Assembly: GCA_019235885.1 (NCBI GenBank)
Contig: JAFAKB010000023.1
Location: 1 to 62,559 of the forward strand
DNA length: 62,559 nucleotides
Reading direction: 5' to 3'
Source: Candidatus Eremiobacterota bacterium
Lineage (GTDB): Bacteria > Vulcanimicrobiota > Vulcanimicrobiia > Vulcanimicrobiales > Vulcanimicrobiaceae
Shown one piece after another: positions 1 to 62,559 of this stretch (positions are counted from its first letter, which is position 1; each line of letters begins with the position of its first letter). The notes beneath the pieces were generated by a model that saw nothing but the letters and a program-made list of their open reading frames with translations, ran no database searches and was not told the origin of the DNA. The translations under genes were made by a program, and so were the position numbers.

Positions 1-933
1 GACTAAAATCACTTCCTCGATTTGCGACACGTCGAGCTTTGCATCGGCGATCGCGTTTTTGAACGGTTGTACGCAGCGATCGGTCAGATCGCTCGTCAGC
101 TCTTCGAATTTCGAACGCGTGAGCGTATATTCGAGGTGCTTCGGTCCGTTTTGATCGGCGGTGATGAACGGAAGGTTGATACTCGTTTGAACGACGCTCG
201 AAAGCTCGACTTTCGCTTTTTCCGCCGCCTCGCTCAAACGCTGCAGCGCTTGCCGGTCCTTGCTCAGATCGATGCCTTGATCTTTGCGAAATTCATCGAC
301 GATCCAATCGACGATGCGTTTATCGTAATCGTCGCCGCCGAGGTGCGTGTCGCCGTTGGTCGATTTGACTTCGAAGACGCCGTCGCCGACTTCGAGGATC
401 GAGACGTCGAACGTCCCGCCGCCGAGGTCCCACACGAGGATCGTCTCGTTGCCTTTCTTGTCGAGCCCGTACGCCAGCGCGGCGGCCGTCGGCTCGTTGA
501 TGATGCGCAAGACTTCGAGGCCGGCGATCTTGCCGGCGTCCTTCGTCGCCTGCCGCTGCGCGTCGTTGAAGTACGCCGGCACGGTGACGACTGCTTTCGT
601 GACCCGCTCGCCGAGGTACGAAGAAGCGTCGTTGACGAGCTTCTGCAGGATCATCGAGCTGATCTCTTGCGGCGTGTAATCCTTGCCGTCGATCTTGACC
701 TTGTGATCGGTCCCCATCTCGCGCTTGATCGAGCTGATCGTGCGGTCCGGGTTGGTGACGGCCTGGCGCTTCGCAAGCTGACCGACGAGCCGTTCGCCGG
801 TCTTCGTGAACGCCACGACCGAAGGAGTCGTTCTCGATCCTTCGGAGTTGGCGATGACGGTCGGGCTCTGCCCTTCCATCACGGCGACGACCGAATTGGT
901 CGTGCCGAGGTCGATTCCGACCACTTTTGCCAT
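1..933 (-). CDS. dnaK: Chaperone DnaK (Hsp70), N-terminal part, runs off the window
   Basis: Reading the minus strand from the ATG at 933 gives an uninterrupted 311-residue frame beginning [14 protein letters not shown], the phosphate-1 signature of Hsp70 ATPases. Further family blocks follow: a [11 protein letters not shown]-type segment, [14 protein letters not shown], and [12 protein letters not shown]. The frame leaves the window at IEEVILV, just before the usual VGGxTRMP block, so about half of a ~620-residue protein is present, essentially the nucleotide-binding domain. DnaK is the cytoplasmic ATP-dependent folding chaperone working with DnaJ and GrpE. Neither partner is visible, and they could lie beyond the left edge. 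The long plus-strand frame over this stretch is a codon-bias shadow. Confidence 0.97.
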
Positions 934-1308
934 GTAGTTCTGTGTCTCGCTTTCCGAGCCGCGTGGACCAGCCCTCAGGGCTCGCGCCCGTCCGGCCTTG
1001 CCGCTTACCGCAGCTCAAGGGTGGTGAGAGAAGAGTTCGCCCGCGGGCGACCACCGCCTATGATACGGGGTCCGCGGGCCGTTGTTCCACTCCTTCGCTG
1101 TGACAATATTTCTGGCATGGTGGTTGCAGCTCGTCGAAACCAAGCAGGGCCTCTCCAGAATAGCTCACTTGCGTTTCCCCTGCACTTCGGCTAGCGGACG
1201 GCTAAAAATCGGGTCCTCAGGGATGAATTATGGTCCTACCCCTCCCCCGGGAGGGAGGGGAATGCCTCCGCCATAACGTTAGCCTCACGGGTTCGATTAG
1301 CGGCCAAG
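934..1308. other. Intergenic region upstream of dnaK
   Basis: No convincing gene is seen between dnaK and the small peptide gene. The stretch should carry the dnaK promoter, but I found no CIRCE inverted repeat and no clear heat-shock promoter. A C-rich/G-rich inverted repeat (CCCTCCC with GGGAGGG) lies around 1240-1260; it could form a hairpin but lacks a T-tract. From about 1080 rightwards the composition becomes visibly less GC-rich than in dnaK. Confidence 0.5.
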
Positions 1309-1337
1309 TTGACGCCGGGCCTGAACAGCTAAATATG
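1309..1337 (+). promoter_or_regulatory. Candidate promoter for the Cys-rich peptide gene
   Basis: TTGACG at 1309-1314 matches a -35 box. An AT-rich stretch TAAATATG at 1330-1337 offers a -10 at 15-17 bp spacing. The start codon at 1360 is preceded by GAGGGG (1345-1350), a good ribosome binding site nine bases upstream. This makes a compact leader for the peptide gene. Confidence 0.45.
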
Positions 1338-1359
1338 GCGACATGAGGGGTTATTCGTT

Positions 1360-1536
1360 ATGAAGCGTTTCGTATTAATCACCGCGCTCAGTATTGGCGC
1401 GATCCTTGGGGCTGCTGGGGCAGCAATGGCAGATATCGTCCAGTGCGACGCCTCGCAGGGCGAATACCCGTGTACCCTGTGCATTCCGAGTAACGGAGGC
1501 GTATGGTGTCACGAGGGCTGCTGCACGGAGGCCTGA
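1360..1536 (+). CDS. Small secreted cysteine-rich peptide (58 aa)
   Basis: The ATG at 1360 has a strong GAGGGG site nine bases upstream and opens a 58-codon frame ending TGA at 1536. The first ~24 residues form a classical Sec signal peptide: MKRF, a hydrophobic ITALSIGAILGAAGAA stretch, and AMA before the likely cleavage site. The predicted mature part is only ~34 residues but carries six cysteines (positions 29, 38, 41, 50, 54, 55) including CTLC and GCC motifs. An even number of cysteines in an exported peptide suggests disulfides or metal/cofactor binding. The thioredoxin-like gene begins 16 bases downstream, suggesting a functional pair. I do not recognise the family; a bacteriocin-like or redox peptide is possible. 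Confidence 0.6.
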   Translation: MKRFVLITALSIGAILGAAGAAMADIVQCDASQGEYPCTLCIPSNGGVWCHEGCCTEA

Positions 1537-1552
1537 CCGCGGGCCTTCTTGC

Positions 1553-2209
1553 ATGAATGGTGGGCGGGTCAGGGACTATCTGGCTCGCTCAGCTTACTGT
1601 TATGGCAGATTTCTCAATGAAAAAAAACCTCGTTGGCTGTGGTTCGGTTTCCTGTATGGAATCGCACTAAGCGCAGTGTGCGCCTTTGTATTTTGGGCGG
1701 TGCTTTCGTTCTTACCGCATCCAATGCGCCGGCCTCTAGCACCGCCATTGGTGGTAGGGACCTCAGTTCCTGATGTTATGTTCCATACGAGCCGCGGTAA
1801 GTACGCTCTGGGGCGCGGCCAGCAACCGCTCGTGCTGGAAGTGTTCGCTACGTGGTGCGAGAATTGTCAAGCCGAAGTCGGAGCGCTAAACTTGCTCTAC
1901 CGAAAATATCGCTCTAAGGTCGACTTCTTGGCGGTCACTGGCAGTAAGGTCGCGAGCAACCAGAAATCACCGGAAGACGATGCCGATGTGTTGAGCTTCG
2001 CAAAGGTGCATAACGTCATGTATCCGGTCGCGATGGATGCCGACCGGGTAGTAGCATCGAAGCTGCAGGTCGTCGGCTTTCCCGCAATATTCATGATCGA
2101 CAGGCAGCACAAAGTCGTCTATCAGATTTACGGGCGGACTCCGTTCGACGAGCTAGACTCGGCGGTCAAGGCACACCTCGAGACCGCGCCCATCACATCT
2201 CAAAACTGA
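1553..2209 (+). CDS. Membrane-anchored thioredoxin-like (TlpA/ResA-type) protein
   Basis: This frame encodes about 218 residues: a short polar N-terminus, one transmembrane segment near residues 30-52 (WFGFLYGIALSAVCAFVFWA), then a thioredoxin fold facing outside. The active-site motif is FATWCENCQAE near residue 103, with the cis-proline region VVGFPAIFMID near 180. TlpA/ResA proteins reduce or form disulfides in exported proteins, for example during cytochrome c or metal-site assembly. It follows the Cys-rich peptide gene by 16 bases, so that peptide is the obvious candidate substrate. I chose the ATG at 1553 because the longer upstream frame overlaps the peptide gene. No good Shine-Dalgarno is seen, so translational coupling is possible. 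Confidence 0.8.
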   Translation: MNGGRVRDYLARSAYCYGRFLNEKKPRWLWFGFLYGIALSAVCAFVFWAVLSFLPHPMRRPLAPPLVVGTSVPDVMFHTSRGKYALGRGQQPLVLEVFATWCENCQAEVGALNLLYRKYRSKVDFLAVTGSKVASNQKSPEDDADVLSFAKVHNVMYPVAMDADRVVASKLQVVGFPAIFMIDRQHKVVYQIYGRTPFDELDSAVKAHLETAPITSQN

Positions 2210-2774
2210 TGATCGAAGCCAGCGAACGAAGCAACTGCCTGCGCCTCGTTCGCTGGCGGAACGATGCCGATCGGCCGCAGCTCACCAAGCGCGTCTTGCG
2301 GGTTGCCTTTGAAGCCGTGCCGCCATAGGCGTAAGACCACTCGGTCGCGCGATTTCATCGTACTACCATCGTAGAGATGCACTCGCCGATGTCTTAACGG
2401 TCGCCGTCGATCGCTTGAACGTCGGGCCGGCGGCGACGGCCGCTGGCGCTGCGTCGGGAACATCTGCCCGCGAGGCCGCCCGACTCACGGTAACGCAACT
2501 GCGGGCGAATGCTGACTGAGACGACGCAGACGCCGAGGAAAGCCTTTGCCGGTGCGCGTTGTGTTGGCGTTGATAGTCTTATTGTGAGTTTTTGAGCACC
2601 GGCTTCTGCAGCAAACCCGGAGGGGTGAACTAAGACACATCAACGGTCGAGAATCCCGCTTATCGAAGGTGGTTCCTTCGCCGGATCGCGTCATGCGAGC
2701 GGTGCAAGTTACAGACGAAAGAAGAGCGCCGGCTAAACCGTGGCGCCCTTCGCTCGTCCACAGACGGGTCTTCG
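2210..2774. other. Intergenic region, no convincing gene
   Basis: This is about 565 bases between the thioredoxin-like gene and the convergent htrA-like gene. Short minus-strand frames exist (2200-2463 and 2485-2694) but show no recognisable domain, signal peptide or convincing start. Composition is mixed and somewhat lower in GC than the core genes. It may hold decayed sequence. Confidence 0.4.
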
Positions 2775-4007
2775 TTACGGCTGCGGCTGCTGCTGTTGGA
2801 GGTAGAGGTCCGCCGGCTGCTCGCCCAATTTAATCTGGACGTTTCTCTTCGCCCCCTGGCTCCAGACGCGCATCGAGACGGTCTGTCCGGGTTTACTCCC
2901 CTTGATCACGTTCGTCACATCGGCGGGCTGGTTCACCGGCTTGCCGTTGATCGTTTGGATCACGTCGCCCGGCTCGAGTCCGGCCTTGTCCGCAGCCTGA
3001 CCACTCTGCACCTGCTGCACGACGGCACCGCCCTGGTCGTTATAACCGATCTGGGTGCGGACGCTGTCGTCGACAGGCTTCATCAAGATCCCAAGATAGC
3101 CGACGCCGGTGCCGGTACCGTTTGCGTTGACCGTCTGCCCCGGGGCCTTTGCGAGGGCAACCGCCGTTTGGGTGATTGTGGCGGACGGGATCGCAAAGCC
3201 GATGCCTTGCGCGGACGCTGGGTTCGCGGTCGACTGGTTCATCCCCATCACGCGGCCGTCGTAGTCGATCAGCGGGCCGCCGGAGTTGCCCGGGTTGATC
3301 GGGGCAGAGGTCTGGAGGAGCCCCTTGAAGAGATGCACTTGCTGGTCGTCACCTTGGATCGGCTCGTCGCGGTTGAAGCCCGAGACGACGCCGACGGTCA
3401 CCGAGCGCTGGAGACCCTGCGGCTCGCCGATCGCGATCGCCCACTGGCCCGCCTGGACCTTAGAGCTGTCGACGAACTGAACCGGCGGCGGAAGCTTCGC
3501 GTACCCGTCGACCTTGACGAGCGCCACGTCGGCGCCGGGGTTCGAGGAGAAGAGGTGTCCCGGGACGCGGTCACCGTTCGCAAAGATCACCACGATCTTG
3601 GACGTGCCCTTGGGAACGACGTGCGCGTTGGTCAGGATCAAGCCTTCGCGCGAGTACACGAAGCCCGACCCGGAGGCGCGCTCGACGACGTTGCGGCGCT
3701 GGTACGGCGAGGCGCTGCCGCCGAAGAACTGCGAGAACGGATCCGCTGGCACGTAGATCGAGCCGTTGACGGTGACTTCGAGCGCGACGACCGACGGCTC
3801 GACGCGCTTGACGGCGTTCACGATGCGGTCCTGGTCGGTCGTGCCGCCGGCGACGAGCGGGGCGGCTTGGACAGCGGGCGGCGTGTTGCCGGGGCCGGCG
3901 ACGCCGGCGAAGTGCGTGCTCGCGTAGAGCATCATCGAGAAGCTCCCGATGATCGCGCCGATCAGCCCGACGACGGCCATTCCGAAGATGCTGGTACGAG
4001 ACGTCAC
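2775..4007 (-). CDS. HtrA/DegP-type serine protease with PDZ domain
   Basis: The 410-residue product has one N-terminal membrane anchor (IFGMAVVGLIGAIIGSFSMM), a trypsin-like domain and a C-terminal PDZ domain. The catalytic triad is visible: His in LTNAHVV (near residue 130), Asp in GADVALVKV (near 160), and Ser in NPGNSGGPL (near 243). The PDZ core QAADKAGLEPGDVIQTING is followed by a DVTNVIKGSKPGQTV segment. These proteases degrade or refold damaged envelope proteins. It starts at GTG 4007 and lies 91 bases downstream of the efflux ATPase gene on the same strand, so it could be a distal member or have its own promoter. A single PDZ suggests a DegS/HhoB-like layout. Confidence 0.95.
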   Translation of the reverse strand: MTSRTSIFGMAVVGLIGAIIGSFSMMLYASTHFAGVAGPGNTPPAVQAAPLVAGGTTDQDRIVNAVKRVEPSVVALEVTVNGSIYVPADPFSQFFGGSASPYQRRNVVERASGSGFVYSREGLILTNAHVVPKGTSKIVVIFANGDRVPGHLFSSNPGADVALVKVDGYAKLPPPVQFVDSSKVQAGQWAIAIGEPQGLQRSVTVGVVSGFNRDEPIQGDDQQVHLFKGLLQTSAPINPGNSGGPLIDYDGRVMGMNQSTANPASAQGIGFAIPSATITQTAVALAKAPGQTVNANGTGTGVGYLGILMKPVDDSVRTQIGYNDQGGAVVQQVQSGQAADKAGLEPGDVIQTINGKPVNQPADVTNVIKGSKPGQTVSMRVWSQGAKRNVQIKLGEQPADLYLQQQQPQP

Positions 4008-4098
4008 GATGATCCAATGCTCCTTGAGGTGGGACAGGACGATTCTACCGGACGGGTTCGCCGGCGGTAGCGGTCTCGGCCGTACTTTTCCCCGGTTT

Positions 4099-4800
4099 TT
4101 AACCTCGCGCGGTCGGCTGGTCGTCGACGATCCGGCCGTCGCGCAGCCGGATGATCCGCCGGGCGTGGCCGGCGACGTCCTCGTCGTGGGTGACCATGAT
4201 GATCGTTCGGCCGCCGGCGTTCAAGCTCTCGAACAGCCCCATGATCTCTTCGCTGGTCTGCGAGTCCAAATTCCCGGTCGGCTCGTCGGCGAGCAGGACG
4301 GCCGGATCGTTGACCAGCGCGCGCGCGATGGCGACGCGTTGCTGCTGGCCGCCGGAGAGCTCGCTGGGTTTGTGATCCATCCGGTCGCCGAGGCCTACTT
4401 CGGTCAGCCGCCCCGAGGCCTGCTCGTTGCGCGCGCGCGACCCGACGCCGGCGTAGAACAGTGGCAAGGCGACGTTTTTGAGCGCGCTCGTGCGCGCCAG
4501 CAGGTTGAAGCCTTGAAAGACGAAGCCCAGCTTCTTGAGCCTGATCGCGGCGAGCTGATCGTCGTTGAGGGTCGAGACGTCGGTGCCGTCGAGCAAATAG
4601 CGTCCCGACGTCGGGCGGTCCAGACAGCCGAGCAGGTTCATCAGCGTCGACTTGCCGGAGCCCGAGGGCCCCATGATCGCGACGTACTCGCCGCGCTCGA
4701 TCGAGAACGTCACGCCGCGCAGCGCCTCGACCTTCACGTCGCCGAGCGAGTAGGTCTTGGTCACGGCGAACACGTCGATCGCGCGCTGCGCGTCATTCAT
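4099..4800 (-). CDS. ABC transporter ATPase, MacB/LolD family
   Basis: This 233-residue nucleotide-binding subunit shows Walker [10 protein letters not shown] (near residue 44), Q-loop VFQGFNLL, signature LSGGQQQR, Walker [14 protein letters not shown] and the switch histidine in [10 protein letters not shown]. It is the standard length for LolD/MacB-type ATPases. It closes an operon read right to left: its ATG at 4800 overlaps the end of the preceding permease gene by 8 bases. It should power the two FtsX-type permeases upstream for export or mechanotransmission across the periplasm. Confidence 0.95.
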
Positions 4801-5992
4801 ACCGGAGCGCCTCGATAGGATCCAGCGTGGCCGCGCGCCACGCCGGGTAGGTGCCGAACGCGACGGTCACGACGGTGGTGAAGATCGTCGCGATCAAGAT
4901 GCTGCGCAGCCACGGGATCGGTGCGACGACACCGGAGAACTTCACGATCACCAGGTCGTTGACGAGCGCGCCGATCGTGACGCCGAGAACGAGCCCCACC
5001 AGACAGCCGAAGCCCGAGAGCGCCAGCGCTTCGATGAAGAACTGCAGCAGCACCTGAAAGCGCGTCGCGCCGATCGCTTTGCGCAGCCCGATCTCGCGCG
5101 TGCGCTCCGCCACGCTCACCAGCATGATGTTCAGGATCCCGATCCCGGCGACCAGCAGCGAAACCGCCCCGATCAGCGCGACGACGAACGTGATCACGGT
5201 GAAGACGCCGTCGACGCCTTTGCTGAACGCCTTGCGGTCGAAGGTCTGATAGTCGATGTGCGCGCCTTTGAGGTTGCGCAGCCAATTCACCGTGTCCGCT
5301 TCCGTCTGCTCCGTTTTCGACGGATCGTCCATCAGGAACCGCGCGAACGGCACGGAGTCGCCTCGCACGAAGAACCGCTCGAACGTCGTGTACGGGATCG
5401 TGACACCGAGGTTGAAGTTGAGCGGCAGGATTCCGGCTTTGTCGCTGCCCAGCACGCCGACGATCGTAAACCTTCGGTCACCGACGCGGATCGAGCTCCC
5501 CGTCGGGTCACCCACCATTCCGAACTTCGCGTAGGCCTGGTCGGAGAGGACGCAGACGGAACGTTCTTGCGCGATGTCGTCCTCGCTGAGCTTGCGGCCG
5601 TAGCGCAGCGGCGTCGAGGTGGCGAACCGCTCGTCGGCGGCCGGCCCAAAGGTGATGCGGCGCTGCGCGTGAGCGTACGACGCGACCACGCGCTGACCCG
5701 CGGCCGGCATCGCGCCGACGATGTTCGGGATCTCGTCCTTGGCGCGCTGCAAGTCGGCGAGCCGGATCGTCGCGCGGCCGAAATTCGCCTGCTGGCTCGG
5801 AAAAACGACGAAGGTCCGTTCGCTGATCGCGCCCAGGATGCCGCCGACCGCGCCGGCCATTCCGGCGCCCAGGACCTGGATCGCGATCACCGCGGTGACG
5901 CCGATGATCAGCCCGAGCACGGTCAGGATGCTGCGGATTCGATTCGCCGCGAGGACCGAGACCGCTTCGAGAAGATATTGCGTCGGGTTCAT
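4793..5992 (-). CDS. MacB-type ABC permease (FtsX domain), first copy
   Basis: The 399-residue protein has the MacB architecture: N-terminal transmembrane helix ([19 protein letters not shown]), a large periplasmic MacB_PCD domain, then three C-terminal helices with the FtsX motif containing [15 protein letters not shown]. Unlike E. coli MacB, the ATPase is a separate gene (just downstream). It is clearly paralogous to the adjacent permease at 6003-7196 but diverged in the periplasmic part, which implies a heterodimeric transporter. Confidence 0.93.
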
Positions 5993-6002
5993 CGCGCCGG
6001 CC

Positions 6003-7196
6003 TCACGTGCGAAGCGCCGCGATCGGATCCATCCGCGAGGCGCGAATCGCCGGATAGGTTCCGAACACGCAGCCGACGACCATCGAGAAGCCGACCGCGA
6101 TCGACATCACCAGCAGCCACGGGATCGGCGCCTCCCCGACGAACGACTTGACCGCCGCATAGCCGCCGACCGTCGCCACGAACCCGATCGCCATCCCCAA
6201 GCCGCCGCCGATCAGCGAGAGCAGGACCGCCTCGAGCAAGAACTGCAGCGCGACGTCCGCGCGCCGCGCGCCGATCGCTTTCCGCAAACCGATCTCGCGC
6301 GTCCGCTCGGTGACGGAGACGAGCATGATGTTCATCACGCCGATCCCGGCGACCAGCAGCGAGACGCCGCCGATCGCCGCGAGGCCGACGCCGATGACGC
6401 CGAGCGCCGCGCTGAACGAGCCGAGCTGGGCCGTCGTGTCCTGCGTGATGTAGGCCGCGCGCGGCCCGTGCAGCCGGCGCAGGACCGCGTCGATCGCGTC
6501 CGACGCGTCGCTGACGCTCACGCCGGCGGCGGGGTACACGGTCAGGCTGTCGACCGGCCCCGGAACGATCTGGTGAAACGTCGTGTACGGGATGAGCGCG
6601 AAGTCGCTCGCGCCGATCGAGCTGAAGAGGCTGCTCTTGAGCTCGCTGTACTCGCCTACGACCGTGCAGCGCATCGGACCGAGGTCGATCACCTCGCCGA
6701 TGGGGTTCGCGTCCTTGAACAGCTTCGCGGCGAGCTCGGCGGTGAGGAGGCACACGTGGGCGCCGGAGGTCACGTCGCCGTCCTGCATTTTGCGCCCGGC
6801 CGCGATCGTCGACGCGTACTGCGAGTGCGGGCTCGCCGAGGCGACGGTCGTCGTCGCTTTCTTGCCGTTCCAGCGCAGCGTGTAGGTGCGCTGGTAGGAA
6901 GGCTCGACGTACGAGAGCATCGATCCGAGGTCGGTCGCGATCGCGCGTACGTCGCGGTACTGGATCGCGGCCGACCGCGGGTCGTCCTGATTGGGATCGG
7001 AGGCGATCGTGATCCCCGGATCGCCGAGCGTGTTCAGGGTCGAGGTGATCCCGTTCGACGCCGCTTTGCTCACGCCGAGGACGGTGATGATCGACGACGT
7101 GCCGATGATCATCCCGAGCATCGTCAGGATGGAGCGCGTGCGGTTGCGCCAGATCGCGGAGAACGCCTCCGCGAGGTAGGCGCCGAGACGGCTCAC
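6003..7196 (-). CDS. MacB-type ABC permease (FtsX domain), second copy
   Basis: This 397-residue permease has the same layout as its neighbour: TM1 (RSILTMLGMIIGTSSIITV), a periplasmic domain of about 220 residues, and three C-terminal helices with GIGVMNIMLVSVTERTREIG. It begins with GTG at 7196, overlapping the adaptor stop codon (GTGA). It ends ten bases before the first permease gene. Together the two permeases and one ATPase look like an asymmetric tripartite exporter with the HlyD adaptor and TolC. Confidence 0.93.
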   Translation of the reverse strand: MSRLGAYLAEAFSAIWRNRTRSILTMLGMIIGTSSIITVLGVSKAASNGITSTLNTLGDPGITIASDPNQDDPRSAAIQYRDVRAIATDLGSMLSYVEPSYQRTYTLRWNGKKATTTVASASPHSQYASTIAAGRKMQDGDVTSGAHVCLLTAELAAKLFKDANPIGEVIDLGPMRCTVVGEYSELKSSLFSSIGASDFALIPYTTFHQIVPGPVDSLTVYPAAGVSVSDASDAIDAVLRRLHGPRAAYITQDTTAQLGSFSAALGVIGVGLAAIGGVSLLVAGIGVMNIMLVSVTERTREIGLRKAIGARRADVALQFLLEAVLLSLIGGGLGMAIGFVATVGGYAAVKSFVGEAPIPWLLVMSIAVGFSMVVGCVFGTYPAIRASRMDPIAALRT

Positions 7197-8737
7197 TGGC
7201 CCGGCGTCGGGCCGGCCGACGGCGCGCTGGTGGGCTTGACCGCGATCCCTGGAAGAATCCCGACGTTGCGGTCGGAGACGACGACCTCGCCCGGCTTGAC
7301 GCCCGAGCGAACGACGCTCTGCGCGTCGTTCGTGGTGCCGAGCCGAACGCTGCGCTTGGTGGTGCGGCCCTTGTCGACGACGAGCACGAACGGCTTTCCG
7401 TTCGGATCGCGGCGGATCGCGTCGGACGGCAGCGCAAGGACGTGCGCGCGGTCGTCGGTGACGATGTCGACGTCGACGCTCATGCCGTCGCGCAGGTACG
7501 GAACGGTCTTGTCCAGCGCGACGGTCGTCAGCACTTGCCGCGCGGTGTTCGAAGGGTCGTCGCTCTTCTGCGCGACCGCGCCGATCTGCGCGATGTGGCC
7601 GCGCAGCTTCGTCGAGCCGAGATCTTCGCCCGAGACGATCGCCGCCTCGCCGGGGCGCAGGTTCGCGACGTCCTGCTCGTCGACTTTGGTGCGCACGATG
7701 AAGCCGCCCTCGGTCGACATCGTGACGACGGCTTGTCCCGCGGTGACGGGGTCGCCGGGCTGCAGCGGACGGAGCGTGTCGCCGGTTTCGGTCGCGATCG
7801 TCTGGATCACGCCGGGGTAGGGCGCGACGACGCGCAGCCGCGCCACTTGGTCCGAGGCGTAGCGCCAGTCTTCGTACGCCTTCTGCGCGTCGGCCTGCGC
7901 CGCTTGGACGTCGCCGCTCTTGTCTTCGGCTGCGTTCGCGCGCGCGGCCGCCAGCGCCGCCTCTGCTTGCGCGACCGCGTCGCGGTCGGCGCGAACACGG
8001 TCCGCGAGGACCGGCGACTGCCGCGCGATCGCGGAGTACGTCTCGTTGCGGTCGCGCACGGCTTGGTCGTAAGCGACCTGCGCCTGCTGCAGCTTCGCGA
8101 CATCGGCGTCGAGCGTGGTCTTCGCGATGGCCTTCTGCGCGTACAGGTCGCGGTCGGCGTCGGCGATGCGGCGCGCCTCGCGCAGATCGGTGTCGCGCTG
8201 CGCGACGGTCGCGTCGGCGGCGGCGCGCTGCTGCGCGGCCGACGTTCCGCCGTAGCCCAGACCCGACTGCGCGCCGGCGCGCTGGTCTTGGATCGCCTGG
8301 CTGAGGTTGAAGCGCGCCTGTTCGAGGCTCGCCTGCGCTTGCACGACGGCCGAGCGGTTCTGCGCCGGCAGCGCGCTGTTCGTCGACTGGGCGGTGCGCG
8401 CGCGGCCTTGCGCCGCTTGGTAAGCGGCTTGCGCGGTCGCCGCCGCGTCGAGCAGCTGCGGGTTCGAGATCGTTGCGAGCAGCTGGCCCGCGGAGACGTG
8501 CTGGCCGGGATGAACGTAGATCTGGCCGACGTTGCCCGCGACCATCGCCGCCAGCGTCTGCGTCTGCGGCCGCTGCACGATCCCCGTCTCGGGCAGCTTC
8601 GTCTGAAAGCGCGTGTACGCGACGGTGACCGTGCGAACGGTGAGCGCATCGCCGTGCGGCCGTGCCAAGGCGGCGCCGAGGACGACGATCGCGAGCAAGC
8701 CGACGATCAGGATGATGACGTTGCGACGACGGTTCAC
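7193..8737 (-). CDS. HlyD/MacA-type periplasmic adaptor (membrane fusion protein)
   Basis: The 514-residue product has an N-terminal membrane anchor (VIILIVGLLAIVVLGAALA), a lipoyl/barrel-sandwich half (AAMVAGNVGQIYVHPGQHV), a long Ala/Gln/Arg-rich coiled-coil hairpin (about residues 90-290), then the returning lipoyl half and beta-barrel domains. Such adaptors bridge an inner-membrane pump to TolC. The hairpin is long and very Ala/Gln-rich compared with MacA, and the C-terminus is a Pro/Ser-rich tail. Start GTG at 8737 overlaps the tolC-like stop (GTGA). Confidence 0.93.
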   Translation of the reverse strand: MNRRRNVIILIVGLLAIVVLGAALARPHGDALTVRTVTVAYTRFQTKLPETGIVQRPQTQTLAAMVAGNVGQIYVHPGQHVSAGQLLATISNPQLLDAAATAQAAYQAAQGRARTAQSTNSALPAQNRSAVVQAQASLEQARFNLSQAIQDQRAGAQSGLGYGGTSAAQQRAAADATVAQRDTDLREARRIADADRDLYAQKAIAKTTLDADVAKLQQAQVAYDQAVRDRNETYSAIARQSPVLADRVRADRDAVAQAEAALAAARANAAEDKSGDVQAAQADAQKAYEDWRYASDQVARLRVVAPYPGVIQTIATETGDTLRPLQPGDPVTAGQAVVTMSTEGGFIVRTKVDEQDVANLRPGEAAIVSGEDLGSTKLRGHIAQIGAVAQKSDDPSNTARQVLTTVALDKTVPYLRDGMSVDVDIVTDDRAHVLALPSDAIRRDPNGKPFVLVVDKGRTTKRSVRLGTTNDAQSVVRSGVKPGEVVVSDRNVGILPGIAVKPTSAPSAGPTPGQ

Positions 8738-10146
8738 GGGGCCCCCGCTTCCACGATGGCGATCGGATCGGCGACGCCGACCGAGGAGCGCAAGTGCACG
8801 AGCGCGTTGAGGTAGTTGACGCGCGCGACGACCAGGTCGTTCGCGGCCGAAAGCGCGCTCTGCTGCGCGGCGGCGGCGTCGGTCAGCGAGATCAAGCCGT
8901 TGCGGTACTGCAATTGTGCGATCCGCGCCGACTCGGCCCCCAAGCGCTCCGCCTCGCGCGACGTCACGACCACCGCGTTCGTCGTCTGCACCGCGCGCAA
9001 CGCCTGCCGGACGTCGACCTCGACCTGCGACTGCGTCGAGGCGAGCGTCCCTTCGGCGGCATCGAGCTCCGCGTGCGCGGCGCGGTGCAGCGCGCGCCGC
9101 GCGCCGTACTCGACGAACGGCAAGGTGAAGGTCGAGGTCGCGCCGATCTGCCAGAATCCCGGCCGGTTGACCGTCGTCCCGGGGATCACGCCGAAGCCGG
9201 GGATCACTTGCGCCGCGGTCGTGCGCGTCGTCGGCGTCTCGGTGTTGCCGAACGAGCCGGTGAGCTGAATCTGCGGCCGGCGGTCGGACTCGATCGCGGC
9301 GTCGGCGAGCCGCGCGACGGCGACCTGCGCGCGCGCGCTCGCGACGTCGGCGCGCGCGCCCAGCGCCGCTGCGACGAGCGCGTCGAGCGGCGTCTGCGGC
9401 AGCGGCGGCTCGGGGAGCGCGGCCGGGAGCGCGAACGCCGTGTCGGGCGGCGCGCCGATCCGCTGCGCGAGCGACTCGCGCGCGTTCGCCTCGCTCGCGC
9501 GCGCGGTAGTCAGATTGGCTTCGCTGCGCAGCTCGTTGACCTGCGCGCGCAGCACGTCGACGCCCGCGACGCGTCCGACGCGCTCCTGAGCGCGGGCCGC
9601 GTCGAGGAGCTGCTGCTGGTATGCGCGATCGCCTTCGTTCAGGCGCACGGCTTCACGCTGCTGCACGACGTTGTACCAGGCGGCGGCGACGTCGGTCGCG
9701 AGCTGCTGCTCGGCGCGCCGCAGGTCGCTGCGCGAGGCCTCCGCTTGGCGCTTCGCCTGCTGCGCTTGGATCTGGCCGAGCGAGCCGGTGTAGAGGTTCC
9801 ACGTCGAGCCGACCTGGGCGACGTTCTGCGAGAAGACTTGCGCTTGCGAAAGCCCGAACTGCGAGAACGAGCCGCCGTTGTTGCCGTTCGTCTTCGCCAT
9901 CTGGTTCTGCAGCGTTCCGGCGAGCGTCGGAAACTCGGCGGCGTGGTCTTTGGCGTAGGTCGCCTCGTTCTGCGCCAGCGTCGCGCGGCGGTTCAGCACC
10001 GCCGGATCGTGGTCGAGCGCGTAGCGCACGGCGGCGCGCAGATCGAGCGGCCTCGGCGGCGGGGTGGGTCCGGAACTCTGCGCGAGCGCGGGCGCGCCGA
10101 ACAGGGCGACCGCCACCAGCGCGGCGCCGGCGATGAGCGAGCGCAC
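8734..10146 (-). CDS. TolC-family outer-membrane efflux protein
   Basis: From GTG at 10146 the frame gives 470 residues with a signal peptide (VRSLIAGAALVAVALFGAPALAQ), then the duplicated outer-membrane efflux repeat, starting DLRAAVRYALDHDPAVLNRRATLAQNEA-like and containing long Ala/Gln-rich helices. TolC trimers form the outer-membrane channel of tripartite pumps. I chose this start because the frame upstream of it is antisense-like sequence inside the Yip1 gene; the GTG lies two bases after that gene's stop. An outer-membrane channel implies a diderm organism. Confidence 0.93.
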   Translation of the reverse strand: MRSLIAGAALVAVALFGAPALAQSSGPTPPPRPLDLRAAVRYALDHDPAVLNRRATLAQNEATYAKDHAAEFPTLAGTLQNQMAKTNGNNGGSFSQFGLSQAQVFSQNVAQVGSTWNLYTGSLGQIQAQQAKRQAEASRSDLRRAEQQLATDVAAAWYNVVQQREAVRLNEGDRAYQQQLLDAARAQERVGRVAGVDVLRAQVNELRSEANLTTARASEANARESLAQRIGAPPDTAFALPAALPEPPLPQTPLDALVAAALGARADVASARAQVAVARLADAAIESDRRPQIQLTGSFGNTETPTTRTTAAQVIPGFGVIPGTTVNRPGFWQIGATSTFTLPFVEYGARRALHRAAHAELDAAEGTLASTQSQVEVDVRQALRAVQTTNAVVVTSREAERLGAESARIAQLQYRNGLISLTDAAAAQQSALSAANDLVVARVNYLNALVHLRSSVGVADPIAIVEAGAP

Positions 10147-10148
10147 GA

Positions 10149-10898
10149 TCAGCCGTTTCGCGCCCCGCTCCAGGCCGCGAAGCAGGCGGTGCAGACCAGC
10201 ATGAAGATCGCCGCGATCCACGCGACCACCGGTGAGACCCGGCCAAGCCGCTGCATTCCGAGCGCCAGCAGTACCGTCGCCCAGATCGCGAAGACGTTCA
10301 GCGCCCCGAGCAGGCCCGCCGTTCCGCCTTTCGCGCCCGGCATGACGAGCGCCAAGCTGGGCAGCGACCCCTGCACCGCGGTGGCGGTCTCGAACGAGCT
10401 CGCGCCGCGCACCAGCACGATGATCCCGAGGACGATGGAGTTCAGCCCGACGCCGATGACCGCGACGTTGACGCTGAGCGCGAAATACTTCCCGAACGTC
10501 CCGTCGCCGCGGCCGGCCGCGTTCGCGATCAGCATGACGATCGCTTGGATCAGTGCGATGACGAGGATCCCGATCGGGACGAACAGGAACGAAATCTGCG
10601 TGATGATCCGCGCGAACGACATCGACATCTCGATCGTCTTCTGCTGCTGGTCGGGCGGAAGCTTCGCGATCCCCGGGCTGGCCGCAAGCTGCGCCGGCAT
10701 CGAGGTCTGCAGCGCGTGCAGAATCGCCGGCGCGGCCAGCAGGGAGCCGATGGCCCCGAGCACGGTCGCGACGGCGAACGCCCAGCCCCAGGTCGGAACC
10801 CGGCGGAGGCGGTCGAACGCGGAGTTCGGCGCGACGACGATGTCGACGACGTTGCTGAGGCCGGGGCGCGGGCCGATCGCGGTTTCGGACGTGCTCAA
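10149..10898 (-). CDS. Yip1-domain multi-pass membrane protein
   Basis: This 249-residue protein has five to six hydrophobic segments and the Yip1-type opening, where a short cytoplasmic tail with PNSAFDRLRRVPTWGWAFAVATVLG leads into the first helix. Bacterial Yip1 proteins are integral membrane proteins of unclear function, often placed next to transporters. Here it is the first gene of the efflux operon, separated from tolC by two bases, so it is probably co-translated with it. A role in assembly or regulation of the exporter is only inferred. Confidence 0.85.
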   Translation of the reverse strand: MSTSETAIGPRPGLSNVVDIVVAPNSAFDRLRRVPTWGWAFAVATVLGAIGSLLAAPAILHALQTSMPAQLAASPGIAKLPPDQQQKTIEMSMSFARIITQISFLFVPIGILVIALIQAIVMLIANAAGRGDGTFGKYFALSVNVAVIGVGLNSIVLGIIVLVRGASSFETATAVQGSLPSLALVMPGAKGGTAGLLGALNVFAIWATVLLALGMQRLGRVSPVVAWIAAIFMLVCTACFAAWSGARNG

Positions 10899-10936
10899 AG
10901 GTCTCTCCCGGAAAAAACAGGCGATGACGCCCGTTG

Positions 10937-11251
10937 CTACCGGGCAGACGGTGGCGGTGTTTCGCCGAGCAACGCGCGAATCCCGAGCTTGCGCTCGACC
11001 ACCTTGCGCGCGCGCTCGAGGTCGACCTCGCGCATCTCAAGCAGCTTGAGCCGCAGGTAGGACTGGACCAGCCGGCGGGAGCGCCGGGCGTAGAGCGCGC
11101 TTGCCGTCAGGCGATGGGCGGCGCGCGCCGGGGGCGAGGGCGTGGGGCGGGGCGAAGGGTGCGGCGCCGGAACCGGCCGCGCCCCCGCCGGGGTCGCGAG
11201 CGTCGAACAGAAAAGCACCAGCGCGGCGCCGGGGACGAGTGCGTGTCTCAT
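10937..11251 (-). CDS. Small putative exported protein, unknown function
   Basis: This is a 104-residue frame from ATG 11251 with a plausible signal peptide (MRHALVPGAALVLFCSTLATPAGA), a Pro/Ser-rich linker, then a basic helical part (SRRLVQSYLRLKLLEMREVDLERARKV-like). It lies just upstream of the efflux operon on the same strand and is divergent from rnj. The helical region with a charged periodicity looks protein-like rather than shadow-like, but no family is recognised. Confidence 0.5.
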   Translation of the reverse strand: MRHALVPGAALVLFCSTLATPAGARPVPAPHPSPRPTPSPPARAAHRLTASALYARRSRRLVQSYLRLKLLEMREVDLERARKVVERKLGIRALLGETPPPSAR

Positions 11252-11295
11252 GCCCGTCCCATCACACCTCGCGCGTCTTCCGACTAGGACCCTCC

Positions 11296-12990
11296 TTGAA
11301 CCCCGACACCTTCGTGATCCCGGCTCCGCCCGGCGAGCCCTACCTGCGCGTCGTCCCGCTCGGCGGCTGCGGCGAGATCGGCCGCAACATGACGATCGTC
11401 GAGACGAACGACGACCTGGTCGTCGTCGACTGCGGCCTGATGTTTCCCGACGAAGAGATGTTCGGGGTCGACATCGTCATCAACGACTTCACCTCCCTGC
11501 GCGAGCGGGAAGAAAAGTTTCGCGCGCTGCTCGTCACCCACGGGCACGAAGACCATATCGGCGGAATCCCGTACCTGCTGCGCGACTTCCCGAAGATTCC
11601 GGTCGTCGGGACGCCGCTCTCGCTGGCGCTGATCCGCGCAAAGCTCAAAGAGCACAAGCCCGGCGAGTGGAACGCGCGCGAGGTCGAGCCCGGCGACCGC
11701 GTGCAGTACGGCCGGATTGAGACGCAGTTCGTCCACATCAACCACTCGCTGGCCGGCGCGTGCGCGCTGGCGATTCGCACCCCGCTCGGGACCGTGTTCC
11801 ACACCGGCGACTTCAAGTTCGACCAGACGCCGATCGACGGCGACCCGGCCGACTTCGCCTCGATCGCGAAAGTCGGCGACGAGGGCGTGCTGGTGATGCT
11901 CTCCGACTCGACGAACTCCGAGCGCCCGGGCCACACGCTTTCGGAGCGTATCGTGGGCGAAGCGTTCTCGAACATCTTCGCGCGCGCGAAAGGCCGGCTG
12001 ATCGTCACCTCGTTCGCCTCCAACGTGCCGCGCATCCAGCAGGTCGTCGACCAGTCGAAGCGCTACGGCCGCAAGGTCGCCTTTCTCGGGCGCTCGCTGC
12101 AGAACGTCGTGCAGTACGCGCGCCAGCTGGGCTACCTCGACATCCCCGAAGGGCTCGTGATCCGGCTCGAGGACGTCGACGAGCATCCGCCCGAGCAGAT
12201 CTGCGTGATGACGACCGGCTCGCAAGGCGAGCCGATGTCGGCGCTCACCCGGCTCTCGGTGCGCGACCACAAGCACTTCAAGATCGTCCCCGGCGACACG
12301 GTCGTCATCTCCGCGACGCCGATCCCCGGCAACGAGAAAGCCGTCTCGCGCACGATCAACAACCTCTACCGCTTGGGCGCGCACGTGATCCACGGCAGCA
12401 GCGGAAACGCGCACGTCAGCGGCCACGCCTCGCAAGAAGAGCTGCTGCTGATGCTGAACCTCGTGCGGCCGCGGTACTTCATCCCGGTCCACGGCGAGTA
12501 CCGGATGCTGGTGATGCACGGGCGGCTCGCGCAGCAGACCGGGGTCGCGGGCGACAACGTCTTCATCGCCGAGAACGGCGACGTGCTGGAGTTCACCAAG
12601 GAGAGCGCCGAGAAAGTCGGCCGCACCTACGGCGGAAACGTGATGGTCGACGGGAGCGGCGTCGGCGACGTCGGCGAAGCCGTGCTGCGCGACCGCAAGC
12701 ACCTCGCCGGCGACGGGATCATGATGGTGGTGGTGACCGTCGACGCGGAAGAAGCGCGCGTCGTCGCCGGGCCGGACTTGATCTCGCGCGGCGTCTTCTA
12801 CCTGCCGGAGTCGGGCGAGCTGGTTGACGAGCTCAAAGCGAAGCTCACCGCGATCCTGCAAGACTGCAGCGTCGAAGGGATCCGCGACATCGGCAACGTC
12901 AAAGAGCACATCCGCTCGGGCCTCTCCAAGGCGGTATTCGAGAAGTCGAGACGCCGGCCGATCGTGATCCCCGTCGTGATGGAGGTTTGA
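11296..12990 (+). CDS. rnj: Ribonuclease J
   Basis: The TTG at 11296, six bases after an AGGA site, gives a 564-residue protein matching RNase J length. It starts with the metallo-beta-lactamase fold (RVVPLGGCGEIGRNM), has the zinc motif VTHGHEDHIGGIPYLL near residue 77, the beta-CASP region, HVSGHASQEEL near 375 and PVHGEYRML near 400, and a C-terminal domain. RNase J is a 5'-3' exo/endonuclease for mRNA turnover and rRNA maturation. The upstream in-frame extension (from 11101) overlaps the divergent small gene and is rejected. Hairpins follow the stop codon. Confidence 0.96.
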   Translation: MNPDTFVIPAPPGEPYLRVVPLGGCGEIGRNMTIVETNDDLVVVDCGLMFPDEEMFGVDIVINDFTSLREREEKFRALLVTHGHEDHIGGIPYLLRDFPKIPVVGTPLSLALIRAKLKEHKPGEWNAREVEPGDRVQYGRIETQFVHINHSLAGACALAIRTPLGTVFHTGDFKFDQTPIDGDPADFASIAKVGDEGVLVMLSDSTNSERPGHTLSERIVGEAFSNIFARAKGRLIVTSFASNVPRIQQVVDQSKRYGRKVAFLGRSLQNVVQYARQLGYLDIPEGLVIRLEDVDEHPPEQICVMTTGSQGEPMSALTRLSVRDHKHFKIVPGDTVVISATPIPGNEKAVSRTINNLYRLGAHVIHGSSGNAHVSGHASQEELLLMLNLVRPRYFIPVHGEYRMLVMHGRLAQQTGVAGDNVFIAENGDVLEFTKESAEKVGRTYGGNVMVDGSGVGDVGEAVLRDRKHLAGDGIMMVVVTVDAEEARVVAGPDLISRGVFYLPESGELVDELKAKLTAILQDCSVEGIRDIGNVKEHIRSGLSKAVFEKSRRRPIVIPVVMEV

Positions 12991-13032
12991 GCGCTCTCCA
13001 CGAGCGCTCGAACCCGCCCGGACTTCGTCCGG
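12989..13032 (+). terminator. Two hairpins after rnj
   Basis: GAGCGCTC at 12989-12996 pairs with the identical palindrome at 13002-13009 (5-base loop) and overlaps the rnj stop codon. CCGGAC (13018-13023) pairs with GTCCGG (13027-13032). Neither has a T-tract, so this may be a 3'-end stabiliser or a Rho-type end rather than an intrinsic terminator. Confidence 0.4.
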
Positions 13033-13146
13033 TCCGAATAGGGAAGTGCGAGCATTATTTTGCGGAAGGGCCACATTCCGGGCTAGCAACGTGAAGTGAG
13101 GTATTGCCGAGCCCCGCCGCAGGCGTGATAGGCTAGGCGTGAAGCC

Positions 13147-13686
13147 ATGTCCATCCACGAGATCGTCCTTCCCGAAACAAAGCCGGAGACCGAATGGGTC
13201 CGCGGCCGGGCGCTCCCAAAAGTGAGCCCGACCTACAAGCACGCGGCGCTCCAGCTCGAGCTCGGGTCGGCCATGCGCCGCTGGGCCAGCGAGGGACACG
13301 GTCGCGTCGGCTCGGAGTGGCGATTCCGAATCGCGCCGCCAGGAAAGATCGTTCGTCCGCTCGTTCCGGACCTCGCTTACCTTTCGTATGAGACGCTGCC
13401 GCCGCATGCGCCGGATGACGCAGTGGCGACGCCGCTCGGGGCACCAACGGTCGCCGTCGAGATACTTTCTCCGGACGACCGGCGCCGTGACCTCGAGGAC
13501 AAGATCGCGACGTATCTTTCCTCAGGGACGGCAGCCGTGATGGTCGTCGACCCGCGCCACGATGCGATTGCGATCCATGATGCCGGCGGCATCCGCGTTT
13601 TCCGGCGCGGCGATATACTTCGCCACCCGTCGATGCCGGGGCTGGCACTCGACGTCGATGGCGTCTTTCGCCGCGCGAAGATCTGA
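13147..13686 (+). CDS. Uma2-family (DUF820) PD-(D/E)XK nuclease-like protein
   Basis: The 179-residue product carries the Uma2 hallmarks: an N-terminal helix region with Lys/His near SPTYKHAALQLELG, RIAPPGKIVRPLVPDLAYLS, then VAVEILSPDDRRRDLEDKIATYL and VMVVDP. Uma2 proteins have a restriction-endonuclease fold and are numerous in cyanobacteria, Chloroflexi and related soil bacteria; their cellular role is not established. The acidic VE...D...K residues are present. It stands alone between rnj and the SRPBCC gene. Confidence 0.85.
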   Translation: MSIHEIVLPETKPETEWVRGRALPKVSPTYKHAALQLELGSAMRRWASEGHGRVGSEWRFRIAPPGKIVRPLVPDLAYLSYETLPPHAPDDAVATPLGAPTVAVEILSPDDRRRDLEDKIATYLSSGTAAVMVVDPRHDAIAIHDAGGIRVFRRGDILRHPSMPGLALDVDGVFRRAKI

Positions 13687-13717
13687 CATGCCGCGCTATC
13701 CGCGCCGTTGAAGCTCG

Positions 13718-14188
13718 ATGGTGACGATCGAGCTGGAGAGGTTCATCGGTGCGCCGCCTGAGCGCGTGTTCGATCTGTCACGCAGCGTCGAACTGCACCT
13801 GCGCGCGAGCGGCGACACGGGCGAAGAAGCAGTCGGCGGACGGACGTCCGGGTTGATGGAGCTGGGTGATACGGTGACGTGGCGGGCGCGGCACTTCGGG
13901 ATGCGGCAGCACCTCACCAGCCGCATCACCGGCTACGACCGGCCGCGCTGGTTCCGCGACGAGATGGTGCGCGGCCCGTTCGCCTCGCTGGTGCATGACC
14001 ATTGGTTCGACGACGAAAACGGCGGCACGCGCCTGCGCGACCGCTTCAGCTTTGCCGCGCCGCTGGGCCCAGTCGGCCGCCTCGCGGAACGGCTGGTACT
14101 GCGGCGCTACATGACGCGTCTGTTGCAGACCCGTAACGCCACCCTGGCCCGCATCGCCGGATCCAACGACTGGCGCGCTCTCTTATGA
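13718..14188 (+). CDS. SRPBCC (START/Bet v1-like) family protein
   Basis: This 156-residue protein begins VTIELERFIGAPPERVFDLSRSVELH, the typical opening strand and helix of polyketide-cyclase/SRPBCC proteins. It contains DTVTWRARHFGMRQHLTSRITGYDRP and FVHDHWF-like strands and a C-terminal helix. Close bacterial relatives are often called cell-division-inhibitor-like SRPBCC proteins. The fold binds hydrophobic ligands in a cavity; ligand and role are unknown. It starts 31 bases after the Uma2 gene and is the last gene before the lower-GC cassette. Confidence 0.85.
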   Translation: MVTIELERFIGAPPERVFDLSRSVELHLRASGDTGEEAVGGRTSGLMELGDTVTWRARHFGMRQHLTSRITGYDRPRWFRDEMVRGPFASLVHDHWFDDENGGTRLRDRFSFAAPLGPVGRLAERLVLRRYMTRLLQTRNATLARIAGSNDWRALL

Positions 14189-14230
14189 GGCGCGCAGGTC
14201 TTGCGTGCGGGATAGATACTGATGTAGCGA

Positions 14231-15520
14231 TCAGAGCCGCGACGAAGGTGTGACACGGAAGCCAAGATACAGACCGATCGCCGCGAGGATTGCGCCGGCG
14301 ACGCGCGCCACCGCGAGGACCGGCTCAGCGTGGGCTTTTAACCATGTGAACGCGGCAAAATCCGGAGAGTCCAGCAGCTCTTTCGTAGGGGTGACAAGTG
14401 CTAAGCCGACGGCGAGCAACAGGATCGCTCCCGCAAGCTCCCACCAAGCGGGCGGTCCGATAATGATCGGAATCTCGATACGCGGAGCATTCTCCGCCTG
14501 CTCGCGTGCCGTGCTTTGCGAAGAGTTTCCCTCAGGCGCGGTGCCGGATTCTACGTTAGCAGCCGCACCGCCAGCGGCCGACGCCTGTTCCGGCGTGCTG
14601 GCCGCCGCGTCGAAGACGACCACATCGCTCTGCTGAGCGTATGTTCGCGGACAGTAGAGCAGCAGATGGAACTGATTCGTTCGACCGCGGCTCGCGATGA
14701 ACGGCTGGCTGAAGCGCAACGCCGGCAGCGCGACCTTGGGCGTCAACAGGCGATCAACGCTCACTCGGCCGGGCGTCGACAACATTTGCAAATCGAAACG
14801 ATACGTCCGGTCCGACCGTAGACGATAGACTCGAATGCCGCCTTCCGTTCGGGGGACGATCGGCTTTCCGAGCTGGACGTGACCACGGACTTTGGTGATA
14901 CTCTTCACGCGGTAGAAGGAGCAATTCCCGAGCGAGCGCGTCTTCGACAGCGCCTGTGCCAGCGTTAGCCACGCGAGGTCTTCGGTCGTATTCGTCGGAT
15001 ATTCCGCGGGCATGCTGTTCCGCTCGAACACGAACTTCGAGCGGGCCGCGTCAGCAGCGCCAAGCGGGCGCGGGTGGTCCCTGGGGTCTGCGACTATCAC
15101 TTCGCGCCAAACATCGATTGCGCCTTCAAGATCGGAGGGTGCAAGCATTACTGGGCGCTCCAGAACGAACTCAACGGGGAGGAAATCGTCTTCGCCAAAA
15201 CGGCTAATGAACCGCTTCCACTCAATTCCGACCCACCGTGCCAGCATTAGCGCGTAAAACGTAAACTCGGGGTCGGCGTGCGTCGGTCGAATTTCGGGCG
15301 GCAGCGCGCAGTTCTGCGTGGGCGGCTGCTCGCAGAACACGATGACACACTGCGTCCCCTTCGAGGGTGGGTTCGTTAGAATGCTCTCCGCAATCCATCT
15401 CCGCCGATACAAAAATCTAATGTGCGTGCCCGGGCCGTAGCCGAAGCAGCTCAGCAGGTCGCGACGGTACTCTGGACGGGATGACGGCACGGACGTCGCA
15501 ATGTAGATGATGCGCCGCAT
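14231..15520 (-). CDS. Unknown protein with two C-terminal membrane helices (cassette gene 3)
   Basis: The 429-residue protein is not recognised. About 315 soluble residues at the N-terminus are mixed alpha/beta, starting MRRIIYIATSVPSSRPEYRR. A low-complexity Ala/Ser/Glu linker (about 318-352) follows, then two hydrophobic helices (WWELAGAILLLAVGLALV near 360, VLAVARVAGAILAAIGLYLG near 402). No signal peptide is evident, so the large domain is probably cytoplasmic and tethered by its tail. The gene follows cassette gene 2 by nine bases on the same strand. GC content is visibly lower than in neighbours, suggesting acquisition. The arrangement resembles a sensor or effector anchored to the membrane, but function is unknown. 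Confidence 0.75.
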   Translation of the reverse strand: MRRIIYIATSVPSSRPEYRRDLLSCFGYGPGTHIRFLYRRRWIAESILTNPPSKGTQCVIVFCEQPPTQNCALPPEIRPTHADPEFTFYALMLARWVGIEWKRFISRFGEDDFLPVEFVLERPVMLAPSDLEGAIDVWREVIVADPRDHPRPLGAADAARSKFVFERNSMPAEYPTNTTEDLAWLTLAQALSKTRSLGNCSFYRVKSITKVRGHVQLGKPIVPRTEGGIRVYRLRSDRTYRFDLQMLSTPGRVSVDRLLTPKVALPALRFSQPFIASRGRTNQFHLLLYCPRTYAQQSDVVVFDAAASTPEQASAAGGAAANVESGTAPEGNSSQSTAREQAENAPRIEIPIIIGPPAWWELAGAILLLAVGLALVTPTKELLDSPDFAAFTWLKAHAEPVLAVARVAGAILAAIGLYLGFRVTPSSRL

Positions 15521-15529
15521 AAGCTCTCT

Positions 15530-16357
15530 CTACTTTCCCACGTTCTTTCCGAACACGAGCAACGGCAAGAGGCCCGTTGTGACCCGCTGGAAGCGGGTGC
15601 CTAGGCGGGCTCGGAGCTCGGACGCGAGTGCGGTATTGAATCGAGCGATGAGCTGGCGGTCGGACTGATAGTCCGCGTCGACATAGCTGTAGTGTGTCGG
15701 ATTGGTGCCGAGAAGCGACCAGTTCGCTGCGCGATAGGACGCGCCGGTGAAGCCGAGATTCGCGTTGACATACGTGAGCGCGAAATTAGTACCCGAAAAC
15801 GCCTGCGAAATCTGCCGTTCGGTTCGGGCGAGAAGATATGAGATCGTATTCGGCGGCGCCCAGCGCTTCGCGAAGACCCGCGCGATCATCGCGGTGTTTT
15901 GCAACCGAACGCCGTGCGGCAAAAGCGGCGCGAGCTCTGCCTCGTCGGGTCGCGACACGCTGACCATCGCTATCAGCGATGAAGAAGCGACCGTCCTTAG
16001 TCCGAAGCTAGCGCTCGCTTTGCGGTGGCTGCGAAGGTAGTGCAATCGCTCGTTCACGAAACGCGCTTCGTCCTCGTCGATTGTAACAAAGCGCGCATCA
16101 TTGACGTCCTTTGGCGCATCTCGTGGAACCTGCAGTGCCTCGCTCGGCACCAGCAAGTAAGCCTGAGCGGCCAGACGGTGCGCCTCGACGATCATGTCGC
16201 TCCGTGTTGCGCCGAATCCCAAACGCGGCACGTGAAGTCCTAGACGCAAGCGCAGGTCAAGCGCATCGACGTCCGCTTCGTCAGCAATCGCGAGCAGGGT
16301 TACGTCGTCGAGTTTCGGCCAAGCACTGAAGCCGCGCGCCTCCTTCGCATTGTTCAT
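15530..16357 (-). CDS. Mom/DUF4338-like GNAT-fold protein (cassette gene 2)
   Basis: The 275-residue protein is unannotated by obvious full-length homology. Its C-terminal half carries a block seen in phage Mom-type DNA-modification proteins and DUF4338 proteins: ISYLLARTERQI, then LTYVNANLGFTGASYRAANW and SLLG (about residues 195-215), then HYSYVDADYQSDRQLIARF. In those families this corresponds to the acetyl-CoA-type GNAT core and the conserved YxAxNW motif. Mom adds a modified group to adenine in phage DNA; DUF4338 proteins occur in anti-phage loci such as Druantia. The N-terminal ~120 residues are unfamiliar. Similarity is judged by eye and is moderate. Confidence 0.65.
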   Translation of the reverse strand: MNNAKEARGFSAWPKLDDVTLLAIADEADVDALDLRLRLGLHVPRLGFGATRSDMIVEAHRLAAQAYLLVPSEALQVPRDAPKDVNDARFVTIDEDEARFVNERLHYLRSHRKASASFGLRTVASSSLIAMVSVSRPDEAELAPLLPHGVRLQNTAMIARVFAKRWAPPNTISYLLARTERQISQAFSGTNFALTYVNANLGFTGASYRAANWSLLGTNPTHYSYVDADYQSDRQLIARFNTALASELRARLGTRFQRVTTGLLPLLVFGKNVGK

Positions 16358-16370
16358 GTCGTCAGAGTCG

Positions 16371-17060
16371 CTAGTTCCCTGCCGACCGGGCCTTCGGGGG
16401 CGTTGTCTTGGCCCTATTCCCTACCGATTGCGCAGTCCGTGCGGGACCTGTGGTCGGTCCTGGTATCGGGTTTTGGAACGGCGGCTCAAATGAAGCCGCG
16501 TAGACGAATCGCATGTAGACCGAAAAGAACAGTAAGGCGGTCACGACGAGCGCGAGCCCGCTCCACGACGTTTGCACGATCATTCGTGCCGACTCTGGCG
16601 ACAAGAGCTGGTCCCTAAGATCGGCATTCACTGCCGGCACACTCAACCAACCGGTCACCGCGTCGGCAAGCTTTGCGCGGCTCTTTGTGAACGTGCTCAC
16701 GCCGTTGAACTGCAGCAGCGCACCAGCCAGCACGATCCCCGCAGACGTCAATACCGCGATGAATAACCAAAACGCTGAATTAGTCCTCTGCTGAGCCGCG
16801 TCCGCTCGTAGCTTCAACATCGTAGTGGTGTACTCGGTACGGGCCGCAGCGAGCGGATCGGCAGTCGGTGACACGGCAATTGCGTCGGTAGTCTTCGCGG
16901 CCCCGGTGCAGACAGGGCGCCCATTCTTGAACGCCAGATGCGCACCGCGTTGCGGACATGTGTATACCGGGTTCGAGGCGCTCGGAAGCGAAAGCCGTCC
17001 GGCGAGGCAAAACAACGTTGTCGCCACAAGCATGCCGTGTCGCAGTCGTCGGGAGATCAT
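16371..17060 (-). CDS. Exported two-Cys, two-TM membrane protein (cassette gene 1)
   Basis: The 229-residue product begins with a likely signal sequence (MLVATTLFCLAGRLSLPSAS), followed by a short segment with two cysteines, C35 and C51, in CPQRGAHLAFKNGRPVC. It has one helix near 95-118 (FWLFIAVLTSAGIVLAGALL), a ~45-residue loop and a second helix near 165-190, and a Pro-rich C-terminal tail. The family is not recognised. The ATG at 17060 overlaps the stop of the larC-like frame (ATGA) and has its own AGGA site ten bases upstream. It heads a three-gene set with gaps of 13 and 9 bases. Confidence 0.7.
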   Translation of the reverse strand: MISRRLRHGMLVATTLFCLAGRLSLPSASNPVYTCPQRGAHLAFKNGRPVCTGAAKTTDAIAVSPTADPLAAARTEYTTTMLKLRADAAQQRTNSAFWLFIAVLTSAGIVLAGALLQFNGVSTFTKSRAKLADAVTGWLSVPAVNADLRDQLLSPESARMIVQTSWSGLALVVTALLFFSVYMRFVYAASFEPPFQNPIPGPTTGPARTAQSVGNRAKTTPPKARSAGN

Positions 17061-17896
17061 TTCAGACTTATCCTAGCACTAGATGCTTCCGAAGAGAACC
17101 GCCTTCCGGTGCTGACGATGACGCGGCTGACGTTCGGCACCTCGAAGTCGCTGTGGCCTGCGCCGTAGCCGATCAGCTCCAACGTCATGCTGGTTCGGCC
17201 TGCCATCGCGAGCGTGGTGAGGATTGCGGCGGCGGTCGGCGTGACGAGCTCGCCTGCGACGTCGACGGCGCGCGTGGGCCAACCGCGCAGTAAGTACGCC
17301 GTCGCCGGCGGGAGGTTCGGGTAGAGACCGTGCTCGATCCCGATGGGGCCGTGGCCGATCGGAAACGGCGAGCAGCGGAGCTCGTCGATCTCGAGCAGGT
17401 CCAGCGCGATGCAGGTCGCCGCGACGTCGAGGATCGCGTCGATCTGACCGATCTCGTGAAAGCGACTGTTCTCCGGGGTCGCGCCGTGCGTGTCCGCTTC
17501 CGCCTCGGCAAGCCGCCGGTACACCGCGCTCGCGCGCTCGCGCTGCCGCGCCGTCAAACCGCTGCGGTTTACGCTGCCCAGCACGTCTGCGAGCGTCCGC
17601 GTCCCCGCGGCACCGTGCTCGGGTTCGTGCGACTGGTCGTGCGCGTGCGGGCCGGCGTCGTGACGATGGTGGTGATGCTCCGCGTCGCCGTCTTCGCCGG
17701 GAATGACGAGTCCCGCGAACGTCGCTGCGATTCCGCGCTTCACGACGCGCCGCGGCGTCAGGGTCCAGCCGTCGGCGACGATGGTGCGCAGCGCGCGCTC
17801 GAGCGCGTCGCGGTCGGCGCCCGCGTCGAGAAATGCGGCGAGCAGCATGTCGCCCGCCGCGCCGCCGATCATGTCGACGTACGCGATCCTCGTCAT
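17057..17896 (-). CDS. larC: LarC-like nickel-insertion protein, LarC1 part only
   Basis: The 279-residue frame matches the first part of LarC (DUF111): YVDMIGGAAGDMLLAAFLDAG at the N-terminus, a His-rich loop (HHHHRHDAGPHAHDQSH) near 80, ENSRFHEIGQIDAILDVAAT, SPFPIGHGPI, ELVTPTAAAIL and GYGAGHSDFEVPNVSRV. LarC uses CTP to insert nickel into the lactate-racemase pincer cofactor. Full-length LarC has ~130 further residues (LarC2 domain). Here homology stops near 17100 and the frame ends after a short unrelated tail, exactly where the lower-GC cassette begins. Either LarC1 alone is functional or the cassette truncated the gene. The start at 17896 is the one fitting the family. No larA/larB/larE is seen. 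Confidence 0.8.
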   Translation of the reverse strand: MTRIAYVDMIGGAAGDMLLAAFLDAGADRDALERALRTIVADGWTLTPRRVVKRGIAATFAGLVIPGEDGDAEHHHHRHDAGPHAHDQSHEPEHGAAGTRTLADVLGSVNRSGLTARQRERASAVYRRLAEAEADTHGATPENSRFHEIGQIDAILDVAATCIALDLLEIDELRCSPFPIGHGPIGIEHGLYPNLPPATAYLLRGWPTRAVDVAGELVTPTAAAILTTLAMAGRTSMTLELIGYGAGHSDFEVPNVSRVIVSTGRRFSSEASSARISLK

Positions 17897-17973
17897 CGCC
17901 ACGGAGTCTCCATGCATCTCCGTACCCCGCCCGTTGCGGGGACGCCTCGGCGGGCGTCCAATCCCTCGCACCT

Positions 17974-18339
17974 ATGGCTGACCGACGTTCGTTCCTAGGC
18001 GCCGCCGTTTCCGGCGTCGCTGCCTCCGTCTTGCTCGCTTCGAAAGCCGGCGCGCAGGCCGGCGCGCCCGAGCCGGCGCCGGCGAGCTCGCCGCGGCCCG
18101 CGCCCTCGCCCTCGCCGAAGCCGAGCGCGTCGCCGAAGCCGCCCTCCCCGCTCGCCGCCGCGCTCGCGCTCTCGATGCGGCGCTTCGACACGAACCTCGC
18201 CGACAAAGACCTCGACACGATCGCGCATGCGATCGACGACAACCGCAAAGGGGCCGCGCGGCTCAACCCCAACAAGGCGACCACGCTGAAGAACGGCGAC
18301 GAGCCGGTGACGCGTTTCGCCGTGGAACGGTCGCGATGA
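17974..18339 (+). CDS. Small Tat-signal protein, amidase partner
   Basis: The ATG at 17974 encodes 121 residues starting MADRRSFLGAAVSGVAASVLLASKAGAQA, a twin-arginine signal (DRRSFLG). A Pro/Ala/Ser-rich linker follows, then ~60 residues (MRRFDTNLADKDLDTIAHAIDDN) that look helical. The stop overlaps the amidase ATG (ATGA at 18336-18339), so the two are translationally coupled. Export through Tat suggests it folds with a cofactor or accompanies the enzyme. The longer in-frame extension upstream (from 17833) is antisense to larC and rejected. Confidence 0.75.
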   Translation: MADRRSFLGAAVSGVAASVLLASKAGAQAGAPEPAPASSPRPAPSPSPKPSASPKPPSPLAAALALSMRRFDTNLADKDLDTIAHAIDDNRKGAARLNPNKATTLKNGDEPVTRFAVERSR

Positions 18340-19742
18340 ACCACGACGACCTCGCCTTCGCCGACGCGACCGAACTGCAACGGCTGCTGAGCGCGAAAAC
18401 CGTCTCGTCGCTCGAGCTCACCGAGCTGTACCTGAAACGGCTCGAAACCTACGGACCGGTCTACAACGCGGTGGTGACGATCCTGCACGACCGCGCGCGG
18501 CGCGAAGCGAAGCGCGCCGACCGCGAGCGCGCGCGCGGAACCGTCCGCGGGCCGCTGCACGGAATCCCGTACGGCGTGAAGGATCTGCTCGCGACGCCGG
18601 ACGCGCCGACGACCTGGGGCGCGCAGCCGTACCGCACGCAGCGCTTCCGTTACGACGCGACTGTGGTGAAGAAGTTGAGCGACGCCGGCGCGGTGCTGCT
18701 GGCGAAGCTCGCGATGGTCGAGCTCGCCGGCGGATTCGGCTACGGTGACGCCGACGCGTCGTTCACCGGCCCCGGCCGCACGCCGTGGAACGCGAAGTAC
18801 TGGAGCGGCGGCTCCTCGAGCGGCTCGGGGATCGCGGCGGCGGCCGGACTCGCCGGCTTCGCGATCGGCTCGGAAACCTCAGGCTCGATTCTCTTTCCCG
18901 CGACGGCTTGTGGGGTGACCGGGCTGCGCCCGACCTACGGGCGCGTCTCGCGGCACGGCGCGATGGCGCTCTGCTGGACCCTCGACAAGCTGGGCCCGCT
19001 GACCCGCAGCGCGCGCGACGCGGAGACGGTGCTCGCCGTCATCGCCGGCGCCGATCTGAACGATCCGACGGCGGTCGACGCGCCGCTCGCCGCGCCGCGC
19101 CGCCGCCCGCGCATCGCGGTGCTGAAGAACGCGGCGAAGGGTTCGATGCCGGAGGTCGCCGCGAACTTCCGCGCCTCGCTGAAGGTGTTGGAGAGGTTCG
19201 CCGACCTCGGGGGTGAGGTCGCGCTGCCGAACGGGCCGTGGGGGCCGGTCGTCGGGACGATCGTCGACGCCGAAGGCGCGGCGGCGTTTCGCGATCTGAT
19301 CGAGTCGGGACGCTCGCACGAGCTGCGCAACGCCGACGACAAGCTGGGCGGCTACGTCGCGTACGCGACGCCGGCGGTCGACTACATCGACGCGCTGCGC
19401 CGCCGCGCGCAGCTGAATGCCGCGTTGGTAAAGGCGATGCGCGGTTACGACGCGGTCGTCTCGCCGACGCTCTCGACGGTCACCTATCCGGTCGGGATCG
19501 GGTTCGACAAGGTGTACACGAAGTTTCCGGGCGGACCGTCGCTGATCGCGCCCGGCAACTTGGCGGGTTTGCCGGCGCTCGCGCTGCCGAACGGGATGGG
19601 ACCGAACGGGCTGCCGACGTCGCTCTCGTTCTTGGGCCAGGCGTGGGGCGAGGCGGCGCTGACCGCGATCGGCCGGCGCTTTCAGAGCGAGACCGCGTTC
19701 CACACCCGCCGCCCGCCGCTCGTGACGCACGTTCCCGCGTAG
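18336..19742 (+). CDS. Amidase (amidase-signature family)
   Basis: The 468-residue enzyme has the Ser-cisSer-Lys triad region of the amidase signature family: catalytic Lys in GIPYGVKDLLATPDAPTTWG (near 87), the glycine/serine stretch WSGGSSSGSGIAAAAGL (near 160), and the nucleophile block GSETSGSILFPA. Family members hydrolyse amides, including GatA in tRNA-Gln transamidation, but no gatB/gatC is nearby and the tail FLGQAWGEAALTAIGRRFQ fits stand-alone amidases. It begins at the ATGA overlap with a Tat-signal protein yet lacks a signal itself; joint Tat export is possible. A bidirectional terminator follows. Confidence 0.92.
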   Translation: MNHDDLAFADATELQRLLSAKTVSSLELTELYLKRLETYGPVYNAVVTILHDRARREAKRADRERARGTVRGPLHGIPYGVKDLLATPDAPTTWGAQPYRTQRFRYDATVVKKLSDAGAVLLAKLAMVELAGGFGYGDADASFTGPGRTPWNAKYWSGGSSSGSGIAAAAGLAGFAIGSETSGSILFPATACGVTGLRPTYGRVSRHGAMALCWTLDKLGPLTRSARDAETVLAVIAGADLNDPTAVDAPLAAPRRRPRIAVLKNAAKGSMPEVAANFRASLKVLERFADLGGEVALPNGPWGPVVGTIVDAEGAAAFRDLIESGRSHELRNADDKLGGYVAYATPAVDYIDALRRRAQLNAALVKAMRGYDAVVSPTLSTVTYPVGIGFDKVYTKFPGGPSLIAPGNLAGLPALALPNGMGPNGLPTSLSFLGQAWGEAALTAIGRRFQSETAFHTRRPPLVTHVPA

Positions 19743-19751
19743 AACCGAAGA

Positions 19752-19783
19752 AAGGCCCGGCGCTTTCGCACCGGGCCTTTTCG
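19752..19783. terminator. Intrinsic bidirectional terminator
   Basis: AAAGGCCCGG (19752-19761) pairs perfectly over ten bases with CCGGGCCTTT (19772-19781) around a ten-base loop, with T residues following on the plus strand and the mirror A-run on the other side. It sits between the convergent amidase and TonB receptor genes and should terminate both. Confidence 0.85.
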
Positions 19784-19803
19784 CAAGCCGCGCTAACGCG
19801 CCC

Positions 19804-22800
19804 TCAGAGCTTGATGCTGATCGAGCCGAAGACTTGGAACGGATCCGCCTGTCCGGCCGTCGTCGACTGGAAGACGTTGCTGAACAGCGGGCCGTAGGGC
19901 TGTGCGACGCGCGCTTGGATCACGTCGCCCGGGTTGTAGAAGTTTCCGACGTACGGGCTGCGCGTGTAGTCGCAGCCTGCCGCGCCGGTGATCTTCCACG
20001 GGACGTTGCTGCCGCCGAAGCAGGTCGACACGACGTTGACGAAGTCGAGCCGGGCCGTGACGCGGCGCGAGAGGTCGTACGACAGCGACAGGTTCGCGCT
20101 CAGCTTGTTGGGCTCGGTGAAGGCGCCGTACGGATCGTACTGATGCGTCAGCGGGTTCGGAATCGGGATTGCGCCGGTGCAGGACGAGGCGTCGTACGGC
20201 CGGGCGGCGATCGGCGCGCCCGGATAACGCGGGTCGTTCGCGGTCGTAGCGGCGGAGCCGACCAGCGGGGCGCAGCCGCGTGCCGGATCGATGCCCTCCG
20301 TCCCGAGCGGAATCCCGTACTGCGCGCCGCCCTGGAACTGCGCGGTCGGCGTGACGTTCAGCCGGCCGTGCTTCCAGTTTCCGATGAACGTGAGGATGTG
20401 CGGCGGGATGTACGACTGGTTCGAGCCGCTGGCGAACGTGCTGCCCGAGTACGTGTTGTACAGCGGGTAGCTCGCATTCGGATCGAACAGCCGTTGCGGC
20501 GCGGCGTTCCAATACGGGTTGGCGATGTCACCGGCCGCGCACGCCGCGTCCGCCGTGCCGTTCGGTTTGTAGCAAGCAGCGCTCGCGAGACCCGTCGACG
20601 TCGTGCCGCAGCGCGCGTCGGTCGGGTTGGAGGCGCAGAACGAGGTGTAGCCGTTGTAGGTCTTGATCGCGTTGTTCAAGCCGTCGACGACGGTCGTCCC
20701 TTTCGGCGTGCGGTCGAACGTGATCCGCGCGAAGGTGTACGTGTACGACATCAACCCGAAGAAGCCGTCCCGGTTCAGATCGCCCTTTTGGATCTGGAAC
20801 TCCAGCCCCTTGACGTTCTTACGGCCGATGTTGATGCCGCCCACGAAGTTCGTCTTCGGGTCGAGCAGCACGGTCGAGATCTCGTTCTTCGTCGTGCGCA
20901 CGTACGGTGTGAACTTGAACGAGGCGTCGGTGCCGTTGAACTGGTGTTCCCACGACGCGTCGTAGTTGTACGACTCTTCCGGCAAGATGTGGTGGCTCGG
21001 GGTGGTGAAGCCGAGGTTGTAGTACGACGTGTTCGGGCCGGGGATCAGGTTCGGCTGGATGGTGTTGTACTGCTGGAACGCCGAGCTCGAGGGTTGAGCG
21101 AACTTGCCGGCGCTCGCGCGGATGACGTTGTTCCGGTTGACGCTGTAGGTCAGCCCGAAGCGCGGTTGCAGCTCGGGATAATCCTCGACCGCAAGGCTCG
21201 TCGCCGAGAACGACGCCGACGTGTAGCGCGGTACGACGCCGCAGTTGATTCCGTTCGCCGTCGTCGGCAGCGGCTTCCCACTCAGGTCCGTGGTAGTAAG
21301 CGTCTGCGTGACGGGGTCGTAACAGTTGAACTTGTTGAAGTTGTTCACGAACAGCTGCCGGGCGAGGTCGCCCGTCGTGTCGGGCAGACCGTACTTGAAG
21401 TCGTCGTAGCGCAGGCCGAGATCGAGCGAGAGCCGTTCGTTGACCTGGAACTTGTCGCTCAGCGCGACGGTCGTGAACTTCGGCACGACGGTGTTGTAGG
21501 TCGCGGCGTTGCCCGTAGCGACGACGAAGTACTGGCACGGCCCGCTCCCGCAGGTCTTTCCGGCCAGCGAGGTGATCGGAACGCCGCCGGCGCTCAACAC
21601 GAGCGCGGCAGGGCCGGGGCTCGCTCCCGGCAGCGTGTACCGGGACGTTGCTGCGGCGGTGCAGCTCACGGGCGCCAGCGCGCCGGAGTAGCACACGCCC
21701 GAGGTCGGATTGGTCGAATCGACGAGATACGCGACCGCAGCTCCCTGCGAGACGTAGCCGGAGTCGTTGTTGCGGAACGTGTTCGAGGTCACGTACGCGA
21801 GCGTGAAGTTGAGCAGGTGCTTGTCGCTCAGCTGGTTGGCGTAGTTGAAGTCGACGCCGTGCGTCTTCGAACCGAGCTTGTAGTCGGGCGAGATCGAGCC
21901 GTTGAAACGCGGGTTGAGGCCGCCTTCGCCGTACTGCAGCCAGTCGGAGTACTCGGTGTAGCCCGCGATGCGCGCATACGAACGGGAGTTGATCGTATGC
22001 GTGTACTGCAGCTTGGTGATCGCGCCGTTCTGATTGTAGCTGTCACGCTCGTTGAGGAGCTGGTTCGAGTTCAGCGGGCGATTCGCTGGCGAGTTCGGAA
22101 AATACGCGAACGTCGTGTTCGTGAGGTCGCCGGGTGTCAAGAACACGCCGGTCCGGCCCAGATAGTACTGCTTGTCGTTGTAGATCAGCGGGTTCGCGCC
22201 GTACCGGTTGCAGTTCTGCGCAGTCGTCAGGTTGGGGCAGACGACGTTTCCGCCGGCCGTGCCCTTGACGACTTGGCTGAGATACGGCCCCCAGTCGCTG
22301 GGCGCCGAGGCAAAGTACGTCTGCGTCAGGACCGCGTTGTAGAGGAACTGCACGTCGTCCTTGAGCCCCTCCGTGCTGTTGCGATGCGGGATCGCCAAGT
22401 GCAGGTTGACGATGTTGTCGCGGTCCTGCAGATACGTCGAATAGCCGTAGAACAACGGCCCGAGCTCGTATCCGTTCGGGCCTAAGATGCTGCTGCCGGG
22501 CCCGGCGCTCGGGCCTTTGTAGCAGCCGGCGGTCGGATGCGCGGTGCCGCAGCCGTTGCGGTAGACGTTGATCGGCGGCGCGTACTGCGCGAACTCCGGG
22601 CGGTCGCCGTACGCGATGTCCTGGTTGTAGCCGGCCGCGCCGACGTAGTACGAGAAGCTGCGGCTCGGCGTCGCGCCGCCGCCTTCGAAATGGAGGTTCG
22701 TGTAGCCGGCCGGCGATCCGGCGCCGAGGGAGAGGGTTGCCGAACCCGGATAGGTGCCGGCGCGGATGACCTCGTTGACGAAGCCCGCGAGCGCGGTCGA

Positions 22801-23508
22801 CCCCGCATTGGTCGGCGCGGAACCGGTGTACACCTGGACTTCCTGCGTGCCGAGGTTCGACAAGTTGCCGCCGGGATATTGGTCGAACGCGCGCTGAATC
22901 GGCACGCCGTCGTACTCGTAGCCGACCTGCGTGTAGTTCGCGCCGCGCACGAAGATCGACTGGTACTGGCCGACCTGGCCTTGCGGCACGAACACCCCGG
23001 GGACCGACGCCACCGCCGAGTACGCGTTGTTGAGCCCGCCGCCGCCACCGAGCGTCGCGGCCGCGCTCTGCTGCGCCGCCGAGACGTTGTAGACGTCGGT
23101 GCTGATGCCGGGCTGGATCAGCGAGGCGTTCGAGCGCGAGCGCACCCGGCCGATCTGCTTGAGCGTCTTCGCCAGCGCGACGTTGAACGTCGCGGTCTGG
23201 TCCGCCTGAACCGTGATCCCGCTCAGCGTCGCCGCGTCGTAGCCGGCGCCGGTGACGCTCAGGACGTACGTGTCGGGCGAAAGCGAGAGAAACTGGAACG
23301 AGCCGGTCTTGTCGGTGCTGGCCGTCGCCGAGCCCGACGGGCTCGCGGCGGTCACCTTGGCGCCCGCGACGGGCCGCTGCGTCTCCGTGTCGACGACTCT
23401 GCCGCTGAGCGCGCCGGTGGTCCCGGCGAGCGCGGCGGTGAGGCCGGCACAGAGGAAGGCGGTGACGAGCGCGAGCGTGGCGATCGAGCGCGAAAGCTGG
23501 TGGTGCAT
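19804..23508 (-). CDS. TonB-dependent receptor with N-terminal carboxypeptidase-regulatory-like domain (receptor 1)
   Basis: The 1234-residue protein has a signal peptide (SIATLALVTAFLCAGLTAALA), a beta-sandwich CarboxypepD_reg-like domain (about 30-115: LSGRVVDTETQRPVAGAKVTA), a plug domain (about 150-290, GVFVPQGQVGQYQSIFVRGA) and a large beta-barrel ending in the aromatic signature FGSISIKL. Such receptors import large ligands (siderophores, glycans, peptides) using the TonB complex. The substrate is not evident. The ATG at 23508 has an AGGAAAA site. It is paralogous to receptor 2 at 30221-33442. It shares with it the motif TTTAAGGTT upstream. Confidence 0.93.
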   Translation of the reverse strand: MHHQLSRSIATLALVTAFLCAGLTAALAGTTGALSGRVVDTETQRPVAGAKVTAASPSGSATASTDKTGSFQFLSLSPDTYVLSVTGAGYDAATLSGITVQADQTATFNVALAKTLKQIGRVRSRSNASLIQPGISTDVYNVSAAQQSAAATLGGGGGLNNAYSAVASVPGVFVPQGQVGQYQSIFVRGANYTQVGYEYDGVPIQRAFDQYPGGNLSNLGTQEVQVYTGSAPTNAGSTALAGFVNEVIRAGTYPGSATLSLGAGSPAGYTNLHFEGGGATPSRSFSYYVGAAGYNQDIAYGDRPEFAQYAPPINVYRNGCGTAHPTAGCYKGPSAGPGSSILGPNGYELGPLFYGYSTYLQDRDNIVNLHLAIPHRNSTEGLKDDVQFLYNAVLTQTYFASAPSDWGPYLSQVVKGTAGGNVVCPNLTTAQNCNRYGANPLIYNDKQYYLGRTGVFLTPGDLTNTTFAYFPNSPANRPLNSNQLLNERDSYNQNGAITKLQYTHTINSRSYARIAGYTEYSDWLQYGEGGLNPRFNGSISPDYKLGSKTHGVDFNYANQLSDKHLLNFTLAYVTSNTFRNNDSGYVSQGAAVAYLVDSTNPTSGVCYSGALAPVSCTAAATSRYTLPGASPGPAALVLSAGGVPITSLAGKTCGSGPCQYFVVATGNAATYNTVVPKFTTVALSDKFQVNERLSLDLGLRYDDFKYGLPDTTGDLARQLFVNNFNKFNCYDPVTQTLTTTDLSGKPLPTTANGINCGVVPRYTSASFSATSLAVEDYPELQPRFGLTYSVNRNNVIRASAGKFAQPSSSAFQQYNTIQPNLIPGPNTSYYNLGFTTPSHHILPEESYNYDASWEHQFNGTDASFKFTPYVRTTKNEISTVLLDPKTNFVGGINIGRKNVKGLEFQIQKGDLNRDGFFGLMSYTYTFARITFDRTPKGTTVVDGLNNAIKTYNGYTSFCASNPTDARCGTTSTGLASAACYKPNGTADAACAAGDIANPYWNAAPQRLFDPNASYPLYNTYSGSTFASGSNQSYIPPHILTFIGNWKHGRLNVTPTAQFQGGAQYGIPLGTEGIDPARGCAPLVGSAATTANDPRYPGAPIAARPYDASSCTGAIPIPNPLTHQYDPYGAFTEPNKLSANLSLSYDLSRRVTARLDFVNVVSTCFGGSNVPWKITGAAGCDYTRSPYVGNFYNPGDVIQARVAQPYGPLFSNVFQSTTAGQADPFQVFGSISIKL

Positions 23509-23595
23509 GCGGCTTTTCCTCGTGCGCTGAGCGTGGCGCCAACGCCGCAGCCCGGTCCTCGCATAGGGGACGCCGGGGTCGGGGCCTGCGGCGGC

Positions 23596-23627
23596 AGAAC
23601 CTTAAAATTTGCTTAGAGAACCTTAAA
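23596..23627 (-). promoter_or_regulatory. Tandem 11-bp repeat upstream of TonB receptor 1
   Basis: AGAACCTTAAA occurs at 23596-23606 and again at 23617-23627, 21 bases apart (two helical turns), i.e. on the same face of the DNA. In gene direction it reads TTTAAGGTTCT. The core TTTAAGGTT also lies upstream of TonB receptor 2 at 30181-30189 in the same orientation relative to the gene. This pattern suggests a shared activator or repressor site. Confidence 0.55.
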
Positions 23628-23765
23628 CCGATCGCCTGCCGCTTCAGGGAGCAAAATCAAGCCTTTACCGAACGGATCGGCGTCCGCGAGGTATCGCGCT
23701 GAACGAATGTGGCATCGTGGTATCAGCGAACGGCTAGTTTAGGCCTGTTTCGTGCGGCCGACGCG

Positions 23766-24376
23766 CTAGGCGACGGCGCGAGCCCGCAGCACGTCGCGGG
23801 CCGCCGAGGCAAGCGCGAGCGCCGTCACGGCGAGCAGCATCCCGCCGATCAGGTCGGTGACGAAGTGCGCCCCGAGCGCGAGCCGCGACCAGAGGACGCC
23901 GCAGCCCCACAGCACGAGCAGCGGCGTGACGACCGCGCGCACGCGCGCCGGCAGGTCGCTCTTCCAGATGAACCACGCCCAGAGCCAGTAGACGAGCACC
24001 GCGAACATCGCGTGCCCGCTCGAATACGCGAACGACGGCTCGTGGATCAGGCTCCAGTAGCCGGGCCGCGGGCGGCGGAAGACGTTCTTCAGCGCGTCGC
24101 TGACCTGCCAGGTGATCAGCGTCGTCGGAAGCGCGAAGATCACCCGCTCGCGCCACCGGGGAAAGCGAATCGCAACCGCGATCGCGACGAGCGCGAAGGT
24201 GACGAGCGCCGGCCACCAGCACGACGCGGTGAAGAGCAGCGCGAGCCGCGGCGCTTCGCCGGCGAGCGCGCGCGCGGCGAGATCGAGCCCGCGCGGCGGC
24301 GCGTGCGAGACGGCGTTGCCGAGCAGCACGTACGCCGCCGCCGCGACGACGACGACCGCGAGAGAGCGAAGCGCGC

Positions 24377-24380
<4 letters not shown>
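23766..24380 (-). CDS. PAP2-family membrane phosphatase
   Basis: From GTG 24380, which overlaps the ftsK stop codon (GTGA), the frame gives 204 residues with five to six hydrophobic segments. It has all three PAP2 motifs: KNVFRRPRP (motif 1), YSSGH (motif 2, with Ser for the usual Pro) and SRLALGAHFVTDLIGG (motif 3). These enzymes dephosphorylate lipid phosphates such as undecaprenyl pyrophosphate or phosphatidate at the outer face of the inner membrane. Coupling to ftsK hints at a cell-envelope or division role, inferred only. Confidence 0.9.
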
Positions 24381-26803
<2,423 letters not shown>

Positions 26804-26840
26804 TGAACCTACACTTCCCGTTACGAGGGGCTGCTCACCT

Positions 26841-27935
26841 GTGCGCGAACCCCCGCAAGCCGTGCCGAAGCCCACGATCGTCGTTCTCGAAGGCGACCAG
26901 ACCGGTCAAGAGCTGCTCGTCGAATCGCTGCGCCTGCTGGAGCCGGACGTGATCGGCTTCGAGGTCGAGCTCGAGCGCTACGACCTCTCGCTCGAGAAGC
27001 GGCGCCAGAGCGACAACGGGATCGTGCTGGAAGCCGCGGCGGCGATGAAGCGCACGAAGCTCGGACTGAAGGCCGCGACGATCACGCCGGAGACGAAGGG
27101 CGACGTCGGCTCGCCGAACCGCATCCTGCGCGAGGCGATCGACGGCAAGGTGATCGTGCGCACCGGCCGCCGCATCCCGGGCGTCCGCCCGGTGGCGGGG
27201 ATCCACGCGCCGATCTCGGTGGTGCGCATGGCTGTCGGCGACGCGTACGGCGCCAAGGAGTGGCGCGAGCGCACCGGCGGCGACGAGGTCGCGTTCCGCA
27301 CCGAGCGCATCGAGCGCTCCGTCTGCCGCGTCGTCGCGGAGTACGCGTTCCTGCACGCGCGCAAGACCGGCGCGAAGGTGTTCGGCGGCCCGAAGTACAC
27401 CGTGAGCCCGGTGTACGAAGGGATGCTCAAGGAAGAGATGGACGCCGCCGCCGCGCGCCATCCCGACGTGGAATACGACCCGCAGCTGATCGACGCGACG
27501 TACGCGCTGTTGATCTCGACGGCCGGCGATCCGATGGTGATCCCCTCGCTCAACCGCGACGGCGACTGCCTCTCGGATCTGGTCATGCAGCTCTTCGGCT
27601 CGATCGCCGGCGCCGAGTCGACGCTGATGTCGTTCACGCCCGACGGCAAGCCCGACGTCGTGATGACGGAGGCGCCGCACGGCACCGCGCCGCGGCTGTT
27701 CGGGAAGAACGTCGCGAACCCGATGGCGATGATCCTGGCCGTCGCCGCGCTGTTGACGTTCGTCGACGACCGCCGCGCGACGAGCGCCTCGCGCGCGATC
27801 TACGAGGCGGTGCTCGAAACCGTGCGCGAGGGAACCGCGACCAGCGACCTGGGCGGCCACGCCTCGACGACCGAGTTCACCGACGCCGTCATCGCCAAAG
27901 TGAAGACGAAGCTCGACGTCTGGGCGACGATCTGA
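26841..27935 (+). CDS. Isocitrate/isopropylmalate-family dehydrogenase
   Basis: The 364-residue product is a beta-decarboxylating dehydrogenase: VVLEGDQTGQELLVESLRLL at the N-terminus, LGLKAATITPET, substrate-site Arg/Tyr region (RTERIERSVCRVVAEYAF), and a C-terminal block NRDGDCLSDLVMQLFGSIAGAES matching NxxGDxxSDxxxxLxGSxG, then EAPHGTAP. Enzymes of this family act in the TCA cycle (isocitrate), leucine or lysine pathways (isopropylmalate, homoisocitrate), with NAD or NADP. Length fits isopropylmalate/homoisocitrate or short NAD-isocitrate enzymes; the first is not excluded. I chose GTG 26841 because GAGGGG lies ten bases upstream. Confidence 0.88.
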   Translation: MREPPQAVPKPTIVVLEGDQTGQELLVESLRLLEPDVIGFEVELERYDLSLEKRRQSDNGIVLEAAAAMKRTKLGLKAATITPETKGDVGSPNRILREAIDGKVIVRTGRRIPGVRPVAGIHAPISVVRMAVGDAYGAKEWRERTGGDEVAFRTERIERSVCRVVAEYAFLHARKTGAKVFGGPKYTVSPVYEGMLKEEMDAAAARHPDVEYDPQLIDATYALLISTAGDPMVIPSLNRDGDCLSDLVMQLFGSIAGAESTLMSFTPDGKPDVVMTEAPHGTAPRLFGKNVANPMAMILAVAALLTFVDDRRATSASRAIYEAVLETVREGTATSDLGGHASTTEFTDAVIAKVKTKLDVWATI

Positions 27936-29138
27936 TCACGTCGTCACCGGCGCGGCGCGCTGTTCACCGTTGCCGAAGCGCTCCGACCAGCGAATCCGTC
28001 CGGTGAGCTGCATCATGACGAAGAGCGTGACGATCGCGCCGATCGTGATCGAGAGCCCGCTGAAACCTTCGTCGAAGAGCGCGAGCGAGAACAGGATCAA
28101 GTAGAAGAACTGCGCGGCGGCGGCTTCGACGGCGGCGAAGCGCAGCCCGACCACCAGCCGCAGGTACGAGATCGTCAGCGCCATCGAGACCGCCGCGCAC
28201 AGCACGAACGCCCACTCGACCCGGATGCGGTCGACGGTGTACGCGAAGAGCAAGTGGAACGCGAAGAACGCCGCGGCCAGAAAGAGATAGTTGATCGGGT
28301 GCAGCTCGATCCGGCGCAGCGTGGTGATCACCAGCATCACGAAGACGTAGAAGCCCAGCGAGAGCGGCGCCCAGAACGTGATCCGCTGCGCGAGCGGACC
28401 CGGCTGCAGCGGCAAAGGGAACGTCATCCCGATCCCCGCGCCGGTGACGAGCTCGCGATCCGCCCAGGTCAGATCCCAGCCGCGGGCGGTTCGGCGCTCC
28501 GCGCTCGGCGCGAGCGTGTGCGGCGGGAAGTCGATCGCCTCGAAGTTCGTGTGCATCGTGACGAGGAGATCGCGCACGGTCGTGACGTTCTGGCCGAAGG
28601 TGTACGTCCAGGTTCCGAGCCCGCGCGTGCGGTACGCGACGGCGACCGTCCGCGTTCGGGCCGAGCCGGGCGGCAGCTGGGCGAGCAGCCATCCGCCGGT
28701 GCTCTCGGCGGCGACCCGTTTGCCGTCGAGGCTCACGGTCACGTCGTCGTACGTCGCGCCGTCGGCCGGAAGCGGAAACGAGACTCGTATCGCGCGCCCG
28801 GGCTGGTTCGGGACGCCGTACGCGCCCGTGAACGCGACGGCGTAGGTGTTGTACCAAAGCAGTCCCTTGCGCCGCAGGTCGAGCGCCAGGTCGACGTCGA
28901 TCCGCGAGGACGACGGGGCGACGTCGTACTGCGGACGGTGCGTCTTCGGGTCCGCGACGGCCGTGAAGATCGGCTGGCGCTGCTCGAGCGCCGCCCCCCA
29001 CAGCCCCGCGAGCGCGGCGCGCTGGACGGTGTCGGACTGCTGGGTCCGAAGCGTGATCGTCCCGCCCAGGATGAGCCAGCCCACGGTCGCCGCGGCGTTG
29101 ACGAGCGAGATCCCGACGAGATACCTGGCGCTGAGCAT
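27936..29138 (-). CDS. CreD-like inner membrane protein
   Basis: The 400-residue protein has one N-terminal helix, a ~220-residue periplasmic beta-rich domain and five to six C-terminal helices. The block LHPINYLFLAAAFFAFHLLF resembles the conserved HPVQYLLVGLALVLF segment of CreD. CreD is an inner-membrane protein tied to envelope stress and beta-lactam response in Proteobacteria; the mechanism is poorly known. It is shorter than E. coli CreD (~450). Converges with the dehydrogenase gene, whose stop is adjacent. Confidence 0.7.
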   Translation of the reverse strand: MLSARYLVGISLVNAAATVGWLILGGTITLRTQQSDTVQRAALAGLWGAALEQRQPIFTAVADPKTHRPQYDVAPSSSRIDVDLALDLRRKGLLWYNTYAVAFTGAYGVPNQPGRAIRVSFPLPADGATYDDVTVSLDGKRVAAESTGGWLLAQLPPGSARTRTVAVAYRTRGLGTWTYTFGQNVTTVRDLLVTMHTNFEAIDFPPHTLAPSAERRTARGWDLTWADRELVTGAGIGMTFPLPLQPGPLAQRITFWAPLSLGFYVFVMLVITTLRRIELHPINYLFLAAAFFAFHLLFAYTVDRIRVEWAFVLCAAVSMALTISYLRLVVGLRFAAVEAAAAQFFYLILFSLALFDEGFSGLSITIGAIVTLFVMMQLTGRIRWSERFGNGEQRAAPVTT

Positions 29139-29205
29139 TTCTTTGCCTCACAAAGCTAGGTGCTTTGCGAAACTTTGTACCACAAAGATAACCCGGCGCG
29201 CAACG

Positions 29206-30069
29206 CTACCGCTGCTGCGGGTCGAGGGCGTCGCGGAGGCCGTCGCCGAGCAGGTTGAAGCCGAGGACCAGCACGGTGATCGAGACGCCGGGGAAGATCA
29301 GCGCCCAAGGCGCGCCCAGCCAGTAGTCGCGGGCGTCGTTCAGCATCGCGCCCCACTCGGGCACCGGCGGGCGCGCGCCCAGCCCGAGGTACGAGAGCCC
29401 CGCGGCTTCCAGCTCGGCGGTCGCGATCCCGAGCGTCGCCTGGACCAGCAGCGGGGCCAGGATGTTCGGCAAGACGTGCCGCCGCAGAATCGCCGGGACG
29501 CCGGCCCCGATCGCGCGCGCCGCCTCGACGTAGTCGTGCTCCTTCACCGCGAGGACCGAGGAGCGCGCCAGCCGCGCGTACTGAGGGACGTAGACGATCC
29601 CGATCGCCAGCATCAGGTTGTTGATGCTCGGCCCCAGGATCGTCGTGATCCCGATCGCCAGGATGATCGAGGGGAACGCCAGCATCACGTCCATCGCCCC
29701 CATCAGCACGGCCTCGACCCGCTTTCCGGCGTAGCCGGCGATCAGCCCGATCAGCGTCCCGGCGGTGATCGCCAGGCCGACCGCGACGAACCCGATCCGG
29801 ATCGAGATGCGCGCCCCGTAGAGGATGCGCGCGAAGAGGTCGCGCCCGAGCTTGTCGGTCCCGAACCAGTGCGCCGGCGAGGGCGGCTGCGCGCCCTGGG
29901 CGACGTTCTGGGCGAGCGGATCGGTGCCCGCGATCAGCGGCGCGAACACCGCGACCAGGACGATGAGGCCGACGACGGCGGCGCCGGCGAGCGCCCCCGG
30001 CGCCCGGCGGAACCGGCGCCACACGTCGAGGGCGAAGGTGCGGACGGGCAGCTCCCCGGCGGCGGTCAC
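29206..30069 (-). CDS. DppC/OppC-type peptide ABC transporter permease
   Basis: From GTG 30069 the frame gives 287 residues with six transmembrane segments. It carries the DppC opening FGTDKLGRDLFARILYGARISI, and the EAA-type loop EAARAIGAGVPAILRRHVLPN with the consensus A-x-x-x-G-A and P near the end. The partner permease (DppB), ATPases and binding protein are not adjacent, so the gene is an orphan here. The family imports peptides, nickel or glycans. The larger frame upstream extends into the promoter region of receptor 2 and is not used. Confidence 0.9.
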   Translation of the reverse strand: MTAAGELPVRTFALDVWRRFRRAPGALAGAAVVGLIVLVAVFAPLIAGTDPLAQNVAQGAQPPSPAHWFGTDKLGRDLFARILYGARISIRIGFVAVGLAITAGTLIGLIAGYAGKRVEAVLMGAMDVMLAFPSIILAIGITTILGPSINNLMLAIGIVYVPQYARLARSSVLAVKEHDYVEAARAIGAGVPAILRRHVLPNILAPLLVQATLGIATAELEAAGLSYLGLGARPPVPEWGAMLNDARDYWLGAPWALIFPGVSITVLVLGFNLLGDGLRDALDPQQR

Positions 30070-30180
30070 CGGCCCGGTCTTACGAACGGTCCCGTTCAAT
30101 GCCTTTGCGGCCAAAAGACCCGGGTCGGCAAGTATTAGGAGGAGATTGGAACGGCCGGAAAGCAGGGATTCCCGGCAGCC

Positions 30181-30210
30181 TTTAAGGTTGCGTTCACATT
30201 CCTCTACAAT
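30181..30210 (+). promoter_or_regulatory. Motif TTTAAGGTT and candidate promoter of TonB receptor 2
   Basis: TTTAAGGTT lies at 30181-30189, the same core as the tandem repeats before receptor 1. TACAAT at 30205-30210 could be a -10 with TTTAAG as -35 (spacer 18). If so, transcription would begin close to the GTG at 30221, overlapping the AAGGAA site; the promoter call is therefore weak, the motif conservation stronger. Confidence 0.4.
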
Positions 30211-30220
30211 AAGGAAGCGC

Positions 30221-33200
30221 GTGCTACAACGAATCGCACACGCCCTCAAGCAATCCCGGCGCGGCATCATCGGAATGGCGCTGGCGGTTGCTTTTGCGGC
30301 GTCCATCGCGGCTCCGGCGCTCGCCGACACGACGACGGGCAACATCTCGGGGACGGTCACGACCTCCACCGGTCAGCCGGTCCCGAACGTCAACGTCGTC
30401 GCGGCAGCTCCCTCAGCCCGCTACACTGCAAAAACCGACGCCAAGGGCTTTTACAGCATCGTCGGCGTCATCCCCGACACGTATAGCATCACCTTCTCGG
30501 GGTCGGGGTACCAAGGCGCCACGATCAACGGCGTCACGGTCAATCCGACGATTACATCGACGGTCAACCAAACGCTGACGACCCAGCTGAAGACGATCGG
30601 CTCCACGACGAGCCGCGCCTCGGGCGTGAGCGCCTTCCAGCCGCAACAGGCGGAAGACACGTATAGCGTCAACGCCAACCAGATCAACACGATCCTGGGC
30701 AAGTCGCATGCGACGAGCGAGACGCAGCTCATCATCTCGCTGCCGGGCGCCTCGCTCGACCGCAGCGGCTATCCCGTCCTGCGGGGCGGCCGCGAGAACG
30801 ACGAGGGCTTCCAGTTCGAAGGGATCGACTACACCGACGCGTTCACCCACCAGTTCGTCAATACGCTCTCGCTGAACGGCGTCTCGAATTTCCAGCTCAG
30901 CCCGGGCGCGGGCGACGCCTCGGTCGGGAACGTCGGGACCGGGCAGATCAACGCCTCGGTGAAGCGCGGCGCGCATCCGTCGTTCGGCAACGCCGAGCTG
31001 GACGTGCGCGGACCGACATACTACCACCAGGCGAGCACCGAGTTCGGCTGGGCAACGCCGACCGGTAACCTGTCGAGCTACACGTCCTTCGTCGGCAGCG
31101 ACAACAACAACCAGTGCGGCCGGACGGGCCAGGACTGCAACCTCGTCGGCCAGCAGCTCTTCAACGACTACGTGAAAGGCCGCGATTTCATCGAGAACGC
31201 GGTCTACAAGTTCGGTGCGAACAAGAACCAGTCGCTGCAGGCGTTCTACCAGAACCAGATCTTCAACTTCTACAACAACGTCATGTTCGCGAACCAGCAC
31301 ACCCTCCCGTACGAGATGGGCTCACCGGATTGGCTGTTCTTCTCGGCGAACACGCTCGGGATCACGCCCGCCGAATGGGCCGGGATCACGCCGTTCGAAT
31401 ACGGACAGCATTCGCTGAACCAGCCGCTGGGCCGGCCGGCCGCGACAAGCAACCAGCCGAACGAGACGATCAAGCTGCAGTACAGCAACACCTTGAACCA
31501 GTCGACGTTCATGACGATCAAGGCCTACAAGGTCAACTCCTCGACCATTTTCGACTATCCCTACCTCGCACTGTGCAGCGGCGTCGGGCTGAATTGCGAC
31601 TCGTACGCCATTCAAGGCGGGCAGCGCACCGGATTCGCCGCCGACTTCACCAAGCAGGTCGGCCAGAAGCACCTCCTCGGCTTCGGCGGCAAGTACGAGT
31701 TGGTCCACCCGATCGACACGTTCCAAAGCGGGTCGCTCGGCGCGTTGGCGGCCGTGTTTACGCCCGAAAACACGTACGACTTCCTGCCGGCCAGCTCGCC
31801 GTCGTGCACCGGTGTCCTCAGCGCGGCATTCGGCTTCAACCCATGCGGGTATCTGCCGACCGCCGTCGGCGCGCCGGGCACGCCGATCCGCATCCCGGAC
31901 TACAACCAGTCGCCGAGCGCGAACCGGCACGACACCGGATTCTATCTGCAAGATCAGTTCCAAGCGACGGACCGGCTGAAGATTACCGCCGGCGCCCGCG
32001 TCGACAATGCGAGCTTCGACTATCCGTCGAACCCGCTGGTCGCCGGCTTCAACGATCCGGGCGGGGTGGGGTACTCGTCGGGACTATTCTTGCCGATTAA
32101 GACCGGCGTCTACACCAGCGGTCCGCTGGCGACCGCGTGCGGCGGCGGGCCGTGCCCCGATCCGGCGAAGGACGTCTACGGTGACACGCACCGGACCTCG
32201 AGCACGCTCCAGCCGCGGTTCTCGTTCGCTTACCAGTTCAACCCCCGGAACAGCGTCACGTTCAGCTACGGCCGGTCGGTGGTGCTGCCGCCGATCGCGT
32301 TCGTCGACGACCGCATCCCGCGCGCGCAGTACGCCGGGTTCGCCGGGATTCCGGCCAACCTCGCCGTTTGCGGCCCGACCGGGGATCGCACGTGCCGCGA
32401 CTACGCCGACCAGCTGTACTGGCTGAACCAGAACACGCTGGGTGGCGTGCCGATCGCGCCGGCCAAGCCCAGCACGCTCAACAACTACGACGCCTCGCTG
32501 CAGCACGACTTCGGCAACGGCCTCTCGGCGAAACTCACGCCGTTCTACCGCCGCGGCTACGACGTGCTGGCGCAGTTCGCGTTCCCGTTGGTCGTCAACG
32601 GCCAGCCGGTGTTCGATCAGAACGGCAACGCGATCAACGGTCCCACGACTACGTCGAACCTCGGTACCTCGTACACGACGGGCGTGGAGTTCTACATGAC
32701 CAAGACCGCGACGTACGGACTCTCCGGAACGCTCTCGCTGACCTACATCAACGAGTTCACGAACGTGATTCCGCTCTCCGGCAACGAGGACTTCTTCCCG
32801 GCGATCCCGCCGGCGTCGTTGTTCCAGGGGAACATCTACCGTGTCGGCTTCATCTCGCCGTTCAACGGCGTGGCGGCGCTGCAGTACAAGTGGCGCAGCG
32901 GCTGGCGCGTGAACCCGATCATCGGCTTCAACATCGGCTACCCGATCGGAACTGGGCTCATCACGGCGTACGGGCTCAACGGAAAGTACTACAACTTGCC
33001 GGCGACCAACGTGACGAACGGTTCGACGTCTGCCAACCAGTACGTCGATCCGGCGAACCCTGGCACGGTCTTCCATCCGAACATCGCCGCCTCGCGCGGG
33101 ACGCCGGAGAAGAACAGCGCCGGCGGCGTGCTCAGCGCGCCGCGCATCAACATCGCGAACCTTGATGTCGAGTACAACAAGCCGGGGTCGCGGAGCACGG

Positions 33201-33442
33201 TGGGTCTGCTGGTCTCGAACCTGTTCAACCAGATCTACAGCGAGCCGAGCTTCAACGGCCGGTATCAGCCGGTGGCAACCGGGATCTCCGGTCCGAAGTC
33301 GGGGACGACGTCGGGCCAGGTTCTCTTCCCGGGGCAAGGATACCGTAACTACGCGAGCTACCGGTTCAACAACCAGCCGTACATCCTCTCGCCGAGCGGC
33401 ACTCCGACGGAGTTCCGCCTCTACTACCAGCTCTCGCTATAA
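30221..33442 (+). CDS. TonB-dependent receptor with N-terminal carboxypeptidase-regulatory-like domain (receptor 2)
   Basis: GTG 30221 with AAGGAA five bases upstream gives 1073 residues: signal peptide (IIGMALAVAFAASIAAPALA), CarboxypepD_reg-like domain (about 30-110: ISGTVTTSTGQPVPNVNVVA), plug with SYPVLRGG-like block, and a barrel ending EFRLYYQLSL with terminal Leu rather than the usual Phe/Trp. It resembles receptor 1 in its N-terminal layout and likely arose by duplication. A lipoprotein gene begins nine bases downstream, forming a transcriptional unit. Substrate unknown. Confidence 0.92.
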   Translation: MLQRIAHALKQSRRGIIGMALAVAFAASIAAPALADTTTGNISGTVTTSTGQPVPNVNVVAAAPSARYTAKTDAKGFYSIVGVIPDTYSITFSGSGYQGATINGVTVNPTITSTVNQTLTTQLKTIGSTTSRASGVSAFQPQQAEDTYSVNANQINTILGKSHATSETQLIISLPGASLDRSGYPVLRGGRENDEGFQFEGIDYTDAFTHQFVNTLSLNGVSNFQLSPGAGDASVGNVGTGQINASVKRGAHPSFGNAELDVRGPTYYHQASTEFGWATPTGNLSSYTSFVGSDNNNQCGRTGQDCNLVGQQLFNDYVKGRDFIENAVYKFGANKNQSLQAFYQNQIFNFYNNVMFANQHTLPYEMGSPDWLFFSANTLGITPAEWAGITPFEYGQHSLNQPLGRPAATSNQPNETIKLQYSNTLNQSTFMTIKAYKVNSSTIFDYPYLALCSGVGLNCDSYAIQGGQRTGFAADFTKQVGQKHLLGFGGKYELVHPIDTFQSGSLGALAAVFTPENTYDFLPASSPSCTGVLSAAFGFNPCGYLPTAVGAPGTPIRIPDYNQSPSANRHDTGFYLQDQFQATDRLKITAGARVDNASFDYPSNPLVAGFNDPGGVGYSSGLFLPIKTGVYTSGPLATACGGGPCPDPAKDVYGDTHRTSSTLQPRFSFAYQFNPRNSVTFSYGRSVVLPPIAFVDDRIPRAQYAGFAGIPANLAVCGPTGDRTCRDYADQLYWLNQNTLGGVPIAPAKPSTLNNYDASLQHDFGNGLSAKLTPFYRRGYDVLAQFAFPLVVNGQPVFDQNGNAINGPTTTSNLGTSYTTGVEFYMTKTATYGLSGTLSLTYINEFTNVIPLSGNEDFFPAIPPASLFQGNIYRVGFISPFNGVAALQYKWRSGWRVNPIIGFNIGYPIGTGLITAYGLNGKYYNLPATNVTNGSTSANQYVDPANPGTVFHPNIAASRGTPEKNSAGGVLSAPRINIANLDVEYNKPGSRSTVGLLVSNLFNQIYSEPSFNGRYQPVATGISGPKSGTTSGQVLFPGQGYRNYASYRFNNQPYILSPSGTPTEFRLYYQLSL

Positions 33443-33450
33443 GGACCGCT

Positions 33451-34554
33451 GTGCACAAACGAATCCTCGCTCTTGCAGCGCTGGGAGGGCTCATCGCCCT
33501 CCCGGCCTGCACGTCCGGAAATGCGGCGGTCGAGCCGCCGAAGACGATCGCGAACACGACAGCCGATCAGCTGCAGTTCCAGGTCGGCACGGCGAACCTG
33601 CAAGGCGTCGCTGGACTCAACACCGTCGTGACGTTCCGCCAGCCCAACGGGCTCTCGGCACTGCTCGACAACACCCCCACCATCACGCTGCCGTTCACGA
33701 ACACGGCGCCGGCGTCGGTGGCGGCCAACGACTCCGGGACGAACCGGATCAGCGGCACGCCGCAGACCAACAACGGTCAGCCCTCGACCGATCCGCGCAC
33801 GTTCTCGCAGAGCGTGGGCGCGTTCGCGTACGGGTTCCTGGCCTCGAACTCGACCACGACCGGGGCGAACAACTCGACGTTCTATCCGTCCACGAACTCG
33901 ATGCCGTACTACACCGCGGCGGCGCGGCGCGCGTTCTACGTGGGCCCGGGTAACCCGTTCGTGCCGAACTTCAAGGACGGCTCGCTCGGGACGAGCTTCT
34001 TCGGCTACCCGTCAGGCTTCACCACCTTCGTGCTCGCGCCGGGGGCCGGGACCTACACGCTCGCGGTCGGCTTGCCGAACGCGAGCACGCCGATCCCGAC
34101 CTTCACCGCGACCACGACGCTGGCGAACACGACGCTGCTCCCGAACATGCCCGCGCCGGTGGTCGTCTCGGACGGCGCCGGCGGGATGACGGTGACCGAA
34201 ACGATCCCGCCGGGGATTCTGGAGACGCTGATCTTCATCGTCGACCGGAATGTGCCTCAATACTACACGCTCGTGATGCGCGGGACTGGGCCGCAGACCG
34301 CGACCTTGCCCGACAACCTCGGCCCGATCACGGGCGGGGTGGCCGGACCTTCGATCGCCCCGGGCGACCTGTACCGCGTCTACGCGTTCGGGTTCGACTA
34401 CCCGGCGATCGAGGCGGTGCCGGTGGGTGCGAACCCGCCGCAGGCGCCGGTGATCAACAACGCGGGCACGCCGTGCACGTTCTCCGGAACGAGCTCGACC
34501 TGCCCCGGGCAAGCCGACCTCACCCAGTCCCCGCCGGCGACCGGCACGGAGTAG
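33451..34554 (+). CDS. Putative surface/periplasmic lipoprotein, TonB-receptor partner
   Basis: From GTG 33451 the frame encodes 367 residues with a lipoprotein signal: MHKRILALAALGGLIALPACTSG, lipobox LPAC at about residue 20. The rest is Thr/Asn/Pro-rich and beta-rich (TVVTFRQPNGLSALLDN, TYTLAVGLPNAS) with no recognised domain. It follows receptor 2 by nine bases and precedes an intrinsic terminator, so the pair is a two-gene unit. A ligand-capturing lipoprotein partner (SusD-like in position, not in sequence) is an inference. Confidence 0.8.
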   Translation: MHKRILALAALGGLIALPACTSGNAAVEPPKTIANTTADQLQFQVGTANLQGVAGLNTVVTFRQPNGLSALLDNTPTITLPFTNTAPASVAANDSGTNRISGTPQTNNGQPSTDPRTFSQSVGAFAYGFLASNSTTTGANNSTFYPSTNSMPYYTAAARRAFYVGPGNPFVPNFKDGSLGTSFFGYPSGFTTFVLAPGAGTYTLAVGLPNASTPIPTFTATTTLANTTLLPNMPAPVVVSDGAGGMTVTETIPPGILETLIFIVDRNVPQYYTLVMRGTGPQTATLPDNLGPITGGVAGPSIAPGDLYRVYAFGFDYPAIEAVPVGANPPQAPVINNAGTPCTFSGTSSTCPGQADLTQSPPATGTE

Positions 34555-34577
34555 GGAGCTCGGTTCGCCGATGCCAC

Positions 34578-34613
34578 GAGAGGCGTCGCCGTACGGCGGC
34601 GCCTCTCTCTTTT
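34578..34613 (+). terminator. Intrinsic terminator after the lipoprotein gene
   Basis: GAGAGGCG (34578-34585) pairs with CGCCTCTC (34600-34607), with CGCCG/CGGCG extending the stem inside and a following CTTTT tract to 34613. It ends the receptor 2 - lipoprotein unit. Confidence 0.8.
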
Positions 34614-34711
34614 CCGGCCCCTCCGCCTTTGTCGTTGTGCCGCCGCCGTGCCGGGCGTAGGCTAACCGGTGGAAGAAGGGGCGCCGAGCGCGTCCGTCCC
34701 AGAGGTTCACC

Positions 34712-35845
34712 GTGCCGACCGTCTCCGACCCCAACTTGCTCCGAATCGAGGCGAAGATCAGCGAGGGAATCTCGCTCGACCGCGACGACGGCGTGGCGCT
34801 GTTCCGCACGCGCGACCTGCACACGCTGGGGCGGCTGGCGAAGGCGGCCAAAGAGCGCAAGAGCGGCAACAACGTCTACTACGTTTTGAACCGCTACATC
34901 AACTCGACGAAGGTCTGCTACGCGAACTGCACCTTTTGCTCGTTCGCGCGCGCCGAAAAGGACCCCGACAAGGTCCGCATGTCGGCCGACGAGGTCGTCG
35001 CCAAGGCGCTGGAGACGGGGACCAACTTCAACCAGATTCATATCGTCGGCGGGCACGACCCGCGCCAGCTCACGCTCGACTACTGGCTCCCGCTGATGCG
35101 GCGCTTCAAGGCGCTGCTGCCGCACGTGCAGCTCTCGCTCTTCACCGCGGCCGAGATCGACTACCTCGCGCGGCGCCACCGCCTCTCGTACGACGAGATC
35201 TGCGCGCAGCTTGCCGCGGCCGGGCTGGACAACGTCAACGGCGGCGGTGCCGAGGTCTTCAGCGAGCGCTTTCGCAAGGAAGTCTGCCCGAACAAGGTCG
35301 ACGCCGCGCACTGGCTGGAAATCCACGAGACGCTGCACCGGCATGGCGTTGCCTCGAACGCGACGATGCTGTACGGGACGATCGAGACGCTCGAGGAGCG
35401 CGTCGAGCACTTGATCCTGCTGCGCGAGTCGCAGCGGCGTTCGCCGGGCTACAACGCGTTCATCCCGCTGGCGTTTCATCCCGACGGGAACGCGCTCTCG
35501 CACCACGGCTGGACCTCGGGGCTCGACGACATTCGCATGTTCGCGGTCTCGCGGCTGATGCTCGACAACTTCGACCACGTCAAAGCGTACTGGATGATCC
35601 AGGGGCTGAAGATCTGTCAGCTCGCGCTTCAGTTCGGCGCCGACGACATGGACGGAACGCACGGCTCGACCGACGAGGAGCTGATCTACCACAGCGCCGG
35701 AACGCGCTCGGGCCAGTACGTCGACGACCGCGAGTTCCGCCGCTTGATCGAAGAAGCCGGGTACGTCCCGGTGCGGCGCAACTCCACCTACGAGACGTTT
35801 CCGCACGAGTGGAAACCGGAAGAAACGTTGGTCGAGGTTGTCTAG
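34712..35845 (+). CDS. mqnE: Aminofutalosine synthase MqnE (radical SAM)
   Basis: The 377-residue protein has the radical-SAM cluster motif CYANCTFCSF near residue 70, followed by GGHDPRQLTLDYWL, ATMLYGTIETLEERV and MDGTHGSTDEELIYH, typical of MqnE. MqnE joins 3-[(1-carboxyvinyl)oxy]benzoate with S-adenosylmethionine to form aminofutalosine, the second step of the futalosine route to menaquinone. It starts at GTG 34712 with an AGAGG site. The downstream mqnA overlaps its end by 8 bases and mqnC follows: an mqnE-mqnA-mqnC operon. mqnB and mqnD are not in the window. Confidence 0.95.
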   Translation: MPTVSDPNLLRIEAKISEGISLDRDDGVALFRTRDLHTLGRLAKAAKERKSGNNVYYVLNRYINSTKVCYANCTFCSFARAEKDPDKVRMSADEVVAKALETGTNFNQIHIVGGHDPRQLTLDYWLPLMRRFKALLPHVQLSLFTAAEIDYLARRHRLSYDEICAQLAAAGLDNVNGGGAEVFSERFRKEVCPNKVDAAHWLEIHETLHRHGVASNATMLYGTIETLEERVEHLILLRESQRRSPGYNAFIPLAFHPDGNALSHHGWTSGLDDIRMFAVSRLMLDNFDHVKAYWMIQGLKICQLALQFGADDMDGTHGSTDEELIYHSAGTRSGQYVDDREFRRLIEEAGYVPVRRNSTYETFPHEWKPEETLVEVV

Positions 35846-36659
35846 GCTGAGGTACGGGCGGATCTCGTACGTCAACGTCGCGCCCGTCGAGGCGGCGTTC
35901 GACGCGGGCGCCGTCACGCGCGACGTCGAGGTGGTCGACGCGGTTCCGTCGCGGCTCAACGCGGCGATGTCGGCGGGGGAGATCGACGCCGGCGCGATCA
36001 GCGCGGTCCACTACCTGGCGAACCGCGACCGGTTCGCGCCGCTTGCCGACTTGTGCATCGCCGCCGACGGCCCGGTGCGCACGGTGCTGTTCGTCTCGCC
36101 GACGCCGCCGGCGCTCCTCGGCGAGGCGCGGGTCGCGGTGACCTCGCATTCGGCGTCCGGCCGCGCGCTGCTCGCCGCGCTGCTGGACGGTTTCCCCGAC
36201 GTGCGCCCGCGTTACGACGTCGTCGACGACGCGCTGGCGGCGGCGCGCGCTGGAACGCCGGCGCTGGTGATCGGCGACGAAGCGCTGGTCGCGCGGGCCG
36301 AGCTGCCGCCGGCGCGGATTCACGACTTGGGCGAAGCGTGGCGCGCGTGGACCGGCTTGCCGTTCGTCTTCGCGGTGTGGGCGGTGCGGCGCGAGGCGCT
36401 CGCGCAGCGCGCGGACGAGGTCGCCGCGCTGACCGACGCGCTCGTCGCCGCCCGCGCCTGGGGCGAAGCGAACCGCGCGAAGGTGATCGAGGCGGCGGTC
36501 GCGCGCAAGCCGTACCACCGCGCGCTCTACGAAGACTACTTCACGCGGCTGACCTATCGGCTCGACGAGCGCGCGGCCCAGGGGCTCGAGCGCTTCGCGA
36601 CGCTCCGCACGGCGCAAGCCGTTCGACACGCTCAGGACGACGGGCATGTCGCTCACTGA
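35838..36659 (+). CDS. mqnA: Chorismate dehydratase MqnA
   Basis: TTG 35838 gives 273 residues starting LRYGRISYVNVAPVEAAF, the MqnA/MqnD-type periplasmic-binding-protein fold opening, with SAVHYLANRDRFAPL and VTSHSASGRALLAALL. MqnA removes water from chorismate, the first step of the futalosine pathway. The gene overlaps mqnE and mqnC at both ends. A TTG start overlapping the mqnE stop fits translational coupling. The last ~15 codons contain a dispersed repeat (see 36619-36645). Confidence 0.92.
   Translation: MSRLRYGRISYVNVAPVEAAFDAGAVTRDVEVVDAVPSRLNAAMSAGEIDAGAISAVHYLANRDRFAPLADLCIAADGPVRTVLFVSPTPPALLGEARVAVTSHSASGRALLAALLDGFPDVRPRYDVVDDALAAARAGTPALVIGDEALVARAELPPARIHDLGEAWRAWTGLPFVFAVWAVRREALAQRADEVAALTDALVAARAWGEANRAKVIEAAVARKPYHRALYEDYFTRLTYRLDERAAQGLERFATLRTAQAVRHAQDDGHVAH
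36619..36645 (+). repeat. Dispersed REP-like sequence within mqnA 3' end
   Basis: CCGTTCGACACGCTCAGGAC followed by GACGGGC closely resembles the reverse complement of the repeat at 51493-51515. Such TTCGACAAGCTCAGGAC sequences are common dispersed extragenic palindrome-like elements in many high-GC genomes. Here it encodes the last residues of MqnA and immediately precedes the mqnC start. Confidence 0.5.
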
Positions 36660-37728
36660 GGTGTTGGACCGCGCCGCCGGCGGCGGGCGGATCAGCTTCG
36701 ACGAAGGCGTCCGCCTTTATCGCGAAGCGCCGCTGCACGAGCTCGGCGCCGCCGCGCACGCGCGCCGCACCGCGCTCTACCCGGGCGACGACGTCACCTA
36801 CGTGATCGACACGACGATCAACTACACCAACGTCTGCAACGTGCATTGCACGTTCTGCGCGTTCTTCCGCCCCGAGCACCACCGCGAAGGCTACACGATG
36901 TCGCACGACACGGTGCTGGAGCGCGTGCGCTATGCCGCCGACCAGGGCGCGACGCAGATCATGATTCAGGGCGGGGTCAATCCCGAGCTGCGGATCGAGT
37001 GGTTCGAGCAGCTCTTCCGGCGCGTCGCGGCGGAGTTTCCGCGCGTCGACATCCACTCGCTCTCGGTCTCCGAGATCTCGGGCCTGGCGAAAATCGAGAA
37101 CCTGCCGGTGCGCGAAGTGCTCGTGCGGCTGAAGGCGGCGGGGATGAAGTCGCTGCCCGGCGCGGGCGCGGAGATTCTCGTCGAGCGCGTGCGCAAGCGG
37201 ATCAGCGCGCGCAAGATCGTTCCCGACGGCTGGATCGGGGTGATGCGCGAGGCGCAGCGGCTCGGGATGCCGACGACGGCGACGATGATGTTCGGCTCGA
37301 TCGAGACCGACGAAGAGCGCGTTGCGCACCTGCAGGTGATTCGCGACCTGCAGGACGAGACGCACGGCTTCACCGCGTTCATCCCGTGGTACTACGTGCC
37401 GTACAAGACGCCGCTGCGCGGCCGCGAGGCGAGCGGGCTGGAATATCTCCGCGTGCTCGCGACGTCGCGGCTGTTCCTCGACAACGTCCCGCACCTGCAG
37501 GCGTCGTGGCTCACGCCGGGGCTGAAGCTCGGCCAGCTCGCGCTGTTCTACGGCTGCGACGACATGGGCGGCACGATCATCGAGGAGCAGGTCGTCCACG
37601 ACGCCGGCTCGACCAACGAAGCCACGCGCGCGCAGCTCGAACAGATCATTCGCGGCGCCGGCTACAACCCGGTCGTCCGCGACACGTACTGGAACCTGCG
37701 CGACGACGTCGCGCTCGCGACGGCCTGA
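36646..37728 (+). CDS. mqnC: Cyclic dehypoxanthinyl futalosine synthase MqnC (radical SAM)
   Basis: The 360-residue enzyme has the radical-SAM motif CNVHCTFCAFF near residue 67 and family blocks TQIMIQGGVNPEL, GMKSLPGAGAEIL and ATMMFGSIETDEER. MqnC cyclises dehypoxanthine futalosine, the fourth step of the futalosine menaquinone pathway. Its ATG at 36646 lies inside the last codons of mqnA. No further menaquinone gene follows on this strand. Confidence 0.95.
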   Translation: MSLTEVLDRAAGGGRISFDEGVRLYREAPLHELGAAAHARRTALYPGDDVTYVIDTTINYTNVCNVHCTFCAFFRPEHHREGYTMSHDTVLERVRYAADQGATQIMIQGGVNPELRIEWFEQLFRRVAAEFPRVDIHSLSVSEISGLAKIENLPVREVLVRLKAAGMKSLPGAGAEILVERVRKRISARKIVPDGWIGVMREAQRLGMPTTATMMFGSIETDEERVAHLQVIRDLQDETHGFTAFIPWYYVPYKTPLRGREASGLEYLRVLATSRLFLDNVPHLQASWLTPGLKLGQLALFYGCDDMGGTIIEEQVVHDAGSTNEATRAQLEQIIRGAGYNPVVRDTYWNLRDDVALATA

Positions 37729-39360
37729 TTACTTCCCGTTCGGCGTGAGGACCAGCTTCGACTCGGCGTAGTCGAACGTCCAGTTGAAGTGCCGCAGGAA
37801 GTCGAACCCGATCAGCCCGCCGTCGCGCCCGAACACTTTGGCCGGGCCGAAGCACGTCTCGACGTTTTGGTAGTGGTACGGTCCGACGATGATCTCGTTG
37901 AGCCGCGAGCACCGCGCCGGGATGTTGCTCGGGCCGTCGACGCCCATGAAGTTGATCTGATAGTCCGCCGTCTGTCCGCCGCCGGCGTTGAGCACGTCGT
38001 TGAGCGCGACAAGCCGGCCGCTCGTCTTCAAGTCGTCGCTGAGCACGGCGAGGAAATCGTTGCCCGTGTCGAAGATCGCGCGCGTCGTGACGTTGTTCAC
38101 CCGCAGCACGACCTCGGGCTGGCGCGTAGCGAGGTTGACGGTGAACGCATAGGCGCCCTTACCGACCGTCGGCTCCATCACGTTCGGATCGAGGATGCGA
38201 ATCGTGCGGTTCGCGGTGTCGACGTCGACGAGCGCGCCGGCCAGGAAGTCGTATCCGAGAATGCCGTCGACCGGGTTATTCTGCGGGTTCGCAGCGTCAG
38301 GTGGCAGCGCCGGCGCGACGGTGACGACGACGTTGGTGAGGCTGTTCTTGCCGAGCTCGATCGACGGCACGCGCGCGGACTGCGCGGCGACGCCGACGCC
38401 GTTCACGCCGGTGAAGCCGGTGCGGCCGAGCATCGTGAGCTTGAGCGCGTCGGCGTAGGGCCGGTACAGAATGATTCCCGACGCACCCGAGTCGAGCAGA
38501 AACCGTCCGGTGTGGCCTTGGATCGTCGCGCGGAGCTCGACCGCCTGACCGCGCGGCAGGAACGCGTACGGCGTCTGGTGCTCGACGAGGTCGATCGGAA
38601 CGGCGTCGGTCGAGACGAAGTTCCACTTCGCCGTGGGCACGGGACCGCGCAGATCGTCGTTCGTCACCTCACGCACGGCGTGCTCGGCGAGCTTCCAGGC
38701 GCCGTAGTCGCTGCTGTGGTAGCCGCTCGGGACGCGCACGCCGGGCGCGATCTCGGTGTACCCGTCGTAGTGCACGACGGAGCGGCCGTAGCCGTTGTCG
38801 GGGTCGTAGGCGACCTGCACGTACGCGCCGGTCGCGTGGTCGAACGCGATGTCGGCCGGAACGCCCGAAGCCGGCATGATGCGCACGACGTCGGCGGCGA
38901 CGCCGTCGACCGTCTGCGAGCCGCGCGCGGTCGCCGGAACGTCGGTCAGCAGATCGCCGGTGACGAGGTTTCTCGTCAAGCGGTTGCGGGCTGCGTCCTC
39001 GTACTCGACGACCGTGTAGCCGTTCTCGTTCGAAGCCCAGAAGGCGCGCCCGGTGAAGCCGTTTTCCACGCTGTTGCCTGTCAGGTCGCCGAGGCGATGG
39101 TACACGGCGCCGCGCCGGAACGTCGTCAGCGACGGCGCGGAGGACGCATCGCCGGACTGATCCTTGCTTGCGGCAGGCGTCGCGGTCGCGCGGAGGTAGC
39201 GATACGTCAGCACGAGCCCGGGCGGGTGGCCGACATACGCTTCATGCTTGGCGACGATCGCGGCGGCGTCGTTGGTGAGCGCGCCGGCGGGGAGCGGCGG
39301 AAGGGCCGCGAGCACCAAAGCAGCGGCGGACATGGTGATAGACACCTTGGCGAGAGGCAT
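37729..39360 (-). CDS. Exported retropepsin-like aspartic protease
   Basis: The 543-residue protein has a signal peptide (SITMSAAALVLAALPPLPAGA) and a ~200-residue N-terminal domain of unknown type. Two retropepsin-like domains follow: LLDSGASGIIL near residue 290 with downstream GILGYDFLAGALVDVD, and IFDTGNDFLAV near 430 with GLIGFDFLRHFNWTFDY. The paired D-[ST]-G motifs would build a pseudo-two-domain aspartic protease site in one chain. Substrates unknown. Converges with mqnC, ending one base after it. Confidence 0.85.
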   Translation of the reverse strand: MPLAKVSITMSAAALVLAALPPLPAGALTNDAAAIVAKHEAYVGHPPGLVLTYRYLRATATPAASKDQSGDASSAPSLTTFRRGAVYHRLGDLTGNSVENGFTGRAFWASNENGYTVVEYEDAARNRLTRNLVTGDLLTDVPATARGSQTVDGVAADVVRIMPASGVPADIAFDHATGAYVQVAYDPDNGYGRSVVHYDGYTEIAPGVRVPSGYHSSDYGAWKLAEHAVREVTNDDLRGPVPTAKWNFVSTDAVPIDLVEHQTPYAFLPRGQAVELRATIQGHTGRFLLDSGASGIILYRPYADALKLTMLGRTGFTGVNGVGVAAQSARVPSIELGKNSLTNVVVTVAPALPPDAANPQNNPVDGILGYDFLAGALVDVDTANRTIRILDPNVMEPTVGKGAYAFTVNLATRQPEVVLRVNNVTTRAIFDTGNDFLAVLSDDLKTSGRLVALNDVLNAGGGQTADYQINFMGVDGPSNIPARCSRLNEIIVGPYHYQNVETCFGPAKVFGRDGGLIGFDFLRHFNWTFDYAESKLVLTPNGK

Positions 39361-39437
39361 GACGGGCTTGTTCTCGCCGCACGCGCCGAACGCCCTGCCG
39401 CAAATGCGCGGTCTTTATATGATTTACCTAAAAGCGA

Positions 39438-39884
39438 TCAAGCGCCGAAACGAATTCGGTAGGTGATCAGCCGGCCGTCTGTTGCGACGCGCTCGTAGAC
39501 GCGGCGCGCCCGCGCGTTGTGCTCTTCGGCTACCCACCGCACCTCGGTCCACCCGCGCTCGCGCGCGAGCGCGCAGACGGCGTCGATGAGCATTTCGGCG
39601 AGCCCGTTGCCGCGCTGCGGTTCGTCGACCCACAAGTCGTCCAGGAAGCACGCTTCGTTGCCGTGCATCGTTCGCGGGAACGGCCGGAAGTGCGTGAACC
39701 CGGCGAGCCGGCCGGCCTCGTCGATCGCGAGCAGCCCTTCGACGCCGTGCGTGCGCGCGAGCAGCCACGACCATACGACCGCCGCGGCGGCGGCGTCGAC
39801 CGGATCGCCGAGCGCTTCACGGTAGCGCCCGAAGTGCTCGCGCCATTCCGTGTACCGCTGCGGCGAGACCGGCTCGATCTTCAT
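39438..39884 (-). CDS. GNAT-family N-acetyltransferase
   Basis: This 148-residue protein shows the GNAT core: CFLDDLWVDEPQRGNGLAEMLID (acetyl-CoA binding Q/RxxGxG/A) and a C-terminal RWVAEEHNARARRVYERVA. Substrate cannot be predicted. It is divergent from the lanthipeptide-like precursor gene whose start is 215 bases away. A tailoring role is conceivable but unsupported. Confidence 0.9.
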   Translation of the reverse strand: MKIEPVSPQRYTEWREHFGRYREALGDPVDAAAAAVVWSWLLARTHGVEGLLAIDEAGRLAGFTHFRPFPRTMHGNEACFLDDLWVDEPQRGNGLAEMLIDAVCALARERGWTEVRWVAEEHNARARRVYERVATDGRLITYRIRFGA

Positions 39885-40098
39885 GACGTCGCCACCCTAC
39901 GAGCAAACGCACGCCTTGGCCTGCACTGTCAAACGCGCGCTAGCGCGCACAACCGTGCTGCGCGAGCGGGCTCGAAGTGCAAGCGATCACAAAGGTGCGG
40001 TTCTTGCCGAAACGGGCCATGAGTTTCACGCGCGCGCGGGAAGGTGCACGGTGCGCGCGGCGCAGTGCCGCGCGCCTTTCATACGGGAGTGTACGATC

Positions 40099-40251
40099 AT
40101 GCCTACGGAACATCGTTTCGACGACCTCGACTTGCGCGAAGAGCCCTCACGGGGCCAGAGCTCGGTGTACGCACCGGCGTCCGACCGCAACACGTGCTGG
40201 ACGTTGACCCAGACCCACACGAACACATGCTCGGACGCCTGTTGCCTCTAG
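40099..40251 (+). CDS. Lanthipeptide-like (FxLD-type) RiPP precursor, 50 aa
   Basis: The ATG at 40099 has GGGAG nine bases upstream and ends at TAG 40251. The N-terminal leader MPTEHRFDDLDLREEPSRG contains FDDLDL, close to the F-x-L-D box recognised by class I lanthipeptide dehydratases and typical of actinobacterial FxLD lanthipeptides. The C-terminal core CWTLTQTHTNTCSDACC (33-49) is composed almost wholly of Thr, Ser and Cys (C33, C44, C48, C49) ready for dehydration and thioether closure. Length and layout fit a ribosomal peptide precursor. No LanB/LanC, methyltransferase or transporter is visible, so it is an orphan. A strong terminator follows. Confidence 0.75.
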   Translation: MPTEHRFDDLDLREEPSRGQSSVYAPASDRNTCWTLTQTHTNTCSDACCL

Positions 40252-40269
40252 CAGCGGGATAAATGCACG

Positions 40270-40304
40270 AACGGCCGGCGGTGCGGATCCCACCGCCGGC
40301 CGTT
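40270..40304 (+). terminator. Strong intrinsic terminator after the precursor gene
   Basis: A 14-bp perfect stem, ACGGCCGGCGGTG with one extra A at the base (40270-40283), pairs with 40291-40304 around a 7-base loop, followed by TTCGTT. It isolates the precursor gene as a monocistronic unit. Confidence 0.85.
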
Positions 40305-40581
40305 TCGTTCGGGTTCGGACGGCTCGTCGAGCGGCTCGGAACGCTCTAAGATTTCCTTTCGGCCATAACCGGTGTAGCCTCAGTAGAAGGGGTTGTTGAA
40401 CGACGCCTCGCGAGGTATATTTCCTGTGGATGTAATCCGCTCCACGAAACGTGGGCCCGTGCGAAAGCGCGGGTTTTTGTATTGGACACGGCAATATGCG
40501 AATCTGCAACACACTAGTGAGTCACATTTGCGCATAAGACCGGGAGGATAAGCGTTGCATTAGCAACTCGGACACTCTAAA
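40305..40581 (+). ncRNA. Structured non-coding stretch ending in a GNRA-loop terminator
   Basis: No gene fits here. Several inverted repeats cluster: CCTCGCGAGG (40406-40415), GTGGA with TCCAC (40426-40430/40441-40445), an alternative GGAT-gta-ATCC (40428-40438), CCACG-AAA-CGTGG (40442-40454), and CCCGTGC-GAAA-GCGCGGG followed by five T (40456-40478). The last is a clean intrinsic terminator with a GAAA tetraloop. Alternating pairings are typical of regulatory RNAs, but I recognise no known class. It is not a tRNA despite a short TAGCCTCAGTAG stretch. The composition falls noticeably in GC from here to ~41400. The remaining 100 bases lead to the membrane protein gene, with GGGAGG at about 40542-40547. 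Confidence 0.4.
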
Positions 40582-41337
40582 GTGAACGCCTACACACCTG
40601 GAGACCTCATCTCGTTCGGCATCTTCATTGCCGAGCTGGCGGTACTCTGCCTCATCGGCGGCTTGACCTTACTTGCCAGGCTTAAGCGCGTCCGTGTCGT
40701 CAATGATCCAGACAATGCCGAGAACCGCGAGAACGAAGCATGGGCTGACCGCCCAATTTTGCCGGAAGCGCTCTACGACCGTGCGTTCGAGGTGAACCGA
40801 GACATCAATTCTGAGATCCAAGGGGTAGAGAGTGGTCTTCTGGCAATATTGGCGGCCGTTGCGGCAGTGGTTGTCCTGACAATCGATAAGCTGACCGATC
40901 TAGGCGTCTTCTCGCTGAGCTGCATCGGTACTGCGTTTCTTGTCTGCGGTATCGGCTATCTCCGAGGGCGGGACGCGTGGCGCCGTAAAATTTGGGAGCC
41001 GAGCCGTTTCTTCTACGATCTCATCCTCGATCCGGACGAAACGTATCGATCAGCCGCCATCGACTTGATCAAGGCGCTCCGCGTCGCGCAAGGACTATTG
41101 AACGAAAAACGGCGATGGGCCATGATCGCCATACTCACGCTGATCATAGGAACGCTGGCAGCAGGCTGTCAGAAAGTGATACACTTTGAACGCAATGACT
41201 CATCCCGACCAGGATGCGAAACTCGAAGCTCGCCGACGTGCCGACCAAGAGGCCTACATGAAGGTGCTTCGCCGACTTGCTGCCTACCTGCGCAAGGAGT
41301 ACAACTTGACTCCTCTTCCCGCGGAGGCCGATCCTGA
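40582..41337 (+). CDS. Multi-pass membrane protein, unknown function
   Basis: From GTG 40582 the frame gives 251 residues. Helices are visible near 9-34 (ISFGIFIAELAVLCLIGGLTLL), 86-101 and 107-129 (a hairpin, VESGLLAILAAVAAVVVLTI and VFSLSCIGTAFLVCGIGYL) and 178-193 (MIAILTLIIGTLAAGC), with a charged cytoplasmic helix between. The hairpin plus loop plus last helix loosely resembles SLATT/Pycsar-type effector membrane proteins, but similarity is architectural only. The last ~50 residues overlap a second small frame and look non-native. GC is low. It sits before a nuclease gene, suggesting a defence context. Confidence 0.6.
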   Translation: MNAYTPGDLISFGIFIAELAVLCLIGGLTLLARLKRVRVVNDPDNAENRENEAWADRPILPEALYDRAFEVNRDINSEIQGVESGLLAILAAVAAVVVLTIDKLTDLGVFSLSCIGTAFLVCGIGYLRGRDAWRRKIWEPSRFFYDLILDPDETYRSAAIDLIKALRVAQGLLNEKRRWAMIAILTLIIGTLAAGCQKVIHFERNDSSRPGCETRSSPTCRPRGLHEGASPTCCLPAQGVQLDSSSRGGRS

Positions 41338-41401
41338 GACCGGCCGCCGTCGGCCTCCCCTATACTATCTGTGCGACTACTGGGGCAATCATTTCGTCTA
41401 G
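41195..41401 (+). CDS. Small hydrophilic protein overlapping the membrane protein gene
   Basis: ATG 41195 opens 68 codons: MTHPDQDAKLEARRRADQEA, a predicted amphipathic helix (MKVLRRLAAYLRKEYN), then PLYYLCDYWGNHFV. It overlaps the end of the membrane protein frame by 143 bases in another frame. Its composition is more protein-like than the overlapping membrane-protein tail, so probably one of the two reading frames is wrong or the membrane gene has lost its stop. Unknown function. Confidence 0.4.
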   Translation: MTHPDQDAKLEARRRADQEAYMKVLRRLAAYLRKEYNLTPLPAEADPETGRRRPPLYYLCDYWGNHFV

Positions 41402-41448
41402 AATTCCATTGAGAGGGACTGTGGCGGACACCGCGCAAACTCGTCGGC

Positions 41449-42567
41449 GTGCTTTCGGAAGCAGTGGTGTCCGGGTTGCAGGAGCGACTTGCTCGCGAGC
41501 ATGAGGGCACCGGCCGCATCAACAAGCGAGAGAGCAGCATCATCGATGCCGCATTGGTCGTACTCGCCGACGGTCGTCCGCGGACGTATTCGGAGATCTT
41601 CTCCGAGGCGGTAACCCACAAGATCGTCGGCGCTTCGGCGAACGAGAAGACGTGGTACAACTCGCTGCAAGGCTATATCCAACGCCGCTTCGCCGAAGGC
41701 CGGCAGGCACTGATCGTGCAGGACGTCGACCGCCGGTTTCGGCTCAATCATCCCGCCGACGACTGGCCGGCGCCGCGGCCTCCTTTGCCGGCGGCGCGGA
41801 AGATCGCGAACGCTGAGAAGCTTTCAGCTGCGCTGCACGCAACGGCTCGCGGCGTCGATCCGGCGGCTTTCGAGGTCGCGGTGTGCGACGCGTTCACGGG
41901 TCTTGGCTATGCGGCGAAGCACCTCGGCGGTCATGCGGCGCCGGACGGGTACATCGACGCCCCGCTCGGACAGTTGGGCTATCGTGCGATGCTCGAGTGC
42001 AAGACCTCGCACGATAGTGACATTCGGGGGCCGTACGCGGCGGAGGCGGCGAAGTACGTCGACGACTATGGGGCTCAGTTTTCCGCGCTGGTCGTCCCGT
42101 CGTTCGGCGGCGACGTGCTTCTCGCGCGCGAGCTGCAAACGCATCACGTCAGCGCTTGGGAGGTCCGGGACCTTACCGCGCTGCTGGAAGCGGGAAGCAA
42201 CCCGCTGGAGATGCGCCCGCTGTTCGAGGCAGGCTATGTAGAAGGCCGCATTCGGGATCTGCTTTGGGAGCGCGAGCACGGCAGGCCGAAGCGCGTCGCG
42301 GTGATCTGCGACATCCTGCTCGCAACCGCGTCCGCCGCGCAGTCCACCGCGCTCGGATCACCCAAGGACGCGCCGCTCCTCGACGAGGATGCGGCGATGC
42401 TGACCGTGGATTCGGCCCTGGTCGCGCAAGGCGCCCACATCCCTTGCACGCGAGACGACGTGCGCGCAGCATTCGCACACCTCTGCGATCCGCTCGTCGG
42501 GCTCGCAGTGCCGATCGAGAGCGGTCGCGGGATCGTCGTCTGTGCACCCCAGAGCATTACGTCTTGA
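41449..42567 (+). CDS. HARE-HTH plus PD-(D/E)XK restriction-type nuclease
   Basis: The 372-residue protein starts with a winged-helix HARE-type HTH (about 25-90: SIIDAALVVLADGRPRTYSE, LQGYIQRRF) and continues into a PD-(D/E)XK nuclease-like domain (about 130-235: FEVAVCDAFTGLGYAAKHLG, D near 166 in APDGYIDAPLG, E183/K185 in AMLECKTS). Such combinations occur in Mrr-like type IV restriction enzymes that sense modified DNA, and in other defence nucleases. The C-terminal ~130 residues are unfamiliar. The gene ends overlapping the convergent RES toxin gene by 11 bases. GTG start. Confidence 0.7.
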   Translation: MLSEAVVSGLQERLAREHEGTGRINKRESSIIDAALVVLADGRPRTYSEIFSEAVTHKIVGASANEKTWYNSLQGYIQRRFAEGRQALIVQDVDRRFRLNHPADDWPAPRPPLPAARKIANAEKLSAALHATARGVDPAAFEVAVCDAFTGLGYAAKHLGGHAAPDGYIDAPLGQLGYRAMLECKTSHDSDIRGPYAAEAAKYVDDYGAQFSALVVPSFGGDVLLARELQTHHVSAWEVRDLTALLEAGSNPLEMRPLFEAGYVEGRIRDLLWEREHGRPKRVAVICDILLATASAAQSTALGSPKDAPLLDEDAAMLTVDSALVAQGAHIPCTRDDVRAAFAHLCDPLVGLAVPIESGRGIVVCAPQSITS

Positions 42568-43093
42568 GATAGAACCAGCGCCCGAACGGCTCGCGGATCG
42601 TCTTGGTGGTTAGCGCGGTCACCTCGCGATCGAAGATGACCAGCTCTTCGCCTCGGGTTGAGGTTGCGGAGAGCACGGCTATCCCGCGCTCACCATCGGC
42701 ATAGGCCTGCTCGGCAATGGCCTGGCACGGCGGGTGCGGGATGCCTGTCGGATACGACGGCGTGAGACCGAGCGCACTTATGGCTGCCGGTGTCACCGCA
42801 TCGACCACCTCGCATTCCGCGACATCGTAATGCTGGAGATCGGGAAGTGCTTCTTCGCGTAGATCTTCGAGCTCGAGCCCAAACGCATCGTAAGCGTAGC
42901 GCCGGGCATTTCCGCGCGCGACATCCATTGAAGCATTGAGGTACAGTGCGCCGAAACCAGGCCGACCCGGTCGGTCGGGCGGATTCCAGCGGCCGCCACG
43001 CTGCCGCGAGAACGAGGTGTCGGACGGATCGGCCCAATGCCGACCGCACACGCGGTAATATCGCCCGCCGCGACGGACGTGCTGGAGTTTCAA
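42557..43093 (-). CDS. RES-domain toxin
   Basis: The 178-residue product has the RES fold marks: YYRVCGRHWADPS with the family Arg near residue 14, FSRQRGGRWNPPDRPG, GALYLNASMDVA and C-terminal RGEELVIFDRE. RES toxins deplete NAD+ or modify enzymes by ADP-ribosyl transfer and are paired with Xre/MbcA-type antitoxins. Its ATG at 43093 lies 12 bases after the antitoxin stop, in the standard antitoxin-first order on the same strand. It likely forms a type II TA with the gene below. Confidence 0.88.
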   Translation of the reverse strand: MKLQHVRRGGRYYRVCGRHWADPSDTSFSRQRGGRWNPPDRPGRPGFGALYLNASMDVARGNARRYAYDAFGLELEDLREEALPDLQHYDVAECEVVDAVTPAAISALGLTPSYPTGIPHPPCQAIAEQAYADGERGIAVLSATSTRGEELVIFDREVTALTTKTIREPFGRWFYLKT

Positions 43094-43105
43094 GCTCGGC
43101 GAACG

Positions 43106-43549
43106 CTATGCTACGTCCGGCTCTACGCCGCCGGGCACCCACGATTCTAGACGATCGAGAGCCCTCATTACGTCGCCGGGGCGACCGGCGCGAAGAACGT
43201 CTAGAACGCTTTCCCCACCCAGGCCGGGATTTGGCCGGCTGATAATCGCCGGAATCCGCTCCGGCTTGATCGTCGCGCGCAGCCGGCGCGCCACGTCCGC
43301 GATGCGGGCAACGTCAGGTACGCGTTCGGTCGGCACCCCAGCGATCATCCATTGGTTGACCGCCTGCCGGCTTACCCCGCCGAGCAACTCACCCACGGCA
43401 CGCGGAGACAGCCGGAACGTGGTGATTATCGTGATCAAGTCGCGCAGGCCGACTCGTTTGAACACGCGTTCGTGGGCGCCACGGATCCCTTGAGCTGAAA
43501 AGGTGATCGTGCGCGGCGCGACGTGCGAGCGGACCTTAACGATCGCCAT
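43106..43549 (-). CDS. Xre/MbcA/ParS-type antitoxin
   Basis: From ATG 43549 the frame gives 147 residues. An N-terminal HTH region (FRLSPRAVGELLGGVSRQAVNQWMIAG) precedes the MbcA/ParS toxin-binding domain (NPGLGGESVLDVLRAGRPGDVMRALDRLESW). It neutralises the RES toxin and represses the pair. Its start lies directly downstream of a TTGCAG-N17-TATACT promoter overlapped by two 17-bp direct repeats (see 43554-43587), so the mRNA is probably leaderless. The upstream 12 codons of the longer frame (MQFTCTCGILAP) lie inside the promoter and are rejected. Confidence 0.88.
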   Translation of the reverse strand: MAIVKVRSHVAPRTITFSAQGIRGAHERVFKRVGLRDLITIITTFRLSPRAVGELLGGVSRQAVNQWMIAGVPTERVPDVARIADVARRLRATIKPERIPAIISRPNPGLGGESVLDVLRAGRPGDVMRALDRLESWVPGGVEPDVA

Positions 43550-43553
43550 AGGT

Positions 43554-43587
43554 GCAAGTATACCGCAAGTGCAAGTAAACTGCAAGA
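43554..43587. promoter_or_regulatory. Two 17-bp direct repeats (operator) over the TA promoter
   Basis: GCAAGTATACCGCAAGT (43554-43570) and GCAAGTAAACTGCAAGA (43571-43587) match at 14 of 17 bases and together place four GCAAG boxes at 43554, 43565, 43571 and 43582. On the minus strand this overlaps a -35 TTGCAG (43585-43580) and a -10 TATACT (43562-43557) separated by 17 bases. Antitoxin binding here would block transcription, a direct autoregulation design. Confidence 0.7.
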
Positions 43588-43796
43588 GACTTGGCTCAGC
43601 GCCAGTGGTCGCCTTTTTGACTGGCTTAAGTGAGATCGCCCGGCAGAGGTTCGATCGTTCCGGTACGCTGCGATCCCCTTATCCGAGCGAGCAACCGGGC
43701 GAGCTGTTCGTCGCCGCCCTGGACAGGATAGCATAGAGCCGTAAGGACGTTTGCGATCCAAGACCTGTTGGAGAGTTGCACCTCAAACGGTTTGCG

Positions 43797-44312
43797 TCAA
43801 CGCATTGACGTGAGAACGGTGTCGCGGATCGTCCCTGCGCCGAACACTTCAATCCCGTCGATGTCGAGCAACGCGACCAACTGGGCCGGAGTCACGGCGC
43901 GATGCGGTTCGTCGAAATTCAACCACAGTGTTCCGTCGGAAATCAGCTTCGCGTCGCGGGAACGAGCTTCGCGCGATACCGCGTCATCGCGAGCACGCGC
44001 GCGCTTCCGCGAGCGAACCGCTCGGGCCGGATCAGATTTACTTCGTCAGCGATTAGCGCGTCGACACCGAGCTCGTCTTCGCTGCCGATCACGATCCTGT
44101 TCGTTGCCGCGTCGATTCGCGTCACGTAGCGCGGCCCGTCAGCCGCCGGCAACGCGCGCCGCTGGCCCACGCTGTTTCCGCCGATTCCCACGTGCTCGCC
44201 GGCGCGTTCGCGCGTGGTCGTCAGGACCGCGCCGGCCGCGCCGTTTCCGGCGCCAGGCGGGCAAGAATCTCGCGGTAATCGCCGCCCTTCCGCGAAGCAG
44301 ATGTCCTCTCGC
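43797..44312 (-). pseudogene. Decayed second copy of the mnmA 3' end
   Basis: The minus strand repeats the last ~170 codons of the intact mnmA at 46159-47244 with roughly 75-80% identity: [29 protein letters not shown] against [24 protein letters not shown], then [20 protein letters not shown] and the C-terminal ALLDIDGIEVFGAGTIRDTV. The frame is broken by at least two shifts, for instance an extra G near 44271, with stops at 43943 and elsewhere, and the 5' part is missing before about 44312. It ends with a TGA at 43797. It is clearly a pseudogene from a duplication or displaced gene end. Confidence 0.85.
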
Positions 44313-44376
44313 TCGCGTGCGGACCAACGCTTTGAAGCGGTGGAGCGCGCCTACCTCGGTGCGCAGCCGCTGTGCA

Positions 44377-46154
44377 TTACGACTTGGGCGGCGGGCGGTG
44401 TCCTAGATGCCACCATCTCACCGCTGGAATCGCGCTGCGATCCGCGCGCATCTCGTCGACGAGTCGCTGCAGCTCGTCTACATGCAAGCCGTCAATCGAG
44501 GAGGCGACTGCCTGAACCACCGTTGCGATGGCTGAGGTTTCGTCGGGATCATTCTGCGTTCCATCGGTTTTCCTGGAGCAACCCGCCAAGCCGAACAACT
44601 CCCGCGAATGAACATCGGTACGGCAATGGATCCCGGTACCTCGCTGAACCCGTCCTCGAGCCGCACGGCGCTTCGGGCATCTCGTAAGGCAATGACCGCC
44701 GCATCGTTCTGGTCGATGATTTCCGGCGCTCGTTCGAAGCTGGAGCAGCGCAGTTCGTACCGGCCGTCGGCGGCGCACAGGTACAGCGCGGTCGCTGCCA
44801 CGCGCGCATCGCGCGCAAGCACTTCGATCGTGCGTTTTTCGAGCACGCGGACATCGGAAAAGAGCAGGGACTGTCGAGCAAAGGCATCGAGTGCCGCAAG
44901 CCGTTTCTTACGGTCGTGGAAGAACACGTCGTTCACGACGTTCTCGATGCGGCTGTGGATGTGTCGCAATGAAGTTCCGATGATCAACACCATGACGGCG
45001 CTCACGGCCACGCTGGCTGGCCAGCCGTTCGGGTCGACGTACTGGTCCGCGACCCATTCCACGAGCACGAAAAAGCCAAGAACGATAGCGGATACGATAC
45101 TGAACACGAGCGCGCGATTTACGACGAACCAGATATCGAGGATATGGTGTTTCAGAACGGCGTACGCGAAACCGAGCGGAACCAGGATTTGCGTCGCAGC
45201 CGACACCGTGAGCCAGACACTCTGCGTCGCGATGCCGCCGCCGACGTGCGTGACGTCCCGGAACGGAACCAGCGTGAAATCCACAAACGTGGGGCCCAAT
45301 CCGAAAATAATCGCGCCGGCTACCCACGCCAGACGCTGGCGGTCGACCCCCTCACTAGATTTATACGAAGAATAAACCGCGATGATGATCGCGACAGCGA
45401 AGAAGATGTTGGTGAGCGCGGAAAAACGCCACCAGAGCGCAAAGTAGCTTCCCAAGACCAACTGATTCAGGCTTACGAACAAGAACAGCGCGGCGATCGT
45501 CAAGCCGTACAGTGGTGCGATGCGGTAGAGCCACGCGCGTACGCCACGTGTATCCGGCTTCGGGAACAAACTCGTGAACCGCACCGCATTGACATAGGCC
45601 CACGTTTGAGCCGACCAAAAGATCGGAATGCGTGCCCAAGAGATCCGGCCTAACCAGTGGCCACCATTGGTGGAATCGCCAAGCGCAAAGAACACGAGAA
45701 ACCCGCCTAGAGCTCGCCCCGCGGGTGAGTTCCAGCGCCTGATGAGAAAGAGAAGTCCGAAGAGGACGAAGAGCAGGCGCTCGACCATGGCGAGTACGCG
45801 CGCCGGACTTCGGACATCGGCGAGTGGCGCCGCTGTCAGCGTCACCACGCGGGCCGTCTCGCGAGGACGTGACACGATAAACCGCAGCTGGTCGCCGGGC
45901 CACGGAGCTTGCGCTTCAAGGCGAGTCATCACATCGGCCGATTCGATCGAAACGACGTCACCGGGTTTTATATCGTGAGTGTCGGCGGACGATTGCGGTA
46001 CCACGGTGTTGACGCGTGTTTTATCGCCGTCGGCGGGGGCACCGTTGAACCCCCAGACACTTATGCGGTTGGGGTCGAAAACGTCGCCGAGGATGCTAAC
46101 GCCGAGGAGTCCCGTCAGCACGAGAGCTGCTATGCGAAAACCGCTTCCCGCCAT
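44377..46154 (-). pseudogene. Membrane sensor with PDZ-like and GAF domains, frameshifted near its C-terminus
   Basis: The frame from ATG 46154 gives an N-terminal helix, a PDZ-like segment (IKPGDVVSIESADVM near 70), about seven further membrane helices and a GAF-like domain up to VPMFIRG at 44601. Translation there runs out of frame, while the +1 frame continues ELFGLAGCSRKTDGTQNDPDE and VVQAVASSIDGLHVDELQRL to 44377, a normal GAF C-terminus. A single lost base in the GGG run at 44601-44603 explains this. It is thus a frameshifted gene or a sequencing error; the intact protein would be ~592 aa. No kinase domain. It starts 4 bases after mnmA. Confidence 0.75.
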
Positions 46155-46158
46155 AAGG

Positions 46159-47244
46159 TCAGGGCGACATGAGCGTTGCGCGGATCGTTGCTGCACCGAT
46201 TACTTCGAGGCCGTCGCTGTCGAACAAGGCGACCAGCTGGCCGGGCGTTACCGCACGATGGGGTTCGTCGAACGTCAGTCGCAGCGTCCCGTCGTTCGCA
46301 AGCGCCGCGCCCGCCGGCGCGAGCTTGGCGCGATACCGCGTCATCGCGAGCACCCGCGCGCGCCCGCCGGCGAAGCGTTCCGGCCGGATGAGGTTAACTT
46401 CGTCGGCGACCAGGGCGGTGACGCCCAGCTCGTCTTCGTGACCGATCACGATCGTATTCGATGCCGCGTCGATGCGCGTCACGTAGCGCGGGCTGCCGGC
46501 GGACGGCAGGCCGCGGCGCTGTCCCACCGTGTAGCCGCCGATGCCTGCGTGCGTCCCGACGAGTTCGCCGGACGTCGTCATCATGTCGCCGGGGCGCATC
46601 GTTTCCGGCGCCAAGCGGGCCAGCACCTCGCGGTAGTCGCCGCCTTCGACGAAGCAGATGTCCTGGGATTCGGTCTTCTCGGCCACGGGAATCCCGAGGC
46701 GTGCCGCGTGAGCGCGCGTCTCGGCTTTCGACAGCTGGCCGACGGGCAGCAACAGGCGGCCGAGTTGGGCCGGCGTGAGCTGAGCCAGCGCGTAGGACTG
46801 GTCTTTCGGGGAATCGCTGCGATACAGGTGCGGGCCGTCCGGGGCGTGCTCGAGGCGGGCGTAGTGGCCCGTTGCGACGTAGCGGGCGCCGAGGCGGTCG
46901 GCGTACGCGCGCAGCGTTCCGAGCTTCACGTGGTTGTTGCACGAGACGCACGGGTTCGGCGTGCGGCCTTGCGCGTAGTCGCTTGCGAAGCGCTCGATGA
47001 CGCTGCGGCGGAACGTCTCCTCGAAGTCGAGCACGTAGTGAGGAATGCCCAGCACCGCCGCGCTGCGGCGCGCGTCGTCGAAGTCGTCCGCGCCGCAGCA
47101 GGACTTGGCGTGCGCCGGCTTCGTCGGCGCGTACATCTTCATCGTCACGCCGACCACGTCGTAGCCGGCTTCCGCCAGCAGCCCTGCTGCTACCGCCGAA
47201 TCGACGCCGCCGCTCATCGCGGCGACGACGCGCGTCCGCTTCAC
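46159..47244 (-). CDS. mnmA: tRNA 2-thiouridylase MnmA
   Basis: The GTG at 47244 gives 361 residues, the usual MnmA length. Visible are the PP-loop [15 protein letters not shown] (near 10), catalytic Cys in [15 protein letters not shown] (near 92), [11 protein letters not shown], and the second Cys in [13 protein letters not shown]. MnmA transfers sulfur to U34 of tRNA-Lys, -Glu and -Gln. The start frame extends 30 codons upstream without homology, so GTG 47244 was preferred. A decayed copy of its 3' end lies at 43797-44312, the same orientation, beyond the sensor gene. Confidence 0.96.
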
Positions 47245-47352
47245 CGGCGCGCCGTCCCGGACTCGAGATTCGCTCGCTCCATCACCACTACCACTCTGCT
47301 CGTACAGACCGCGCACCAGGAGAACCAGGTGCACCCGCTAAGGTTCGACCAC

Positions 47353-48093
47353 ATGCCTGCGCTCGGAGAGGAGTTCCGAAGCGCGCGGGAAGCGCGCGGC
47401 CTCACGCTTTCGGACGTTGCCGAGCAGATCCACATCCGGTCGGTCTACCTCAACGCGATCGAGAACGAAGACTGGAAGTCGATCGGCGCGCCGGTCTACG
47501 TACGGGGATTCATCCGCACCTATGCGCGTTTCCTCGGCCTGGACGCAGAGGACGCGGTGGCGAGCTTCAACCGCCTGGCGCCGCCCGAGCGGGCGCCCGC
47601 TTCGCTCGCCACGACGACGATCGTCGACGAGCGCGAGCGCGCCCCGGTCTCGGTGTGGGCGCTCCTCGGCGGGCTGGTCGCGGTCGTCGTGGTCGGCTTC
47701 GTCGTCTACGAGGCGTGGCTGCTGTACGGCCACGGCGGCGGAAACAACGCGCCGGTCGCGGTAGCGAGCGCGCAACCGGCGGGGCCGGCCGGCGGGTCCC
47801 AGTCTCCGGCGCCGGGGTCCTCCGCTGCTCCGACGCCGGCCGCCTCGCCGACCCCCGCCGCGCACCACCAACTGGCGATCCGGCTCACCGAGCGCTCGTG
47901 GCTGCGCGTCACCATCGACGGGAAAACGATGCTCGAAGGGATCCTGCCGGCGGGTACGGCCCGTACCTTCACCGGGAGCGTGGCCGACCTGCGGGTCGGC
48001 AACGCCGGCGGCGTTCTGGTCTCGGTGAACGGCAAACCGCCGGCACCGCTCGGCAAGGCCGGTGACGTGGTCGAGCAGCGCTACACTCTCTAA
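47353..48093 (+). CDS. RodZ-like HTH membrane protein
   Basis: From ATG 47353 the 246 residues start with an Xre-like HTH (LGEEFRSAREARGLTLSDVAEQIHIRSVYLNAIE and RGFIRTYARFLGLD), then one membrane helix (VWALLGGLVAVVVVGFVVYEAW near 105), a Pro/Ala/Ser linker, and a C-terminal beta domain (LTERSWLRVTIDGKTMLEGILPAG), the DUF4115 domain of RodZ. RodZ ties the cytoskeletal protein MreB to the cell-wall machinery. An alternative GTG at 47329 with an AGGAGA site is also plausible. The gene diverges from mnmA. Confidence 0.9.
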   Translation: MPALGEEFRSAREARGLTLSDVAEQIHIRSVYLNAIENEDWKSIGAPVYVRGFIRTYARFLGLDAEDAVASFNRLAPPERAPASLATTTIVDERERAPVSVWALLGGLVAVVVVGFVVYEAWLLYGHGGGNNAPVAVASAQPAGPAGGSQSPAPGSSAAPTPAASPTPAAHHQLAIRLTERSWLRVTIDGKTMLEGILPAGTARTFTGSVADLRVGNAGGVLVSVNGKPPAPLGKAGDVVEQRYTL

Positions 48094-48112
48094 GTTTCTT
48101 CAGGACACACGC

Positions 48113-48607
48113 ATGGCTTCGGAATCCTCCTTCGACGTGGTCTCGCGCGTCGACCAGCAAGAGCTCGACAACGCGCTGAACCAAGCCCGCAAGGAGATCA
48201 CCGGGCGGTTCGACTTCAAGCACTCGATCGCGTCGATCGAGTCCGACGGGAAGACGATCACCGTGCTGGCCGACGACGAGCTGAAGCTGCGCAACGTGAT
48301 CGACGTCATTCAGTCCAAAGCCGTCAAGCGCGGCATCGACCTCAAGTCGTTCGACCTTTCGAAGGAGCCCGAGGCGGCGTCGGGCTCGGCGCTGCGCAAG
48401 AAGATCGCGGTCCGCGCCGGCATCCCGAAGGACAAATCGAAGCCGCTGATCGAGGCGATCAAGGCCGCGAAGCTGAAGGTGCAGGCACAGTACCAGGACG
48501 AGCAGATTCGCGTCTCAGGCAAGTCCAAGGACGATCTGCAAAAGGTACAGCAGGTGCTCAAAGGGCTCGACTTCGAGCTGCCGCTGCAGTTCACGAACTA
48601 CCGCTAA
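48113..48607 (+). CDS. yajQ: YajQ-family (DUF520) nucleotide-binding protein
   Basis: ATG 48113 gives 164 residues, beginning ASESSFDVVSRVDQQELDNAL with RFDFKHSIASIESDGKTITV and ending QQVLKGLDFELPLQFTNYR, matching the full YajQ family. YajQ proteins bind nucleic acids or c-di-GMP in some bacteria; the exact role is uncertain. It starts 19 bases after the RodZ-like gene. Confidence 0.96.
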   Translation: MASESSFDVVSRVDQQELDNALNQARKEITGRFDFKHSIASIESDGKTITVLADDELKLRNVIDVIQSKAVKRGIDLKSFDLSKEPEAASGSALRKKIAVRAGIPKDKSKPLIEAIKAAKLKVQAQYQDEQIRVSGKSKDDLQKVQQVLKGLDFELPLQFTNYR

Positions 48608-48617
48608 TCCCGCTTTG

Positions 48618-50009
48618 ATGTCAGCACTCGCCACCCGGCCCCACACCGTCTCGTTCGTCTCCCTCGGATGCGCCAAGAACCTCGTCGACAGCGAGGTCAT
48701 GATCGCGAAGCTGGGGGCGGCCGGGTGGGCGCTCGTCCCGGAGGCGGACGGCGCGGACGCGGTGGTGATCAACACCTGCGCGTTCATCGATCCGGCGAAG
48801 GCGGAGTCGACCGAGACGATCTTGGAGCACGCCGAGCGCAAGCGCGAGGGGCAGCAGCTCATCGTCGCGGGCTGTCTTTCGCAGCGGTTCGGCGACGAGT
48901 TGCAGGCGCTGATCCCGGAGATCGACGGCGTGATCGGCACCGGGGCGTACGCCTCGATCGCCGAGCTGCTCGACGACGCGCGGGCCGGGAAGAAACCGGT
49001 GCGGCTGGGGTTCGAAGCGGAGCCCGAGCACGACTTTCTGCCGCGGCTGATCACCACGCCGCGCGCGACCGCGTACCTGAAGATCGCCGAAGGGTGCGAT
49101 CACCCGTGCACGTTCTGCATCATCCCGCAGCTGCGCGGGACGTTTCGCTCGCGGAGCGCGGAGTCGATCCTCGCCGAAGCGCGCGCGCTCGCCGCGGGCG
49201 GCACGAAAGAGCTGATCCTGGTCGCGCAGGACACCTCGATGTGGGGCCGCGACCGCGGCTTGAGGCGCGGCGGGCTGGCGCAGCTGCTCGCGCAGTTGAA
49301 CGAGGTCGCGGGGATCGAGTGGATCCGGCTGCTCTACTTGTATCCGGCGACCGTCGACTCCGAATTGATCGAGGCGATCGCGACGCTGCCGAAGGTCTGC
49401 GCGTACATGGACATGCCGCTGCAGCACGTCAGCGCGCCCGTGCTGCGCCGAATGCTGCGGCCCGCGAACGGCGAGCGGTACTTGGAGATCGTCGAAGCGT
49501 TCCGCCGCCGCGTCCCGGGGATCACGCTGCGCTCTACGTTCATCGTCGGCTTCCCCGGCGAAACGGAAGACGACGTCGCGGAGCTGGAGCGCTGGATCGA
49601 GCGCGCGGAGCTCGACCGCGTCGGTTTCTTCACCTACTCGCGCGAAGAGGGCACGCCGGCCGCGGAGCTGCCGCACCAAATCTCCGCGCGCGAGAAGCGG
49701 CGGCGCTTGCTGCGGTTGCGCGAGGCGCAGCGGCGCGCTTCGGAGGGGGCGCGCGCGCAGCGCGTCGGCGAAACGGTGCGCGTGCTGGTCGAGGAGCGGC
49801 GCGCGCTGCGCAAGACCGATCCGCTCGCGCTCGCGCTGCGCACCACCGACGTGCTCGCCGGCCGTTCGCCGGGCGAAGCGCCCGGCGTCGACGGCGCGAT
49901 CGTCTTCCCCGGTGAGGCCGAGCCGGGAACGTTCGTAGGCGTGCGGCTCCACGGCCACACCGCGTTCGATTTCTACGGCACGCTCGAGCGCACGGAGGTT
50001 TCGGCGTGA
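48618..50009 (+). CDS. rimO: Ribosomal protein S12 methylthiotransferase RimO
   Basis: The 463-residue protein has an N-terminal UPF0004 domain (FVSLGCAKNLVDSEVM, with cysteines for the auxiliary iron-sulfur cluster and INTCAFID), the radical-SAM motif CDHPCTFCIIPQLRG near 150 and a C-terminal TRAM domain. RimO adds a methylthio group to Asp88 of ribosomal protein S12. ATG 48618 was chosen over the TTG three bases earlier. It precedes the LCP gene with a 4-base overlap. Confidence 0.95.
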   Translation: MSALATRPHTVSFVSLGCAKNLVDSEVMIAKLGAAGWALVPEADGADAVVINTCAFIDPAKAESTETILEHAERKREGQQLIVAGCLSQRFGDELQALIPEIDGVIGTGAYASIAELLDDARAGKKPVRLGFEAEPEHDFLPRLITTPRATAYLKIAEGCDHPCTFCIIPQLRGTFRSRSAESILAEARALAAGGTKELILVAQDTSMWGRDRGLRRGGLAQLLAQLNEVAGIEWIRLLYLYPATVDSELIEAIATLPKVCAYMDMPLQHVSAPVLRRMLRPANGERYLEIVEAFRRRVPGITLRSTFIVGFPGETEDDVAELERWIERAELDRVGFFTYSREEGTPAAELPHQISAREKRRRLLRLREAQRRASEGARAQRVGETVRVLVEERRALRKTDPLALALRTTDVLAGRSPGEAPGVDGAIVFPGEAEPGTFVGVRLHGHTAFDFYGTLERTEVSA

Positions 50010-51454
50010 GCAAGTCGATGGTCACCGATCCGCCCCCGCCGATGCCGCCGAACGGCGAGCCGCCGCGCCGGCGCCGCTCGGAACCGCCCCAGCCGGGCGG
50101 CGGGCGCTCCTCGCGCTGGCGCGCGATCCTTTCGTACACGGGCGGGATCATTCTCATTCTGGTCGGGGTGGTCTTCGGGCTGATCGCCTACCGCATGATC
50201 ACCACGGGTGACAGCTTCGCCAAGAGCGCGAGCCACTACGTCCCGGTGTACGTGCCGCCGCCGGCGACGGTGTTCGGGAAAGACCGCATCTACATCGTCT
50301 TGCTCGGGATCGACTTCAACTACGACGACAAGGGGATGCCGTACTCGAAGGGCGCGCGCAGCGACACGATCATGGTCGCCGGGCTCGACTTCCCGACCCG
50401 CTCCTTGAAGCTGATCTCCGTCCTGCGCGACAGCGAGGCGATCGTCAACGGCCACGACACGAAGATCAACGAAGCGTACTCCGACGGCGGGGTCAAGCTC
50501 GCCGACTCGGTGATCGGCGAGTTTCTGGGCATGCCGAAGAACCCGGCCGGCGGCCCGTACTTCGACCGCTACGTCGTCGTGAACTCCAACGGTTTGAAAG
50601 ACTTCGTCAACGCGATCGGCGGGATCGACGTCCCCGTCGCGCAGCAGATGGACTACGACGACAACTGGGGCAACCTGCACATCCACTTCAAGCCGGGGAT
50701 GCACCACATGAACGGGTACGACGCGATGGCGTACACGCGCTTCCGCCACGACGCGTGCAGCGATCCCTGCCGCACCAAGCGCCAGCAGCAAGTCATCCAC
50801 ATCACGATGGCCAAGCTGAAGGCGAACAAGTTCAACGACCTGCTGCACATCGGGCAGCTCATCGGCGCGCTCAACAAGAACGTGATGACGAACCTGACCT
50901 TCGACGAAGAGAAGTCGCTGGCGTGGGCGTTCAAGGACGCGAACACCGCCGACCTGAGCAAAGCCGAGACGATCGGCTACGTCGACACCAAGGACACGCG
51001 GTACGGCGGCGAGGTGCTGATCCCGGACGAAGCGCAGAAGGCGAAGCTCGTCGCCGACCTGCTCGGCCCGTACGGCAACGTCACGCCGCCGCCGCAGACC
51101 GCGCTGCAGTCCGTGCGGCCGTCGGCGGTGCACGTGATCGTGCAGAACGGAAGCGGCATCTCCGGCCTTGCCGGGACGGTCTCGGCGAAGCTGGAGAAGC
51201 TCGGCTACGTCGTCGACTCGGTCGGGAACGCCGACACGTTCGGCTACGACACCACGCAGATCCGGCCGGCTTCGAAGGTGCCGTACGTGGGCGAGCGGGT
51301 GCGCGCCGACCTGGGCGTCCCGACCGCCGCGGTCGCGCCGGCGACCGACGCCACGCCGGGGCCGCGCACCCTCGTCACCGTCATCGTCGGCCGTGACTAC
51401 GCGACCGCCGCGGGGTCGGCGCTCCCGACCGCCTCCGCCGCGCCGCTTCGCTGA
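50006..51454 (+). CDS. LytR-CpsA-Psr (LCP) family transferase with LytR_C domain
   Basis: GTG 50006 overlaps the rimO stop codon and opens 482 residues: a Pro-rich N-terminus, one membrane helix (YTGGIILILVGVVFGLIAY near 50), the LCP domain (VLLGIDFNYDDK, GARSDTIMVAGLD, DSEAIVNGHDTKINEAY, AYTRFRHDACSDPCRTKRQQQ) and a C-terminal LytR_C domain (HVIVQNGSGISGLAGTVSAK). LCP enzymes attach teichoic-acid-like or capsular polymers from lipid carriers to peptidoglycan. Presence in a diderm suggests attachment of surface glycans. Confidence 0.94.
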   Translation: MSKSMVTDPPPPMPPNGEPPRRRRSEPPQPGGGRSSRWRAILSYTGGIILILVGVVFGLIAYRMITTGDSFAKSASHYVPVYVPPPATVFGKDRIYIVLLGIDFNYDDKGMPYSKGARSDTIMVAGLDFPTRSLKLISVLRDSEAIVNGHDTKINEAYSDGGVKLADSVIGEFLGMPKNPAGGPYFDRYVVVNSNGLKDFVNAIGGIDVPVAQQMDYDDNWGNLHIHFKPGMHHMNGYDAMAYTRFRHDACSDPCRTKRQQQVIHITMAKLKANKFNDLLHIGQLIGALNKNVMTNLTFDEEKSLAWAFKDANTADLSKAETIGYVDTKDTRYGGEVLIPDEAQKAKLVADLLGPYGNVTPPPQTALQSVRPSAVHVIVQNGSGISGLAGTVSAKLEKLGYVVDSVGNADTFGYDTTQIRPASKVPYVGERVRADLGVPTAAVAPATDATPGPRTLVTVIVGRDYATAAGSALPTASAAPLR

Positions 51455-51492
51455 GCCGCTGCGTGCGCGCCCGCTGAGCCCGTGAGCCAGAG

Positions 51493-51515
51493 CCCGTCCT
51501 GAGCTTGTCGAAGGG
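51493..51515 (-). repeat. Dispersed REP-like sequence at the deacetylase start
   Basis: GTCCTGAGCTTGTCGAAGG, read on the minus strand as CCTTCGACAAGCTCAGGAC, is a widely dispersed extragenic repeat type in many high-GC genomes. It covers the TTG start codon proposed for the deacetylase. A related copy lies at 36619-36645. Its presence makes the true start uncertain. Confidence 0.55.
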
Positions 51516-52335
51516 TGCGCTGATCGGCGCGGCGGTCGCGCTGGTCGTGCTCGCCGGGCTCGGCTACGGCGCGCGGCGGCTGTGGCTCAAGTCCGACGAT
51601 CTGCTGCGGCCGGTCGTCGTGCTGCGCGGGGCGGACGCGGCGGCGCTGGCGCAGCCCTCGCTCGGCGCACGGGTCGGCGCGCTGTTCGGCAAGGCGCGCG
51701 CGCCGGCGGCCGAGCGGCCGCGGCTGATCGCGCTGACCTTCGACGACGGGCCGTACCCGGTGACCACGCCGCTGCTGCTGCAGACGCTGCGCGACCTGCA
51801 CGTCCCGGCGACGTTCTTCCTGATCGGGCGCGATGCCGAGCAGTTCCCCGACCTGGCGCGGGCGATCCGCGCCGGCGGCCACGAGATCGCCGACCACACC
51901 CTGACCCACCCCGACCTCGACCGCCTTTCGAACACCGCGGTCGCCGACGAGCTGCGCGAGGGGGCGGCGGCGCTGGGCCGGATCGCGCCGGACCCGGCCG
52001 AGCGGCGGCTCTTCCGGCCGCCGCACGGCCGCTACACCGTCGCGACGTTGCGGACGGCGCAGGCCCAGGGCTACGACACGATCCTGTGGAGCGACGATCC
52101 CGGCGACTGGCGCTCGGTCGGCGCCGACGCGCTGCGCGCGCACGTCTTGCAGAAGGCGACCGCGCCGGAGATCGTCCTGCTGCACAGCGGCCGCCCGGCG
52201 ACGGTCGCCGCCCTCCCCGCGCTGGTGGCGGCGTTCCGCAAGGCGGGCTACACCTTCGTCACCGTGGGGACGCTGCTGCGCGAGACGTCGGCCGAGCAGC
52301 TCAACCGGCCGGCGAAGTTTCCGCTGGCGGGGTAA
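51505..52335 (+). CDS. Polysaccharide deacetylase (NodB/CE4 family)
   Basis: The 276-residue product has an N-terminal helix (LIGAAVALVVLAGLGYGARRL) acting as signal anchor, then the CE4 domain: LTFDDGPYPVTTPLLL (catalytic DD, near 78), HEIADHTLTHPDL (metal-binding H-x3-H, near 130), FRPPHGRYTVATLR and ILWSDDPGDW. Such enzymes remove acetyl groups from peptidoglycan or exopolysaccharide. The TTG at 51505 lies within a dispersed repeat, so a different start is possible. It fits a cell-wall set with the LCP gene upstream and secA downstream. Confidence 0.92.
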   Translation: MSKGALIGAAVALVVLAGLGYGARRLWLKSDDLLRPVVVLRGADAAALAQPSLGARVGALFGKARAPAAERPRLIALTFDDGPYPVTTPLLLQTLRDLHVPATFFLIGRDAEQFPDLARAIRAGGHEIADHTLTHPDLDRLSNTAVADELREGAAALGRIAPDPAERRLFRPPHGRYTVATLRTAQAQGYDTILWSDDPGDWRSVGADALRAHVLQKATAPEIVLLHSGRPATVAALPALVAAFRKAGYTFVTVGTLLRETSAEQLNRPAKFPLAG

Positions 52336-52406
52336 CTTCGCGGGCACGAGACGATACGAGGGCGTCGGGAGGAACCGTCCCTCGCGACGAACGGTTGTAG
52401 ACCTGT

Positions 52407-55100
<2,694 letters not shown>

Positions 55101-55127
55101 GCCGCGGCACATAGACACCGGATCGCG

Positions 55128-57830
55128 CTAAAGCGTCTGCTCGACGCCGCGCACGAGCGAGACCGGGATCTGAATGCTCGCGCTTTGGCCGTCGTTGCGC
55201 GCGGCGGTAAGCGTCAGCTGCACCGTCGTCGCGGTCGGCGGAAGCGCGAGCGAGTTCGCCGGGAAGACGCCTTGCCAGGCGCCGGGGCTCACCGGCGCGA
55301 GCGTGATCTTGGTCGACGACGTTCCGATCGAGACTTTCTGAACGTTCGTCGTCGTGATCGCGGAGACGCGCACCGTCGCGTTCGCCGTCAGCACCGTCGG
55401 CTGCAGCGTCGCGTAGAAGATCTGCGGCGCCTCGCTGGGACCGGCATAGTTGCTCGGCGGCGGCGAGCCGAACGTGAACACGTTCGTCTGCGCGAACGCG
55501 CTCGGCGTGCCGACCGGCGTCGTGCCGGGCGAGGGCGAGCTCGTCGCGGTCAGCTCGCCTTTCGAAGCGCCGAGCGCCGGTGAGGCGCCGGGCGAGGGCA
55601 CCGGCGTGCGCGCCGCGGCCGGCGCCTTCGGCGGCGGGGTCGGGAACTGCGCGTTCGGCGGAAGCGTCGGCAGCGGCTGCGGCGTCGGGATCGCCATCCC
55701 CGGCGGGCCGGCGGCGCTCGGCACGGTCGAGGTTTGATTCGGCAGCAGCAAGTGCGGCGTAACGACGATGATCAGCTCGTTGCGCGACGTGGTCCGGTTC
55801 TGGTTGCGGAACGCGCGGCCGACGAGCGGGAGATCGCCGAGGATCGGGATCTTCGTCTCGTTCGACTGCAGGCTCTCTTGGATCAGCCCGCCGATGACGA
55901 GCGTCTCGTTGTCGCGCAGGTGCACCGAGGTCTGCGTGTCGCGCGTGGAGATCTGCGGGATTCCGTTCACGAGCCCGCTCAGCGAGTTCACCACCGGGTG
56001 CAGCGCGACGCTGAGCTCCCCGTTGTTGGTGACGATCGGCGTGATGTCGAGCTGAACGCCGGTCTGAAACGTCTGCAGCTGCGTTGTCGCGACAGTTCCG
56101 GTTCCGCCGCCGACCGTGGTCAGAATGCTGATCGAGTCGCCGGCGCGGATCGTCGCGGTGCGCCCGGAGATCGTCGTGATACGCGGGTCGGCGAGCACGC
56201 GCGCCTTTCCGTTCGAGATCGCGAGGTTCAGCACGGCTTGGAACGAGATTCCGGTGCGCGTGAGCGGCTGGAAGGAGATCAGCTTGCCGGGCTGGCCGCT
56301 GATCGGGTTCGGCGTCGGCTGAATCTCGCTGAACGTCGTTCCGATCGACGTCGTGCCGAGCTGCAGCCCGAGGTTCCGAACGCTGCTCTCGTCGAGCTCC
56401 AGGATCTCGGTGTCGAGCACGACCGACTGCGGGACGACGTCGAGCTCCGCGATCAGCTCTTTCGCCGCGCGCACCGCCTGCGCGCTGCCCGTCACGATGA
56501 CTTGCGTCGTGCCGTTCGGGACGACCATCCGCAGGTCGGGATACGACGCGCTCAGCGCCTGCTGCACCGAGGAGGCGATGTCTTGCGGCGTGGTCGCCGT
56601 CCCGTAGCCTTGGCTCGGGACGATCGACTGCAGCTGGATGACCTCGTGCGTCGTCGGCACGCCGCTCGCGCCGCCGCTTGCCGCAGTGAGCGGGTCGCCG
56701 CTGCCGGAACCGGTTCCGCCGGTGCCGTCGATGCGCGCGATCCCATCGGCGATGCGCTGCTGGTCGGCGGCGGTCGCAACGACCGAGATCGCGTTGAGGC
56801 TCGCGTCGACCGTGACTTGCGCGTCGGGGAACGAGCGCTGGATGAGCTGCGCGACCGACTTCGCGTCGACGTTCTTGAGCCGGTAGATCTGCACGTACTT
56901 CACGCCGTACGCGGGGACGTCGAGCTGCGCGATCAGTGCCTTCGCCCGCGCGACGTCCTCCGGCGAGCCGCTCAGCGCAACGGCGGAGCCCGAGACGGCA
57001 GCATGAACGTGCGGAATCTCCGCGCTGACCGCGCGCGCGACGTCGGACGGGCGCCGCTGCGTCACCTTCACCGCGTCGCTCGAGACCGGGATCGACGAGG
57101 GCTGCGGGGTCGGCGCGTCGATCCCCGCGATGACGCCTTTGATCTGCGTGAGGTCGGGCGGGGTCGCGCTGACCAGCAGCGTCGTCTTCGAGACGACCGT
57201 GATCTTCGCCGCCGGGTAGAGCGAACGCAGCCGCTCGGCGACCGTCGCCGCGGTCGGCGTGCGCAGGGTGAGCGCTTCGCTGGTCGGCTTCGTCGCGTCG
57301 CGCACGTCGAGGCTCGTCAGCATCGTGCGCGCCGCGACGACGTCGGCGCCCGAACCGGAGAGGACGAGCGCGTTCGCGGCCGCGTCGACGCGCACGCCGA
57401 CGCGCGGGTAGGTCGCGCGCAGCACCTGGGCGGCGCGCGCCGCCGGGACGATCGCCAGCGGGACGACCTGGGTCGCCTCGGTGGAAACTTCGACGGTCCG
57501 GCCGTCGCGCACGCAGCGCAGCCGCAGCTGCAGGCAGACCGCGCGGACCGCTTCGTCCGGCGTGACGTCGTGGAGCGAGAGGCTGACGTTGCCGGTCACC
57601 TCGGGGGCGACCGAGACGTTCAGGTGAGCCTGTTCGCCGAGCCGCAGCAGCACGTCGCGGACCGGCTCGTCCTTGGCGACGAGCTGGACGCGCTTCGCCG
57701 CCGGCGCCGGCGCGGGGACCGCCACGACGCCGGACGCAGCGAAGCTCGCCGCGAGCGCGAGCGCCGCGACGGCCGCGCGGGCGCGCTTCGAAGCGGGCTT
57801 CGTCTCACGACGTTCCGCCTTAGGTACCAC
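55128..57830 (-). CDS. Secretin (type II/IV secretion-type outer-membrane channel)
   Basis: From GTG 57830 (AGAGAG site) the 900 residues comprise a signal peptide (AAVAALALAASFAASGVVA), several N-domain repeats (AALVLSGSGADVVAARTML and YVQIYRLKNVDAKSVAQLIQ, secretin N1/N2-type), the secretin core (ARVLADPRITTISGRTATIRAGD, QLDITPIVTNNGELSVALHP, ETLVIGGLIQESLQ, ILGDLPLVGRAFRN, NELIIVVTPHLL) and a Pro/Ser-rich C-terminal extension of ~180 residues with a beta-rich terminal part. Secretins form the outer-membrane pore of type II secretion, type IV pili or competence. No pilus or T2SS partners lie nearby. Confidence 0.93.
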   Translation of the reverse strand: MVPKAERRETKPASKRARAAVAALALAASFAASGVVAVPAPAPAAKRVQLVAKDEPVRDVLLRLGEQAHLNVSVAPEVTGNVSLSLHDVTPDEAVRAVCLQLRLRCVRDGRTVEVSTEATQVVPLAIVPAARAAQVLRATYPRVGVRVDAAANALVLSGSGADVVAARTMLTSLDVRDATKPTSEALTLRTPTAATVAERLRSLYPAAKITVVSKTTLLVSATPPDLTQIKGVIAGIDAPTPQPSSIPVSSDAVKVTQRRPSDVARAVSAEIPHVHAAVSGSAVALSGSPEDVARAKALIAQLDVPAYGVKYVQIYRLKNVDAKSVAQLIQRSFPDAQVTVDASLNAISVVATAADQQRIADGIARIDGTGGTGSGSGDPLTAASGGASGVPTTHEVIQLQSIVPSQGYGTATTPQDIASSVQQALSASYPDLRMVVPNGTTQVIVTGSAQAVRAAKELIAELDVVPQSVVLDTEILELDESSVRNLGLQLGTTSIGTTFSEIQPTPNPISGQPGKLISFQPLTRTGISFQAVLNLAISNGKARVLADPRITTISGRTATIRAGDSISILTTVGGGTGTVATTQLQTFQTGVQLDITPIVTNNGELSVALHPVVNSLSGLVNGIPQISTRDTQTSVHLRDNETLVIGGLIQESLQSNETKIPILGDLPLVGRAFRNQNRTTSRNELIIVVTPHLLLPNQTSTVPSAAGPPGMAIPTPQPLPTLPPNAQFPTPPPKAPAAARTPVPSPGASPALGASKGELTATSSPSPGTTPVGTPSAFAQTNVFTFGSPPPSNYAGPSEAPQIFYATLQPTVLTANATVRVSAITTTNVQKVSIGTSSTKITLAPVSPGAWQGVFPANSLALPPTATTVQLTLTAARNDGQSASIQIPVSLVRGVEQTL

Positions 57831-57868
57831 GACGCTCTCTTTCGTCAGCGCCGGTTTTTTCCGGCTGC

Positions 57869-59080
57869 CTACCGTAAGGTTGTCGTATGAAAGTGAGCGG
57901 GACCGGGTGCGCGCTCGACGATTCCGTCCTTCACGACCAGCCGAACCGACCGCAGCGCGCCGATCGACTCGGTCGGATCGCCGTCGACCGCGATCAGGTC
58001 GGCCCGGCAGCCGGCGCGGACCGCGCCCAGGTCGTCGCGGCCGAGGACGCACGCCGCCGTCGCGGTCGCTGCGCGCAGCGCCTCGGCCGGCGTGAGGCCG
58101 TGCGCGACCAGCAGCTCCAGCTCGCGCGCGTTCGTGCCGTGCGGAAAGACGCCGACGTCGCTCCCGTTCGCGATCGTCACCCCGCTCGCGCGCGCCGCCG
58201 CGAAGGCGTGCCGTTTCCCCACCACCGCGGGGTGCTCGGAATCGAGCCCGCGCAGCCGCTCGAGCGCCTCGTACGCGGCGAGCGTCGGGACGTAGAAGAC
58301 GCCGCGCTCGGCCAGCAGCGCGAAGACCTCGGGCGTCCCCTCGTTGCCGTGCTCGATCGTCCGCACCCCCGCGCGCGCGGCGCGGCGCATCCCCTCGGCG
58401 GTCGTCGCGTGCGCGGCGACCGGGACGCCGGCGTCGCTCGCGACCCGCACGATCAGCGCCAGCTCCTCCTCGGAAAAGGTCGGGCGCGCGTCGCCGGCCG
58501 GGCCGAAGCGGTAGTCGGCGTAGACCTTCACCCAGTCGGCCCCGCGCGCGATCTGCAGGCGGGTCGTGCGCAGGATCGACTCCGCCCCGTCGACCTCCTC
58601 GGCGCCCTGCGGGACGCAGCAGCCGGAGTGAAAGCCGGTCGGGCCGTAGGTTCCGCGGGCGACTATCGCCCGGGTCACCGCGAAGACGCGCGGCCCGGCG
58701 ACGACGCGCTCGTCGATCGCGCGGCGCAGCCCGACGTCGGCTTCGCCGGCGCCTTCGGTCCCGAGGTCGCGCACGGTGGTGAACCCGGCCTGCAGCGTCG
58801 CGCGCGCCGCGACGACGGCGCGGGCGACGCGCAGCGAGTCGGGATCGCGCAGCACCTGATCGGCCCACGGGCGCTCGTCGTACGGGTGGAGCAGCAGGTG
58901 GGTGTGCAGGTCGATCAGCCCCGGCAGCAGCGTCGCGCCGGCGAGCTCGAGCGTGTCCGCGCCGTCGGGAGCCGCGAGGTTCGCGCCGGCAGCGACGATG
59001 CGCTCGCCGTCGATCAGGACGCTCCAACGGTGGCGCCGCTCGCCGTCGAAGACGGCATCCGGCCGCAGCAAGATCGGCAC
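57869..59080 (-). CDS. Metal-dependent amidohydrolase (imidazolonepropionase-like)
   Basis: The 403-residue enzyme has the amidohydrolase markers: [16 protein letters not shown] (metal HxH near 60), [10 protein letters not shown] (Lys near 190), [11 protein letters not shown] and TIEHGN (His ligands), and [10 protein letters not shown] (Asp). This subgroup includes imidazolonepropionase-like and Xaa-Pro dipeptidase-type enzymes, many hydrolysing cyclic or N-acyl amides. Substrate unknown. It precedes the secretin gene by 38 bases on the same strand. Confidence 0.93.
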
Positions 59081-59181
59081 GCCGCGCTCTTCCCCGCCGC
59101 TGCGCCGCGGGGCCTTGCGAAGTGACGGCTCGCGCAGCGACGTCAGTAGGGCGAACGGCGTCCCCGGAGAAGCGCAAGCCC

Positions 59182-60310
59182 GTGTCCGACGCGCAGATCG
59201 CCGCCATCGACCGGGCCCGCGAGCGCCTGAGCGCGCTCAAGGTGCGTCTTTGACGACGCCTCGAAACGGCGCAGCGTAGCCGAGCTCGAGGCGCGCTCGC
59301 GCGCCGACGACTTCTGGAGCGATCCCGAGAACGCGCGCGGCGTGATGAAGCGGATCGCCGACCTGCGCGCCGACCTGGACGCGGTCGACGCGGTGCAAGC
59401 CGCGCTCGACGACGCGGCCGAGATCCTCGAGGTGCTCGGCGACGAAGAAGGCGCGGAAGCCGAAGCCGACGCCGCGCTCGCGCGCGCCACGAAGGCGCTC
59501 GACGAGCTCGAGATGGCGGCGAACTTCGACCGCCCCTACGACTCGCACGGCGCGATCGTCACGATCCGCGCCGGCGCAGGCGGGACCGACGCCGCCGACT
59601 GGACGGCGATGCTCGGCCGCATGTACCTGCGCTGGGCCGAGAACCACGGCTACGAGACGCACGTCGTCGAGGAGGCGCCCGGCGACGAGGCCGGCCTGCG
59701 CTCGATCACGTTCATCATCCGCGGCAAGAACGCGTACGGGATGCTGGAGTCCGAGCGCGGCGTTCACCGCTTGGTGCGCATCTCGCCGTTCGACAACCAA
59801 GGCCGGCGTCAAACCTCCTTCGCCGAGGTCGACGTCGTTCCCGAAACGGAAGAAGGCGAGCCGAGCGACGTCGAGATCAAGCCCGAAGACTTGAAGGTCG
59901 AGACGTTCAAGGCGAGCGGTGCGGGCGGGCAGTACGTCAACAAGACGGAGTCCGCGGTGCGCGTCTACCACCTCCCGAGCGGGATCGTGGTCGCCTCGCA
60001 GCAAGAGCGCTCGCAGATGCAGAACCGCGACGTCGCAATGAACATCCTGCGCGCGAAGCTCGTGCAGCGCGCGCGCGAAGAGCAGGAAGCGAAGTTGAAC
60101 GAGCTGCGCGGAGACCGGATGGCGAACGAGTGGGGCTCGCAGATCCGCAACTACGTCCTGCACCCGTACCAGATGGTGAAGGACGTGCGGACCAACGTCG
60201 AGACCGGCAGCGCGCAAGCGGTGCTCGAAGGCGACCTGGACGGCTTCATCTGGCCGTATTTGCAGAACCGCAACAAATTCTCGCCCGTCCCAAGCGGCGA
60301 TGCCGCGTAA
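59182..60310 (+). CDS. prfB: Peptide chain release factor 2 with programmed +1 frameshift
   Basis: The first frame starts at GTG 59182 and encodes 23 codons ending ALKVRL before TGA at 59251-59253. At CTT-TGA-C (59248-59254) ribosomes shift +1 to continue [21 protein letters not shown] and on to 60310, total ~375 aa. The long frame has the SPF anticodon-like motif ([13 protein letters not shown]) and the GGQ motif ([13 protein letters not shown]). RF2 reads UGA/UAA; low RF2 favours the shift, so it autoregulates. Treating the internal 59342 ATG as the start would miss ~53 residues. Confidence 0.95.
59238..59254 (+). promoter_or_regulatory. prfB programmed frameshift site
   Basis: AAGGTG at 59238-59243 acts as an internal Shine-Dalgarno-like sequence, followed by the slippery CTTTGAC: P-site CTT at 59248, in-frame TGA at 59251, and the +1 codon GAC at 59252. 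This matches the canonical RF2 autoregulatory site. Confidence 0.9.
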
Positions 60311-60317
60311 GCGACCG

Positions 60318-61415
60318 CTATCTCTCAAACAGGGCGATAGTTTTCAGGAGCTTGAGCATTGCGTCGGCAGTGAGTTCCTTGCCCTCATATTCGCAGCGGT
60401 AAAGCCCTTGAAGGTTACTCGGAAGCTGAAGGCCCTTTTCAGTCAACAATATCACGTTCTTTCGATATAACGCTATTGCTGCGCCGATTTCAATAAGAAC
60501 ATTCTCATTGATGCGATAGACGGTATTGCCGTCAGCGTCTAAGAATTTCTCCTCGCCCGTCACATGGATGATGCCTGCGAAGCACGAACGCATGTCATCG
60601 AAGACTTTGTCCGGCACTGGCTTGGCAGTGGTTTCTCGCTCGATCGAAATAACGGGAACGAGCTCCTTAAGAGAAACGATCTCTTTCAGCTGTTCTAACA
60701 CGGCCTTTTGTTTACCGTGTGATAGAAAGACTTTTACGGGCCGTTCCGTAGCGGCAACGGCGGAAAGTACTTGCTGAACGGTCGAAGGCTTCGGTTCCTC
60801 ATCGATCGCCGAATCTAAATCGGCCGCTGGATAGAGCTCGACCGTAGCTTCGGTGCGCGTGCTTTGGATCGCGACTGCAGAGCGCGGTGCTGTAGTTAGT
60901 ACGGCCCCCGTTGGTGCATCCAGCACCATTCCGGCCGTCCGCGCATTTTCTTTGAGAACTTGTATCGCTACCTGGGCTCGGTCCTTAGGAACGCCTAGCG
61001 ATACCAGAACGTTCGCCCCGATCTCGTCATTTGGGAGCTTGCGTTGGTTATACTTTTCATAGAACTGCCGAGCGATTGCAGGCTTCATTGTCGCTTCGAC
61101 GAGTGCACGAGCGTCCTCGCCATCTTCCGTCGGCGCAACAATTGCACGGCCTAGGTCGGTGAGCTTAATCTGAGCAGAGTTGTACGAACCAGCCGTGACG
61201 CCGTAGCCCACGGCTGATCCTGTCAATGTTCGCCAACCGCTGCTTGTTGGGGATACCCCTACTGCGACGGCTAACTCGCCGGGAGGAGCGTCCGATCCGG
61301 CAAACTGGTCCCAAAGTGCTTTCGGGATTTTTAATACCTTAGCAATGGGTTCGACCGGCATCTCAGTTTGCGAGAATCGCACCAGTGCGGGTCCCTTAGA
61401 GTTACTTTTTGCCAC
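60318..61415 (-). CDS. TIR-like (PF10137-type) nucleotide-binding protein, likely defence effector
   Basis: The ~365-residue product has an N-terminal winged-helix-like domain (LGVSPTSSGWRTLTGSAVGYG and KLTDLGRAIVAPTEDGEDA, KLPNDEIGANVLVSLGVPKD) that I recall from TIR-linked proteins. A C-terminal TIR-like domain follows from about residue 227: VKVFLSHGKQKAVLEQLKEI, LKELVPVISIE, FAGIIHVTGEEKF, and INENVLIEIGAAIALY. TIR domains cleave NAD+ as anti-phage effectors. The gene is strongly AT-rich relative to prfB and the glycosyltransferase around it, pointing to acquisition. The start is uncertain: GTG 61415 or the TTG 30 bases upstream. Confidence 0.75.
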   Translation of the reverse strand: MAKSNSKGPALVRFSQTEMPVEPIAKVLKIPKALWDQFAGSDAPPGELAVAVGVSPTSSGWRTLTGSAVGYGVTAGSYNSAQIKLTDLGRAIVAPTEDGEDARALVEATMKPAIARQFYEKYNQRKLPNDEIGANVLVSLGVPKDRAQVAIQVLKENARTAGMVLDAPTGAVLTTAPRSAVAIQSTRTEATVELYPAADLDSAIDEEPKPSTVQQVLSAVAATERPVKVFLSHGKQKAVLEQLKEIVSLKELVPVISIERETTAKPVPDKVFDDMRSCFAGIIHVTGEEKFLDADGNTVYRINENVLIEIGAAIALYRKNVILLTEKGLQLPSNLQGLYRCEYEGKELTADAMLKLLKTIALFER

Positions 61416-61645
61416 GTGAAGGGTCTCGGGAAAACATAAATCCAATCATTAACCCGCATCATAGCTAATGAAGCCACCACAGTCAAGGGCAAAACACCTC
61501 AGGATTAGGCATATGCAGGCAATTTGTACCAAAATGTGTTTACAAGGTAGCATCAATTGGAAGTGGAGGGCGATTTATAGGGCTTGCCTGGCCTGGGTGC
61601 CGGCCTGGCAGGCTCCGCTTTCGGCGGCTCCGTAACAATCTAGTT
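61416..61645. other. AT-rich intergenic region upstream of the TIR-like gene
   Basis: About 230 bases with low GC and no gene. It carries the promoter of the TIR-like gene, reading leftwards, and that of the glycosyltransferase, reading rightwards, though no clean boxes stand out. The GC content rises abruptly near 61570. No tRNA or repeat is visible that would mark an integration site. Confidence 0.4.
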
Positions 61646-62545
61646 GTGACGAAGTCGCGATCGCGCATCGACGTCATCGTCGTCTGCTGGAACGACAAGG
61701 AGAAGATCGCCACCGCGCTCGACTCGGTGTTCGCGCTGCGCGAAGTCATCGAGGACCCGGCGTTCGCGAACGTCGTCGTCTCGGACAACGGCTCCGGGGA
61801 CGGCTCGCGCGAGTACGTCGCGGAGCGCTACGGCGGGCGCGTGCGGATCGTCGAGAACGGTGCGAACCTAGGCTTCGCCGCGGCCTGCAACCGCGCGTTC
61901 ACAGCGACTGCGTCGGAGTTCGTCTTTCTGCTGAACCCCGACGCCGAGCTCAAGGACGGCGCGTTGCGCGAGATCGTCGCGTTCATGGACGCGCACCCGG
62001 GGTGTGGGATCGCCGGCTCGCGGATCTACAACTACGACGGGAGCGTGCAGCAGTCGGTCGGCGAGTTCGACACCTGGGCCGGCGCGTTTCTGCGCTCGAG
62101 CGCGTGGGGCGAGTGGCCGGGGCTGCGGCGCTTCGCGAACGGCGCGAACCTGCGCGACTTCGCGACGTACGACGCGCCGCGGCAGGTCGATCTGCTCATC
62201 GGCGCCGCACTGATGATCCGACGCGTACTGATCGACGAGATCGGTCCGTTCGACGAGCGTTTCTTCCTCTATCACGAGGAGGTCGACTTTGCGAAGCGCG
62301 CGGCGGACGCGGGCTGGGAGACGTGGTTCGTCCCCGCCAGCGAAGCGGTGCACGAGGGGATGGGCAGCGCGCGCGGCCGGTACAACGTCGAGAAGCGCAA
62401 GCAGACGTCGCGCCGCAAGTACTGGATCAAGCATCACGGCCGGGTGTGGTATTGGAGCCTCGTCGGCGCGCTGGCCGGACGCTACGCGCTGTATGCGGGC
62501 GTCCTCGCCGGTGCGGTCATCGCCGGGCGGAAGCTGCTCCGATAG
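61646..62545 (+). CDS. Glycosyltransferase family 2 (rhamnosyltransferase-like)
   Basis: GTG 61646 gives 299 residues of a GT-A fold: IDVIVVCWNDKEKIATALDSV, VVVSDNGSGDGSREYV, NLGFAAACNRAF and FLLNPDAEL (DxD-type motif near 95), then LLIGAALMIRRVLIDEIGPFDERFFLYHEEVDFAKRA, typical of rhamnosyltransferase-like GT2. A hydrophobic C-terminal segment (WSLVGALAGRYALYAGVLAGAVIAG) suggests membrane association. It probably adds sugars to surface polysaccharide; more glycan genes may follow beyond the window. Confidence 0.93.
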   Translation: MTKSRSRIDVIVVCWNDKEKIATALDSVFALREVIEDPAFANVVVSDNGSGDGSREYVAERYGGRVRIVENGANLGFAAACNRAFTATASEFVFLLNPDAELKDGALREIVAFMDAHPGCGIAGSRIYNYDGSVQQSVGEFDTWAGAFLRSSAWGEWPGLRRFANGANLRDFATYDAPRQVDLLIGAALMIRRVLIDEIGPFDERFFLYHEEVDFAKRAADAGWETWFVPASEAVHEGMGSARGRYNVEKRKQTSRRKYWIKHHGRVWYWSLVGALAGRYALYAGVLAGAVIAGRKLLR

Positions 62546-62559
62546 TGGCGCTCGCGCCG

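What the first reader, a model, noticed from the sequence alone, without database searches (positions are those of the whole stretch)
1360..2209. Secreted six-cysteine peptide paired with a dedicated thioredoxin-like protein
The 58-aa peptide has a Sec signal and a 34-residue mature part with six Cys including CTLC and GCC. A TlpA/ResA-type protein with WCENC follows after 16 bases. Pairs of Cys-rich exported peptides and thiol enzymes are known in toxin-like peptides and cofactor-holding subunits, but I recognise none here.
Basis: partly seen in the sequence, partly recalled or inferred. Interest (0 to 1): 0.65.

Follow-up and report, generated by a model that had tools for sequence, protein, structure and literature searches.

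The report
Mobile cysteine-peptide and thioredoxin gene pair
A bacterium carries a small exported peptide with six cysteines next to its own thiol-handling enzyme; a cousin carries the same pair on what looks like a mobile stretch of DNA, with the peptide doubled and fast changing, which looks like a toxin-type peptide system but is untested.

Summary
The window encodes a 58-aa Sec-type peptide (1360-1536, six Cys) and, 16 bases later, a membrane-tethered ResA/TlpA-like protein with WCENC (1553-2209). Relatives have dnaK and htrA side by side without the pair. One other genome of the genus (G008) carries a second version elsewhere: a WCEIC TlpA followed by two tandem six-Cys peptides, within a 7.8-kb stretch bounded by tRNA-Asn and a 50-bp copy of its end. 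The two TlpAs form a clade apart from 29 WCPHC relatives. In 149 genomes of the phylum a signal-plus-cysteine pattern finds these three peptides and one hit with an internal stop. The tandem copies keep leader, signal and all six Cys, while the loops changed heavily (21 of 78 bases against 2 of 72). Best reading: a rare, horizontally moving cassette for a Sec-exported, probably disulfide-bonded peptide plus its own thiol oxidoreductase; most likely toxin- or bacteriocin-like. Pairing is well supported; oxidised state, release from the cell and activity are inferred. The peptides match no family in Pfam or PHROGs.

The parts
1360..1536 (+). six-cysteine exported peptide, 58 aa (signal 1-24, mature 25-58)
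1553..2209 (+). membrane-tethered TlpA/ResA-like thiol oxidoreductase, 218 aa, WCENC, VGFP loop
1130..2209 (.). approximate inserted segment: dnaK leader homology to relatives ends near 1130; G+C 56.0% against 66.8% for the window
2218..2257 (.). 15-bp inverted repeat just after the TlpA stop; possible transcript end, no T run
1..933 (-). 5' part of dnaK; left flank, syntenic in relatives that lack the pair
2775..4007 (-). htrA/degP-like protease; right flank, syntenic in relatives that lack the pair

Best explanation
A rare two-part accessory cassette. The peptide is exported by the Sec pathway, its signal removed, and its six cysteines handled in the periplasm by the TlpA-like protein made from the same cassette, so that a small disulfide-locked peptide results. 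The loops between the cysteines are free, or driven, to change, as in toxin-like or bacteriocin-like peptides, and I think antagonism of other cells is the likeliest role. Shown: gene pair, its recurrence at a second unrelated site, island context there, conserved cysteines with fast-changing loops. Inferred: signal cleavage, disulfide state, that TlpA acts on the peptide and in which direction, passage through the outer membrane, biological activity.
For: Second pair in G008 with the same Cys order, found beside a TlpA relative. A strict peptide pattern in 149 phylum genomes returns this peptide, the two G008 peptides, and one frame with a stop. FATWCExC pattern: 6 of 99 family genomes, 4 of them WCEPC in other proteins, 2 = these. 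The two TlpAs form a clade, 98/95 support; seven residues shared against the 29 others. Gene order and place differ (peptide-TlpA between dnaK and htrA; TlpA-peptide-peptide beside tRNA-Asn), so linkage outlasted rearrangement. G008 island: tRNA-Asn 11490-11565, exact 50-bp repeat at 3648, integrase domain at about 3298-3531 just outside it; homology to relative G004 stops at the tRNA end. Tandem copies: 59 of 60 upstream bases alike, signal 2 of 72 changed, mature 21 of 78 changed (p 2e-5 against signal), all six Cys kept, 19 nonsynonymous to 2 synonymous. Low G+C of both cassettes, lowest 1.5% and 1.6% of windows in the local background used.
Against: No immunity gene or dedicated exporter is visible in either cassette. 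The mature peptides are acidic (net charge -5, -2, -1), unlike most cationic antimicrobial peptides. Excess of nonsynonymous change rests on one pair of copies and weakens to P 0.009-0.040 without the last two codons. Only two genomes. VKOR and DsbB models find nothing in 11 of 11 genus genomes, so what would re-oxidise a TlpA-type oxidase is unknown. P0001 alone does not find the G008 peptides by BLAST. The G008 TlpA is a long branch; holding it with the general TlpA clade of its genus is not rejected (p 0.094), while for the window TlpA it is (p 0.009).
Confidence: 0.45

Rival explanations
1. Periplasmic metal- or redox-buffering peptide: the six thiols bind copper, zinc or another metal (or take electrons), and the TlpA-like protein keeps them reduced, as ResA-type proteins keep other thiols reduced.
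For: CxxC and CC motifs; nearest solved relatives of the TlpA profile are ResA and DsbE/CcmG, usually reductants (role recalled); VKOR and DsbB not found in the genus.
Against: Loops change fast while the Cys stay; Met and His are few (one Met and at most one His per mature part); sporadic, island-borne; no metal transporter or regulator recognised in either cassette.
Confidence: 0.2
2. Small cysteine-rich subunit or ligand of a surface protein: in G008 the cassette follows, by 52 bases, a large TonB-receptor-like barrel protein, and the peptide could be its partner or cargo.
For: TonB-like protein with a weak CarboxypepD_reg match at L101:5328-8624 directly ahead of TlpA; a weak third case in G007 has a TonB-like protein, a CxxC lipoprotein-like frame and a Cys-rich exported ORF.
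Against: No such gene beside the pair in the window; the G004 relative of it (41% identical) has neither peptide nor TlpA recognised in the 11.3 kb fetched, nor have five of the six more remote ones fetched; thioredoxin fold of the G007 lipoprotein not shown.
Confidence: 0.15
3. Two unrelated things: a chance small ORF, or a short exported peptide of other use, that lies beside a TlpA gene by accident.
For: BLAST of the peptide alone finds nothing significant in 60 genomes; no transcript data.
Against: Signal identity 12 of 24 with G008 peptide 1 (P 5e-6 to 9e-4 by shuffling), same Cys layout (P about 0.02-0.03 for random placement), the same TlpA clade next door in both, Shine-Dalgarno-like AGGGG, no unrelated hit of the detector in 86 TlpA-related loci.
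Confidence: 0.1

Closest known systems
Sublancin operon (sunA-sunT-bdbA-sunS-bdbB) of Bacillus subtilis, on prophage SPbeta
   Same: Disulfide-bonded secreted peptide encoded with its own thiol-disulfide oxidoreductase on mobile DNA (passages of PMC6391423).
   Different: Sublancin has a leader removed by its own transporter SunT, is glycosylated and has an immunity gene (same passages); none of these is seen here, and the peptide here has a Sec-type signal and six Cys.
Pediocin PA-1 with accessory protein PedC
   Same: Small disulfide peptide plus a putative thiol-disulfide oxidoreductase that raises potency (abstract of PMC4919988).
   Different: Gram-positive, cationic, not Sec-exported in its natural host (recalled); no sequence relation tested.
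E. coli heat-stable enterotoxin II with DsbA and MacAB-TolC
   Same: Sec export, periplasmic disulfide formation, then outer-membrane exit by MacAB-TolC (figure legend in PMC5985334); a MacAB-TolC-like set lies next to htrA in the window. An analogy of route only.
   Different: No sequence relation claimed or tested; no specific tie to the exporter, whose ATPase gene stays in relatives that lack the pair; general rather than dedicated oxidase.
ResA / TlpA / DsbE (CcmG) thiol oxidoreductases
   Same: The second protein belongs to this fold family by sequence.
   Different: CENC/CEIC in place of the CEPC of ResA (recalled) or the local CPHC; tied to a peptide.

Membership tests
TlpA/ResA-like thiol-disulfide oxidoreductases | Redoxin/AhpC-TSA domain above Pfam cut-off | tested here: met
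   45.8 and 45.5 bits against cut-offs 26 and 26.6
TlpA/ResA-like thiol-disulfide oxidoreductases | WCxxC active site and cis-Pro loop | tested here: met
   WCENC and VGFP in window 1553-2209; W101, C102, C105 and P177 invariant in alignment A2
TlpA/ResA-like thiol-disulfide oxidoreductases | membership of a named NCBIfam family such as ResA, DsbE or TlpA | tested here: not met
   best 54.6 bits against cut-off 170
Bacteriocins (disulfide-bonded) | match to a described bacteriocin family | tested here: not met
   no family for the peptides in Pfam or PHROGs and none for P0001 in NCBIfam; the G008 peptides were not run against NCBIfam
Bacteriocins (disulfide-bonded) | immunity gene and dedicated exporter | tested here: inconclusive
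   none recognised next to either pair; unknown types cannot be excluded
Bacteriocins (disulfide-bonded) | growth inhibition of other bacteria | not testable with these tools
   needs pure oxidised peptide
Defensin-like or knottin-like peptides | known fold or disulfide map | tested here: inconclusive
   AlphaFold2 gives a hairpin, mature part about pLDDT 83, from 3 rows; Foldseek finds no solved structure at E <= 0.001

The most novel reading that the evidence does not exclude
A new family of Sec-exported, disulfide-locked antagonistic peptides of a little-studied diderm lineage, carried on moving cassettes with a private TlpA-type protein that either matures the peptide or, by reducing it, protects the maker; tandem copies diversify under positive selection as venom and defensin peptides do.
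Probability: 0.35. Interest if true: 0.68.

Novelty: new variant of a known kind. Interest (0 to 1): 0.52.

Why it matters
Disulfide-bonded peptides with a private thiol enzyme are known mainly from Gram-positive bacteria (recalled, and the cases read here). A Sec-routed version with fast-changing loops in a poorly known diderm lineage would be a source of small, stable peptides, and a clean test of whether a TlpA-type protein can act as a dedicated peptide oxidase or as a reductive self-protection factor.

Tried and rejected
BLAST of the peptide in 60 relatives and scans of genome and viral contigs found no relative; one search confirms only against the window peptide, which is too far from the G008 ones, so it could hardly have found their kin. 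Plasmid and phage searches were empty, each with one peptide only. The 271-aa exported ORF that L112 carries between htrA and dnaK left no remnant in the window. The MacAB-TolC-like neighbours were considered as a dedicated exporter and set aside, because the ATPase gene stays next to htrA in relatives without the pair. The pattern had too narrow a gap to return the window peptide; it found the two G008 peptides among its hits and I did not translate the others one by one. The G007 cluster (L173) was followed as a third case, but Pfam, NCBIfam, hhalign (E 0.028, probability 1.8) and AlphaFold2 (pLDDT 35) do not show a thioredoxin fold. Literature searches for TlpA with a cysteine-rich bacteriocin, and for cysteine-rich defensin-like peptides on bacterial genomic islands, held no paper; the search for hypervariable cysteine-rich peptides held one, on mussels.

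Full report
What is there. No Pfam, NCBIfam or PHROGs family matches the window peptide. The second protein is ResA/TlpA-like but below every NCBIfam cut-off; the nearest solved structures for the profile of six such proteins are ResA and others of the DsbE kind.

The site. dnaK lies on the left and an htrA-like protease on the right. In six of the relatives fetched both genes are present side by side (L109-L114). Two of these have about 300 bases between them (L110, L114) and four about 1.1 kb; in L109 and L112, and less clearly in L111, this holds a frame of its own of roughly 220-280 aa, and in L113 I could not decide on a frame. None has the peptide or the TlpA. DNA similarity to the relatives runs about 195 bases upstream of dnaK and stops near window 1130. 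The segment 1131-2210 has 56.0% G+C against 66.8% for the window; 1.5% of 3074 windows of that size are as low. So the pair is an insertion at this site, or was lost from the others; the composition favours insertion.

A second pair. I looked beside the TlpA relatives of the family. Of 30 TlpA loci first fetched (L032-L061; L032 is the window's own), one more, L054 in genome G008 of the same genus, has six-Cys exported peptides: two in tandem downstream of TlpA. They share 12 and 11 of 24 signal residues with the window peptide (shuffling P 5e-6 to 9e-3, depending on the copy and on how many first residues are held fixed) and the layout C..CxxC..C..CC, with spacings 6-2-4-6-0 against 8-2-8-3-0. 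A mechanical detector of exported Cys-rich mini-ORFs over 86 TlpA-related loci (436 kb, overlaps included) returned only these three peptides; in 22 control loci it returned only the window peptide again, in a stretch that overlaps it. A strict DNA pattern over 149 genomes of the phylum returned the three and one hit whose frame has a stop. A profile of the three over 99 family genomes gave the three and then nothing better than E 0.003.

The two TlpAs belong together. In a tree of 31 sequences the window TlpA and the G008 TlpA (WCEIC) form a clade, 98/95, apart from 29 WCPHC sequences that include a paralogue in the window's own genome. They share seven residues against the rest, including the Glu in the active site. 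Holding the window TlpA with the general TlpAs of its genus is rejected (p 0.009); for the G008 TlpA, a long branch, it is not (p 0.094). A FATWCExC pattern hits 6 of 99 family genomes: four are WCEPC proteins beside which I recognised no such peptide, two are these. Presence of this TlpA type and of the peptide thus agree in 99 of 99 genomes (2 both, 97 neither; Fisher 2e-4), with the caution that the G008 peptides were first noticed through their TlpA, that the patterns were drawn from the known members, and that many of the genomes are incomplete.

The G008 cassette lies on an island. Order: TonB-receptor-like protein (L101:5328-8624), TlpA (8677-9243), peptide 1 (9620-9772), peptide 2 (9942-10097), then tRNA-Asn (11490-11565, minus strand). 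The tRNA end is repeated exactly over 50 bases at 3648, and a phage-integrase domain (about 3298-3531) lies just outside that repeat. A close relative, G004, matches G008 at 95% for 6.7 kb on the other side and the match stops at the tRNA end. The integrase lies outside the repeat pair, so which element moved the cassette is open.

Fast loops, fixed cysteines. The tandem copies are alike in 59 of 60 bases upstream; the signal differs in 2 of 72 bases and the mature part in 21 of 78 (p 2e-5). All six cysteines stay. In the mature part 19 differences are nonsynonymous and 2 synonymous (dN 0.40, dS 0.13). Against random change with cysteines kept, P is 0.002-0.013 depending on the transition rate; without that condition 0.013-0.052; without the last two codons, where the copies differ in length, 0.009-0.040. 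So a faster mature part is firm, positive selection is suggested, and both rest on one pair of genes.

Mechanism. Most likely: Sec export, cleavage, then thiol handling by the tethered TlpA in the periplasm, giving a small disulfide-locked peptide. Whether TlpA oxidises, shuffles or reduces is not known. VKOR and DsbB models find nothing in 11 of 11 genus genomes (they ring in 3 and 6 of 14 control genomes), so the usual re-oxidising partner is not recognised, which leaves room for the reductase reading. In the G008 peptides the first Cys follows the signal directly (ASA-C), so lipidation there cannot be excluded; the window peptide has no such site. Passage through the outer membrane is open; a MacAB-TolC-like set lies beyond htrA, and E. 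coli enterotoxin II is known to leave that way after DsbA acts (legend in PMC5985334), but the ATPase gene is kept next to htrA in relatives without the pair. AlphaFold2 with three rows gives a hairpin for the mature part (pLDDT about 83) and Foldseek no match at E <= 0.001.

Comparison with the known. It works like peptide systems with a private thiol enzyme, such as sublancin with BdbB on a prophage (passages of PMC6391423) and pediocin with PedC (abstract and outline of PMC4919988). It is not shown to be a bacteriocin: no family match, no immunity gene recognised, no activity data. I therefore call it a new variant of a known kind. I searched for print on TlpA with a cysteine-rich bacteriocin, on Eremiobacterota bacteriocins (that the lineage is of this sort is my guess from recall, no call named it), on bacteriocins with thiol-disulfide oxidoreductases, on defensin-like bacterial peptides and on hypervariable cysteine-rich bacterial peptides; among the listed titles and abstract beginnings, and in passages of PMC9259500, I saw nothing that describes this family.

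What I would not claim. Two genomes are a small base. 'Secreted' means Sec-exported. The toxin-like role is the reading I think likeliest (about 0.45), ahead of metal or redox buffering (0.2), a partner of a surface barrel (0.15) and accident (0.1).

Noticed in passing
L173:3610-8201 (G007): A TonB-like protein with CarboxypepD_reg and Plug domains, a 288-aa lipoprotein-like frame with CAGC directly upstream in the same direction, and a divergent exported Cys-rich 86-aa frame (7941-8201). It might be a third, remote version of such a cluster; the thioredoxin fold of the lipoprotein could not be shown.
   Followed up: partly
window 2366-2600: Short stretches resemble parts of the htrA gene (direct repeats with 3322-3342 and 3369-3396, and a 77-base match to the htrA region of L114), as if a decayed piece of htrA lay between the pair and htrA.
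   Followed up: no
window 4099-10119, minus strand: MacB-like ATPase, two MacB-like permeases, an RND/HlyD-type adaptor and a TolC-like protein in a row next to htrA.
   Followed up: partly
L101:10180-11156 (G008): Frames after the peptides read, by eye, like pieces of a secretin-type N domain in different frames, perhaps a decayed gene on the island; not tested except that one piece has no Pfam match.
   Followed up: no
L109:2873-3715, L112:3495-4310: Some relatives carry at the htrA-dnaK site an exported 271-280-aa protein; the L112 copy has no Pfam match. The site is variable in gene content.
   Followed up: partly
L033-L061 except L054, and L102: The general TlpA of this family carries WCPHC, with the dipeptide of DsbA (recalled), in a lineage where VKOR and DsbB models find nothing in 11 of 11 genus genomes; how it is re-oxidised is unclear.
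   Followed up: no

Follow-up and report, generated by a model that had tools for sequence, protein, structure and literature searches.

In the prochlorosin and synechococsin systems (ProcM, SyncM), one enzyme set serves many precursors that share a conserved leader, carry hypervariable cores and are in part scattered singly over the genome. These systems use a class II LanM, Nif11-type leaders and tens of precursors (PMC10783134, PMC7268733). Class I BGCs can also hold many precursors inside the cluster, as with the ten found in one Tumebacillus (PMC7268733). Nisin-type class I systems comprise LanA, LanB and LanC and have an F-x-L-D leader motif, while the FxLD lanthipeptides of Actinobacteria are associated with a methyltransferase (TIGR04364). 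Within the phylum Eremiobacterota, a RiPP pathway of Ca. Eudoremicrobium uses a lone lanthipeptide-synthetase-type dehydration domain and yields a phosphorylated product; this pathway shares its phylum with the locus described below, and the available part of that report (PMC9259500) describes no comparable LanB/LanC system. In the literature accessible to us, no account was found of class I enzymes whose precursors are scattered, an absence that is not proof.

The window precursor gene and its surroundings

The window, a 62.6-kb contig (C23) of an uncultured soil member of the phylum Eremiobacterota, carries a LanA-like precursor gene of 50 codons on its forward strand (40099 to 40251, with the ATG at 40099 and the stop at 40249 to 40251). 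Its 50-residue product, MPTEHRFDDLDLREEPSRGQSSVYAPASDRNTCWTLTQTHTNTCSDACCL, has seven homologues in the same genome and 11 across two further genomes from the same genus. The frame stays open upstream to 39850; the homologues begin at or near the ATG at 40099. A ribosome binding site, GGGAG (40085 to 40089, forward strand), lies 9 nt before this ATG, and a paralogue on contig C18 has the identical ACGGGAGTG ahead of its own. The leader contains the recognition motif FDDLDLREEP (F-x-x-L-D-L; 40117 to 40146, forward strand), which is near-invariant in 19 homologues. The last 19 residues, TCWTLTQTHTNTCSDACCL (40192 to 40248, forward strand), form the main ring-forming part of the core, whose start is approximate, and hold four Cys (C33, C44, C48 and C49) and six Thr. 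In the alignment, the C48 column is invariant across 19 homologues. The first-pass annotation had described a 50-codon gene with a ribosome site, a leader and a Thr/Ser/Cys core, and this description is confirmed.

Directly 3' of the gene is a GC-rich hairpin (40269 to 40305, forward strand), which had been called a strong terminator. The hairpin is indeed strong (-42 kcal/mol for a 79-base stretch, z -3.1). However, its tail, TTTCGTTC, is not a T run, and a terminator consensus scan did not call it. Hence, the claim of a strong terminator is only partly supported, and the hairpin is a possible terminator without a T run. A scan for sigma-70 consensus promoters found no promoter-like site at the window precursor.

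The precursor gene shares a stretch of about 4.7 kb (39268 to 43974) with a GNAT gene, a RES-domain gene pair and two unknown ORFs. In G001, a genome of the same genus, the flanking genes follow the same order (mqnA, mqnE, an aspartyl protease gene, mnmA, yajQ and rimO), with 63-91% protein identity where measured. At the same site, G001 lacks the 4.7 kb and has about 520 unalignable bases instead; in addition, about 4.6 kb of different sequence separates its mqnE from the protease gene. The GC3 of the ORFs at 40582 to 43585 is 0.61-0.78, versus 0.90-0.94 in the neighbouring mqn, protease and rimO genes. Since these 4.7 kb are missing from G001 and their ORFs have a lower GC3, we regard them as an accessory insert. 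Gain of the insert in the window lineage would be the simplest reading, the other being its loss from G001. A genome search of G001 found neither a LanB nor a precursor. The viral contigs searched held no relative, so there is no sign of phage carriage.

Two further features of this region were observed. Inside the insert, a RES-domain gene (PF08808, E 1.5e-13; 42557 to 43585, reverse strand) lies with a small helix-turn-helix-like partner, and the two are probably a RES-type toxin-antitoxin pair. Beyond the precursor, the window, unlike G001, carries the 3' part of mnmA (tRNA 2-thiouridylase) twice, as a fragment at 43974 to 44305 and in a near-complete gene from 46331, with a 572-residue membrane- or sensor-like ORF (44478 to 46196) between them. 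The duplication resembles what a second insertion would leave behind.

Sister precursors and class I enzymes in the same genome

It had been noted that no LanB or LanC lies within 20 kb of the precursor. This is true, and neither is present anywhere on the 62.6-kb contig. Might the enzymes lie elsewhere in the genome? We searched the host assembly (G000; 4.5 Mb, 105 contigs, 95% complete) for both enzymes and precursors. A degenerate back-translated leader pattern, allowing up to two mismatches, matched eight sites, and the reversed control pattern matched none. Each of the eight sites lies at the start of a short Cys-containing ORF, and a profile search recovered the same eight precursors, a count to be read as at least eight. 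Homologues of the window precursor were found at E 2.7e-9 within this genome and at E 1.4e-7 in a second species. The eight share a near-identical leader, FDDLDLRE(E/Q)P, and have mostly unrelated Cys/Thr/Ser-rich cores. Six flank enzymes on contig C96, one precedes a LanC on C18 and one, in the window, is alone.

The C96 cluster lies on a single strand and consists of a LanC (L025:4222-5400), the sole LanB of the genome (L025:5397-8381; PF04738 and PF14028), a precursor (L025:8619-8768), a second LanC (L025:8834-9949) and five further precursors (L025:9974-10842). On C18, the precursor (L026:10025-10192) ends 10 bases before a third LanC (L026:10203-11375). The LanB is full-length (Lant_dehydr_N, E 5.7e-109; Lant_dehydr_C, E 1.1e-35). 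It keeps the residues aligned to NisB R83, R87, T89, R464, R784 and E823, which we take to be catalytic, as well as those aligned to R786, R826 and H961. In NisB, the latter three are needed for glutamate elimination (PMC4979651). All three precursor-associated LanCs have zinc-ligand motifs (WCY and LCHG) as well as an AHG/SHG motif, and they match PF05147 above the cut-off.

The genome encodes features that define class I: a LanB with glutamylation and elimination domains, which is on a different contig from the window precursor; a zinc LanC cyclase; and a leader that the window precursor has in common with precursors beside LanB and LanC. The system is like the nisin type in its full-length LanB with both domains and the aligned catalytic residues, its separate zinc LanC, its short leader with an aromatic-acidic-L-D-L motif and its Cys/Thr/Ser core. 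It differs from the nisin type in the F-x-x-L-D spacing, in having three LanCs with precursors, in showing no adjacent exporter or protease among the genes inspected next to the C96 cluster and, above all, in the dispersal of precursor genes away from LanB. The dispersal also sets it apart from the Tumebacillus-type class I BGCs; these likewise have many precursors per enzyme set, but here single copies lie on other contigs.

With seven sister precursors and LanB/LanC elsewhere in the genome, the window precursor is orphaned by its position but not within its genome. The leader, the core, the homologues and the distant enzymes support the earlier view of a lanthipeptide precursor that is an orphan by position. 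The homologous precursors and the LanB and LanCs also make its suggestion of an enzyme set elsewhere in the genome a probable one, and, with homologues present in related genomes, the computational part of what might have overturned that view does not hold. The proposal of a new RiPP class is needless because the enzymes are ordinary class I LanB and LanC.

The host genome contains other lanthionine synthetases. Two RamC/LanKC-like class III enzymes are encoded on C79 (L028:8578-11262) and C25 (L029:8328-11003), with no FxxLD precursors nearby; the C79 protein has RamC_N, kinase and LANC_like domains. Separately, a PF01636 phosphotransferase-family gene lies near a stand-alone LanC with zinc-ligand motifs (L027:8311-11458; G000:C18:72372), and neither a LanB nor a recognised precursor was found near this LanC.

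The F-x-x-L-D leader in Eremiobacterota

The leader had been described as FxLD type. The family motif is instead F-x-x-[LIV]-D-[LV], one residue longer than FxLD, with the aromatic residue three positions ahead of the Leu (F-D-D-L-D), not two. The F-x-x-L-D spacing is present in all 19 family members and in eight precursor candidates next to other Eremiobacterota LanB genes. These candidates come from a screen of short ORFs rich in Cys, Thr and Ser in the surroundings of 14 other LanB loci from the phylum (168 kb), in which the regular expression F-x-x-[LIV]-D-[LV] gave eight matches at seven loci, versus none with the sequence reversed and no more than one in ten Markov controls; because the expression was picked after a first candidate set had been inspected, the eight matches are partly by construction. 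Examples of the leaders are MFEELDLKIG, MFEDIDLKIG, MFDDIDLSIG and FDAIDLKMG. The remaining seven loci, several of them at contig ends, had no candidate. When alternative spacings were compared using equally loose residue classes, F-x-L-D gave one spurious match and F-x-x-x-L-D gave none. In sister clades, FxxLD precursors lie beside LanB and LanC, and in two of these clades an ABC exporter gene is next to LanB. At one locus (G118, L084:5332-5773), LanB is preceded by two precursors whose repetitive cores are very rich in Cys (CTGCTNCSACTGCTGCSNCSGC...) and differ from the other cores observed here.

The system does resemble the FxLD lanthipeptides in its class I enzymes, acidic leader motif and TC-rich core. 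However, NCBIfam precursor models matched neither the family members (E 1) nor their phylum relatives (E 5), and no protein of the host genome scored above the curated cut-off of the FxLD methyltransferase model TIGR04364; sub-threshold matches to this model also occur in 14 of 14 control genomes. A C39 peptidase, of the kind used in double-Gly processing, was not found either. Given the spacing and the absence of precursor and methyltransferase matches, we rejected membership in the FxLD subfamily. No paper on the FxxLD motif turned up in the literature searched, which again is not proof of absence.

The leader is strongly conserved as protein. Over the 19 copies, the ten motif codons have a pS of 0.55 and a pN of 0.03 (pN/pS about 0.06), which places the leader under protein-level purifying selection.

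Dispersed copies, core divergence and candidate modification in trans

LanB was detected in 19 of 149 Eremiobacterota genomes, and the precursor family was convincing in only three, all of one genus: the host genome with eight copies, G007 with seven and G003 with four. G007 matches MAG RYN_345 and G003 matches MAG CP_BE_RX_R1_6, and a wider scan of genome contigs returned these two MAGs and no others. Weak matches in G012, G061 and G140 (E 0.006-0.009, within long frames) were regarded as chance. Of the seven G007 precursors, three lie next to LanC in a setting flanked, as on C96, by lexA and a lyase-like gene; another adjoins a LanB truncated at the contig end, and the other three are dispersed. 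All four G003 precursors are on contigs without LanB; no LanB was found anywhere in that genome, which is only 74% complete. All of these genomes are draft metagenome assemblies, and the link among C23, C18 and C96 comes from binning plus same-genus synteny for C23 (with G001) and C96 (with G007). Two dispersed G007 precursors on different contigs (L032:9224-9376 and L034:5740-5892) are near-identical and have similar upstream regions, which suggests a recent duplication of precursor plus promoter region.

While the leader is under strong purifying selection, the cores of the 19 copies vary. One core type, [WF]S[YF]QTxGCNxTxxCTNxCCPPxWDAC, is nevertheless kept in three genomes (L025:10681, L030:9660 and L037:3713), with a core pN of 0.18 versus a pS of 0.61; therefore, the cores are selected products. 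In G003, this type sits elsewhere, next to an integrase-family gene. The opposite pattern is seen between L033:4440-4592 (G007) and L035:5045-5179 (G003). Both copies occupy a conserved position between an AAA/RNase-H-like gene and znuA, and they have the leader in common, but their cores are unrelated. This looks like diversification under a fixed recognition tag.

How, then, would the lone window precursor be modified? It could be a relic, a copy of a precursor that left a cluster through duplication or horizontal transfer and is now unexpressed or unmodified. Its place in an accessory insert that has a low GC3 and is missing from G001, on a contig with no modifying enzyme and with no sigma-70-consensus site found, fits that idea. 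Yet the frame, ribosome site, leader and all four Cys are intact, as are the other dispersed copies in G007 and G003, and relics would not be expected to keep both position and leader while the core diverges, as the L033 and L035 copies do. We consider a relic unlikely. Very improbable is modification by another lanthionine synthetase of the host, whether the RamC/LanKC-like proteins of C79 and C25 or the stand-alone LanC at C18:72372. Such enzymes do exist in the genome, but none of the eight precursors is within about 10 kb of them, L027 to L029 contain no motif match, and class III leaders are described with LxLQ (PMC7268733), not FxxLD. Six of the precursors, by contrast, sit with LanB and LanC, and with no FxxLD precursors near them, the LanKC enzymes were judged unlikely modifiers. 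Least probable of all is that the product is no RiPP but a short peptide with a regulatory, metal-binding or immunity-type role. Metal binding by CxxxCC-type cores is conceivable, and the Cys could form disulfides; a leader and hypervariable core beside LanB and LanC is, however, a RiPP layout, and FxxLD tracks LanB neighbourhoods across the phylum (eight matches versus none or one in the controls).

We consider it quite likely, from gene content and leader similarity, that the window ORF encodes a class I lanthipeptide precursor belonging to a host family of at least eight and modified in trans by the LanB of C96 together with LanC. The part played by the C96 LanB is the most likely one as judged from leader identity only. 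The RRE part of this LanB would bind the F-x-x-L-D-L leader. By analogy with nisin, the enzyme would use glutamyl-tRNA to glutamylate and then dehydrate several core Thr/Ser residues, and one of the three precursor-associated LanCs would add C33, C44, C48 and C49. Up to four (methyl)lanthionine rings would be possible because TCWTLTQTHTNTCSDACCL holds four Cys and six Thr. A protease and an exporter would finish the product.

Judged by its genes, the predicted product is a class I lanthipeptide and a member of neither the FxLD nor the prochlorosin family. We rejected the latter because a Pfam search of the host leaders found no Nif11 or other leader family and because the associated enzymes are LanB and LanC (LanM was searched via PF05147). 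The precursors of this genome, eight with a short leader, nonetheless show a prochlorosin-like working mode, with one leader, variable cores and some genes scattered singly. As in the prochlorosins, many different cyclic peptides may come from one tolerant enzyme set, here of class I, and eight peptides with different ends and one enzyme set suggest a small home-made cyclic peptide library. We lean towards viewing the system as a class I counterpart of the prochlorosins, with an enzyme set acting in trans, dispersed, fast-diversifying and partly horizontally moving precursors, and an FxxLD motif characteristic of Eremiobacterota.

Precursor searches usually cover only a few genes around the enzyme (PMC7268733). 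Because they scan few genes and use FxLD-trained models, the usual searches would miss both lone copies and the FxxLD motif. Should the copies prove to be modified in trans, Eremiobacterota would offer a set of class I enzymes tolerant of very different cores, which would be of use in building cyclic peptide libraries. The same system could serve to test how the recognition domain of LanB reads a leader one residue longer than that of nisin.
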